Below are positions 1 to 35,767 of a stretch of DNA of 35,767 nt, piece by piece (the stretch's first letter is position 1; every line of letters starts with the position of its first letter). The position numbers and the translations under genes are program-made. This DNA comes from a virus. Location: the IMG/VR virus record IMGVR_UViG_3300046804_001488, positions 1-35,767 of that record; one strand, written 5' to 3'. The notes below the pieces were generated by a model. It did no database searches, was not told where the DNA came from, and was given only the letters and a program-made list of their open reading frames with translations.

Positions 1-405
1 TGATGACAGGCACTAGCTTCTTCTCCATAGCCCGTTGCACAGACGCAGCCAAGATTGCAAAGAAGATAACCTATGACAACTACCGCTATGTCTTTGGGGC
101 TAACTTCCAAGACACCCAAGTAGTCAAGTCAACTGAGCGCTTGGCAAGCCTTAAAGTGTGGGAAGAACCTGTGGACACCGCCTACTATGTCATAGGCGCA
201 GACCCCGCTTACGGGTCAAGCGACTGGGCTGACCGCTTCTGTATTCAGGTCTATCGTTGCTACTCTGACGGCATGGAACAAGTCGCTGCCTTTGCCACTT
301 CAGAACTCAACACCTACCAGTTTGCTTGGGTCATTGCCCACCTTGCTGGCGCATACAAGAACTCTACCCTAAACCTTGAGGTCAATGGACCGGGGCAAGC
401 GGTCA
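1..405. repeat. Terminal overlap copy A (matches 35363-35767)
   Basis: Bases 1-127 and 279-405 are identical to 35363-35489 and 35641-35767. Between them I count about 29 substitutions in 151 bases, mostly synonymous, with two residue changes in terL (Ser/Thr and Met/Leu). The overlap closes a circular map of 35,362 bp. Both identical edges are 127 bp long, which points to assembly-graph overlap rather than a physical repeat. Confidence 0.9.
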
Positions 406-890
406 TCAACGAACTCAAGAACTTAAAGCGCCAAGCGGCTGCTATGGCTGGAGACATTGGCAGACAACTCATGGATGTCTACGGTTCGATGTCCAACTAC
501 ATTTGGAGAAGGAACGATACCCTCGGTGGAATGTCTAACTCCATTGGATGGCTGACAACCGTGCAGACCAAGGAGCGGATGCTCAACTACACCAAAGACT
601 ACTTTGAGCGCGGAATGATGGCGGTCTACGACATGGAAACCCTAGAGGAGATGAAGACCATAACGAGAGAGGGTGGGTCAATCTCAGCCTCTGGTCGCAA
701 CAAAGACGATAGGGTTATCGCTAGTGCCTTGGCTTGCGCTGCCTATGCCGAGCAGTTGCAACCTCGCCTTATTAACATGAAGATTAGCCGTGCAGTCTCA
801 CGGGCGCTAGAAGACAAGACCCCAGAGGAAGTAGCTGTCGGCAGAAATGTCTCAGACTACCTCAAAAGGATAGGGGTCTATGGAACATAA
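1..890 (+). CDS. terL: Terminase large subunit, C-terminal part (gene continues from window end)
   Basis: This is the nuclease half of the DNA-packaging motor, which cuts the genome concatemer after the capsid is filled. The first ATG is at base 3, but that is internal: the same codons occur in frame at 35365 of the N-terminal part, so joining both gives about 586 residues, a normal TerL length. Visible nuclease motifs are VIGADPAYG (first metal aspartate), NLEVNGPGQ (conserved glutamate) and a late DDRVIASALA aspartate pair, the usual RNase H-fold arrangement. The 3' end overlaps the next gene by 11 bases. The family call is secure; the packaging type (headful or cohesive end) cannot be read from the sequence. 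Confidence 0.93.
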   Translation, partial: MTGTSFFSIARCTDAAKIAKKITYDNYRYVFGANFQDTQVVKSTERLASLKVWEEPVDTAYYVIGADPAYGSSDWADRFCIQVYRCYSDGMEQVAAFATSELNTYQFAWVIAHLAGAYKNSTLNLEVNGPGQAVINELKNLKRQAAAMAGDIGRQLMDVYGSMSNYIWRRNDTLGGMSNSIGWLTTVQTKERMLNYTKDYFERGMMAVYDMETLEEMKTITREGGSISASGRNKDDRVIASALACAAYAEQLQPRLINMKISRAVSRALEDKTPEEVAVGRNVSDYLKRIGVYGT

Positions 891-1674
891 CAATCTGACC
901 ATCGTGGCTGTCTACGGCAACGGTGATGGCGCACAAGCTATCCCCGCCATAGAGCGCAGTATGAAGGAATTGCCTAGTTCTTTGGGATTACTGCTCTCCC
1001 TTGAGCGCCCTCAAAATTTGCCACTAGATGTGGCGTGGGAAAGAATCGGGGCGCTTAACTATCAACAATACTCAGTCTTTGTGATGCACAGCCTCCACTC
1101 TTTCATTAAGACTGATTATTGCTTGATTGTTCAAGAAGACGGTTGGGTATTAAACGGTAAGAACTTCTCTCCCAATTACTACAAATATGACTACATTGGC
1201 GCACCTTGTCATGCAGCCATTGTTGGCAACGAATTACAACTTGGCTTTACTTGGATTGATAAGCCAGAGCGCATAGTCATCCAAAATGGTGGCTTTAGCC
1301 TGAGAAGCAAGCGCTTCCTAGAAGCCCCAAACAAGTATGGCTTGATACACATCCCATCTCAAAACAATCAACTATGGAATGAGGATGTACAACTGACAGG
1401 CATTTATAGACCCATCCTAGAGGTCTATGGTCTTAAATTTGCCCCAGAATCTCTTGCCAAGCACTTTTCTATTGAATATCTAGCCCCAACATTTCACGAT
1501 GACTTGAACCTTGACCAGCTTTTTGGTCACCATGCCCCATCCCGTAAGTTAGTTAGCACTAACCATGTGGTTGTTGATTCAAACTCATTAGAGTCTTACA
1601 AAGAAGCGGATGTGCTTGCCCATCTACAAAACCTTGGATACACCGTAGAGTATGTTGTCAGACGTAATCCCTAA
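880..1674 (+). CDS. DUF5672-like protein, probable sugar-modifying enzyme
   Basis: This 264-residue protein resembles the DUF5672 family, found beside glycosyltransferases in bacteria and phages. Recognisable blocks are DYCLIVQEDGWVLN near residue 80, DYIGAPCH near 105, QNGGFSLRS near 138 and WNEDVQLTG near 167; the acidic QEDG and NED motifs suggest a GT-A-like, metal-dependent fold. It overlaps terL by 11 bases and is overlapped by the next gene, so it belongs to the late operon. Glycosylation of a virion or surface component is inference. It is one of four sugar-enzyme-like genes in this genome. Confidence 0.7.
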   Translation: MEHNNLTIVAVYGNGDGAQAIPAIERSMKELPSSLGLLLSLERPQNLPLDVAWERIGALNYQQYSVFVMHSLHSFIKTDYCLIVQEDGWVLNGKNFSPNYYKYDYIGAPCHAAIVGNELQLGFTWIDKPERIVIQNGGFSLRSKRFLEAPNKYGLIHIPSQNNQLWNEDVQLTGIYRPILEVYGLKFAPESLAKHFSIEYLAPTFHDDLNLDQLFGHHAPSRKLVSTNHVVVDSNSLESYKEADVLAHLQNLGYTVEYVVRRNP

Positions 1675-2050
1675 GCGTGAGCTACTAGCCATCATCAAGC
1701 GCTTTATCAAAGACAAGAACAGAGGCATCTCTGTCAAACTCTTTGCCGAGCTGTGTGGGATAAACAAGGAGCATTTGCTAGATGTTTTCTACTTTCGCGT
1801 CCATCCTCTGACCGAATACATCCAAATACGGGTCAGCAAAGGCTACAAAGCATGGGAAAAGGGCGAAGTAGCCATCATGCAGAACCGTGACAAGACCAGA
1901 TTTGTGTCGTATAGACGCGAAGCAAAGCCTAGATTGGCTAGAACAACGGGTTTACACCTAGTCAATGGGCAAATAAAGGTAAAGGTAGGGGTGAGTAATC
2001 ATGGGGATTACTCTAAGCCTACCCTTGATGAATTACTTGAAAGGGGATAA
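1652..2050 (+). CDS. Hypothetical protein, possible DNA-binding
   Basis: This basic 132-residue protein starts inside the end of the previous gene in another frame. Residues 20-60 (ISVKLFAELCGINKEHLLDV) read like a helix-turn-helix, followed by a Lys/Arg-rich tail. Its place between terL and portal would suit a packaging accessory such as a small terminase, but I see no diagnostic motif, so no function is assigned. Confidence 0.75.
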   Translation: MLSDVIPKRELLAIIKRFIKDKNRGISVKLFAELCGINKEHLLDVFYFRVHPLTEYIQIRVSKGYKAWEKGEVAIMQNRDKTRFVSYRREAKPRLARTTGLHLVNGQIKVKVGVSNHGDYSKPTLDELLERG

Positions 2051-2052
2051 CT

Positions 2053-2550
2053 ATGGCGGTCTTAAAGGACTACAAATGCGATAAACACGGGTATTTTGAG
2101 AGCAGAGAAGCTAAATGCCCGATGAAAAACTGCTCTGAAGAGGTCTATGTGGTGTTTCTACAAGCGCCAGCCCTCATGTCAGACGCTACCAAGAAAAATG
2201 ACCGCACGGTCAAGCAATTAGCGATGGATTTTGATATGACAGACATCAAATCCACCCGTGAGGGCGAGAATCAGTCAGGATTCTTTACTCGCAAGAACAA
2301 AACAAGCAAAAAGCAGTTGGAGAAGGAAGCACAGATTGCTGCCGAGCGCCCAAGAGAGGCTAGACCGGGCGATGCCGCCATTTGGGGCGGTGACCAACGC
2401 TTTAGCATGAGTAATCTGCTCAGGGGCAACGCGATTAGACCAGTTCGTGACGAAGCAGTATCATTCAACCCTCAAAGTGCTGGCAATTTGACAGGACCGA
2501 AGGCGGCAAGTTATATTGCAGACCACGAAAACCTTGCGATAAAGAAATAG
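2053..2550 (+). CDS. Hypothetical protein with N-terminal zinc-ribbon-like motif
   Basis: This 165-residue protein opens with four possible zinc ligands: Cys9, His12, Cys22 and Cys27 in DYKCDKHGYFESREAKCPMK. The short knuckle resembles the FmdB-type ribbon. The rest is charged and probably flexible, with GFFTRKNKTSKKQLEKEAQ in the middle. It starts two bases after the previous stop and ends one base before the portal start. A structural or packaging accessory role is inferred from position only. Confidence 0.75.
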   Translation: MAVLKDYKCDKHGYFESREAKCPMKNCSEEVYVVFLQAPALMSDATKKNDRTVKQLAMDFDMTDIKSTREGENQSGFFTRKNKTSKKQLEKEAQIAAERPREARPGDAAIWGGDQRFSMSNLLRGNAIRPVRDEAVSFNPQSAGNLTGPKAASYIADHENLAIKK

Positions 2551-4176
2551 ATGCGGATACCAAGCAACGATTTATTGAGAGAGCAGTTTTGCCGTGACTT
2601 GATTGAAAAGTGCATGGTGTCCTTGCAAGAGCGCAAAGGAGACTACGCTGCTCTACGCTCTTGGTTCTTGTTCGGTGCTGGTCCAGATGAGTCTCCGACC
2701 ATCTTCAACAAAATCTATCCGCACATTGACCAACTCACATCCTTCCTCTACTCCGCAGAGACAACCCGTTTCTCCATCAACGTAGGGGCATCTGTTCCAA
2801 ATCAGGAACACATCAAGATTCCAAGACTCACTCTTGCCTTGAATGATGAATGGCTTAACTCCAATGCTGACCAAGTATTTAGCTCTGCCCTTACTTGGTC
2901 ACTTGTCTTTAACTCCACCTTTGTCAAACTCGTCTACAACAATGGCATCCATCCCTACATGGTCGAGCCAGCCAGTATTGGCGTATTGCGAGAAGACACC
3001 CCTTATACAGATAGGCAAGAAGCCCTTGTCCAAACGTACTACATCACGAAGTCGGAGCTATTCGCCCGTCTGTATTCCCATCCAAAACGCGAGTCAATCG
3101 TCAAACGCATAACGACTAGCATCCATACTAAAACCGAGGATTTGCCAGAGGGCGTTGACCGACTCATCATGTCGCAGTCCAACCCCACTATCTACGGTAA
3201 CGTCAACCTAGACCTCTTTGGCATGAACCGCTACAAGGCGCGTGTAGCCGAAGAAACCGTCAAGATGTATGAACTATGGGTCTGGAATGATGAGACTGAA
3301 GACTATCAAGTCATCACAATGGCTGACCCAGATGTGTTCATCTACGACAGAACTGGCAAAGAGATGTTCTTAAAAGGCGAATGTCCTTTTGTTCAAGTCT
3401 GCCCAAACCCTCAGTTTGACTACTACTGGGGACAGTCTGAGGTTCAGCGACTTATCTTCTTACAGCAGTTACGCAATAACCGCATGACTGAAATCCTTGA
3501 TTTGCTCTCTAAGCAAGTCTCGCCCCCAACAGCGCTGACAGGCTTTACAGGCATCTTGGATGAAAAGAACTTTGCGCTAAACCGCGCTGGTGGCTTGTTG
3601 GCTACTGATATGCCAAACGCCAAGGCTGAACGCCTAGCCCCAGAGATGCCCTCATCTTTGTTTGAGGTTATCCACGAAGTAGACGCAATGTTCTCAGAAG
3701 CCTCTGGCATCTCCTCTGTCTTGCAAGGCAAGGGAGAGTCTGGTGTTCGCTCCTCTGGTCACGCTTCCCAATTAGCCCGTCTTGGTTCTAGCCGAGCCAA
3801 GAAACGCGCTCTTATCGTAGAAGACTCGCTAGAGAAGGTAGCCACGCTCTACCTCAAACTCATGCAAGCCTACGACAAGACGCACTTCAAAGACGAAGAC
3901 GGTCACCCATTCATTGCCGAGCAGTTCACGAAAGACTATGTGGTCAAGGTCGATGCCCACTCCAATTCGCCCATCTTCACAGAGGATTTGCGCCAGTTAG
4001 CGTTCAATCTCTTTAAGGCTAAGGCTATCGACACCGAGTCACTACTTGACTTACTTGAACCACCGATGAAACAATTACTCAAAGACAAGTTGAAAAAGAG
4101 AGAGCAACAACAAGCCTCTCAACCTCAACCCCAAGAGCCTCCGCAAAGAGGCAAGCCTGACTTGAAAGCACTTTGA
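2551..4176 (+). CDS. Portal protein
   Basis: The 541-residue product has the length and position of a podovirus portal, the dodecameric ring at the capsid vertex through which DNA enters and leaves. The N-terminus has the typical RDLIEKCMVSLQERKGDYAA helix and LFGAGPDESPTIFNKIYPHI segment. The middle has CPFVQVCPNPQFDYYWGQSE followed by the helical VQRLIFLQQLRNNRMTEILD, characteristic of the portal stem and crown. The C-terminus is a Gln/Pro-rich tail (QQQASQPQPQEPPQRG). Its ATG follows the previous stop directly, and its TGA overlaps the next ATG. Confidence 0.9.
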   Translation: MRIPSNDLLREQFCRDLIEKCMVSLQERKGDYAALRSWFLFGAGPDESPTIFNKIYPHIDQLTSFLYSAETTRFSINVGASVPNQEHIKIPRLTLALNDEWLNSNADQVFSSALTWSLVFNSTFVKLVYNNGIHPYMVEPASIGVLREDTPYTDRQEALVQTYYITKSELFARLYSHPKRESIVKRITTSIHTKTEDLPEGVDRLIMSQSNPTIYGNVNLDLFGMNRYKARVAEETVKMYELWVWNDETEDYQVITMADPDVFIYDRTGKEMFLKGECPFVQVCPNPQFDYYWGQSEVQRLIFLQQLRNNRMTEILDLLSKQVSPPTALTGFTGILDEKNFALNRAGGLLATDMPNAKAERLAPEMPSSLFEVIHEVDAMFSEASGISSVLQGKGESGVRSSGHASQLARLGSSRAKKRALIVEDSLEKVATLYLKLMQAYDKTHFKDEDGHPFIAEQFTKDYVVKVDAHSNSPIFTEDLRQLAFNLFKAKAIDTESLLDLLEPPMKQLLKDKLKKREQQQASQPQPQEPPQRGKPDLKAL

Positions 4177-4349
4177 TGGCAACACAGCAATTAACGCCAA
4201 AGGCAGACCAACCTAGAGTAACGACTGGAGAATTGGGTCGCTCTGAGAGAGCTGGCGCTGGTGGCACATTGCAGTACAAGAATGTTGATGTTAGAGTTAA
4301 TCCCGCAGCGAAAGCGATGCGCTCTATGCGTCAAATGAAACGGACTTAG
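4176..4349 (+). CDS. Small basic hypothetical protein (57 aa)
   Basis: This ORF begins at an ATGA overlap with the portal stop and encodes 57 residues. It is polar and Gly/Arg-rich (VTTGELGRSERAGAGGTLQY) and ends in the basic helix AAKAMRSMRQMKRT. The 4-base coupling to the portal is the main evidence that it is translated. Its stop codon TAG is part of the AGGAGA ribosome site of the following minigene. No function is recognised; a head accessory is possible from context. Confidence 0.7.
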   Translation: MATQQLTPKADQPRVTTGELGRSERAGAGGTLQYKNVDVRVNPAAKAMRSMRQMKRT

Positions 4350-4358
4350 GAGAACACC

Positions 4359-4394
4359 ATGTACAAGAAGCGCGGACGTAAATCTTGTAGATAA
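4359..4394 (+). CDS. Tiny basic minigene 1 (11 aa, MYKKRGRKSCR)
   Basis: A strong AGGAGA ribosome site lies seven bases before this ATG, and an 11-residue peptide follows: MYKKRGRKSCR, with seven Lys or Arg residues. It shares a GRKS core with the second minigene about 80 bases downstream. It would be too short for any gene caller. By analogy with the very small, highly basic DNA-condensing proteins of microviruses it could help compact DNA, but this is inference. It may also be a leader peptide for the stem-loops that follow. Confidence 0.45.
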   Translation: MYKKRGRKSCR

Positions 4395-4397
4395 AGA

Positions 4398-4436
4398 TTT
4401 CCCCGAAAGGGAAAAGGGGTGTGGCTTCCTTCCCCT
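4398..4436 (+). other. Two adjacent stem-loops between the minigenes
   Basis: TTTCCC at 4398-4403 pairs with GGGAAA at 4409-4414 around a five-base loop. AGGGG at 4415-4419 then pairs with CCCCT at 4432-4436. Neither is followed by a T-run, so they look more like RNA processing or stability elements than terminators. Confidence 0.4.
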
Positions 4437-4473
4437 AACCAAAAGGTCGCTGCCTCTAACTATGGAGAAGACT

Positions 4474-4512
4474 ATGCGTAAAGCACGTAAAGGTCGTAAG
4501 AGCCGCAAGTAA
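4474..4512 (+). CDS. Tiny basic minigene 2 (12 aa, MRKARKGRKSRK)
   Basis: GGAG lies six to seven bases before the ATG at 4474, which supports this start over an in-frame ATG at 4462 that has no ribosome site. The peptide MRKARKGRKSRK has nine basic residues of twelve and carries the GRKS core seen in minigene 1. The pair looks like a tandem duplication of a nucleic-acid-binding peptide. Function is unknown; DNA compaction in the head is a guess from composition and its place between portal and capsid genes. Confidence 0.5.
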   Translation: MRKARKGRKSRK

Positions 4513-4540
4513 TTAGCGGGGGTTACAGCCCCTTCTAATT
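4511..4540 (+). terminator. Stem-loop after minigene 2 (possible terminator)
   Basis: AATTAG at 4511-4516 pairs with CTAATT at 4535-4540, and GGGG at 4518-4521 pairs with CCCC at 4529-4532 around a seven-base loop. The stem overlaps the minigene 2 stop codon. No U-tract follows, so it may be an mRNA-stabilising hairpin rather than an intrinsic terminator. Confidence 0.4.
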
Positions 4541-4597
4541 GCGTGGCTTGACCACTCAAATTCCTTCGGGGGGCTGGAATCTAAACTTGCCCTCCAC

Positions 4598-4626
4598 TTG
4601 ACAAACTACAATAGTTTGGTTTAATC
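4598..4626 (+). promoter_or_regulatory. Candidate promoter with inverted repeat in the spacer
   Basis: A perfect -35 hexamer TTGACA sits at 4598-4603. The -10 at 4621-4626 (TTAATC, 17-base spacer) is weak. Between them is a perfect 7-base inverted repeat, CAAACTA-caa-TAGTTTG at 4602-4618, that overlaps the last two bases of the -35. It could be an operator or an RNA hairpin. It lies about 30 bases before the next gene, in the widest gap of the head region (4513-4654), which otherwise holds only small hairpins. Confidence 0.4.
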
Positions 4627-4654
4627 CGAACTGTTGAAAAGATAGAGGGCATTT

Positions 4655-5143
4655 ATGGCAGACGAAAAAATGTTGGATTTGATTCGCTCACAGCAAGGTG
4701 GAACTCCCTCTGCTGCACCCGAACCATCAATGTCTGATGCTTCAACTCCCCCAATGTCTGCACCGATGTCTACGCCCGAACCCAAGATGGGAAACAAAGA
4801 AGGTGCGTTAGTTAACATAAGTATGGCGATGGACTTGATTGAACAAGCCTTGCCAAGCCTCGGTAGCGAATCTGAAGAAGGGCAAAAAGCCCTTGCCGCT
4901 ATTCGTAGCCTGACTGGTGTCCTCGGTCAGAAGAAACAAAAAACTGGTGAATTACAGCAGTCTGAGATTATTCAGATGCTCCAGAACTTGCCCCAAGCTG
5001 GCGGTGCTACGCCAGAAGGTCGGGCAATGTCTCAAGCCCCGGCTGTTCCAAACTTGCCGCCAATGCCGGGCGCAGCCCCTAGCCCCATGTCAATGCCGGG
5101 TGCTGGTGGAGGTGGCGCTTCCCCCCAACCAACCCCAATGTAA
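4655..5143 (+). CDS. Hypothetical head-region protein with Pro/Met-rich ends
   Basis: This 162-residue protein has low-complexity Pro/Ala/Ser/Met-rich ends (SMSDASTPPMSAPMSTPEPK; GAAPSPMSMPGAGGGGASPQ) flanking a helical core near residues 48-110 (VNISMAMDLIEQALPSLGSE). It is acidic overall and lies between portal and capsid genes, where scaffold or head-assembly proteins often occur. It is the first gene after the candidate promoter at 4598. No family is recognised. Confidence 0.75.
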   Translation: MADEKMLDLIRSQQGGTPSAAPEPSMSDASTPPMSAPMSTPEPKMGNKEGALVNISMAMDLIEQALPSLGSESEEGQKALAAIRSLTGVLGQKKQKTGELQQSEIIQMLQNLPQAGGATPEGRAMSQAPAVPNLPPMPGAAPSPMSMPGAGGGGASPQPTPM

Positions 5144-5153
5144 GGAGAATCCC

Positions 5154-5339
5154 TTGGATTTATTTAAACCCCGTGGCGCTAACAACCCACGCAGACCCAC
5201 AGACAACAACCAACAAAATGGTGTTGTAACCAACACTCCACGCTTTTCCCAACTGGGTGGCTTGGACTCTCCAACTGCAACTGGTTCTAAGAACAAGATG
5301 CAAGTCCAAAAGCCCGGTGACGGTAAAAAAGTAATCTGA
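5154..5339 (+). CDS. Small hypothetical protein with TTG start (61 aa)
   Basis: AAGGAG lies seven bases before TTG 5154, and the reading frame from there gives 61 residues beginning MDLFKPRGANNPRRPTDNN. No ATG gives a sensible alternative, and the longer ORF in this frame runs back over the previous gene and is a shadow. The product is Asn/Gln/Pro-rich and basic, probably unstructured, ending in KPGDGKKVI. The next gene follows 18 bases later with its own GGGGATAACT leader. Confidence 0.65.
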   Translation: MDLFKPRGANNPRRPTDNNQQNGVVTNTPRFSQLGGLDSPTATGSKNKMQVQKPGDGKKVI

Positions 5340-5357
5340 TTGAACTAGGGGATAACT

Positions 5358-5888
5358 ATGTCTTTAGAAGATATGAGCTTTGAGCAACGCGACCAAATGG
5401 CGTTGCTAATGCGTGAGCTGTCTGACAATCCTGAGACTCGCAAAGAAATACTGCGCCTGACCAAGAAGGTCAAGCCCGGTCTTGTCATTCCTGAGTTGGA
5501 TATTGAAGAACACACCTCTTCTGCGGTAGCCAACGCTAACAAGCGTGTCGAGGAACTAGAAGCCAAGATGCGTGAGAAGGAAGCGCTTGCTGACTTAGAG
5601 TCACGCAGAATGAAGCTCATCAAAAAAGGCTTGATTCAAGACGAAAACGAAATTGAAGAAGTCGAGAAAGTAATGCTTGATAAGGGCATCACAAATCACG
5701 AAGTCGCTGCCGAGTATTGGCAATGGATGAAACAATCCGCAGTACCGACACCGACTGGCTACAACCCAAGTGCTGTTGCGAAGTTTGATTTAGGTAAATA
5801 CTATAAGAACCCAGTTATGGCTGCGAGGGATGAAGCCTCCAAAGCGCTCAATGAGTTGCGGAGAAATCCAAAACCCATTGGTTTGTAA
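5358..5888 (+). CDS. Putative scaffolding protein (coiled coil, before capsid gene)
   Basis: The 176-residue protein is strongly charged and helical. Residues 60-110 form a likely coiled coil (ANKRVEELEAKMREKEALAD, then heptad-like KLIKKGLIQDENEIEEVEKV). It lies directly before the major capsid gene, the classic scaffold position, and the C-terminus is basic (ALNELRRNPKPIGL), as in scaffold proteins that bind the shell interior. The role is inferred from position and composition, not from a motif. Confidence 0.65.
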   Translation: MSLEDMSFEQRDQMALLMRELSDNPETRKEILRLTKKVKPGLVIPELDIEEHTSSAVANANKRVEELEAKMREKEALADLESRRMKLIKKGLIQDENEIEEVEKVMLDKGITNHEVAAEYWQWMKQSAVPTPTGYNPSAVAKFDLGKYYKNPVMAARDEASKALNELRRNPKPIGL

Positions 5889-5916
5889 CAGGGGATATTT
5901 TTTTTAGGAGATAACC

Positions 5917-6918
5917 ATGCCTATTGGTGGCGGTATCGTTCCAGCAACGGGGTCAACCCAATACACGGAGTTAACTTACGTTACCCGTAGGGCATTTATC
6001 CCTAAGCTGGTCGTTCAACTTTATAACTCTACGCCCTTGATGGCAGCGTTGATTGCTAACAGTCAATCTGCTTCTGGTGGTGTTTCATCTGTAACCGTGC
6101 CAGTTCAAGGCGCTCAATTTGTCAACGCCCAATGGTCTGACTACTCTGGTTCATTCAACCAGCCTTCAGTTCAACAAGGTGCTTTCAACGCTGAGTTTGA
6201 CTTGAAACTGATGATTGCCCCTGTCCCGTTCCTCGGAATGGAAGGTGCAGTTCAGCAAGACGCTGCAATCATTCCTTTGATTGAAGCCCGTATGAACGAT
6301 GCTACAAACGTGATGATGGATGCAATGGCAACCGCCTTGTATACCAACAGCACAAATACGCAGCAGTTCACAGGCTTGCCAGCCGCAGTCTCTGCCTCTG
6401 GAACATACGGCAACATCAGCCGTTCTGCCTACACATGGTGGCAGTCCAAGGCTTACTCTGCTGGTAACGTCAACCCAACCCGTCAAAACATCTTGCAGTA
6501 CATCTCTGGTACTGTGAAGAATGGTGCTGAAGTGCCATCTTTTGGTGTTTGCGGATTTGGTACTTGGACGCTGTTGGCTCAAGACTTTGTTGGTCAAGAG
6601 CAATATGTAATCACACCCGGTAATGGTTTCGATGGTGATGCTAACGGTCCTCAAGCCGCTTTCCGCGCTTTGATGGTCGCTGGTGTGCCAATCTACCCAG
6701 ACCCATACTGCCCAGAAGGTACTGTGTACTTCTTGAATACTAACTACCTATCGCTCTATGTCCATGAGCAAGGTTCGTTTGTGTTTACAGGATTTGAGTC
6801 CACACTCCCGAACTGGCAAATCGGTTATGTCGGTGCTGTTCTGATGATTGCTGAGATGGTTTCTACGAAGCCTAAGTCAATGTCAGTAGTGTCGGGTTAC
6901 AACTCTTTGTCACTATAA
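5917..6918 (+). CDS. Major capsid protein (HK97-like fold expected)
   Basis: The 333-residue product is the best capsid candidate. It is preceded by a very strong ribosome site (TTTAGGAGATAACC) and follows a scaffold-like gene. The sequence has the AFIPKLVVQLYNSTPLMAAL N-arm, a long acidic helix near residues 120-145 (IPLIEARMNDATNVMMDAMA), and a beta-rich C-terminal half with GVPIYPDPYCPEGTVYFLNT and FVFTGFESTLPNWQIGYVG. These patterns match uncultured podophage capsid proteins; the fold is expected from the family. Confidence 0.85.
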   Translation: MPIGGGIVPATGSTQYTELTYVTRRAFIPKLVVQLYNSTPLMAALIANSQSASGGVSSVTVPVQGAQFVNAQWSDYSGSFNQPSVQQGAFNAEFDLKLMIAPVPFLGMEGAVQQDAAIIPLIEARMNDATNVMMDAMATALYTNSTNTQQFTGLPAAVSASGTYGNISRSAYTWWQSKAYSAGNVNPTRQNILQYISGTVKNGAEVPSFGVCGFGTWTLLAQDFVGQEQYVITPGNGFDGDANGPQAAFRALMVAGVPIYPDPYCPEGTVYFLNTNYLSLYVHEQGSFVFTGFESTLPNWQIGYVGAVLMIAEMVSTKPKSMSVVSGYNSLSL

Positions 6919-6930
6919 GGAGAACTAACC

Positions 6931-7257
6931 ATGTCATTAAGCACAAACAAAATCATCCTATCTGGCGCACAAAGCAATACGGCTGGTGCGTACTTCTTAA
7001 CGACCACGGTGACATCTACTAGTACTGGTAACGGTACGGTGATTCCTGCTGGTGTGTATATCATGTTCCCACAGGCAAACACCTCTGTGGTGGCTTACAA
7101 CGGTTCGTCTAATGCGACTGTTATTGCTGCCAATACTGGTGGTGTCATCATCTCTGATGGTGTGAACGTATATGCTAAATCTACTGCTACTGCTGATACC
7201 GTGACCCTGTTGGCAACCAACGGTGGTCAGAATGTCTCTAGCACTTACGCAAGTTAA
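6931..7257 (+). CDS. Small beta-rich structural protein, decoration candidate
   Basis: The 108-residue protein follows the capsid gene with an AAGGAGAACTAACC leader. It is almost entirely Thr/Ser/Ala/Val/Gly with alternating hydrophobic residues (TVTSTSTGNGTVIPAGVYIM), as in small beta-sandwich decoration or head-fibre proteins. There are no cysteines and few charges. Its position after the capsid gene suggests a shell-decorating protein, but no family is recognised. Confidence 0.7.
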   Translation: MSLSTNKIILSGAQSNTAGAYFLTTTVTSTSTGNGTVIPAGVYIMFPQANTSVVAYNGSSNATVIAANTGGVIISDGVNVYAKSTATADTVTLLATNGGQNVSSTYAS

Positions 7258-7266
7258 GGAGACATC

Positions 7267-7719
7267 ATGGCTAACGCTGATTCAGTAGGTCAATTTACTC
7301 TTGATAGCTTCAGCAATGGTCGCATTGGCATTGTTCGTGCCACTACTTTGAATACGTCTGGTAATGCAGTCATTACCGTTCCAATTCTTAGCGGTGGTTT
7401 GACAAACGGAGGCGGGACTGCTAACTCTGGTGGAATTATTGTGCGGAGAGTTACCGTGCAAAACCCATCAGGCTCAGTAGCATCTGCTAATGTCTCAATC
7501 GGTGTAACTGGTGATGGCGCAAACTTGATTACTGCAAACACAGTACTCTCAAGCGTTGCTGGAACTGGAAGATACCAAGACATTAGTGCCGCTTCCCCTT
7601 ACACCACAACCGTGGTGTCTGGTAGTGTGACCCAATGCCTCTATGTCAACGTAAATACGGTTGCTGGCAACGCCAACACCGTAGATATTGTTGTCTGGGG
7701 CGATGTTGTAAGTTTCTAA
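7267..7719 (+). CDS. Beta-rich virion protein (150 aa), unknown
   Basis: This protein has the same Thr/Val/Asn/Gly-rich composition as the preceding gene and a clean AAGGAGACATC leader. The middle carries GGLTNGGGTANSGGIIVRRV, then VSIGVTGDGANLITANTVL. It looks like another single-domain beta protein of the shell or head vertex. The following gene starts four bases after its stop. Assignment rests on composition and position. Confidence 0.7.
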   Translation: MANADSVGQFTLDSFSNGRIGIVRATTLNTSGNAVITVPILSGGLTNGGGTANSGGIIVRRVTVQNPSGSVASANVSIGVTGDGANLITANTVLSSVAGTGRYQDISAASPYTTTVVSGSVTQCLYVNVNTVAGNANTVDIVVWGDVVSF

Positions 7720-7722
7720 GCT

Positions 7723-8061
7723 ATGCAAACCTTATATGTGACAAACAAATGGGAAAAACCCATTACGTTTTCCTACGCTTACAAGCCGTATACCTTCCCC
7801 GTAGGGCAGACGGTTGAAGCTCCAGAGGATGCGGTTTGTCACATATTTGGTCATGGTGACCCCGATAAAGAACAATACATGGCGAGGCTTGCTTTGATTA
7901 AGACAAAGAACGACATTCCCGAAGGATTGAAGATTTTGTCTAAGATTGAAATCTCTGATAAGCCTCCTGTGCAGAACCACTTGTTATCCCCGGTGGTTGA
8001 GCGAGTACCCCTTCCTGCCAAACGGGTTGGGGGAAAAGTCAACACACAAAACGATGGATAA
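7723..8061 (+). CDS. Hypothetical head-tail region protein (112 aa)
   Basis: The protein opens MQTLYVTNKWEKPITFSYAY, then FPVGQTVEAPEDAVCHIFGH, and later DKEQYMARLALIKTKNDIPE. Similar small proteins occur between capsid and adaptor genes in uncultured podophages, but I cannot name a family. The C-terminus is basic and Pro-rich. It sits between the beta proteins and the adaptor with gaps of only three bases. Confidence 0.7.
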   Translation: MQTLYVTNKWEKPITFSYAYKPYTFPVGQTVEAPEDAVCHIFGHGDPDKEQYMARLALIKTKNDIPEGLKILSKIEISDKPPVQNHLLSPVVERVPLPAKRVGGKVNTQNDG

Positions 8062-8064
8062 CGC

Positions 8065-8913
8065 ATGGCTCAAACACTCCAAGGCTATATCACGCAAGTT
8101 AGATATTTGCTGCATGACGCACAAGCTAACTTTTACACTAATGACCAGTTAATTGGTTATATCAATGGTGCGCGTGAGCGTGTCGTGCGCGACACAGGGT
8201 GTCTGAGAACAATCCAAACTTCCCAAACCCCATGCACCCCCGTAGCGGGTGGAAGCAACCCAGTTATCTGGTCTGCTGGTTTGAGCGTAGCGACTGATAG
8301 CTACGTCTTTTCTAACATCTATATTTACAAAGTTGTAAGTGGTGGTGTGCTTGGCACAACCTCGCCCCCTTACCCGTCAGCCAACAATGTCTATCCACCG
8401 ACAACAACTTTCACCGATGGCACGGCTACTTTGCAGTATGCAGGACCGTGTGAGGTCATTAACTTCTCTTGTTTGCCATCTGGCTTGCAAACGCTAGACA
8501 TCATCAACATCAATCTGTATTGGGGTAACTCTCGGATACCCTTACGTTACTTGCCTTGGTCTGACTTTAATGCCCAGTTGCGTTATTGGCAAAACAATGT
8601 GCAAAGACCTATTTGCTTTAGCATCTATGGTCAGTCTCAAATTTATGTCGGACCAGTCCCAGACCAAGCCTATGTGATTGACTTGGACACGGTTATTCTG
8701 CCAACAACTATGGTCAATCTGGCTGATACAGATACCATTATTGACCCTTACGATACTGTTGTTCAGTTCTATGCGGCTCACCTAGCCAAGTATTACGAAC
8801 AATCGTTTGGTGAAGCTGAAATCTACTTGCAGCAGTACAAGCAGAAAACTCAAGCGGTGTTGGCATCTGTATTTACTAGAAGGATACCAACCCCGTACTC
8901 AACCCCGTTCTAA
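8065..8913 (+). CDS. Head-tail adaptor / connector protein
   Basis: This is a 282-residue protein whose N-terminus, QGYITQVRYLLHDAQANFYT then DQLIGYINGARERVVRDTGC, is the helical pattern of P22 gp4-like adaptors that bind under the portal ring. The C-terminal half returns to helices (VVQFYAAHLAKYYEQSFGEA) after a beta-rich middle. The order portal, capsid, adaptor, large tail protein is the podovirus arrangement. The adaptor call is by pattern and position. Confidence 0.7.
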   Translation: MAQTLQGYITQVRYLLHDAQANFYTNDQLIGYINGARERVVRDTGCLRTIQTSQTPCTPVAGGSNPVIWSAGLSVATDSYVFSNIYIYKVVSGGVLGTTSPPYPSANNVYPPTTTFTDGTATLQYAGPCEVINFSCLPSGLQTLDIININLYWGNSRIPLRYLPWSDFNAQLRYWQNNVQRPICFSIYGQSQIYVGPVPDQAYVIDLDTVILPTTMVNLADTDTIIDPYDTVVQFYAAHLAKYYEQSFGEAEIYLQQYKQKTQAVLASVFTRRIPTPYSTPF

Positions 8914-8916
8914 GAC

Positions 8917-10893
8917 ATGGCAGCCGCAGAGCAGAAAAAGTCCTACGAGGTTGTCAAGCAGTTCAAGGGTGTTAACACCAAGGCGAACAGAACGGCTATT
9001 GGGGATGACGAGTTTTACTGGCTTGAGAACGCCATGCCTATTGGCTACGGCAACCTCAAGATTACGCCTACCTACTCCAATGTCGGTAGCGTCACTTTCT
9101 CTAATACCGTTTCTTACTACGCATCAGCCAATATTGGCTTGATTGACTATTTGATTGCGTTTGAGGCAGATGGCTCGGCTGAGTATGTCAGGCTAGACAC
9201 CAATGCCAAGGGAACGATAGGGGTGGCAGGGACGTTTAGCTCTAGTGGAGTCAACATCTCCCAATGGAAGAATGACAGAATTTTAATTGCTGACCCTGCC
9301 AAGGGCTATTTTACTTGGGATGGCACGAACCTTATCTTCATTGGTTCTGTTGGGCAGATAGGTATTGTGCAAGGTGGTTCTGGCTTTACATCAGCGCCAG
9401 CAGTTGTTATCTCTGCTCCGAACAATGCAAATGGTGTGCAAGCCACGGCTGTTGCTACCATTACGGCTAATGCAGTCTCTTCTATCACGATTACAGAAGC
9501 TGGTACGGGTTACAACGCTTCTCCTACCGTTACTTTTGTGGGTGGCGGTGGTTCTGGTGCTAATGCAGTAGCAGGGATTACGACCTTTGTAACTGGAACA
9601 GTCTCTGTTTTGGTGACCAATGGTGGAACAGGCTACACCAATGCGTCTAACTTGGTTGTCACCATTAGCGGTGGTGGCGGTGCAAATGCAACTGCTCAAG
9701 GCATAGTCTCTGGCGGTATCGTTACCCAAGTCGTGATGACTAATGGTGGAAGTGGCTATACCAACTCCTCTAATATCTCGGTGAGTATTACAGGCGGTGG
9801 TGGGTCTAATGCTACGGCTAAAGCCATCATCAACTCTGAGCCATGCGTAGGGATTCAATCTTTCTCAGGGCGCGTTTGGATAGCCAATGGGCGCACGGTC
9901 AGCTATACAGGGGCAGGGTCATATAGCGACTTCACTAGCATCTCTGCTGGACAAGTCACCTTAACTGACGCTACCTTGCATGGCAACATTGTTCAGTTAG
10001 TGTCTGCTAACAACTTCCTCTATATCTTTGGAGATGACTCTATCAACGTCTTCTCGGATGTGAGGGTGACCAATGCTGGCACTACGCTCTTTACAAACAC
10101 TAACGTGAGTGCGTCTGTCGGCACAAAGTTGCAAAACGCTATTTACCCGTATTTCCGCTCTGTTTTGTTTATGAACAACTATGGCGTGTATGCGCTAGTA
10201 GGTTCTACGACAACCAAGATTTCTGATAGCCTAGATGGGGTTTTCCCTTACATTGACTTTACTGCCCCAGTTTATGCGGGTCAGGTCTTGTTGAACAACA
10301 TTTTGTGCGCTGCCTTCAATTTCAAATATACGGGTGGTCAGGGAACATCTAGTTCTAGTCGGTATATCCAAGCCATCTTCTTTGAGAAAAAGTGGTTCTT
10401 CACAAGTGCTAGTAACAATTTGGCTTACATAGCTTCTGCGCCATTGGGTGGCAGGATTAATCTGTATGGGTCTGATGGAAACTCTTGTGTGCGTCTGTAT
10501 GCGGATACAAGTTCTGCGATTAACAGTTATGTGCAGACTTCATTAAACCCTATGAAAGACCCAATACGCACTAAGCAAGCCTTGAAGGTGGGTATTGAGG
10601 CTACGCTGACAAATGCAACGCAGTTGACGGTGACGGTTGACTCTGAGACAGGGCAAAGCACACCAGTCCTACTTGGAGAATTAATAAGTTGGATTAATAA
10701 TCTGAGTAATGTCATTACTTGGGTAAACAACAGTAGTGCAACAATAGGTTGGTTTGGCGGTGGCGGGTATACCCTATACAAGACAGATGCTCGGCAATGG
10801 GGTAAGTATCTGGGTATGACGGTGACATCGACTGGTCCTAATTTTGTAATTAACGGGTTCGAATACGAACATGAATTGAGAGTGAGGTTCTAA
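8917..10893 (+). CDS. Large tail protein, putative tail nozzle, with inserted Gly-rich repeats
   Basis: The 658-residue protein starts with VVKQFKGVNTKANRTAIGDD and FYWLENAMPIGYGNLKITP, the opening common to podophage nozzle or P22 gp10-like tail proteins. The C-terminus (FVINGFEYEHELRVRF) also matches that group, and the region around 380-560 is beta-propeller-like. Residues about 150-305 are an insertion of glycine-rich repeats (see 9361-9837). It probably forms the tail tube tip below the adaptor. It lies four bases after the adaptor gene and ends where the fibre gene starts. Confidence 0.7.
   Translation: MAAAEQKKSYEVVKQFKGVNTKANRTAIGDDEFYWLENAMPIGYGNLKITPTYSNVGSVTFSNTVSYYASANIGLIDYLIAFEADGSAEYVRLDTNAKGTIGVAGTFSSSGVNISQWKNDRILIADPAKGYFTWDGTNLIFIGSVGQIGIVQGGSGFTSAPAVVISAPNNANGVQATAVATITANAVSSITITEAGTGYNASPTVTFVGGGGSGANAVAGITTFVTGTVSVLVTNGGTGYTNASNLVVTISGGGGANATAQGIVSGGIVTQVVMTNGGSGYTNSSNISVSITGGGGSNATAKAIINSEPCVGIQSFSGRVWIANGRTVSYTGAGSYSDFTSISAGQVTLTDATLHGNIVQLVSANNFLYIFGDDSINVFSDVRVTNAGTTLFTNTNVSASVGTKLQNAIYPYFRSVLFMNNYGVYALVGSTTTKISDSLDGVFPYIDFTAPVYAGQVLLNNILCAAFNFKYTGGQGTSSSSRYIQAIFFEKKWFFTSASNNLAYIASAPLGGRINLYGSDGNSCVRLYADTSSAINSYVQTSLNPMKDPIRTKQALKVGIEATLTNATQLTVTVDSETGQSTPVLLGELISWINNLSNVITWVNNSSATIGWFGGGGYTLYKTDARQWGKYLGMTVTSTGPNFVINGFEYEHELRVRF
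9361..9837 (+). repeat. Four imperfect Gly-rich coding repeats in the tail protein
   Basis: The protein repeats a unit of about 35-45 residues with the pattern V-x-x-GG-(S/T)-G-(F/Y)-T then V-x-I-S-GGGG-(A/S)-N-A. Visible copies are IVQGGSGFTSAPAVVISAP, ITEAGTGYNASPTVTFVGGG, VTNGGTGYTNASNLVVTISG and MTNGGSGYTNSSNISVSITG. The last two are closest, implying recent duplication. Such repeats are seen in phage surface proteins and usually form small beta modules. Confidence 0.75.
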
Positions 10894-11676
10894 ATGGCAG
10901 TTCCGTATACATTTGGTTCAGCTACGGCAAGTATTCCTTTGTCGCAGTTGGACTCTAACTTTGCAACAACCATAACGCTTGGCAACACGGCTATTCAATT
11001 AGGTAACACAGTTACTACATTGAATAACATGACTTTGGCTAATGTCACAGTTTCTAGCGTAGCAACTCCAATAACCGTGGCTGAAGGCGGTACAGGATTA
11101 ACGTCTATTCCACATACAGTAACTGTTTTATTAAGTGGTTCTGGAACATATACAACTCCTGCTAACTGTAAAGCTCTTTGGGTTCGTATGGTTGGTGGAG
11201 GTGGTGGAGGAGGCTCATATACTGGAGATGGAGCAAATGGTGGTAATACTACTTTTGGCTCATCATTTTTGACAGCTAATGGAGGAACTGGTGGAGTAGG
11301 AATTACTCCTCAAGCAAATGGTGGTACTGCTTCTGGTGGAGATATCAACATTACTGGAGCATCTGGAGCATCTGGAGGATACCTAACTCTTTTAGGTGGC
11401 AATGGAGGTTCTTCTCCATTTGGCGGTGCGGCATCCGGAGGAAACCCAAATTACACAGTTGGAGGCGGGGCATCAAGTAATAGTGGCTCTGGCGGTGGAG
11501 GAGGCTCATCTGTTCAAGGTCGTAATGGGGGAAATTCTGGTGCGTATGCAGAAAAATATATTTCTTCTCCAAACGCAACATATTCTTATGCGGTCGGTGC
11601 TGGTGGTGCTGGTGGAACTACTTATGGTGGCAATGGGGCTGCTGGCTTAATTATTATTTTTGAATACTACGTTTGA
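10894..11676 (+). CDS. Tail fibre protein with polyglycine-rich domain
   Basis: The 260-residue protein begins with a short virion-anchoring segment (IPLSQLDSNFATTITLGNTA) and the linker ITVAEGGTGLTSIPHTVTVL. It then carries TYTTPANCKALWVRMVGGGG and a glycine-rich stretch to the end, near residue 260. This matches the glycine-rich fold of receptor-binding adhesins such as the S16 gp38 type. Base use changes at about 11100: GGA codons and A/T at third positions become common, unlike the flanking genes. It is probably an exchangeable receptor-binding module. Confidence 0.75.
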   Translation: MAVPYTFGSATASIPLSQLDSNFATTITLGNTAIQLGNTVTTLNNMTLANVTVSSVATPITVAEGGTGLTSIPHTVTVLLSGSGTYTTPANCKALWVRMVGGGGGGGSYTGDGANGGNTTFGSSFLTANGGTGGVGITPQANGGTASGGDINITGASGASGGYLTLLGGNGGSSPFGGAASGGNPNYTVGGGASSNSGSGGGGGSSVQGRNGGNSGAYAEKYISSPNATYSYAVGAGGAGGTTYGGNGAAGLIIIFEYYV

Positions 11677-11684
11677 GGTGTTAG

Positions 11685-11888
11685 ATGATTAAATGTGCAA
11701 TTGTCAAAAATGGTGTTGTTGTCAATATTATTGAATATGATGAAGTGCCTCAAGGAACTCCTCCCGGATTGGATGAAGGTTGTGTAGCGATTGCTAGTGA
11801 TGTCGCTAGTACTGGATGGACATATTCAAATGGAGAATTTACAAATCCTGTGCCATTTGTTTCTTCAATAGAAACTTTAGGGACTTAA
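11685..11888 (+). CDS. Small fibre-associated protein (67 aa)
   Basis: The protein reads MIKCAIVKNGVVVNIIEYDE then GCVAIASDVASTGWTYSNGE, a pattern I associate with small proteins encoded just after phage fibre genes and sometimes called fibre-assembly or cap proteins. It has GAGGTGTTAG as a leader. It shares the A/T-rich base use of the preceding glycine-rich domain, so the two may have moved together. Confidence 0.65.
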   Translation: MIKCAIVKNGVVVNIIEYDEVPQGTPPGLDEGCVAIASDVASTGWTYSNGEFTNPVPFVSSIETLGT

Positions 11889-11890
11889 TC

Positions 11891-12220
11891 ATGGGACTTA
11901 ATGCCTTTACCAAAACTGGCAACACCGTTGCATTTGTTGCGAATGTAGCTGCGCCAACGGCTGTTCAATGCTTGTCCACTACGCTTGGTGGCAACCAATA
12001 CCGCATCATTAATTCTGGTTCTGTAACCGTATTTATGGGTTATGGCACAAGTGCTAGTGATGCTTCTAACAATGCTGCTGTGGTGACTACAACTGGAGCA
12101 TCTTTCCCGTTGCTTGCTGGAACGGATGAGATATTGACTTTTGTGCCAAACGCATACTTTACGGGCATTACATCTAGTGGCACGGCTACTATCTATGTGA
12201 CTCCCGGAGATGGGATGTAA
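11891..12220 (+). CDS. Beta-rich virion protein (109 aa), paralogue of the 20071 gene
   Basis: The start is the ATG at 11891, just after the previous stop; a longer ORF in the same frame reaches back over the previous gene and is not used. The protein is Thr/Ser/Gly-rich with NQYRIINSGSVTVFMGYGTS and ends ATIYVTPGDGM. The NQY segment and the YVTPGDGM ending recur in the protein at 20071 (NQYLVVS, YITPGEGL), so they are likely paralogues. It may be a fibre-tip or decoration domain. Confidence 0.7.
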   Translation: MGLNAFTKTGNTVAFVANVAAPTAVQCLSTTLGGNQYRIINSGSVTVFMGYGTSASDASNNAAVVTTTGASFPLLAGTDEILTFVPNAYFTGITSSGTATIYVTPGDGM

Positions 12221-12222
12221 TC

Positions 12223-12978
12223 ATGCTAAAAACAGTCAGCTCAGTCACAAATGCTATTGGCGCTCTTAACTATAAGGGAACTTGGAACGCATCTACAAAT
12301 GACCCTGCTCTCTCCTCTGGAGTTGGAACAAAGGGTGATTACTATGTTGTGTCTGTTGCTGGCTCAACCAACCTTGATGGCACAACGCTTTGGGGTGTCG
12401 GAGATTGGGCTGTATTTAATGGGTCTATTTGGCAAAAAGTAGATGGTGGAGACACTAGTGCTATTACAAGTCTGACGGTGACCACATTAACAGGCTATAT
12501 GTATGCCAATAACACTAGTCCAGTTACGGCATCTACAACCATTCCCGTAGCGAGTGTTACAGGCGCTGTGCCAAACACGGTCAATGTGTTGGCTGGTACA
12601 GGAATGTCTGGTGGGGGTGCGTTAACAGGCAATGTCACCTTAAATTTAGCAAACACGGCTGTGGCTGCTGGCACTTATGGAACTGCAAGCCAAGTCTCTC
12701 AGGTAACTGTTGATGCACAGGGCAGAATCACTAGTGCATCTAATGTAGCCATAGCCATTTCTAACTCTGCGGTGTCAGGTCTTGGCACTATGTCTACGCA
12801 AAACGCCAATGCAGTAGCTATTACTGGTGGAAATGTCACGGCTAACGTAGCGGTGACAAATACAACGGCAGCCAATGCAACTTATCAAACCGCTAGTCTT
12901 CCGCTAGTTCCTGCTGGATTTATTCAAATTGCTTTGGCTAACTCTACTGTTGTCAAAGTTCCTTACTACGCTTCTTAG
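12223..12978 (+). CDS. Tail fibre protein
   Basis: The 251-residue protein contains two modules widespread in phage fibres: LNYKGTWNASTNDPALSSGV with GTKGDYYVVSVAG and VGDWAVFNGSIWQKV near the N-terminus, and GGALTGNVTLNLANTAVAAG with VSQVTVDAQGRITSASNVAI in the middle. The remainder is Asn/Thr/Ala-rich beta-helix-like sequence. It is the last gene of the fibre cassette and is probably trimeric and surface exposed, binding the host or a partner fibre. Confidence 0.75.
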   Translation: MLKTVSSVTNAIGALNYKGTWNASTNDPALSSGVGTKGDYYVVSVAGSTNLDGTTLWGVGDWAVFNGSIWQKVDGGDTSAITSLTVTTLTGYMYANNTSPVTASTTIPVASVTGAVPNTVNVLAGTGMSGGGALTGNVTLNLANTAVAAGTYGTASQVSQVTVDAQGRITSASNVAIAISNSAVSGLGTMSTQNANAVAITGGNVTANVAVTNTTAANATYQTASLPLVPAGFIQIALANSTVVKVPYYAS

Positions 12979-12980
12979 AC

Positions 12981-13202
12981 ATGGATAACCAACAATTATT
13001 CAATCTTGTAGTCTCTACGGCAGGGTTTCTTGCCGTATTTGTCTTTTATCAAGTCATGCAAAGACTGCAAAGACTAGAGGACTCAAAAGAGAATTTGCCA
13101 AAGGAATTTGTGCAAAAGGATGATTACAGGGAAGATATTAAGGAAGTCAAAGACATCTTGAAGCAGATATTTGACAAGCTAGATGGGAAGGCAGATAAGT
13201 AA
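12981..13202 (+). CDS. Small membrane-anchored coiled-coil protein (73 aa)
   Basis: An N-terminal hydrophobic helix (LFNLVVSTAGFLAVFVFYQV, about residues 6-26) is followed by a charged coiled coil rich in Lys/Asp/Glu to the end (VKDILKQIFDKLDGKADK). This topology occurs in inner-membrane spanins and other small phage membrane proteins. Its place after the fibres, far from the lysis genes, makes a virion or infection-stage role equally possible. The stop overlaps the next start by two bases. Confidence 0.7.
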   Translation: MDNQQLFNLVVSTAGFLAVFVFYQVMQRLQRLEDSKENLPKEFVQKDDYREDIKEVKDILKQIFDKLDGKADK

Positions 13203-13543
13203 TGGACTTTGATACCTTGTCTACCGTTGAGTATGGAGACAATGACTCTTTACAGCAGTTTTTGTTTGAGAATGGCTTACAACACAAGTTATTCCAACAA
13301 ACCTTCATGGATGCTGGCATAAGTGTGCCAGTTTTCCCTTTAATTGACGCTGATACGGCTAATTTAGATGACTGGTTATTGGCTCATCAGGTCGAGCATC
13401 AGTCGTTTGCAGGGCTACTTGGACTCAATAATCCATTCAATATGTTAGATGTTGACTTCAATAATGAGTCAGATTTCTATGACTGGTTGGCTAGTCATTT
13501 GTACATCCATCAGCAGATAGCTGCGTCCTTGGGAGTTTCTTAA
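13202..13543 (+). CDS. Hypothetical acidic protein with internal repeat (113 aa)
   Basis: This very acidic protein has two related segments: DDWLLAHQVEHQSFAGLLGL near residues 58-78 and YDWLASHLYIHQQIAASLGV near the C-terminus. Both read as D/Y-W-L-A-x-H followed by a helix, so an internal duplication is likely. It sits at the head of the candidate ejection-protein block with overlaps at both ends. I recognise it as a recurring podophage hypothetical but cannot assign a function. Confidence 0.7.
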   Translation: MDFDTLSTVEYGDNDSLQQFLFENGLQHKLFQQTFMDAGISVPVFPLIDADTANLDDWLLAHQVEHQSFAGLLGLNNPFNMLDVDFNNESDFYDWLASHLYIHQQIAASLGVS

Positions 13544-13992
13544 TGAATTCAAAACCATTTTCCCCGCCCCAAGAAAAATCAGTTTTTGAGCAAGTCAAGA
13601 AGGAGAGGGGCGAGTCTCCAAAGATGTCTAATTTAGAGATACTGACCAAGAGTTCCGAGGGGAAGATTGACCCTGCAAGACTAGAGGCGGTATTGGCTGA
13701 GACTGTTAGAACGAACCCAAAGGTGCGTGTAATAAGAGCAAACAATTCTTTGTTCATTATTCACAATGATGGCAAGGCTGGCGCAGATGTGCTTATGGAA
13801 ACTGCTGACAAGCCAAGAGAACTAGTAGATAGTATTAAACAGTTTTGCCAAGCAATGAAGGCTGGAAACTTTAAGGCTTTGCGGTTTGATGTGGCTAATC
13901 CTGACATTATTCGTGTCATCAAAATGAGTGGGTTTGAGCCAAAGTTGAGTGGTGTTGGTGGTCAACAAATGTCTGCTGTGGTGGAGCTATAA
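13543..13992 (+). CDS. Hypothetical protein in ejection block (149 aa)
   Basis: The protein has a Pro/Lys-rich N-terminus and a folded part from about residue 30. The C-terminal segment KALRFDVANPDIIRVIKMSG followed by FEPKL resembles the end of an acetyltransferase-like domain, which has been noted in some podophage internal proteins. I do not see a complete acetyl-CoA site, so the family is uncertain. It sits directly before the first ejection-protein candidate. Confidence 0.65.
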   Translation: MNSKPFSPPQEKSVFEQVKKERGESPKMSNLEILTKSSEGKIDPARLEAVLAETVRTNPKVRVIRANNSLFIIHNDGKAGADVLMETADKPRELVDSIKQFCQAMKAGNFKALRFDVANPDIIRVIKMSGFEPKLSGVGGQQMSAVVEL

Positions 13993-14799
13993 ATGTCAAA
14001 ATACGTTAAAAGTAGAACAACGCCTGTTCAACGTGCAATCTCAACCGTTAATAACACGGTTGATGCTATTGCTAGAAACCCTGTTCCTGCTATTGAGGCA
14101 ACGGTTCTAACAGCTGTATTGACTCCTTATTTAGGACCAACTGGGGCAAGCGCGGCTTCCTCTGCTGCGGTTACTTATCTAAATGGTGGAAGTCCTGAGG
14201 ATGCTGCCAAAGCGGGGGCTATCTCTTATGGTTCTGCTACGGTTGCGGAGACTTATGCGCCAGCAGCGCAAAAGCCAGACAACATTGATGTAGGTGGCGG
14301 TTTTAATCCTGCTACGGGAGCTGGTGACCCAACTACGGCTGCTGCTGCGGCTGCTGCGCCAACTGCTGCTGAAAAGTCTGCGGTTCAAAAAGGAACAAGT
14401 AGTGCATTGAGGGCTGCTGACAAGAAGAAGTCAGGAGAAGAGATTTTGGCTGCTGGTCTTATTGGCGGTGCTTCGGGATATGGTGGTACGGCAGTTAGTG
14501 AGGAGTTAGGGCTGACCCCCGGCTCGGCTGCTGACATTGCAACTAAAACTGTTGTTGGTCAATCTATTACAGATTACTTAACGCCAACAAGGTCTGCTCA
14601 GACTGTTGGTGGCGGTGGCTATGTACCGACTAGCGTAACAACGACTGGGGCTGGACAAGCGCCCGGCTCTCAGGCATTAGCTCAAGCATTGCGAATTGGT
14701 GACGCTGGTGCGCCAATATTCGGTGGTGACAAGGAAGACAAGGGTAAACAGTCTGGTTGGAACGTAGAGTCTCTAAGATACATGGGTCAGGAGAGTTAA
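13993..14799 (+). CDS. Putative internal virion / ejection protein 1
   Basis: The 268-residue Ala/Gly/Thr-rich protein has a helical N-terminus (QRAISTVNNTVDAIARNPVP) and a hydrophobic GPTGASAASSAAVTYLNGGS segment. Low-complexity Ala runs follow (ADPTT-type, then AAAAAAAPTAAEKSAVQKGT). This composition is typical of podophage DNA-ejection proteins released into the cell with the genome. It is followed immediately by three larger proteins of the same style. Function is inferred from composition and order. Confidence 0.6.
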   Translation: MSKYVKSRTTPVQRAISTVNNTVDAIARNPVPAIEATVLTAVLTPYLGPTGASAASSAAVTYLNGGSPEDAAKAGAISYGSATVAETYAPAAQKPDNIDVGGGFNPATGAGDPTTAAAAAAAPTAAEKSAVQKGTSSALRAADKKKSGEEILAAGLIGGASGYGGTAVSEELGLTPGSAADIATKTVVGQSITDYLTPTRSAQTVGGGGYVPTSVTTTGAGQAPGSQALAQALRIGDAGAPIFGGDKEDKGKQSGWNVESLRYMGQES

Positions 14800-15849
14800 A
14801 TGAAAAAGATTGCAAAACTGCTCAAAGCAGACATTAACGCTACTAGCGACCTAGCCGAGATAGCGGCTATGCTTGCAAGCAAAGGACGGGGAAAAGACAC
14901 CATCCTTGCTCACATTACTCCTAAAGAAGCCCAGATTCTGAAAGACATGGGTGGCTCTGGCACAACTAACCCTGAGACTGGATTGCTAGAGTTCCAACCT
15001 GACGATAGTGGCTTTGTCATGGACTTTGGCTATGGTCAACCAGAAGATATATCTACTACTCAGGGCGTAAGTCCCGAAACTGGACAGATTTACCAAGTAG
15101 AACCCCCTGCTATGGGCGATATAGCCCCTGTTTCTATTCCCCAAACAAGGGCAGAAACAAGCCAAGCAGCAGACGTAATGTTTGCAGGACCGAGCGCAGG
15201 AGTGCCACAAGGTCAGGCTTTGCCGACTGGTGAGGGCTTTGCTTTCTCACCAACGGGAGCGCCCTATACGGCTAGGGATTTGGCAAGAATATCAACGGAC
15301 AGAGCGCCTATTGAACAACCTCCAACCGCAGTTCCTACGCCCCAAGAAAAATCGTTTTTTGACAAACTCAGTTCTCAGGACATGATTCGCCTTGGATTGG
15401 CTGGCGGTCTAGGTTTGTATGGTGCTGCTCAGGCTAAGAAAGGCGCTGAACAGGCTAGAAAAGCAGCAGAAGAGCAAAAGGCTCTTGGCGCACCTTATCA
15501 AGCCAAAGGCAAGGAATTGGTCAGAGCAGCCGAAGCAGGAGAGCTAACTCCCACAGGACAGCAGTCTTTACAGGCGCTACAAGCCCGTCTAGCACAGGGT
15601 GTAGAGACTAGGGGTGGTGTGGGTGCAGCACAGGCGGCAGCACAGGCTGAAGCGTATCGTCAGCAGTTATTGGCTACTCAGTACAACCTTGGATTGCAAG
15701 TTTCTAATATTGGTGACCAAATTGCTCTTGGTGCTATTAAAACTGGTTTACAGGCTGACCAAGCATTGAACCAAGCAAGCACTAACTTCTATACGAACTT
15801 GGCTGCGATTGGTGCTGGTATTCCAATAGCGAGGTCTACAAATGCCTGA
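14800..15849 (+). CDS. Putative internal virion / ejection protein 2
   Basis: This 349-residue protein has a Gln/Pro-rich first half and a hydrophobic, glycine-rich patch near residues 196-207 (IRLGLAGGLGLYGAAQAKKG). A long Ala/Gln helical region follows (GAEQARKAAEEQKALGAPYQ; AQAAAQAEAYRQQLLATQYN). A glycine-zipper membrane segment with long helices suits a pore or conduit protein ejected into the envelope. The ATG directly follows the previous stop, and the end overlaps the next gene by eight bases. Confidence 0.6.
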   Translation: MKKIAKLLKADINATSDLAEIAAMLASKGRGKDTILAHITPKEAQILKDMGGSGTTNPETGLLEFQPDDSGFVMDFGYGQPEDISTTQGVSPETGQIYQVEPPAMGDIAPVSIPQTRAETSQAADVMFAGPSAGVPQGQALPTGEGFAFSPTGAPYTARDLARISTDRAPIEQPPTAVPTPQEKSFFDKLSSQDMIRLGLAGGLGLYGAAQAKKGAEQARKAAEEQKALGAPYQAKGKELVRAAEAGELTPTGQQSLQALQARLAQGVETRGGVGAAQAAAQAEAYRQQLLATQYNLGLQVSNIGDQIALGAIKTGLQADQALNQASTNFYTNLAAIGAGIPIARSTNA

Positions 15850-17407
15850 ACCAACTACACCAACAGATATTCCTGAGTTGACCGCTTTGCGTCAGCAACC
15901 AAAGGCTTTTACCATCAAACCTCCTCCTGAGTTAACTGGTCTGCAAACTCAGATTGGCGCTGGTGTGCCGGGTGTGCCAGAAGATTTTGCAGCAGAACGA
16001 GCAAAATTTAAAAAGCCTACCGATGTTTCTACTGAACAAGCAAGATTATTGCAACAGCAAGGTCGGTTAGAGCAAGATATTGGCACGGCTCAACAAGCTG
16101 TAAAACAATATGAAGCAGAAGCAGCATTTGATATTGCTAGACAGCAAAGAGAACAGGCTCAAACGGTAGAGGCTAATTTAGATGCAATACGCGCTAAGTT
16201 TCCTTATCCTCAATTTCACCCAACTAAAGACAACATAGAGTCTTTATCTACTTTGTTTGGCTTAATTGGCGTTATTGGCATGGCTTTAGGTGGCTCTGGC
16301 AAGATGTCTGCAACAACTTCTCTGAACGCTATGGGCGGGATGATGAAGGGTTGGCAACAAGGTAGAGCTGACCTTTGGAAAAAAGAAAAAGAAGAGTTTG
16401 ACAAGGGTATGCAACAAGTCAAAGCAATTCTTGAAGACGCATACCGCGATGCTGACCGAGCTTACAAAACTCTTGCATACAACAGACAGGAAGCCGAAGC
16501 ATTGGCGGCTCAATCTGCTGCCAAATTAGGCGGTCAAGTTGGCAAACAAATTCTTGCTAAACAAGGTATAGAGAAATATGCTCAATATCTTGATGTTGTG
16601 AAAAAAGATTTGATTGAAGCAGAAAAACGCGCATTTGAAGAAAGAAAGTTTGGCGCGGAACAAGCATATCGAAAAGAATCTCTTGACCTTAAAAAATTAG
16701 AAATAGAAGGAAAAGTTAAAGGAGATTTAATTTCATATATTAGAGACAAAACGGGCGCTAGGTTGTCAGAAAAAGATGCAGCAGAGGTTTCTACCGCAGC
16801 AAATGCTATTGGTCATGCCTATGCGTTGAAAGAAATGGTTGCACAACATCCTGAGTGGGTTGGTCGTAAGGGTCAAATTGGTCAATTCTTTAATCGTTAT
16901 GTTGATTCATTACAAAGCGGTAAGCCACTTCCTGCTGATGACGCTAATTTAGCTAAAGACAAGTCTGGTCAAGATGCTTTAGTGTTTGCCAAAGATTATG
17001 CTGCGTATCTTGTAAATTATGAACGAGCTATTGCTGGTGGAGCAAAAGGGTTTACTGTTAATTTCCAAAACCGCTTTAATAAGTTGTTAGACCAAAATCA
17101 ATTTAGTCCATCTGGATTTGAAAACTTGATGAATCAGCACATTGATGAAATTACTCGGATTGCTGCTGCTAAGAGTCCTGCAAAAATTAACAAACAGAAT
17201 TTAACTGCTATTGGTATGGACATTAACAAAGATGACCCATACGCTGTTGCTGGTTTTAATAGATTTGCTGATGTCAAAAAAGAAGGAAAGCCAACGCCAA
17301 CAGAGACAGATATTGAGGCACAGGCTAAAAAGTCATTTGGCTCTTATGAACCAGATAAATACGAATACGGCTATGAAAATGGCAAATTTTATCGGGACAA
17401 AAAGTAA
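15842..17407 (+). CDS. Putative internal virion / ejection protein 3
   Basis: The 521-residue protein is Gln/Ala/Lys-rich and mostly helical. It has one glycine-rich hydrophobic segment near residues 133-160 (SLSTLFGLIGVIGMALGGSG). Long coiled-coil regions follow (QGRADLWKKEKEEFDKGMQQ; EKRAFEERKFGAEQAYRKES). The short membrane-like patch in a long helical protein resembles podophage ejection proteins. Its start overlaps the end of protein 2. Confidence 0.6.
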   Translation: MPEPTTPTDIPELTALRQQPKAFTIKPPPELTGLQTQIGAGVPGVPEDFAAERAKFKKPTDVSTEQARLLQQQGRLEQDIGTAQQAVKQYEAEAAFDIARQQREQAQTVEANLDAIRAKFPYPQFHPTKDNIESLSTLFGLIGVIGMALGGSGKMSATTSLNAMGGMMKGWQQGRADLWKKEKEEFDKGMQQVKAILEDAYRDADRAYKTLAYNRQEAEALAAQSAAKLGGQVGKQILAKQGIEKYAQYLDVVKKDLIEAEKRAFEERKFGAEQAYRKESLDLKKLEIEGKVKGDLISYIRDKTGARLSEKDAAEVSTAANAIGHAYALKEMVAQHPEWVGRKGQIGQFFNRYVDSLQSGKPLPADDANLAKDKSGQDALVFAKDYAAYLVNYERAIAGGAKGFTVNFQNRFNKLLDQNQFSPSGFENLMNQHIDEITRIAAAKSPAKINKQNLTAIGMDINKDDPYAVAGFNRFADVKKEGKPTPTETDIEAQAKKSFGSYEPDKYEYGYENGKFYRDKK

Positions 17408-19392
17408 TGGCTAGAGAATACGCACCTGACGAACCCGTAGCAAAACAACGGGAATATGCTGCTGAACCCAAACAAGACCTTTATGAAAAAGTTTCTGGTC
17501 AGTTGAGAGAGGCGTTGCCAGCAGAAGAGGGCAGACAGCGTTTTGTTGGTCCGATGTTAGCTGCTGGCGCGGGTGAATTAGCCCGTGGGGTTGGTGCAGC
17601 TACGCAGATTGTTGCTCCCGAAACAGGCAAAAAAATTAGCGATGTTGGCAGGGCGGTAGTTGACGTTACAAAGGAGCGCTATCCCGTTACAGGAACGCTT
17701 GGTCAACTTGGTTCTTATGTTTATCCTTACAAAGCGGCAGAAACGGCTGTAACTAAAGTATTGCCAAGAAAATTAACGCCAGAAGGAAAATTAGCTTTAG
17801 GTCGTGAAGCACAAATTGCTGGCGCTGCTGGTGGAGTGACTGGCGCAGTTACCGCAGAAGGAGATTTAGTTGACCGTGCTTTTGGTGGCGCTCTTGGAAC
17901 GACATTAGGAATTGGTGGCACATACGTTGGTGCGTTAGCAAGCAAAGGATATGAATGGACAAAATCAACTTTGCAAAGAGCTTTTGGTGGAGATGCCAAG
18001 CGCATGGCAGAAGCTCTGAGGAGTTACGCATCTAGTCGTTCTGGCGCAGAAGCGGATGCAGCCAAAAAGATGGCATACGAAGCTGAACAAAAGGCTGGTA
18101 TAGCAGAGACTGCTGAGCAGAAGGCTTTGCGTCAACAAGAGTTGGCGTACCGAGAGTTACCCGGCACAAAAACCGAAATGGAAGCTGGTCGCTTTAAACC
18201 CATTCCTACTTCAGAGCAAGCCGTTGGTGACCGTATTCGTGGCTATGTTGACAGGATTTTTAAAGACTTGAAGGCTACTAGAGCTAAAAATGCTGAACGT
18301 CTAAAAGGCGCTCCTTTTTATATGGCAGCAGAATCTGAAATGCTTGGAGGGCGGGTAGCCAATACCAATACTTACAAGCAAATGGAAAAATTAGTTCAGA
18401 ATCAAATTAGAAATGAACAAGGCTTGGTTAGCGCACCGGGAGCAACTGGAACTAAATTAAAGGAACTGCAAAACATTCTTGATGGAACAGTAGTTGACGA
18501 TGCAACAGGCGTTGTTATAAAAAATGATTTAAGTTTTGAGGGCATGGAACGCTTGCGTAGGCAGTTAAGTGACCGTTCTTATGGCTTTCCTGAGACTGGA
18601 TTTGACGCATTAAGTCAACAAGAGGCTGGAAAATATGCCAAGATGGTTGCTGATGCTATGGAGGAATTTTCTCCGGGTCTGAAGCGTTTTCTTTCGCAAT
18701 ATCAAAAAGATTCTGAACCTTTGCGCGTATTTCAGACTAAGACTGGAAAAATCTTTGAAGAGCAGTTGCCCGGTGTCAAGGGATATGCCAAGGTGTCATC
18801 CGAGAATATTCCTTCCAAGGTGTTCAAAGACCGTGAGTCATATCAAGGGCTGATTGAGGCACTTGGTGGCAACAAGGCATTTGCTGAAAACGAAGCCCGT
18901 AAGTATTTTGCTGGTCAGATGGAGAAGCTGGCTGGTGACCCTAAGAAGTTAGAAGCATTTATTCGGGATAACCGAACCATGCTCAACCTAACCAATGCGC
19001 GTGACATGGCTGAGAGTTATATAGCCCGTGCATCTGCTTTTGCCAAGCGTGGTGAGGCTGCGAAGACCCGTGCTGGAGCAGAAAGAGAGATTGCTACAAA
19101 GCAAGCTGAATTGGCTAAAGACTTTGCCAAACTAGAGTCTGACTTGGTGACCGCTCAAACTCCTCAAGAAATTGCAGGGTTACATGGAACGCTTGCCAAA
19201 AAACTTCTCAATGAAGGGACTATTAATCAACAGCAATACAGAACCATGCTCCAAGAAGCAACTCGCGTATTGCAGACGGTCAAAGATAAAGAGGTTGCTA
19301 AACAACAATTAATTGCCTTGACAAGACGGGGCGTTGTTGGAGCTGGTTTGGCATCTGCTGCATACGTTGGTATCAAAAAGTTTGGCGAATAA
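17407..19392 (+). CDS. Putative internal virion / ejection protein 4 (661 aa)
   Basis: This is the longest gene product here apart from split genes: 661 residues, Ala/Lys/Glu-rich, with two glycine-alanine hydrophobic patches (MLAAGAGELARGVGAATQIV near 50 and AQIAGAAGGVTGAVTAEGDL near 135) and a C-terminal one (RGVVGAGLASAAYVGIKKFG). The rest is long helical sequence. The last and largest member of such a block is often the murein-processing or channel-forming ejection protein, but no lytic-transglycosylase motif is obvious. Confidence 0.6.
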   Translation: MAREYAPDEPVAKQREYAAEPKQDLYEKVSGQLREALPAEEGRQRFVGPMLAAGAGELARGVGAATQIVAPETGKKISDVGRAVVDVTKERYPVTGTLGQLGSYVYPYKAAETAVTKVLPRKLTPEGKLALGREAQIAGAAGGVTGAVTAEGDLVDRAFGGALGTTLGIGGTYVGALASKGYEWTKSTLQRAFGGDAKRMAEALRSYASSRSGAEADAAKKMAYEAEQKAGIAETAEQKALRQQELAYRELPGTKTEMEAGRFKPIPTSEQAVGDRIRGYVDRIFKDLKATRAKNAERLKGAPFYMAAESEMLGGRVANTNTYKQMEKLVQNQIRNEQGLVSAPGATGTKLKELQNILDGTVVDDATGVVIKNDLSFEGMERLRRQLSDRSYGFPETGFDALSQQEAGKYAKMVADAMEEFSPGLKRFLSQYQKDSEPLRVFQTKTGKIFEEQLPGVKGYAKVSSENIPSKVFKDRESYQGLIEALGGNKAFAENEARKYFAGQMEKLAGDPKKLEAFIRDNRTMLNLTNARDMAESYIARASAFAKRGEAAKTRAGAEREIATKQAELAKDFAKLESDLVTAQTPQEIAGLHGTLAKKLLNEGTINQQQYRTMLQEATRVLQTVKDKEVAKQQLIALTRRGVVGAGLASAAYVGIKKFGE

Positions 19393-19394
19393 AC

Positions 19395-19601
19395 ATGGCT
19401 AAGAAGCAAAAAGGCATAAACCCAGACCTTGAGGAAGCCATCTCTAAGATGCTCAAGGAAGTGATGCTAGACCCAACGGCAAGCATTACAGACAAGACCA
19501 AGGTGATTGACCGCGCCCTCAAACTCGAAGCTATCAAGCTCAAGATGTCAGATGACGAGTGGGGCGCTGGCTTTGGTGCGGTTGATGATGAAGACGAGTA
19601 A
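19395..19601 (+). CDS. Small acidic hypothetical protein (68 aa)
   Basis: The protein reads PDLEEAISKMLKEVMLDPTA, SITDKTKVIDRALKLEAIKL, then a DDEW motif and an acidic tail. It is a recurring small phage protein. A helix-rich, acidic product near packaging-size genes could be a small terminase-like DNA-binding subunit, but there is no visible DNA-binding motif. The gene starts three bases after the previous stop. Confidence 0.7.
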   Translation: MAKKQKGINPDLEEAISKMLKEVMLDPTASITDKTKVIDRALKLEAIKLKMSDDEWGAGFGAVDDEDE

Positions 19602-19641
19602 GGTTAGACTATGGTTTTCATCAATCGTAAAGGGGATATAT

Positions 19642-19863
19642 ATGGACGGGATAGCTTTGGTCAGACTAGCGTTGGGCGTAATCACAGACCGCCTTATCAC
19701 GATTTTGGTACTTATATCAAGCAGCGTGATGTGTGGGTGGACAATGTGGAATCCGATGTGGGAGAGAGTCACGACCCTTGCCATATTCGTAGTTTTCAGT
19801 TACCTTTTAGTAAGAGTCAAAGAAAGGACTTCAAATGAGCAAGAGCAGACCACATCAACGTGA
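19642..19863 (+). CDS. Small two-helix membrane protein (73 aa)
   Basis: The start is ATG 19642, preceded by AAAGGGGATATAT. The product has two hydrophobic stretches (LITILVLISSSVMCGWTMWN and VTTLAIFVVFSYLLVRVKER) and a short hydrophilic tail. An overlapping ORF at 19611-19838 in another frame has no such pattern and is rejected. With two helices it could be a holin-like or pinholin-like protein that works with the lysis genes downstream. Its end overlaps the next gene by 29 bases. Confidence 0.7.
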   Translation: MDGIALVRLALGVITDRLITILVLISSSVMCGWTMWNPMWERVTTLAIFVVFSYLLVRVKERTSNEQEQTTST

Positions 19864-20071
19864 ACACGCTAGTAATCAGCAAATAGCCAAGTCGGTTCGT
19901 CCCCAGTTGCCACGGGACGGTAGCCCCGGTCTGACGCGCTGGAGTCCCGGTGAGTTGCCCTCTGGTGGCTTTCGCTCAGTCATTGATATGTCTGGCAACA
20001 AGTTTCCGACTACTGGCGCATTGAACACCAAGATGTCACCTACTTCTGGTGGTGAGAAGAAGGTGTACTAA
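19835..20071 (+). CDS. Hypothetical protein (78 aa)
   Basis: The protein is basic at the start (MSKSRPHQREHASNQQIAKS) and Pro/Gly/Ser-rich later (LPRDGSPGLTRWSPGELPSG), so it is probably extended. It starts within the end of the membrane-protein gene and its stop overlaps the next ATG by one base. No family is recognised. Confidence 0.6.
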   Translation: MSKSRPHQREHASNQQIAKSVRPQLPRDGSPGLTRWSPGELPSGGFRSVIDMSGNKFPTTGALNTKMSPTSGGEKKVY

Positions 20072-20418
20072 TGGCTAACAATATTGCTTTTCAGCCGATG
20101 GGCAAGACGTATCAGGTTACGGCTGGAACGTCTGCTAACACCGTCACAATTACGTCTGACAGCCCAGTCAATCAATACCTTGTTGTAAGCCATGAGAAGA
20201 CAAATGGCACGGGACATCCTTCTTATGTACGCATAAGTGCAACAAGTGCAAACGCTGCCGTGCCGGGGGCAAACGCTGCTTATGGCATCCCGATACCGCC
20301 CGGTGCGATGTTTGTGTTTAGCGGACCTCAATGCACCAATACGACACCAGTCTATGTTTCTGTCATTGCAGAAACCGATAGCCCTGAGTTGTATATCACG
20401 CCCGGTGAGGGTCTGTGA
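20071..20418 (+). CDS. Beta-rich virion protein (115 aa), paralogue of the 11891 gene
   Basis: The protein has SANTVTITSDSPVNQYLVVS and a C-terminus PELYITPGEGL that parallels the fibre-region protein at 11891 (NQYRIINS, IYVTPGDGM). Spacing between the shared blocks is similar, so the two probably share one beta-sandwich domain. It may be a second decoration or fibre-tip subunit, encoded separately from the fibre block. It is followed by a gene with a probable ATT start. Confidence 0.65.
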   Translation: MANNIAFQPMGKTYQVTAGTSANTVTITSDSPVNQYLVVSHEKTNGTGHPSYVRISATSANAAVPGANAAYGIPIPPGAMFVFSGPQCTNTTPVYVSVIAETDSPELYITPGEGL

Positions 20419-20426
20419 GGTAAGCC

Positions 20427-21137
20427 ATTGACCCGTTCTCTTTGCTCTTGGCAGCCCAAACTGCTGTCTCCTTCATCAAGAAGGGGTGCGATATGTTGCA
20501 CCAAGGAAGGATGGAGTTGGAAGGTGCAAAGAAAACAGTTGAAGGAGTCTTGGAAGATGTCCAAGCTCTCAAGGGATTATGGGGTTGGTTTATCGGGTTG
20601 TTTACTAGCAAACAGCCAAAACCCACAACCCAGAAGCCTGTGGCGAAAAAGACAATCCTTGCCAAACAACAATCCTACGAAGAACTTGAACTCAATCTTA
20701 TTGCAGATGTCGGCAAGAACCTCGGCATCCTGTTTGATACCCAACAAGCAATTAACACCCACTATCTTGAACTAGAGGAAGCCAGTAAGACTAACTACGA
20801 CCCTACACAGAACACCTCTAAGAAGGCGATAGAACGTGCCTTAATTGAGCTTCAAATGGAGAAGTTGCAAGACCAAGTGCGTGAGGCAATGGTCTATGCG
20901 CCAGCAGAGTTGAAAGACTTGTATAGCCGATTTCTCAAGATGTACGCAAAGATTGAGCAAGAGCAAGCATGGGCTAGGTCAGAGATGATTCGTAGGGCTA
21001 GGTTAGCGCGGTGGAAGAGGGAGCAAGATGAGATACGGTGTGTCGAGATAACTGTTGGAGTACTTGGTGTGATGTTTATTTCCTTAATCTTTGGGTGGCT
21101 GATGTGGGCAATACGCGCCTTATCGGTTGGGTTTTAA
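20427..21137 (+). CDS. Membrane-anchored charged protein, probable ATT start
   Basis: GAGG at 20417-20420 lies six bases before ATT 20427, an ideal spacing, and the frame then reads (M)DPFSLLLAAQTAVSFIKK, the MDP-type start common in phage relatives. The nearest conventional start, TTG 20442, has no ribosome site. The protein (236 residues from ATT) has a helical N-terminal half, a long charged coil (RARLARWKREQDEIRC) and one C-terminal membrane helix (VGVLGVMFISLIFGWLMWAI). It may belong to the lysis or envelope-disruption block; spanin-like function is only a possibility. Confidence 0.65.
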   Translation: MDPFSLLLAAQTAVSFIKKGCDMLHQGRMELEGAKKTVEGVLEDVQALKGLWGWFIGLFTSKQPKPTTQKPVAKKTILAKQQSYEELELNLIADVGKNLGILFDTQQAINTHYLELEEASKTNYDPTQNTSKKAIERALIELQMEKLQDQVREAMVYAPAELKDLYSRFLKMYAKIEQEQAWARSEMIRRARLARWKREQDEIRCVEITVGVLGVMFISLIFGWLMWAIRALSVGF

Positions 21138-21271
21138 GCGCAGTAGCTCTATGTGTAATCGTTGCAACCACAACAATGTCATACATAGAGACTCTGTATA
21201 TGAAGGCTCAACTTAAAAAAGAGATGAAGGAACTTCGTAAACTTAAAGAGGAACTAAAGGAAAGTAAATGA
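21104..21271 (+). CDS. Small membrane/coiled-coil protein, spanin-like (GTG start)
   Basis: The likely start is GTG 21104, with GGTGG five bases before it; an upstream in-frame start at 21038 would lie in the previous gene and lacks a site. The 55-residue product has one hydrophobic helix (LIGWVLSAVALCVIVATTTM) and a strongly basic/acidic coiled tail (LKKEMKELRKLKEELKESK). The topology resembles an inner-membrane spanin. It overlaps the previous gene by 34 bases and the holin by four. Confidence 0.6.
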   Translation: MGNTRLIGWVLSAVALCVIVATTTMSYIETLYMKAQLKKEMKELRKLKEELKESK

Positions 21272-21741
21272 ATGAAATTCTCTCTCTTATCAAGGGTGTT
21301 GCCCCAAGTCTTGCTACTGCCGTTGCTGGTCCTCTCGGTGGTGCTGCTATTTCTGCTATTGCTTCCCGCCTTGGTGTATCAGATTCTGTTGAAGAGGTAG
21401 CCAAAGCCATTGCTGGTGACCCTACTGCTCAAGCCAAGATTAAGGAGCTTGAACTTGAGTTTGCTAAGGTAGCCGTAGAAGGCATTAAAAATGAGGATAA
21501 CAATGTCACTACGCGATGGACATCAGATATGGCTAGTGACTCTTGGTTGTCCAAGAACATTCGCCCTATGAGCCTTGTAGCCATATTTGTTGGATACTTC
21601 TTGTTTGCCATGATGTCAGCCTTTGGTCTAAACGCTAATGAGGCGTATGTAACGCTTTTAGGTCAATGGGGTATGCTCATCATGGGTGCGTATTTCGGGG
21701 GTAGAACAGTAGAAAAATTAGCAGAAATGAAGAAAAAATGA
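21268..21741 (+). CDS. Holin, 3TM family
   Basis: The protein (157 residues) matches the holin of 3TMs family, also found in gene transfer agents. It has an N-terminal glycine-alanine helix (ATAVAGPLGGAAISAIASRL), an acidic helix, the hallmark WTSDMASDSWLSKNIRP, and two C-terminal membrane helices (LVAIFVGYFLFAMMSAFGL; GQWGMLIMGAYFGGRTVEKL). It opens the inner membrane so that the endolysin reaches peptidoglycan. ATGA overlaps couple it to the neighbouring genes on both sides. Confidence 0.85.
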   Translation: MNEILSLIKGVAPSLATAVAGPLGGAAISAIASRLGVSDSVEEVAKAIAGDPTAQAKIKELELEFAKVAVEGIKNEDNNVTTRWTSDMASDSWLSKNIRPMSLVAIFVGYFLFAMMSAFGLNANEAYVTLLGQWGMLIMGAYFGGRTVEKLAEMKKK

Positions 21742-22169
21742 CGCAATTATCTGAACACTTTACGCTTGAAGAACTTACTCACACAGAGCATCGTGAGTTA
21801 GACAATACGCCAAATGACCATGAGAAGAACAATCTCATGCGTCTGGCTAGGTTCTTAGAAGAAGTTAAGACCGTGCTTGGTGGCAAGCCCGTAATGGTCA
21901 ATTCAGCCTTTCGCTCTAAGGCGGTCAACGATGCGGTGGGGTCTAAGGATACGAGTCAGCACCGAGTAGGGTGCGCTGCTGACCTGAGAATTCCCGGCAT
22001 GACTCCTGATGAGGTGGTCAAAGCCATCATTGCTTCTGGTATCGGTTATGACCAAGTAATCCGAGAGTTTGACCGTTGGACGCATATTTCAGTTCCAAAC
22101 GAGCCAACTGGCGTACCACGCAAACAGGCGCTCATCATTGACAAGCAAGGAACTAGGGCTTATGGCTGA
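21738..22169 (+). CDS. Endolysin, peptidase M15 family
   Basis: This 143-residue protein has the M15 (D,D-carboxypeptidase-like) pattern: zinc ligands His75 and Asp82 in SQHRVGCAADLRIPG and His116 in RWTHISVP, with a likely catalytic acid at Glu110. NSAFRSKAVNDAVGSKDTSQ is the conserved block before them. There is no signal peptide or membrane segment, so export depends on the adjacent holin. It cleaves peptide cross-links of the host wall. An ATGA overlap joins it to the holin. Confidence 0.88.
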   Translation: MTQLSEHFTLEELTHTEHRELDNTPNDHEKNNLMRLARFLEEVKTVLGGKPVMVNSAFRSKAVNDAVGSKDTSQHRVGCAADLRIPGMTPDEVVKAIIASGIGYDQVIREFDRWTHISVPNEPTGVPRKQALIIDKQGTRAYG

Positions 22170-22743
22170 TAAGGCAGAACTTGACAGCATTGATACCTCG
22201 GTTCTTGACACAATCAAGACAGACCAAGGTAGCAAGTTGTTTGAGAGGGCGCAACAAGAGTATCCATATCTTGCTGGCAAAGACATAGCCTATAAATACT
22301 CTCCACAGCAAGGCAGAGGATTCCTAGAGTTCTATGACCCTCAAGAGACAGGTTCTCCTGAATATCCTCGCCCTAAAGAGCTGCCACTTGGCAAAGTGGG
22401 TATAGAGGTTTTTGACCCTAAGACTAGACCCATAGACATTCTTGCTGACTATGTAAGCCATTACGGAGTTCATCAAGACCCTTATCTTGCCCAACAATAC
22501 CAACAGTTTGCTGGCTCAATGAGTCCAGAACAGCGTCAGATTCTGCAACAGCAATACCAGTATTACCAGCAACACCCAGAGTATCAAGAGCAACGTCCGT
22601 ATGAAGAGTGGGAAAAGGTAAGCGGGATGCCCGGTTACTTCAGAGGCTACACATTTAACCAATGGGAAAACCCACAAGAGATGTATAGCCCTCAACAGAT
22701 TCAAATGCTTGACCAAGTAAGAAAATATTTAGGAGTGAAGTAA
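22162..22743 (+). CDS. Hypothetical Tyr/Gln/Pro-rich protein (193 aa)
   Basis: I choose ATG 22162, overlapping the endolysin stop by eight bases, because upstream residues in this frame (from 22069) are a shadow of the endolysin. The protein is rich in Tyr, Gln and Pro with segments FERAQQEYPYLAGKDIAYKY and QQQYQYYQQHPEYQEQRPYE. It ends in IQMLDQVRKYLGVK. No catalytic motif is visible. Its position after lysis genes and before sugar genes gives little functional hint. Confidence 0.65.
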   Translation: MADKAELDSIDTSVLDTIKTDQGSKLFERAQQEYPYLAGKDIAYKYSPQQGRGFLEFYDPQETGSPEYPRPKELPLGKVGIEVFDPKTRPIDILADYVSHYGVHQDPYLAQQYQQFAGSMSPEQRQILQQQYQYYQQHPEYQEQRPYEEWEKVSGMPGYFRGYTFNQWENPQEMYSPQQIQMLDQVRKYLGVK

Positions 22744-22973
22744 TGCCTAGAAAGAAGTCTCCTAATCTATCTGTCGGCAGAGGCGAGAAACTCTCTGTCA
22801 GCAAGGGCGGCGGTTTGACTGCCAAGGGTCGGGCTAAATACAACCGAGCTACTGGCAGCAAACTCAAAGCACCAACCAAGTCTGGTCCTCGCCACAAGTC
22901 GTTTTGCAGTCGCTCAAAGCATTGGACTGGAGAGCGCGGGAAGGCGGCTAGGAAGCGGTGGGGTTGTAGGTGA
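22743..22973 (+). CDS. DUF6321-like small basic protein
   Basis: The 76-residue protein contains GGGLTAKGRAKYNRATGSKL and CSRSKHWTGERGKAARKRWG, a pattern I recognise as the DUF6321 family of phage proteins. It is highly basic with conserved Cys residues near the end (SFCSRSK; WGC), so nucleic-acid or zinc binding is plausible. Its ATG overlaps the previous stop by one base, and its TGA overlaps the GTG start of the next gene. Confidence 0.7.
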   Translation: MPRKKSPNLSVGRGEKLSVSKGGGLTAKGRAKYNRATGSKLKAPTKSGPRHKSFCSRSKHWTGERGKAARKRWGCR

Positions 22974-23527
22974 TTAGCGTCATCATGCCTGTGTATTTGG
23001 GTGACTATCCAAATGCAGCCTCAGACCGTCCTACCAAATTAAAAAGAGCAATTGAGAGTTTCCTTGCCCAAGGAATCGGCGAACTTGTCGTAGTCTGTGA
23101 CGCTTGCCAAGAGAGTTTTGACATAGCCAAAGAGTATCCAATCTCTGTCTATAAGTTAGAAACCAAAGCCCCCATGTTTAGTGGCATCCCTAGACAAATA
23201 GGGATAAACCTAGCCAAGCACGATTACATTGCTTACCTAGACTGTGATGACATTATCGGTGAGGGTCACTTGCAATCTATCGTGGACAACATGGAGTCTC
23301 CTTGGCTGTATTGGGATGACTTTGTAGATGACGAGCGCAGACCCGTTTGGCTTGAGTTTCAGCATATCGGCACATCAGCCATTGCTCACCGCAAAGATTT
23401 GCCCTGTGAATGGGTGGAAGGCTATGGACATGACTGGGTGTTTGTCCAACAGCTAATGAATTTTCCAAACAAGAAGATTGAAGCAAATTACAAAGTAATG
23501 CACATACCCGGAAAAATAGACAAATAA
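22970..23527 (+). CDS. Glycosyltransferase family 2-like protein
   Basis: The 185-residue protein starts with GTG (GTGA overlap) and reads ISVIMPVYLGDYPNA, the family 2 N-terminal strand, followed by ELVVVCDACQESFDIAKEY and the metal-binding YLDCDDIIGEG near residue 88, a DxD-type motif. The C-terminal half includes WVEGYGHDWVFVQQ. It is shorter than most free enzymes, so a small phage-specific type is likely. The target is unknown; virion or host-surface modification is inferred. Confidence 0.75.
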   Translation: MISVIMPVYLGDYPNAASDRPTKLKRAIESFLAQGIGELVVVCDACQESFDIAKEYPISVYKLETKAPMFSGIPRQIGINLAKHDYIAYLDCDDIIGEGHLQSIVDNMESPWLYWDDFVDDERRPVWLEFQHIGTSAIAHRKDLPCEWVEGYGHDWVFVQQLMNFPNKKIEANYKVMHIPGKIDK

Positions 23528-24198
23528 TGTTTTCACTACCCACTTACAAACGTCCTGACAAGCTCAAAAACTTTATCGAATCTTACAAGCGCACGGGTGC
23601 TACTGCCCCTGTGGAAGTCATCATTCAAGGTGACCCAAGCCTGTATGACGGGATTGAATATCCAGAGCATTGGCACATCATCAAACTAGATGACAACATT
23701 GGCTTTGTGGCTGCCTTAAACAGTACTTTCTACCGTCATCCAAATGAGCCTTTCTACGGCATTATTTGTGATGACCATGAGGCAATATCAGAGGGTTGGG
23801 ATGCTCAGTTACAAGCCCTTGCTGGCGCATTAAACATTGTCAGCATCAATGATGATTCTCCTGTCTGGCAGAACCGTCTTGCTGGTCCTTGCGCCTTTGG
23901 TGGAGACTTAATCCGCACGGCTGGCTTCATCATGCCCCCATGTAACTGGCATATCTGCGGAGATGATTGGTGGGAGATGGTCGGCAGAACGCTAGGCAAC
24001 TGGATAATTGCGTCAGAGATTCGCTCTAAGCATTACTGTCCTGATTGGACGGGAGAAGCCAAGGACGATACTCATAACTCTTCTTACCGTGATTTCAACG
24101 GGGAAGTTGCTAAGTACAATGCTTGGCTTCAAACAGATGGCAACGCCATCGTAGAGAAAATTCAAGGTGTCTTGAGAAGCGTTCCCTCAAACGCGTAA
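23527..24198 (+). CDS. Glycosyltransferase-like protein (GT-A fold expected)
   Basis: The protein starts with MFSLPTYKRPDKLKNFIESY, as in GT-A enzymes, has LDDNIGFVAALNSTFYRHPN and an acidic IICDDHEAISEGW near residue 79, and later HICGDDWWEMVGR. It follows the family 2-like gene with a one-base overlap. Its last 37 bases overlap the 3' end of a minus-strand glycosyltransferase-like gene (24162-24947), a tail-to-tail overlap with no intervening terminator. Substrate unknown. Confidence 0.7.
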   Translation: MFSLPTYKRPDKLKNFIESYKRTGATAPVEVIIQGDPSLYDGIEYPEHWHIIKLDDNIGFVAALNSTFYRHPNEPFYGIICDDHEAISEGWDAQLQALAGALNIVSINDDSPVWQNRLAGPCAFGGDLIRTAGFIMPPCNWHICGDDWWEMVGRTLGNWIIASEIRSKHYCPDWTGEAKDDTHNSSYRDFNGEVAKYNAWLQTDGNAIVEKIQGVLRSVPSNA

Positions 24199-24947
24199 GT
24201 CCCGACATGGGCTAACTCAACCCAAGGCGCTGCCCATACCTTAAAGCCATTCTCTCTAGCCTTCTTACAGAAGTAGTAATCCTCAGAGAGCAAGAGTCCT
24301 GATTCCTCTTCTATACAAGTAGCAAAGAACTCATTGATTCGCTCACCGTTTTGTGGGTTCTGAATGTCCATCACATTGTTAAGGTATGTAGGTAATTTCC
24401 CTACTAGACCCTCATAGACCTCGCGCTTGATGAGCATGAAGCCTGTACCGCCATTCCAGATTTCCAAGGGTTCACCGATTGGAACTGTGACTGTCTCTTC
24501 ATAGTTCACAAGGTTGACCACAAAGTTGCCTGTGTGGTTCTTCAGTTCGCTATCAGGCACACCAGCGTCCATTGCCTTGCGTACTGTCTGCCAGTTAATC
24601 TCTTTCTTGGGATAGATACCGCAGATGATGTCCTTGTCAGCGTTAATCATAGGAATGATTTGCTCTGGGATAAAGCGGATGTCTGAGTCAATGAAGAGCA
24701 TATGGGTGCATTTGGACTTCAAGAAGGCGTTAGCCAAGAGGTTGCGCCCTCGCTGAATCAGAGACTCATTAAAGAGAAAAGAGAAGGTCAAGTCAAAGCC
24801 ACTATTCATAGCTAACTTTTGTAGCTGTAAGCAGCCTTGTGTAAAGAAGCCATAGCATTGACCACCATACATAGGGGTTGCCACAAAGATGTGTTTCTTT
24901 TCTGATACGTCTACGTTACCGACTTCTGGGATTGGGATTGTTTCCAT
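24162..24947 (-). CDS. Glycosyltransferase-like protein (DSD motif)
   Basis: The 261-residue protein has KKHIFVATPMYGGQCYGFFT at the start, RNLLANAFLKSKCTHMLFID ending in the FIDSDIRF metal-binding motif near residue 88, and EDYYFCKKARENGFKVWAAP near the end. This is the phage GT-A-like family with an IDSD motif. It is the last gene of the early operon, preceded by AAAGGAC, and converges on the plus-strand glycosyltransferase, overlapping it by 37 bases. Confidence 0.75.
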   Translation of the reverse strand: METIPIPEVGNVDVSEKKHIFVATPMYGGQCYGFFTQGCLQLQKLAMNSGFDLTFSFLFNESLIQRGRNLLANAFLKSKCTHMLFIDSDIRFIPEQIIPMINADKDIICGIYPKKEINWQTVRKAMDAGVPDSELKNHTGNFVVNLVNYEETVTVPIGEPLEIWNGGTGFMLIKREVYEGLVGKLPTYLNNVMDIQNPQNGERINEFFATCIEEESGLLLSEDYYFCKKARENGFKVWAAPWVELAHVGTYAFEGTLLKTP

Positions 24948-24981
24948 GTGTGTCCTTTAGGTTGTTTAATTAAGTTTGGCT

Positions 24982-25188
24982 TCAGGGGTCAAAACATTGA
25001 TGCAGTACGACTAGCTTTGCCAGTTCATACATCCATACGGCATGTTGGTTGTCTACATGTGACGAAAGTGTTTTAAGTTCATCATCTTCATAAAACAACA
25101 CAATGCAAGACTGGTCAGGCTGTATGCGTTCTATTGCATGGGTGAGCATGGCAGTAGCATCCCAATCTTTAAGGTGGTGTACTTTCAT
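24982..25188 (-). CDS. Hypothetical protein (68 aa)
   Basis: The protein contains HAIERIQPDQSCIVLFYEDD and DNQHAVWMYELAKLVVLHQC. Small phage proteins with this EDDxLKTLS pattern occur in early operons; the function is unknown. Its ATG overlaps the stop of the gene before it in the operon by four bases, which supports the start. A 34-base gap holding the ribosome site follows before the glycosyltransferase gene. Confidence 0.65.
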   Translation of the reverse strand: MKVHHLKDWDATAMLTHAIERIQPDQSCIVLFYEDDELKTLSSHVDNQHAVWMYELAKLVVLHQCFDP

Positions 25189-25427
25189 AGGTTCTTCTCT
25201 TTGATGGCTTGTTGCACCATGCGACCAAGACTGTACTTCTTGCCTTCATGCTGTTGTCCGTAAATCATCAGCATCTCATCATCTGTTAGGTCTACCCATG
25301 TGCGTTGTTGTAGTGTGGTGTAGAGAGGTGTGCAGTCATCCCATACTTTTGTTTCGTAATAAATACGAATTCCATCTTCATCCCTGTACCACGCCACAGG
25401 CTCTTGTTTCATTGCTTCTATGCTCAT
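25185..25427 (-). CDS. Hypothetical protein (80 aa)
   Basis: The start at 25427 is supported by AAGGAG ten bases upstream. The protein reads MKQEPVAWYRDEDGIRIYYE then RTWVDLTDDEMLMIYGQQHE, a WVDLTDDE block shared with another small early protein here (WVGLTDEE at 29715-29966). This suggests a widespread phage small-protein module, not an enzyme. It is separated from RusA by 54 bases that include a GGGGC/GCCCC hairpin. Confidence 0.65.
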   Translation of the reverse strand: MSIEAMKQEPVAWYRDEDGIRIYYETKVWDDCTPLYTTLQQRTWVDLTDDEMLMIYGQQHEGKKYSLGRMVQQAIKEKNL

Positions 25428-25481
25428 GTGTTCTTCTCCTTGAATTAGTGGGGCTTCCTGAAACGCTGCCCCATCACGTTC

Positions 25482-25868
25482 CTAACTGTCCTCTAGGGAC
25501 TCGCCTTCAGGATGGCGGGGGGTTATTTCTTCTATGACAACGTGCAGTAGACCGCCCTTGATTTGAGTGCCACGAATCATCTCTATGTGGTCTACTTGGA
25601 AGTCATCGTCAAACACGCCAGCGTGTTCTAGCGCATCTAATACCGCCTTAATGCGGTTGTCGATGTCTATTTTTCTCTTGTCTCTAGGACGCAAGATAAG
25701 TGTAAGTTTCAATTTCTTATCCCCAAACTTAGGAATGTTGTTGTCTATGACGAACTGAATGACAGCTTCTCTAAACTCTCTACCGTTCTTGCTGATGATG
25801 GTTCTACCGCGAAAGTTTCGCCAGTAGGTGTTCATCGATGGTGGAAACGGCAGAGTGAATGATGTCAT
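25482..25868 (-). CDS. rusA: RusA-like Holliday junction resolvase
   Basis: The 128-residue protein has the RusA pattern: TLPFPPSMNTYWRNFRGRTI at the start, then KRKIDIDNRIKAVLDALEHA and GVFDDDFQVDHIEM, giving the metal-binding aspartates D68, D70 and D87-89. It cuts four-way DNA junctions. I use ATG 25868, which overlaps the previous stop as TGATG; a TTG one codon upstream (25871) is also possible. It ends the recombination module and would resolve intermediates of replication before packaging. Confidence 0.9.
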   Translation of the reverse strand: MTSFTLPFPPSMNTYWRNFRGRTIISKNGREFREAVIQFVIDNNIPKFGDKKLKLTLILRPRDKRKIDIDNRIKAVLDALEHAGVFDDDFQVDHIEMIRGTQIKGGLLHVVIEEITPRHPEGESLEDS

Positions 25869-26143
25869 CAAAAGGGTACGTCTGAGTCCTGTATGCGGTT
25901 GACTTCTCTAGGGTACTGCTGCTTTTGCTTATTCCAGTCAGGGTCGTTAATCTTCAAGTTGAAGTAAGGACCATAGCCAGCGTCATTTTGCCAAGCACCG
26001 AAGTTGATAACCTGACCTCTGAACATGAATGTTCCCTTGAAGTCTGGTTCTGTCGGTGTCTTTTTAAAAGCGTTCTTAATCATTCTGCCTTTTAGTTCTT
26101 GCGGAACAAAGGGAGCTTTCTTTGGTTTGTCATCTGTATACAT
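25868..26143 (-). CDS. Putative single-stranded DNA-binding protein
   Basis: The true start is probably ATG 26143, giving 91 residues; the longer frame from 26245 overlaps a helix-turn-helix gene read in another frame. The core DFKGTFMFRGQVINFGAWQN followed by YFNLKI looks like a small OB-type strand set, and the C-terminus is DSDVPF, very like the acidic tip of bacterial SSB (DDDIPF) that recruits partners. It lies between RecT-like and RusA genes. SSB function is inferred from tip and context. Confidence 0.65.
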   Translation of the reverse strand: MYTDDKPKKAPFVPQELKGRMIKNAFKKTPTEPDFKGTFMFRGQVINFGAWQNDAGYGPYFNLKINDPDWNKQKQQYPREVNRIQDSDVPF

Positions 26144-26300
26144 AACGTGCGTATTCCTTTCCATTTTCTTTAACCATAGTTGTAAGGATGGGATGTCCTT
26201 GTTTGCGAAGATATTCGATATGGGCTGCAAGCCGAAAACTGCCATAGTGTTGTAGTGCGTCCATTGGAGTTAGTGAACCGATGTTTTGCAAGTGATTCAA
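26130..26300 (-). CDS. Hidden small helix-turn-helix protein (TTG start, 56 aa)
   Basis: The TTG start at 26300 forms a TTGA overlap with the stop of the RecT-like gene. The 56 residues read MNHLQNIGSLTPMDALQHYG then SFRLAAHIEYLRKQGHPILT and ARYVYR, a common phage helix-turn-helix domain (the GS-x-TP-x-xAL and RLAA-x-I-x-xLR-x-xGH signature). An ORF in another frame (26245 start) covers it and would hide it. It may regulate the operon or bind DNA. The start codon is the main uncertainty. Confidence 0.72.
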   Translation of the reverse strand: MNHLQNIGSLTPMDALQHYGSFRLAAHIEYLRKQGHPILTTMVKENGKEYARYVYR

Positions 26301-27148
26301 AATATTTTCTCGCTGGCTTCCATGTCTTCCACGAACTGGGACGCTGCCGACTTTGGGGCTACATTTACCCCCGCTTTGGCTAACTCCCCTCTTATCTTGA
26401 TTTTGTCAAAGGAGACAAACTTCTCTGTAACCGACTTGTTTGCTTCGGCTAGAGCAGTTATCTTCTCAGTCCTTTGCTCATCGTTGAGCTTAGTAGACTG
26501 CATGACTTTGCTTGCCATTTGGGTGTAGGCAGTAATCCATGCGTCAGGACTGTCATAAGAGGCGTATACCGAGCCATCAGGGAGAATCAAGGGGTAGTCC
26601 CCAGTCGGGGCTTCTATGACCTCTACGGGGCTTTTAACGTCCTCAACCATACCCATGTGCTTCGGAGCAGGACTATCAAAGTCTTGCACCTCTTCTACGG
26701 CATAGTGACCAAGGATACAAGCAGGGTAGATGCTACGCACAGCCCTAGAGATAACCCTAGCTCTGAGCATATCTTCGGGGTACTTAGACCAGCCACTTCC
26801 CTCGCGGTAAATGCCAGCTTGCCGAGCCATTTCAATCGTCCATTCGACTGTGAGAGTACCGCCCTGTGGATGCTTGAATGTGCCGACAACCTTCTTTGGT
26901 GACACCTCATCCCATTGGACTGAGCCACCAGAGAGTTGGAAACGGGCTAGGATAGCCTGAGACTTCAAGGCTGGTCTGCCTTGGATGATGTCGTATTCTT
27001 GAACGACAGAGGCAGGGTGCTTGTTCTCAGCCTGTGCGACAAGCATGACAGCCATGACTTGCTCTTTGGACTTAAAGCCATAAAAGCCACTCTTGACGAT
27101 GCTCTCAGCCATGACAGCCATGTCGGTTACGGTTACTAGATTACTCAT
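26297..27148 (-). CDS. recT: RecT-like single-strand annealing protein
   Basis: The 283-residue protein shows RecT family blocks: YGFKSKEQVMAVMLVAQAEN, GRPALKSQAILARFQLSGGS, then WSKYPEDMLRARVISRAVRS followed by IYPACILGHYAVEEV. It anneals complementary strands and pairs with a YqaJ/lambda-exonuclease-type partner, which is encoded upstream in the same operon. The ATG overlaps the stop of a 28-residue ORF (ATGA), and GGAGAAACTAAC supplies the ribosome site. It is expected to drive recombination-dependent replication. Confidence 0.85.
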   Translation of the reverse strand: MSNLVTVTDMAVMAESIVKSGFYGFKSKEQVMAVMLVAQAENKHPASVVQEYDIIQGRPALKSQAILARFQLSGGSVQWDEVSPKKVVGTFKHPQGGTLTVEWTIEMARQAGIYREGSGWSKYPEDMLRARVISRAVRSIYPACILGHYAVEEVQDFDSPAPKHMGMVEDVKSPVEVIEAPTGDYPLILPDGSVYASYDSPDAWITAYTQMASKVMQSTKLNDEQRTEKITALAEANKSVTEKFVSFDKIKIRGELAKAGVNVAPKSAASQFVEDMEASEKIF

Positions 27149-27231
27149 GTTAGTTTCTCCAAAATAGTTAGGAAAGTTTCTATGACTGAGGATGCAGCCA
27201 TCACATATATTGCAAGGTCTTGGGTTGTCAT
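27145..27231 (-). CDS. Small ORF of 28 aa coupled to the RecT-like gene
   Basis: ATG 27231 overlaps the previous stop (ATGA) and the TGA of this ORF overlaps the RecT-like ATG, so a chain of two 4-base overlaps holds it. GAGGG lies four bases before the start. The residues run MTTQDLAIYVMAASSVIETF then LTILEKLT, a hydrophobic or amphipathic helix. It may be a genuine microprotein, or a leader whose translation delivers ribosomes to the next start. It is too short for common gene callers. Confidence 0.55.
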   Translation of the reverse strand: MTTQDLAIYVMAASSVIETFLTILEKLT

Positions 27232-27440
27232 GCGTCCCTCGCCTTCATCATTGCGTCTGCCCATGCGTAGGATGCTGTGCATATTTTTTCAACATTTGCG
27301 CTTTCATCAGCTAACGCTACCATTATTTCTTTTTGCTGAACATAGGCTTGCAACGTCTTGGCTGCGAAGTAGTCTCTAAGCGTCATGCCATGCGTCATAG
27401 AGCCTGTTTTTGGGTCATGCACGTTAGGAAATGCGTACAT
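27228..27440 (-). CDS. Hypothetical protein (70 aa)
   Basis: The protein reads MTHGMTLRDYFAAKTLQAYV then CTASYAWADAMMKARDA. This LRDYFA...YAWADAMLKARE pattern recurs in small early phage proteins of unknown function. Its start overlaps the previous gene by 17 bases and its stop overlaps the 28-residue ORF. No catalytic residues are seen. Confidence 0.7.
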   Translation of the reverse strand: MYAFPNVHDPKTGSMTHGMTLRDYFAAKTLQAYVQQKEIMVALADESANVEKICTASYAWADAMMKARDA

Positions 27441-27615
27441 CTTTCGCCTTTCTGCCGGGCTTTGCCTTTGGCGTTCCGTCTCTCTTCATACCCCACCTAG
27501 CCGCCTCTAGCCTCTCTATGCGAGTCTCTAGTTGCTCACAAGCAGTTGACAACAAGTCAACACGCACACGCAAGAAAGCTATTTCACCTACAGGTTTTGA
27601 TTTATTGAAAAACAT
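27424..27615 (-). CDS. Small coiled-coil protein (63 aa)
   Basis: The N-terminus MFFNKSKPVGEIAFLRVRVD leads into LSTACEQLETRIERLEAARW, a heptad-like helix, followed by a basic tail (KAKPGRKAKDVRIS). The ribosome site AAGGGGTAATT precedes the ATG and lies partly in the end of the exonuclease gene. It may dimerise; function unknown. Confidence 0.65.
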   Translation of the reverse strand: MFFNKSKPVGEIAFLRVRVDLLSTACEQLETRIERLEAARWGMKRDGTPKAKPGRKAKDVRIS

Positions 27616-27617
27616 AA

Positions 27618-28523
27618 TTACCCCTTGTTAAGAAAACGTCTACCAGATGGATATTCACGCTTGAACTGGTTGTATAGGTCAGGCATGGATTGCTCAAAGA
27701 GTTTGGAGTCAAACTTAATGCTTGGCTTGGCTGTTTTCCAAGTGGCTAGGACTCTGCCGTCTAGGGTTACCAATTCGCTGTTGTTCCCCATAAATTTCTG
27801 TATTTCTAGGGCTAGTTTCTCTTCCTCTGCTTCCCACTTCTTAATTTCCTTTTTCGTGTAGGCAAGGGCTTCGCACATACGTTCTATGGCTTGCGGAGCA
27901 GTTATAGCGGAGTTGATGGAGTTAGCGTAGATGAGTTTCGCTTGCTCGGTAGTCTCAGGTTCTCTTGGCTGCTTAGTCTCAACACTTGCCCAGTACTGCG
28001 CCATATCCTTGATGAGCTGCTCTTTCTGCGCCTCGGTGATGGTGAACTTAAACACTTCAAAGTTTTGTCCACCGAATAGAACAGCCAGCACAATGTCTGA
28101 GATATTGTGGACTGTCGCTTCGTGGACGAGTTGCGCCATATCAGCCGCAGGGATGATGCCTGATTCGGAATCGAACTTGTTGCGAACATTAGCGTTGTAG
28201 TTCTTGACTTCCACAAGCGTTTGCCCGTCAGTCGAGATGAAGTCGAAATGAGACTTGAGCCATGTTTCCTTTGGATGGGTGAGCGCATAGTCTGCTTCCT
28301 TTAGTTCAATGCCGAGCTTGTCTTGAGCCAAGCGTCCAATGAGGGGTTGCATGACATGACCCATTTGGACTGCTTCTATGTCAGATAGGTCAGGACGTTC
28401 CATGAGTCCTAGCTTTTGCAGAACTGCATCGTTACCTCTGCCATTGGCTGCCATACGGCTATCGCTAGACCACCACGCCCCGTTTCTTACTTCGGGTAAG
28501 AAGTCGTTTCTATCATTCGCCAT
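27618..28523 (-). CDS. YqaJ-like recombination exonuclease
   Basis: The 301-residue protein has the PD-(D/E)XK nuclease layout of YqaJ/lambda exonuclease proteins: WWSSDSRMAANG at the start, AVQMGHVMQPLIGRLAQDKL near residue 55, then HFDFISTDG with Asp94 and LVEVKNYN with Glu105 and Lys107. It digests 5' strands to give the single strands bound by the RecT-like protein. The C-terminal half is helical and charged. The start overlaps the previous gene by 11 bases. Confidence 0.87.
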   Translation of the reverse strand: MANDRNDFLPEVRNGAWWSSDSRMAANGRGNDAVLQKLGLMERPDLSDIEAVQMGHVMQPLIGRLAQDKLGIELKEADYALTHPKETWLKSHFDFISTDGQTLVEVKNYNANVRNKFDSESGIIPAADMAQLVHEATVHNISDIVLAVLFGGQNFEVFKFTITEAQKEQLIKDMAQYWASVETKQPREPETTEQAKLIYANSINSAITAPQAIERMCEALAYTKKEIKKWEAEEEKLALEIQKFMGNNSELVTLDGRVLATWKTAKPSIKFDSKLFEQSMPDLYNQFKREYPSGRRFLNKG

Positions 28524-28731
28524 GAGATGTCCCTTCTAAGTCAGGAATGTTGAGAGAGAAATTAGTGCCAGCAATACCGCAACCACCGCCAGCCATACGC
28601 TCGGTTATGCAGTATTGGTAAGAGCGTTCACCAGTCACAAGGTTGATGGTTTCGCTTGCTTTGCACTTGTGCAGAGTTTCGTTTTCATGCTGAATAAACC
28701 AACGGCAATCAGCACAGATGAGTGGATACAT
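28513..28731 (-). CDS. Small zinc-binding-like protein (72 aa)
   Basis: Four to six cysteines are placed as in a zinc knuckle: MYPLICADCRWF near the start, then HKCKASE, YQYCITER and GGGCGIAG. The AAGGGG site seen before several early genes lies upstream. The 3' end overlaps the exonuclease start. It may be a regulator or a nucleic-acid-binding factor, but no family is recognised. Confidence 0.65.
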   Translation of the reverse strand: MYPLICADCRWFIQHENETLHKCKASETINLVTGERSYQYCITERMAGGGCGIAGTNFSLNIPDLEGTSHGE

Positions 28732-28804
28732 AAAAAGCCCCTTTATAGTTAGGAAATGAGATTAGATTATAGATGCAGATTATGGGGATTAGCCATTATA
28801 TTTT

Positions 28805-28963
28805 TTAATCGGTTTGTCCTCCTCGATTGTTCTTTTCTTTCAATGCTTGCCAGATAGCGTTATAGAGTTCTTGTAGGCTAGTGCGACCATATCTAATCTG
28901 TTGTTCATAGATGTCAGACAGCTCTTGTGGTGTCAGACCTATCAGTTGTTTCGTATCTTCCAT
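28805..28963 (-). CDS. Small hypothetical protein (52 aa)
   Basis: ATG 28963 gives a 52-residue protein: MEDTKQLIGLTPQELSDIYE, QQIRYGRTSLQELYNAIWQA, then a polar tail ending GGQTD. It is amphipathic and helical, with a plausible but weak AGG site. The gene starts just after the candidate structured RNA on the minus strand, so that RNA may act as its 5' leader. Codon structure looks coding; no function is known. Confidence 0.55.
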   Translation of the reverse strand: MEDTKQLIGLTPQELSDIYEQQIRYGRTSLQELYNAIWQALKEKNNRGGQTD

Positions 28964-28969
28964 ATTCGC

Positions 28970-29412
28970 GCCTAGTATCTACATATAGGGTTTTCACCCA
29001 AAGACCCCCCTACCCCATTGAAGGAATAGGAAGGGAAGGTTCTCACCGCCCTTACGGGCATCACGATGCCAGCTAATGCTGCGCCCCTCGACTTCGTGAT
29101 TCGACCAGTCGCACGGGTTATTCGGGAACTGCCCCCTAGCCAAATGGCATACCGTGTACGCTTTCCTTCCGCGCCACCACGACTGGGGTGCTTACTAACG
29201 TGCGGAGTACGGCTGGCGTAGAGGTCGGGCATCCAATTCGGTGTCGGTGCGCCATCCCCGACTTGTTGTTTTACTAGCGCGTGTCCCGAATCAGATGCCC
29301 AAAAACAAAAAAGCCACTTACTGCTGCTCTGGTAACGGTTCCCCCGCAGGGGCAGAGCATGAGTAAATGGCTTCACTTGTTGACCGTTACGACAACGATT
29401 GAACTCTAGCAT
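28970..29412 (-). ncRNA. Candidate structured RNA (minus strand)
   Basis: This 400-base stretch of the early operon has no credible gene. It folds into many hairpins. A 15-base stem (29227-29241 with 29286-29300) contains two G.U pairs when read as minus-strand RNA but would have two A.C mismatches on the plus strand. Inside it is GTCGG/CCGAC (29243-29247 with 29258-29262). GCATAC/GTACGC (29147-29161) again needs a wobble only the minus strand provides. GGCAT/ATGCC (29057-29070) and GCCC/GGGC (29048-29059) are alternatives. GGGT-GAAA-ACCC ends the region. It could be a leader, attenuator or stable RNA. No Rfam family is recognised. Confidence 0.55.
29301..29373 (-). terminator. Large hairpin plus T-tract (intrinsic terminator, minus strand)
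   Basis: A 21-base stem pairs 29353-29373 with 29311-29331, with one G.U pair in the minus-strand RNA and a 2x2 internal loop. It encloses a second CCCC-TGC-GGGG hairpin and is followed on the minus strand by TTTTTTGTTTTT (29301-29312). In addition, GTAACGGT at 29383-29390 upstream can pair with ACCGTTAC in the hairpin loop (29332-29339), so an alternative fold or pseudoknot is possible. This would suit an attenuator controlling the operon. Confidence 0.7.
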
Positions 29413-29418
29413 AGGTTT

Positions 29419-29496
29419 CTAATCCTTGTCAATAAGAATCAAAACCATACAAACCCCGATAAGAACACCAAATAAGAAGATAGCCATATCAAGCAT
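29419..29496 (-). CDS. Putative transmembrane microprotein (25 aa)
   Basis: ATG 29496 overlaps the end of the previous gene by eight bases and gives 25 residues that are almost wholly one membrane helix (MAIFLFGVLIGVCMVLILI) ending in DKD. The junction AACCATGCTTGA has the same layout as the junction 226 bases upstream (AACCATGCGTGA), which supports translation. It ends just before the structured RNA, so it may also act as a leader ORF. Confidence 0.5.
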   Translation of the reverse strand: MLDMAIFLFGVLIGVCMVLILIDKD

Positions 29497-29722
29497 GGTT
29501 ACTAGGGCAATCAGGGCAATGCGAGGGGAAGTCGCAGCACATTCTCATATGGGGACAGTCTAGGGTAGTCGATGGGATTTTGGCAAAGGCTTCGTCTTCG
29601 GCTATCTGGTCCTCTCTAGCGCGTGGGGGTTGCCAAGTAGTCCTACGGAATCTGCACCCGTCCTCACAGTCATTAAGACATAGGCGCGTGTGGGGGTAAT
29701 GGCAATCAGTCTGGTCACGCAT
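29489..29722 (-). CDS. Cysteine-rich small protein (77 aa)
   Basis: The start is ATG 29722, preceded by AAGGA; the longer frame from 29758 reaches back over the previous gene. The protein has two Cys/His clusters: RDQTDCHYPHTRLCLNDCED then GCRF, and LDCPHMRMCCDFPSHCPDCP. The paired clusters suggest zinc binding and possibly DNA or RNA contact. Overlaps couple it to genes on both sides. Confidence 0.6.
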   Translation of the reverse strand: MRDQTDCHYPHTRLCLNDCEDGCRFRRTTWQPPRAREDQIAEDEAFAKIPSTTLDCPHMRMCCDFPSHCPDCPSNHA

Positions 29723-29966
29723 GGTTTTTTTCCTTAAGTTTGGCTTCAACAAATTCAATGGTTTCCATGACGGTTAAATAAGCGCCATCAATTTTTTTGT
29801 TAATCATTGACTCTTTTTCCTCATCCGTCAGCCCAACCCATTCGCGTTGTAGATGGTCAAAGTAAACGCGCCATATTTTCTCTGGGTCTTCTGGGTCAAT
29901 GATTTCAACAAACCTATCGCCCCACAGAGCTTTTGTAACTTTGAAAGTGTCATATTTATCTGTCAT
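29715..29966 (-). CDS. Small hypothetical protein (83 aa)
   Basis: The protein reads YDTFKVTKALWGDRFVEIID then REWVGLTDEEKESMINKKID and a basic C-terminal helix. The WVGLTDEE block is shared with the product at 25185-25427. It starts inside the previous small ORF (11-base overlap) and its last bases hold the next start. No function is known. Confidence 0.65.
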   Translation of the reverse strand: MTDKYDTFKVTKALWGDRFVEIIDPEDPEKIWRVYFDHLQREWVGLTDEEKESMINKKIDGAYLTVMETIEFVEAKLKEKNHA

Positions 29967-30072
29967 AGGGTAAATCTCCAGTCAAAATAAGGGCTAGGGT
30001 TATGAGGTAAGAGGGCGCGTTGTGTCCTTCGCGCACTCTATCCAAGAGCCTACGGGCATCCTCTAAGGTCAT
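29956..30072 (-). CDS. Small hypothetical protein (38 aa)
   Basis: ATG 30072 overlaps the methyltransferase stop (ATGA). The 38 residues are MTLEDARRLLDRVREGHNAP then SYLITLALILTGDLPYDR, a helix pair I associate with a common small phage protein. The stop lies 11 bases inside the next gene. Codon structure and coupling support it despite its size. Confidence 0.6.
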   Translation of the reverse strand: MTLEDARRLLDRVREGHNAPSYLITLALILTGDLPYDR

Positions 30073-31157
30073 ATCAGTTCTAGGGATTGTTGTGCAAGCC
30101 TTTTATCTTGCAAGGGTTTGTAGTCAGGATTCAATTCACACCCTAAGTATTTTCTGCCTAAGTCTTGGGCTACTTGGGCAGTCGTTCCGCTACCCATGAA
30201 TGGGTCTAGGACTACGCCGCCAACAGGTGCGCCAGCAAGGATGCAGGGTTCTATCAAATCAGAAGGAAACACGGCAAAGTGTGCGCCAGCATAGGGTTTA
30301 ACAGGCACAGTCCAAACGCTACGCTTGTTTGCTCTTTCGTATTCCTTGCTCACGTTGCCAGACTTGGTAGCATATTTAGGGTCATCGTTGTCACCATACT
30401 TGTTGCCACCAAATCTAATCCCTTCGCTTTTAGAGATAGATTCCTCTTTAATGGCTTCATGGTCATAGTGGTATTTCTGGGACTTGCTAAACAGGAATAT
30501 GTATTCATGCGCCTTAGTGCATCGGTCTTGGACACTCTCAGGCATAGGGTTAGGCTTGTGCCAAATGATGTCTTGACGTAGATACCAGCCATCTGCGCGT
30601 AGGGCAAAGGCAAGCATCCACGGAATACCGATAAGGTCTTTTTGTTTGCATCCAACAGGAATAGATTTAGGTCTGCTATCCATGATGCCTTTCTTACCCT
30701 GTCTAATTCTTTCTCCTGTAAAACCTCCAACATTGGACGTATTTGCTACACCATTGTTTGCATAACTATCTCCAATGTTTAGCCAAAGCGTCCCATCATC
30801 AGCAAGAATGTTTTTGACGCAACTAAATACCTCAACCATTGCCTTGATATATTCCTCTGGGGTTTCCTCTAGCCCTAGTTGCATATCCTCTCGAACAGCT
30901 CCGCACCTTGGGCAAATGGTTTTATAGATGCCATCACCGACAGCACCAGCCATGTTTTTATGCCCCGTAATGGTTGCCTCGGAAAATTTGCTATCCCTTT
31001 TATGGGAGCAGTTAGCATCACCTCCGAGCCACTTCCCCGTCCCATAGTCGCGTAAACCATAGTAAGGGGGGATTGTCACGCACGTTTGGGCTTTGATACC
31101 TTCTTTAGCCCATCTACGCATAGTCTCTCGGCAATCACCGAATTCAATGGTGTTCAC
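30069..31157 (-). CDS. Orphan DNA methyltransferase (N4-cytosine / N6-adenine type)
   Basis: The 362-residue protein begins with GTG (GTGA overlap) and shows the beta-class layout: catalytic motif TIPPYYGLRDYG at residues 28-39, an inserted Cys/His zinc-like region (CSHK; TICPRCGAVRED), the helical LGLEETPEEYIKAMVEVFSC, WLNIGDSYANNG, and the SAM-binding VLDPFMGSGTTAQVA near 320. The usual motif is SPPY or DPPY; here it is IPPY, which may change or weaken activity. No restriction enzyme is nearby, so it probably protects phage DNA or marks origins. Confidence 0.85.
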   Translation of the reverse strand: MNTIEFGDCRETMRRWAKEGIKAQTCVTIPPYYGLRDYGTGKWLGGDANCSHKRDSKFSEATITGHKNMAGAVGDGIYKTICPRCGAVREDMQLGLEETPEEYIKAMVEVFSCVKNILADDGTLWLNIGDSYANNGVANTSNVGGFTGERIRQGKKGIMDSRPKSIPVGCKQKDLIGIPWMLAFALRADGWYLRQDIIWHKPNPMPESVQDRCTKAHEYIFLFSKSQKYHYDHEAIKEESISKSEGIRFGGNKYGDNDDPKYATKSGNVSKEYERANKRSVWTVPVKPYAGAHFAVFPSDLIEPCILAGAPVGGVVLDPFMGSGTTAQVAQDLGRKYLGCELNPDYKPLQDKRLAQQSLELI

Positions 31158-31318
31158 TTTGGGGCTTTCATTGGGGCTTTCCAGCCAAACTTACGCCAAG
31201 TAGCTTGTACGTTGGTACGGGCAGCAGGGGTGTATTCAAAGGCAGGGTTTGTTATGGGTAGCCTTGGGCGCGTGGGCGTGCGCGTAGGGGAAATTGGGAC
31301 TAGTAATGGCTTGAGCAT
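31154..31318 (-). CDS. Small basic protein (54 aa)
   Basis: The start at 31318 follows GAGGTAACT; the longer frame from 31375 lacks a site. The protein reads SPTRTPTRPRLPITNPAFEY then TPAARTNVQATWRKFGWKAP. The Y-x-PAA-x-x-x-VRATW-RRFGW type motif recurs in small phage proteins. It is coupled to the methyltransferase by a GTGA overlap. No function is known. Confidence 0.6.
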   Translation of the reverse strand: MLKPLLVPISPTRTPTRPRLPITNPAFEYTPAARTNVQATWRKFGWKAPMKAPK

Positions 31319-31320
31319 AG

Positions 31321-31491
31321 TTACCTCACAAATAGGATTAGCAAGATTACTGACACAATAAAGATTAAAGCACAAATTAGGTCATCATTCGTTGGCGCGT
31401 AAGTGCGCGTGTGGGAATTTCGTGCTACTTCACGGGCAATAGCTGCGGTTATATCTTCATTGATGCGGTTAAACAAAAAACGGGTTTGCAT
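31321..31491 (-). CDS. Small membrane protein with C-terminal helix (56 aa)
   Basis: ATG 31491 is preceded by GGAG at a suitable distance. The product has a polar N-terminal half (NRINEDITAAIAREVARNSH) and a C-terminal hydrophobic helix (LICALIFIVSVILLILFV). It would be a tail-anchored membrane protein. The stop TAA overlaps the ribosome site GAGGTAACT of the next gene. Confidence 0.6.
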   Translation of the reverse strand: MQTRFLFNRINEDITAAIAREVARNSHTRTYAPTNDDLICALIFIVSVILLILFVR

Positions 31492-31533
31492 GGGTTTATC
31501 TCCAAGTTAAGGGGTAGGGTAAGGGTAGCCCCT

Positions 31534-31555
31534 AAAAAGCCCTCTAAGGGGCTTT
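31534..31555 (-). terminator. Rho-independent terminator (minus strand)
   Basis: AAAGCCC (31536-31542) pairs with GGGCTTT (31549-31555) around a six-base loop, and on the minus strand the stem is followed by TTTTTA. It lies 20 bases after the stop of the 31575-31781 gene and could limit read-through from the ArdC-led genes into the rest of the operon. Confidence 0.55.
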
Positions 31556-31574
31556 AAAAGGGTTTTATGGGGGT

Positions 31575-31781
31575 TTAAGCTCTTATGTCTCTTAACCCGT
31601 GAATTTGGTCTTGGTTAACTTCGTGTCCGACAAAAGAGGAAAACGCACTCACTAGTGATGCGCGTTTGTCGTTTGTCCATACGCTGAACCAGCGTTCTTG
31701 TTTATCGCACAAGAGCTGCCAATCGCTGCCGTGTTGGTATGCTTTAACTAAAATTTTGCCGTTAGTGTAAAAAGCTATCAT
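31575..31781 (-). CDS. Small hypothetical protein (68 aa)
   Basis: AGAGGTAAACC precedes the ATG at 31781. The protein reads MIAFYTNGKILVKAYQHGSD and WQLLCDKQERWFSVWTNDKR, a compact mixed fold with several Trp residues. It sits between a terminator hairpin and the next early gene. The function is unknown; antirestriction neighbours make anti-defence a possibility. Confidence 0.6.
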   Translation of the reverse strand: MIAFYTNGKILVKAYQHGSDWQLLCDKQERWFSVWTNDKRASLVSAFSSFVGHEVNQDQIHGLRDIRA

Positions 31782-31791
31782 GGTTTACCTC

Positions 31792-32040
31792 TTATAGTGA
31801 ATCATTAGTAAAGTGCATTTTTACGTCATAACAGTTACTAAAAAGCCCAGTAACGTCACAATCGATAAAATGAGGGTTAACGCTATCAATGCCCCAAGTA
31901 GCGTTTTTATAGGCGCTGTACTGAGCTAAAAAGTTATCTAGCTCTTTTTCCTCTACATCGTTAAGCCCTGAGTTATCGCCATTAATAATGGCGCTTACTA
32001 GGTGTTCGCTGATAGTGAATTGAAAATAATCGTTAAGCAT
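31792..32040 (-). CDS. Small acidic protein (82 aa)
   Basis: The protein is strongly acidic, with MLNDYFQFTISEHLVSAIIN, GDNSGLNDVEEKELDNFLAQ and a C-terminal DVTGLFSNCYDVKMHF segment. Acidic proteins of this form, sometimes with a SGL(T/N)D-EE motif, accompany ArdC-like genes on plasmids and phages, but the family is not certain. The site CCAAAGGGGCTAACC precedes the start. A DNA-mimic role is conceivable from its acidity. Confidence 0.6.
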   Translation of the reverse strand: MLNDYFQFTISEHLVSAIINGDNSGLNDVEEKELDNFLAQYSAYKNATWGIDSVNPHFIDCDVTGLFSNCYDVKMHFTNDSL

Positions 32041-32091
32041 GGTTAGCCCCTTTGGTTAAGTTTAGGAAATGGCACTCAAAAGAGTACCGCA

Positions 32092-32114
32092 TAGAGGGCT
32101 TTTAAAACCCTCTA
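32092..32114 (-). repeat. Palindromic hairpin after the ArdC gene
   Basis: TAGAGGG and CCCTCTA flank a short CTTTTAAAA centre in the 85-base gap after the ArdC-like gene. Without a T-run this is not a clear terminator. Related pieces (GCCCTCTA, CTTTAAAAGGG) occur at 31539-31565, and AAGAGGG/CCCTCTT flank a loop at 33377-33416, so it may be a repeated regulatory element. Confidence 0.4.
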
Positions 32115-32125
32115 CACGCTACTTT

Positions 32126-32998
32126 TTAAGCCGCCAAGGGTAGCGGTACTAACTCAGCGTTATCAGCGCTTAATCCGTTGATATGGTCTACCGCCTTTTG
32201 AGCTAGTGCGGCGGCTTTGAATATCGCCTTTGAATCCTCTTTTAAGACTTTCAGCCATGATTGAATGTAGCCGGCGTGCCTTAACTCGCCTTGTATGCGG
32301 TAATCTTGGCATAGAAAAGCTGCTCCCATTTCAGCAACTAATTCCTCAAAGGCGTATAAGGGATTACCGAATTTACCCTTTAGGTTTCTATTGCATCGTG
32401 TCTCATGCCCTGTCCAATGCGTTAGCTCATGGAACACGGTAGCGTAATAGCTTGATTCATTATCAAAGGCGCTTTTATTTGGCACGTTTATTTTGTCTAC
32501 GCTTGGAGCATAAAAGGCACTATCACCCCCATGCGTGATGATAGCTCCCGTGGCTTTAATACGCTGTTCAGCAGCATCAATAGCATTAAAAGGCTTATCG
32601 TCAGCGCTTGGCGCTGTAATCGTTACCCCGTCAACTTGTAAAGCGTTATAAACATAAGAGCGTGTAAGTAAATTGTAATGTTCCTCTTCACCCGTTTGTT
32701 TATTCTTACCCTTAGTCATTGGCTTATAAAACACAATCATTGTGCCTTTTTCACCCGCACGCACTCTAGCGCCAAGCTGGTTCCATTGTTTCAGCGTAGC
32801 CCAAACGGGGCAGCCATAAGCGTTAACCATGCCCGATAACCCAAGTAATAGCCTATTGATACCCTTATAAGGGTTACCAGTAAGCATATTTTTATCGGCA
32901 GTACTATCAGCCCTCCAAGGCTTTACCCAAGGCGTAGCCCCTTGCTCTAGCTGCTTGATGATGCTATCGGTAATTTGAGAATAAATTGCATTTGACAT
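32126..32998 (-). CDS. ArdC-like antirestriction protein
   Basis: The 290-residue protein has an N-terminal ssDNA-binding ArdC domain (SQITDSIIKQLEQGATPWVK; MLTGNPYKGINRLLLGL) and a C-terminal zincin-like metallopeptidase domain with HELTH at residues 190-194 and the likely third ligand in AFEELVAEMGAAF (about 223). ArdC proteins on plasmids protect incoming DNA from restriction. It is the first early gene, next to the origin-like region, with an AAAGGGG ribosome site, fitting early expression on entry. Confidence 0.87.
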   Translation of the reverse strand: MSNAIYSQITDSIIKQLEQGATPWVKPWRADSTADKNMLTGNPYKGINRLLLGLSGMVNAYGCPVWATLKQWNQLGARVRAGEKGTMIVFYKPMTKGKNKQTGEEEHYNLLTRSYVYNALQVDGVTITAPSADDKPFNAIDAAEQRIKATGAIITHGGDSAFYAPSVDKINVPNKSAFDNESSYYATVFHELTHWTGHETRCNRNLKGKFGNPLYAFEELVAEMGAAFLCQDYRIQGELRHAGYIQSWLKVLKEDSKAIFKAAALAQKAVDHINGLSADNAELVPLPLAA

Positions 32999-33164
32999 AA
33001 AAACCCCTTTGATGATGTTAGGAAGATATAGTGTAGCATAACTATATAGATTATGTTACCCTATAACCTATATGGTGAGAAAATCATGCCAAGCGTTATA
33101 AGTTATTGATTTATAAGACCTAGATATAACCCTAAGTAAACAATAATATTACATAATATAGTGC

Positions 33165-33194
33165 TTATCCACAAGTTATCCACAATTATCGGCA
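33165..33194 (+). promoter_or_regulatory. Tandem DnaA-box array
   Basis: TTATCCACA, the consensus DnaA box, occurs at 33165-33173 and again at 33176-33184. A degenerate TTATCGGCA follows at 33186-33194, so starts are 11 and 10 bases apart, about one helical turn. A further near match, TTATCTACA, lies at 33293-33301. Such phased boxes next to an AT-rich tract are typical of DnaA-dependent origins. Confidence 0.65.
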
Positions 33195-33243
33195 CAATAT
33201 GTATATATGTATGAATAAAAATATGTTATGAATACTAATATGC

Positions 33244-33287
33244 TATGTTTATAATATGTTATAAACATAAATATCTTATGTTTATAA
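33244..33287 (+). repeat. Three copies of an 11-base repeat (two form an inverted repeat)
   Basis: TATGTTTATAA is found at 33244-33254 and 33277-33287, and inverted as TTATAAACATA at 33259-33269. The first two copies form a perfect inverted repeat around TATG. The repeats may bind a replication or regulatory protein, or melt easily; they are the only such set in the window. Confidence 0.6.
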
Positions 33288-33420
33288 CTATGTTATCTAC
33301 ATAATATAATATATAGATAATAGCTTTATGTATAGTTATTGTGTAAGAGTATATACATACTGTCAACTAAGTAGACAAGAGGGAAACTTTACATAATATC
33401 TACTCCATGCCCTCTTACAA

Positions 33421-33642
33421 AAGGGGTTTTATAGCTCTACCGTCACGCATGGCATGGTTTACCGCACGTTATAGCTGCATGGCAATGGGTAATGGGTTCG
33501 GTAACCAGAACTAGCACACGGCAGCGCTTGCGTGGTCAACGATTGGGTTTGAGGGTGCTGAGGTGCGTGCCCCTCTCGCTTCCCGCCCCAAAGAAAAATC
33601 ATGAATCCTGATAGACTAGGGGCTTGTCATTTCCTTCTGGTT
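33421..33642 (+). ncRNA. Non-coding stretch, possible plus-strand RNA
   Basis: There is no convincing gene here. A 105-residue ORF starting at 33601 would begin with sequence that lies in the terminator, and I prefer the start at 33706. The stretch is clearly GC-richer than the origin and has small dyads (GTTC/GAAC around 33499; CACG/CGTG around 33519). It is followed by an intrinsic terminator on the plus strand, so an RNA may be made and end there. Identity unknown. Confidence 0.35.
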
Positions 33643-33670
33643 AGCCATCACTTGTTGGTGGCTTTTTTTT
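33643..33670 (+). terminator. Intrinsic terminator (plus strand)
   Basis: AGCCATCA (33643-33650) pairs with TGGTGGCT (33656-33663) through one G.U pair and is followed by eight T residues (33663-33670). It terminates a plus-strand transcript coming from the origin region, although no protein gene lies upstream of it. Confidence 0.75.
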
Positions 33671-33680
33671 CGCCTATACT
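33652..33680 (+). promoter_or_regulatory. Late promoter candidate overlapping the terminator
   Basis: TTGTTG at 33652-33657, a 17-base spacer and TATACT at 33675-33680 form a sigma70-like promoter just before the first plus-strand gene at 33706. The -35 lies in the terminator hairpin, so termination and initiation may be coupled. Confidence 0.5.
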
Positions 33681-33705
33681 GCCCATCATTGGTAGAGGGA
33701 TATAT

Positions 33706-33918
33706 ATGGTTAATGTAGAGATTAGTAGGGATGTGCCAGTTCCACCTCCGAAGAGAAGGTATCCGTATAGAGATATGGAGGTTGGGGAGAGTTTCTTGGT
33801 GACAGATGGGGTGTTACAAGTGGTGTGTAACAACAACTATCGGACTGGCAAGAAGTTGGAGAGGAAGTTCATTGCTCGTAAGGAAGAGAACGGTGTAAGG
33901 GTTTGGAGAACCGCATGA
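33706..33918 (+). CDS. Small basic protein, first late gene (70 aa)
   Basis: The start is ATG 33706 with AGAGGGA seven bases upstream and downstream of the terminator; the frame from 33601 would cross the terminator. The protein has DVPVPPPKRRYPYRDMEVGE and KLERKFIARKEENGVRVWRT. The pattern of a short VGESF-type strand and basic end recurs in small phage proteins. The function is unknown; it may be a regulator. Confidence 0.65.
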   Translation: MVNVEISRDVPVPPPKRRYPYRDMEVGESFLVTDGVLQVVCNNNYRTGKKLERKFIARKEENGVRVWRTA

Positions 33919-34082
33919 ATAGCCTTGTTGAGCTTGTTCAGAAAGCCCATGAGAAGAAGGCTTTATCGGATGCTATGTGGTGTCATCAGGCTTTGCCAAA
34001 CGTGACTGGGAAGTGGAGAGAGCATTTTGAAGCAACGATGTATTACAACTTGTTTAAGTGGGCAGGATGGAGAGAGGAATGA
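33915..34082 (+). CDS. Small hypothetical protein (55 aa)
   Basis: ATG 33915 overlaps the previous stop (ATGA). The residues include LVELVQKAHEKKALSDAMWC and KWREHFEATMYYNLFKWAGW, a helical, Trp-rich product. The stop overlaps the next start (ATGA). It has no recognised family, but both junctions support translation. Confidence 0.6.
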   Translation: MNSLVELVQKAHEKKALSDAMWCHQALPNVTGKWREHFEATMYYNLFKWAGWREE

Positions 34083-34303
34083 TGATGACTGAAAAGATGA
34101 ATGGGCATGACCACACGATGATGCCTTTGGCTATGGAAGATGTGAAGAAGGCGTATATGGAGCGTGTGTATGCGATGAATCATGCGGAGTTGTTCCATGA
34201 GCTGATGCGTGTGCATACGGAGAGTGCTAGGCTGTTGCAGATAGCTGAGGGGGAGTTAAGACGCTTACAGGAACGCATTGAGCAATACGAACCTATACAT
34301 TGA
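34079..34303 (+). CDS. Small hypothetical protein (74 aa)
   Basis: Three ATGs in a row (34079, 34082, 34085) follow GAGAGGA; the first makes an ATGA overlap with the previous stop. The product has KAYMERVYAMNHAELFHELM and RLLQIAEGELRRLQERIEQY, a long amphipathic helix, probably coiled-coil. It precedes the terminase-adjacent gene with an overlap of 26 bases. Its role is unknown. Confidence 0.65.
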   Translation: MMMTEKMNGHDHTMMPLAMEDVKKAYMERVYAMNHAELFHELMRVHTESARLLQIAEGELRRLQERIEQYEPIH

Positions 34304-34502
34304 AGAGTTAAGGGCGAGTAGGTTACTGTTGCAGAGTGAGGTCAGGGCTGCCTTGGCTTGTAGGACGAAGAAGCAGAAGATTGCTCTAGTGGCTAGATGG
34401 AAGAGTCAGTATTCGCCCATATTTGTTCAAGAGTTACTCAGTGTGGCTCGGAACAAACAGGCTGCTGGAGACATACTACATTGGGATTTAGATGAAATTT
34501 AA
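34278..34502 (+). CDS. Small terminase candidate (74 aa, TTG start)
   Basis: TTG 34278 is preceded by AGGAACGCA and gives 74 residues: MSNTNLYIEELRASRLLLQS, then EVRAALACRTKKQKIALVAR and SPIFVQELLSVARNKQAAGD. It is basic and helical and overlaps the start of terL by 11 bases. In many phages the small terminase gene directly precedes the large one, so this is a positional candidate. It is short and lacks an obvious DNA-binding motif. Confidence 0.5.
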   Translation: MSNTNLYIEELRASRLLLQSEVRAALACRTKKQKIALVARWKSQYSPIFVQELLSVARNKQAAGDILHWDLDEI

Positions 34503-35767
34503 CTTGCAACAGTTCTACAAGTTCTGCTCTAACTTGAAGATTGAGACTAAGGAAGAGGGGCTTAGGAATTTAGACAAGCTCTTAGGGACACAGACCTATG
34601 TCATGCAAGAAATATCAGAAGGTCTGGCTAACGGGGTTCACTTCTTTGTTATTCTGAAGGGCAGACAACTTGGCATTACGACTATAAGTCTGGCATTAGA
34701 CTTATATTGGCACTTCACTAATGCAGGACTCGGTGGCACGTTGGTGACCGATACCGAGGAGAACAGGGATATGTTCAGAGGCACTCTCGGTGCATACATG
34801 GAAGGCTTGCCAAAAGAGTACAAGATACCCATGCTTGCCCACAACAGGAATAGCCTTTCCTTGAAAAACCGAAGCAGAATCTTTTACCAAGTTGCTGGAC
34901 TACGCGCCAAAGGAAGTTTGGGGCGTGGCAAAGGCATTACCTTCCTGCATGGCACAGAGACATCTTCTTGGGGTGATGAGGAAGGGCTTGCATCCTTGCT
35001 TGCCTCTCTCGCAGAGACTAACCCTAACCGCCTCTACATCTTTGAGTCCACCGCTAGGGGCTTCAATATGTTCCATGAGATGTATGTCACGGCTAAAAGG
35101 GCTAGAACGCAGAAAGCCATCTTTTGTGGTTGGTGGCGCAATGAGTTCTACTCTGCTGACCCAGAGTCTGACATCTACAAGGTCTATTGGGACGGGAAAC
35201 TCACACCCGAAGAGAAAGAGTGGACTAGGGATATTAAGAAGCTCTATAACTTTGAGGTCAACTCAAGACAGATGGCTTGGTGGCGTTGGAAGATGTTGGA
35301 AGGCATCAAGGACGAATCCCTGATGTACCAAGAGTTTCCCCCAACAGAAGACTATGCCTTTGTGATGACAGGCACTAGCTTCTTCTCCATAGCCCGTTGC
35401 ACAGACGCAGCCAAGATTGCAAAGAAGATAACCTATGACAACTACCGCTATGTCTTTGGGGCTAACTTCCAAGACACCCAAGTAGTCAAATCCACAGAGC
35501 GCTTGGCTACCTTGAAGGTATGGGAAGAGCCAGTCGATACCGCCTATTACGTCATTGGCGCAGACCCTGCCTACGGGTCAAGCGACTGGGCTGATAGATT
35601 CTGCATCCAAGTCTATCGGTGCTACTCTGACGGGCTAGAGCAAGTCGCTGCCTTTGCCACTTCAGAACTCAACACCTACCAGTTTGCTTGGGTCATTGCC
35701 CACCTTGCTGGCGCATACAAGAACTCTACCCTAAACCTTGAGGTCAATGGACCGGGGCAAGCGGTCA
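34492..35767 (+). CDS. terL: Terminase large subunit, N-terminal part (continues at window start)
   Basis: The ATPase half starts at ATG 34492, inside the small preceding gene. After a helical N-terminus comes the Walker A-like loop KGRQLGITT near residues 60-68, then FRGTLGAYMEGLPKEYKIPM and a Walker B-like segment GITFLHGTETSSW. The final codons repeat bases 1-405 of the window, so the gene is completed at 1-890 (about 586 residues). The Walker A loop lacks the usual lysine-threonine pair (GIT for GKT), a form found in some terminases. Confidence 0.9.
   Translation, partial: MKFNLQQFYKFCSNLKIETKEEGLRNLDKLLGTQTYVMQEISEGLANGVHFFVILKGRQLGITTISLALDLYWHFTNAGLGGTLVTDTEENRDMFRGTLGAYMEGLPKEYKIPMLAHNRNSLSLKNRSRIFYQVAGLRAKGSLGRGKGITFLHGTETSSWGDEEGLASLLASLAETNPNRLYIFESTARGFNMFHEMYVTAKRARTQKAIFCGWWRNEFYSADPESDIYKVYWDGKLTPEEKEWTRDIKKLYNFEVNSRQMAWWRWKMLEGIKDESLMYQEFPPTEDYAFVMTGTSFFSIARCTDAAKIAKKITYDNYRYVFGANFQDTQVVKSTERLATLKVWEEPVDTAYYVIGADPAYGSSDWADRFCIQVYRCYSDGLEQVAAFATSELNTYQFAWVIAHLAGAYKNSTLNLEVNGPGQAV
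35363..35767. repeat. Terminal overlap copy B (matches 1-405)
   Basis: This is the second copy of the overlap. It reads in the terL frame and carries the other allele of the variable block (35490-35640). It should be counted once when the genome is circularised. Confidence 0.9.

Follow-up and report, generated by a model that had tools for sequence, protein, structure and literature searches.

A structured RNA of ~400 nt, running on the minus strand from ~29,400 to 28,990 inside the early genes of a tailed phage, probably represents a stand-alone phage RNA gene that is transcribed leftward from its own sigma70 promoter, is modular and accessory, and would act early and in trans, a reading to which a probability of roughly 0.7 can be given. 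As far as sequence can show, it is an accessory, modular, structured RNA with its own promoter. The window, i.e., the whole stretch of 35,767 nucleotides that was analysed, is the 35.8-kb virus record IMGVR_UViG_3300046804_001488, which was assigned to a tailed phage by its terminase, portal and major capsid matches. Genes for RecT, a RecE-like exonuclease, a DNA methyltransferase and an ArdC-type anti-restriction protein lie around the RNA on the same strand, and the last two make its upstream surroundings an anti-restriction neighbourhood. An initial annotation of the window had placed a candidate structured RNA here and offered an attenuator, a riboregulator or an abundant phage RNA as its role, and the last of these three, a presumably abundant RNA made from its own near-consensus promoter, fits best. 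The features are collected in Table 1.

Table 1. Features of the RNA and its surroundings (positions in the window; locus names for features of relatives).
Feature	Position	Strand	Remarks
DNA methyltransferase / ArdC-type anti-restriction protein	30069-31157 and 32126-32998	minus	upstream of RNA
Sigma70-type promoter, TTGACA-18-TAGAGT, extended -10 (TG)	29403-29432	minus	promoter scan 10 of 12 with TG
5' hairpin PA (GUUG/CAAC), loop bearing kissing sequence	29379-29396	minus	4 bp paired in 23/23 homologues
Kissing sequence X, GUAACGGU	29383-29390	minus	7/7 tested positions pair with X' in 23/23 homologues
Kissing sequence X', ACCGUUAC, 3' side of terminator-like hairpin	29332-29339	minus	pairs with X, 23/23
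Terminator-like hairpin and U-run	29301-29372	minus	hairpin 29312-29372; 11-bp lower stem, ~6-bp upper stem, apical CCCC/GGGG
Optional plug-in stem (15-bp stem and nested stem)	29227-29300	minus	15-bp stem 29286-29300 with 29227-29241; absent from most relatives
Core CCGUAC-(helix)-CACGWUAGYAAG-(helix)-GC-GGAAGNAAA	29158-29212	minus	defines family; covariance model R1
Alpha-type 3' domain	28993-29157	minus	alignment A1, 28 homologues
Alpha helix	29112-29156	minus	
Alpha pseudoknot helix	29108-29111/29089-29092	minus	
Alpha helix	29094-29100/29060-29066	minus	
Alpha 3' hairpin	29005-29034	minus	
Possible closing pair of 3' part	29211-29212 with 28997-28998	minus	invariant, so covariation is silent either way
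tRNA-like plug-ins, rebuilt anticodon regions, long stems	L196, L209, L235, L294, L194, L198, L188, L252, L282, L218; also L201		

Strand, extent and 5' module

The minus-strand RNA (461 nt, 28,970-29,430) folds at -182.7 kcal/mol (z = -4.25 relative to dinucleotide shuffles; z = -6.5 for the 5' 201 nt). The plus strand does just as well (z = -4.5), hence folding energy alone cannot fix the strand. The initial annotation had argued from three stems, in which imperfect pairs are G·U in the minus-strand RNA and A·C in the other strand, that a minus-strand transcript is under selection. This argument is correct and extends to the whole family, as helix cells in the homologue alignments number 140 G·U vs 3 A·C in the 3' domain and 32 vs 0 in the 5' module (172 to 3 for both alignments summed), an excess that identifies the minus strand as the functional RNA. 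All hairpins that had been named on this strand were located, including the 15-bp stem, the terminator-like hairpin and the pairing of its loop with upstream sequence, and selection on a structured minus-strand RNA is borne out by extensive covariation among homologues, in the 5' module as well as in the 3' domain, and by the lack of a conserved reading frame. In contrast, the RNA end that had been suggested near 29301 has to be abandoned, because covarying, conserved structure goes on to ~28,993 in a unit that starts at the promoter; no 3' terminator was recognised for the RNA.

The region had also been described as holding no credible gene, which needs qualification as to the letter, since a 146-aa ORF (28972-29412, minus strand) runs across the RNA from ATG to stop. 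However, this frame is interrupted by stops in every other full-length 3'-domain homologue, all but one of the other 3'-domain homologues have at least one stop in every frame, homologue lengths differ by amounts not divisible by three, and the 146-aa product has no match in Pfam or PHROGs. That the region codes for this protein can therefore be practically dismissed.

The promoter places the predicted transcription start at ~29397 on the minus strand, and nearly all homologues examined have TTGACA, a gap of 16-18 nt, and TAnnnT ending ~7 nt before GUUG. Just upstream lies a hydrophobic open frame of 25 aa (29419-29496, minus strand) that ends in LIDKD and a stop, and whose last codons (ATT GAC AAG GAT TAG) hold the -35 box of the RNA; L125 and L121 are among the relatives with comparable frame ends (LVDK or LLIDK before the stop). 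Since the -35 box overlaps the end of this small frame, the promoter would belong partly to the flank and for the remainder to the RNA cassette.

The transcript begins with the hairpin PA, whose loop kisses a bulge of the next, terminator-like hairpin. This pairing of X with X' was predicted from the window alone, before any homologues were at hand, and then tested on a MAFFT alignment of 23 sequences, in which both sides have changed at 5 of the 7 positions, with up to four pair types. The entire 5' structure is 98.4% paired in these 23 sequences, vs 25-51% when slid, while the lower stem of the terminator-like hairpin has 96.8% of its cells paired and 5 pairs with double changes. A G+C-rich hairpin followed by a U-run, the feature of intrinsic terminators, is present in the window and across the homologues, and a simple terminator scanner missed it owing to the long loop. 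The kissing pair can coexist with the terminator stem, the two being conserved together, and a non-exhaustive look noticed no alternative covarying partner. The terminator-like hairpin and its kissing pair form a genuine element under selection; a strong promoter-proximal terminator nevertheless sits oddly beside 300 nt of conserved RNA beyond it, barring read-through or antitermination. In three loci (L143, L168 and L169), the 5' kissing module is kept and is followed by a different GC-rich RNA (GACCGCCCATTATGTCGGGG...) that looks structured and has no recognised core.

Constant core, exchangeable 3' domains and plug-ins

The core comprises 55 nt and is nearly invariant. Distant blastn matches led to two environmental phage genomes (Manatee Spring), the sole matches in INPHARED, and loci with relatives of the methyltransferase or the exonuclease added many more homologues. 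A 20-base degenerate pattern of the core was found in at least 120 IMG/VR viral contigs, and a narrower form of it in 1 of 84,980 prokaryote genomes. The covariance model R1 matches 100 of 100 pattern-derived loci scanned (47-75 bits), a result that is circular for the core, as these loci came from the core pattern, while an independent model of the 5' module matches most of them just upstream of the core and on the same strand. The single prokaryote match is a 5.5-kb contig of a Burkholderiales MAG and is itself phage-like, and was rejected as an indication of the host. RNase P motifs, which the core might resemble, were dropped as a comparison, there being no Rfam signal of any kind.

Downstream of the constant core, 3' domains of several unrelated classes replace one another, and the alpha type of the window accounts for 46 of 125 sequences. 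The alpha structure was obtained as an RNAalifold consensus of alignment A1 and then drawn by hand with one pseudoknot; on this same alignment, 97.8% of cells are paired, with 144 compensatory cells and 17 pairs with double changes, compared to 40-57% paired when slid and none of 500 shuffles as good. The pseudoknot helix is 98.2% paired, with double changes at three of its four pairs. Less certain are helices 11 and 12, in which a single side varies, and the two-base closing helix, in which neither does. Double changes were also found in 26 of 34 predicted pairs of the beta, 12 of 30 of the gamma and 19 of 50 of the delta 3' domain. Rarer types exist besides these four, and the number of classes is a lower bound, since single-linkage clustering lumped beta, gamma and delta.

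Further variation comes from plug-ins. In most of the 117 distinct core occurrences, a spacer of ~15 nt separates the U-run from the core, and most relatives have this short spacer without a plug-in, whereas the window has its 15-bp stem at this site and the loci L201, L221, L232, L238 and L295 carry unrelated inserts there. A GGGCATCNGATTCGGG pattern taken from the 15-bp stem of the window gave 20 viral matches which, where blastn reported on them, shared little beyond the pattern bases and were set aside as chance; the stem is hence a private plug-in and no feature of the family. In about ten alpha members, one hairpin tip is replaced by a tRNA-like domain on a stem of ~20 bp, and a similar domain lies between the U-run and the core in L201, so that two different sites receive such a domain. 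These domains keep the acceptor, D-like and T arms, and the L196 insert scores 33.7 bits against the Rfam tRNA model (gathering score 29) although its anticodon region is replaced. ARAGORN called no tRNA in any of the tRNA-like plug-ins, and they are no ordinary tRNAs, given that other arms take the place of the anticodon region and the acceptor continues into the ~20-bp stem. The tRNA-like domain is a feature of relatives; the RNA of the window has none, and a tRNA or tmRNA search of the window returned nothing. A tRNA gene occurs within 1.5 kb at 5 of the 117 distinct loci. Ordinary tRNA genes were seen near the RNA in L080 (1930-2003), L209 (896-1062), L187 and L239, directly upstream of it in the first three.

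Accessory cassette and possible roles

The RNA is missing from four loci (L104, L121, L125 and L126) in which the neighbouring genes are present. L125 and L114 align continuously over both flanks at 82% identity, save for a 377-bp insert in L114 that holds the RNA and starts right behind TTGACAAATAA. Close relatives thus lack the entire ~377-bp cassette at a clean empty site, which makes the RNA accessory, and as they keep the downstream genes, the whole is best regarded as a stand-alone accessory RNA gene. Of the 61 exonuclease loci with 1,249 or more bases of upstream DNA, 51 have the RNA on the same strand as the exonuclease gene, with the core at a median of 850 bases upstream of this gene. 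ORFs downstream of the core lie mainly on its strand (202 vs 50 opposite), while those upstream are balanced between the strands (108 vs 110), which suggests that the RNA often heads a transcription unit.

The separate promoter, the swapping of domains and the loss of the RNA without loss of its neighbours argue for an action in trans, presumably early in infection. The core may then serve as scaffold or binding site, with the exchangeable domains making contact with a host partner that varies. A role in host takeover or counter-defence is suggested by the early position, the neighbourhood and the modular turnover, and is the weakest step of this mechanism. The promoter-proximal terminator and the kissing pair might set the balance between full-length RNA and a 5' RNA of ~95 nt or, alternatively, protect the 5' end. 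Modular exchange and presence or absence in an early region that also encodes anti-restriction and methyltransferase proteins point to an arms-race role, which would be testable by expression in a host; the natural empty sites are ready-made deletions, and compensatory mutants can probe each helix. As a tentative extension, the constant core could be a chassis for exchangeable effector domains and tRNA-like plug-ins, used early against varying host partners and possibly in kissing-loop multimers, and tRNA- or RNA-sensing defences may be among its targets. What emerges is a large RNA machine of aquatic phages whose job can now be tested.

Other readings start from the same features. A cis-acting attenuator or leader, with read-through into the early genes downstream governed by the kissing terminator together with the 3' folds, would account for a promoter-proximal terminator-like hairpin with a conserved U-run and for the co-orientation of the downstream ORFs. 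It is nevertheless unlikely, as structure with its own covariation runs 300 nt past the terminator, the 3' domain is exchanged wholesale among relatives, close relatives retain the downstream genes upon dropping the whole cassette, and a promoter-like sequence of the downstream gene was seen by eye after the RNA in several loci. Of the attenuator role offered initially, an attenuator-like part therefore stands, namely the kissing, terminator-like 5' module, while the unit as a whole is better read as a stand-alone accessory RNA gene. The position right behind a promoter and the terminator-like hairpin also recall the put RNA of phage HK022, and put RNAs are promoter-proximal paired hairpins, so that the RNA could modify RNA polymerase in cis and let early transcription pass terminators. 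This reading is very improbable for an RNA that is far larger than put, has variable 3' domains and is missing from close relatives whose operon is the same.

A self-assembling RNA like GOLLD, ROOL or OLE, whose copies would be linked through the kissing pair and conserved loops to form a multimer bearing the tRNA-like or other plug-ins, deserves some attention and is rather doubtful. GOLLD and ROOL have been reported as RNA-only cages held by kissing loops (PMC12286853), and the present RNA is alike in style, being phage-borne and large, with a variable insert able to hold a tRNA and a covarying kissing loop. Since each sequence contains both X and its complement X', their pair could also join two molecules, the sequences being unable to separate the intramolecular from the intermolecular form. 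However, the RNA has no Rfam match to GOLLD, ROOL or OLE, is half to two thirds of the size of these families and is seldom accompanied by a tRNA gene. A stand-alone, accessory RNA gene acting in trans thus remains the preferred reading.

Comparison with known RNAs

A search of Rfam 15, which the initial annotation had proposed, matched no family at gathering score in the window, and nothing relevant was found at E ≤ 10 in the 1.1 kb around the RNA, nor anything except tRNA at E ≤ 1 in the loci of 13 relatives; the covariance models of GOLLD, ROOL and OLE had no match in the window, in these 1.1 kb or in the 13 loci. Assignment to a known RNA family was hence rejected at any threshold used (up to E ≤ 10 at the site). 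No description was found in the open-licence literature, preprints aside, and the family seems to be undescribed. With intrinsic terminators and attenuator leaders the RNA shares a stem followed by U6-8 ~95 nt from the start, but here the hairpin is joined to a 5' hairpin by a covarying kissing pair, and what comes next is a conserved structured domain rather than a leader peptide or a gene. Racrs, phage RNA anti-CRISPRs that mimic CRISPR repeats (PMC10651486), are likewise non-coding RNAs of phages, and a possible role in counter-defence is common to both; no likeness to a repeat unit was noticed in the present RNA.

GOLLD and ROOL are nearest in style, and the RNA is not a member of either. 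Like GOLLD, it is a large structured phage RNA with covarying kissing loops and sometimes a tRNA inside, the linker of GOLLD sometimes containing tRNAs (PMC12286853). The layout of GOLLD, however, has a conserved 3' part and a variable 5' part (PMC12286853), whereas here the 3' domain varies and the 55-nt core and the 5' kissing terminator are constant; moreover, the RNA has ~400 nt vs ~800, and frequent adjacency to tRNA genes, a trait of GOLLD and ROOL, is not seen in this family. ROOL, another large RNA of phages whose function is unknown, also has kissing loops and a variable linker (PMC12286853), but the present RNA does not match the ROOL model and has another architecture. Failing the match to both models and mostly lacking a tRNA neighbourhood, it is best regarded as a family in its own right, although broadly of their kind. 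The known classes of large bacterial RNAs with elaborate folds are few (GOLLD, ROOL and OLE), and their functions are poorly understood (PMC12286853); to these, a seemingly undescribed family with a defined promoter, a small constant core and swappable domains is added here.
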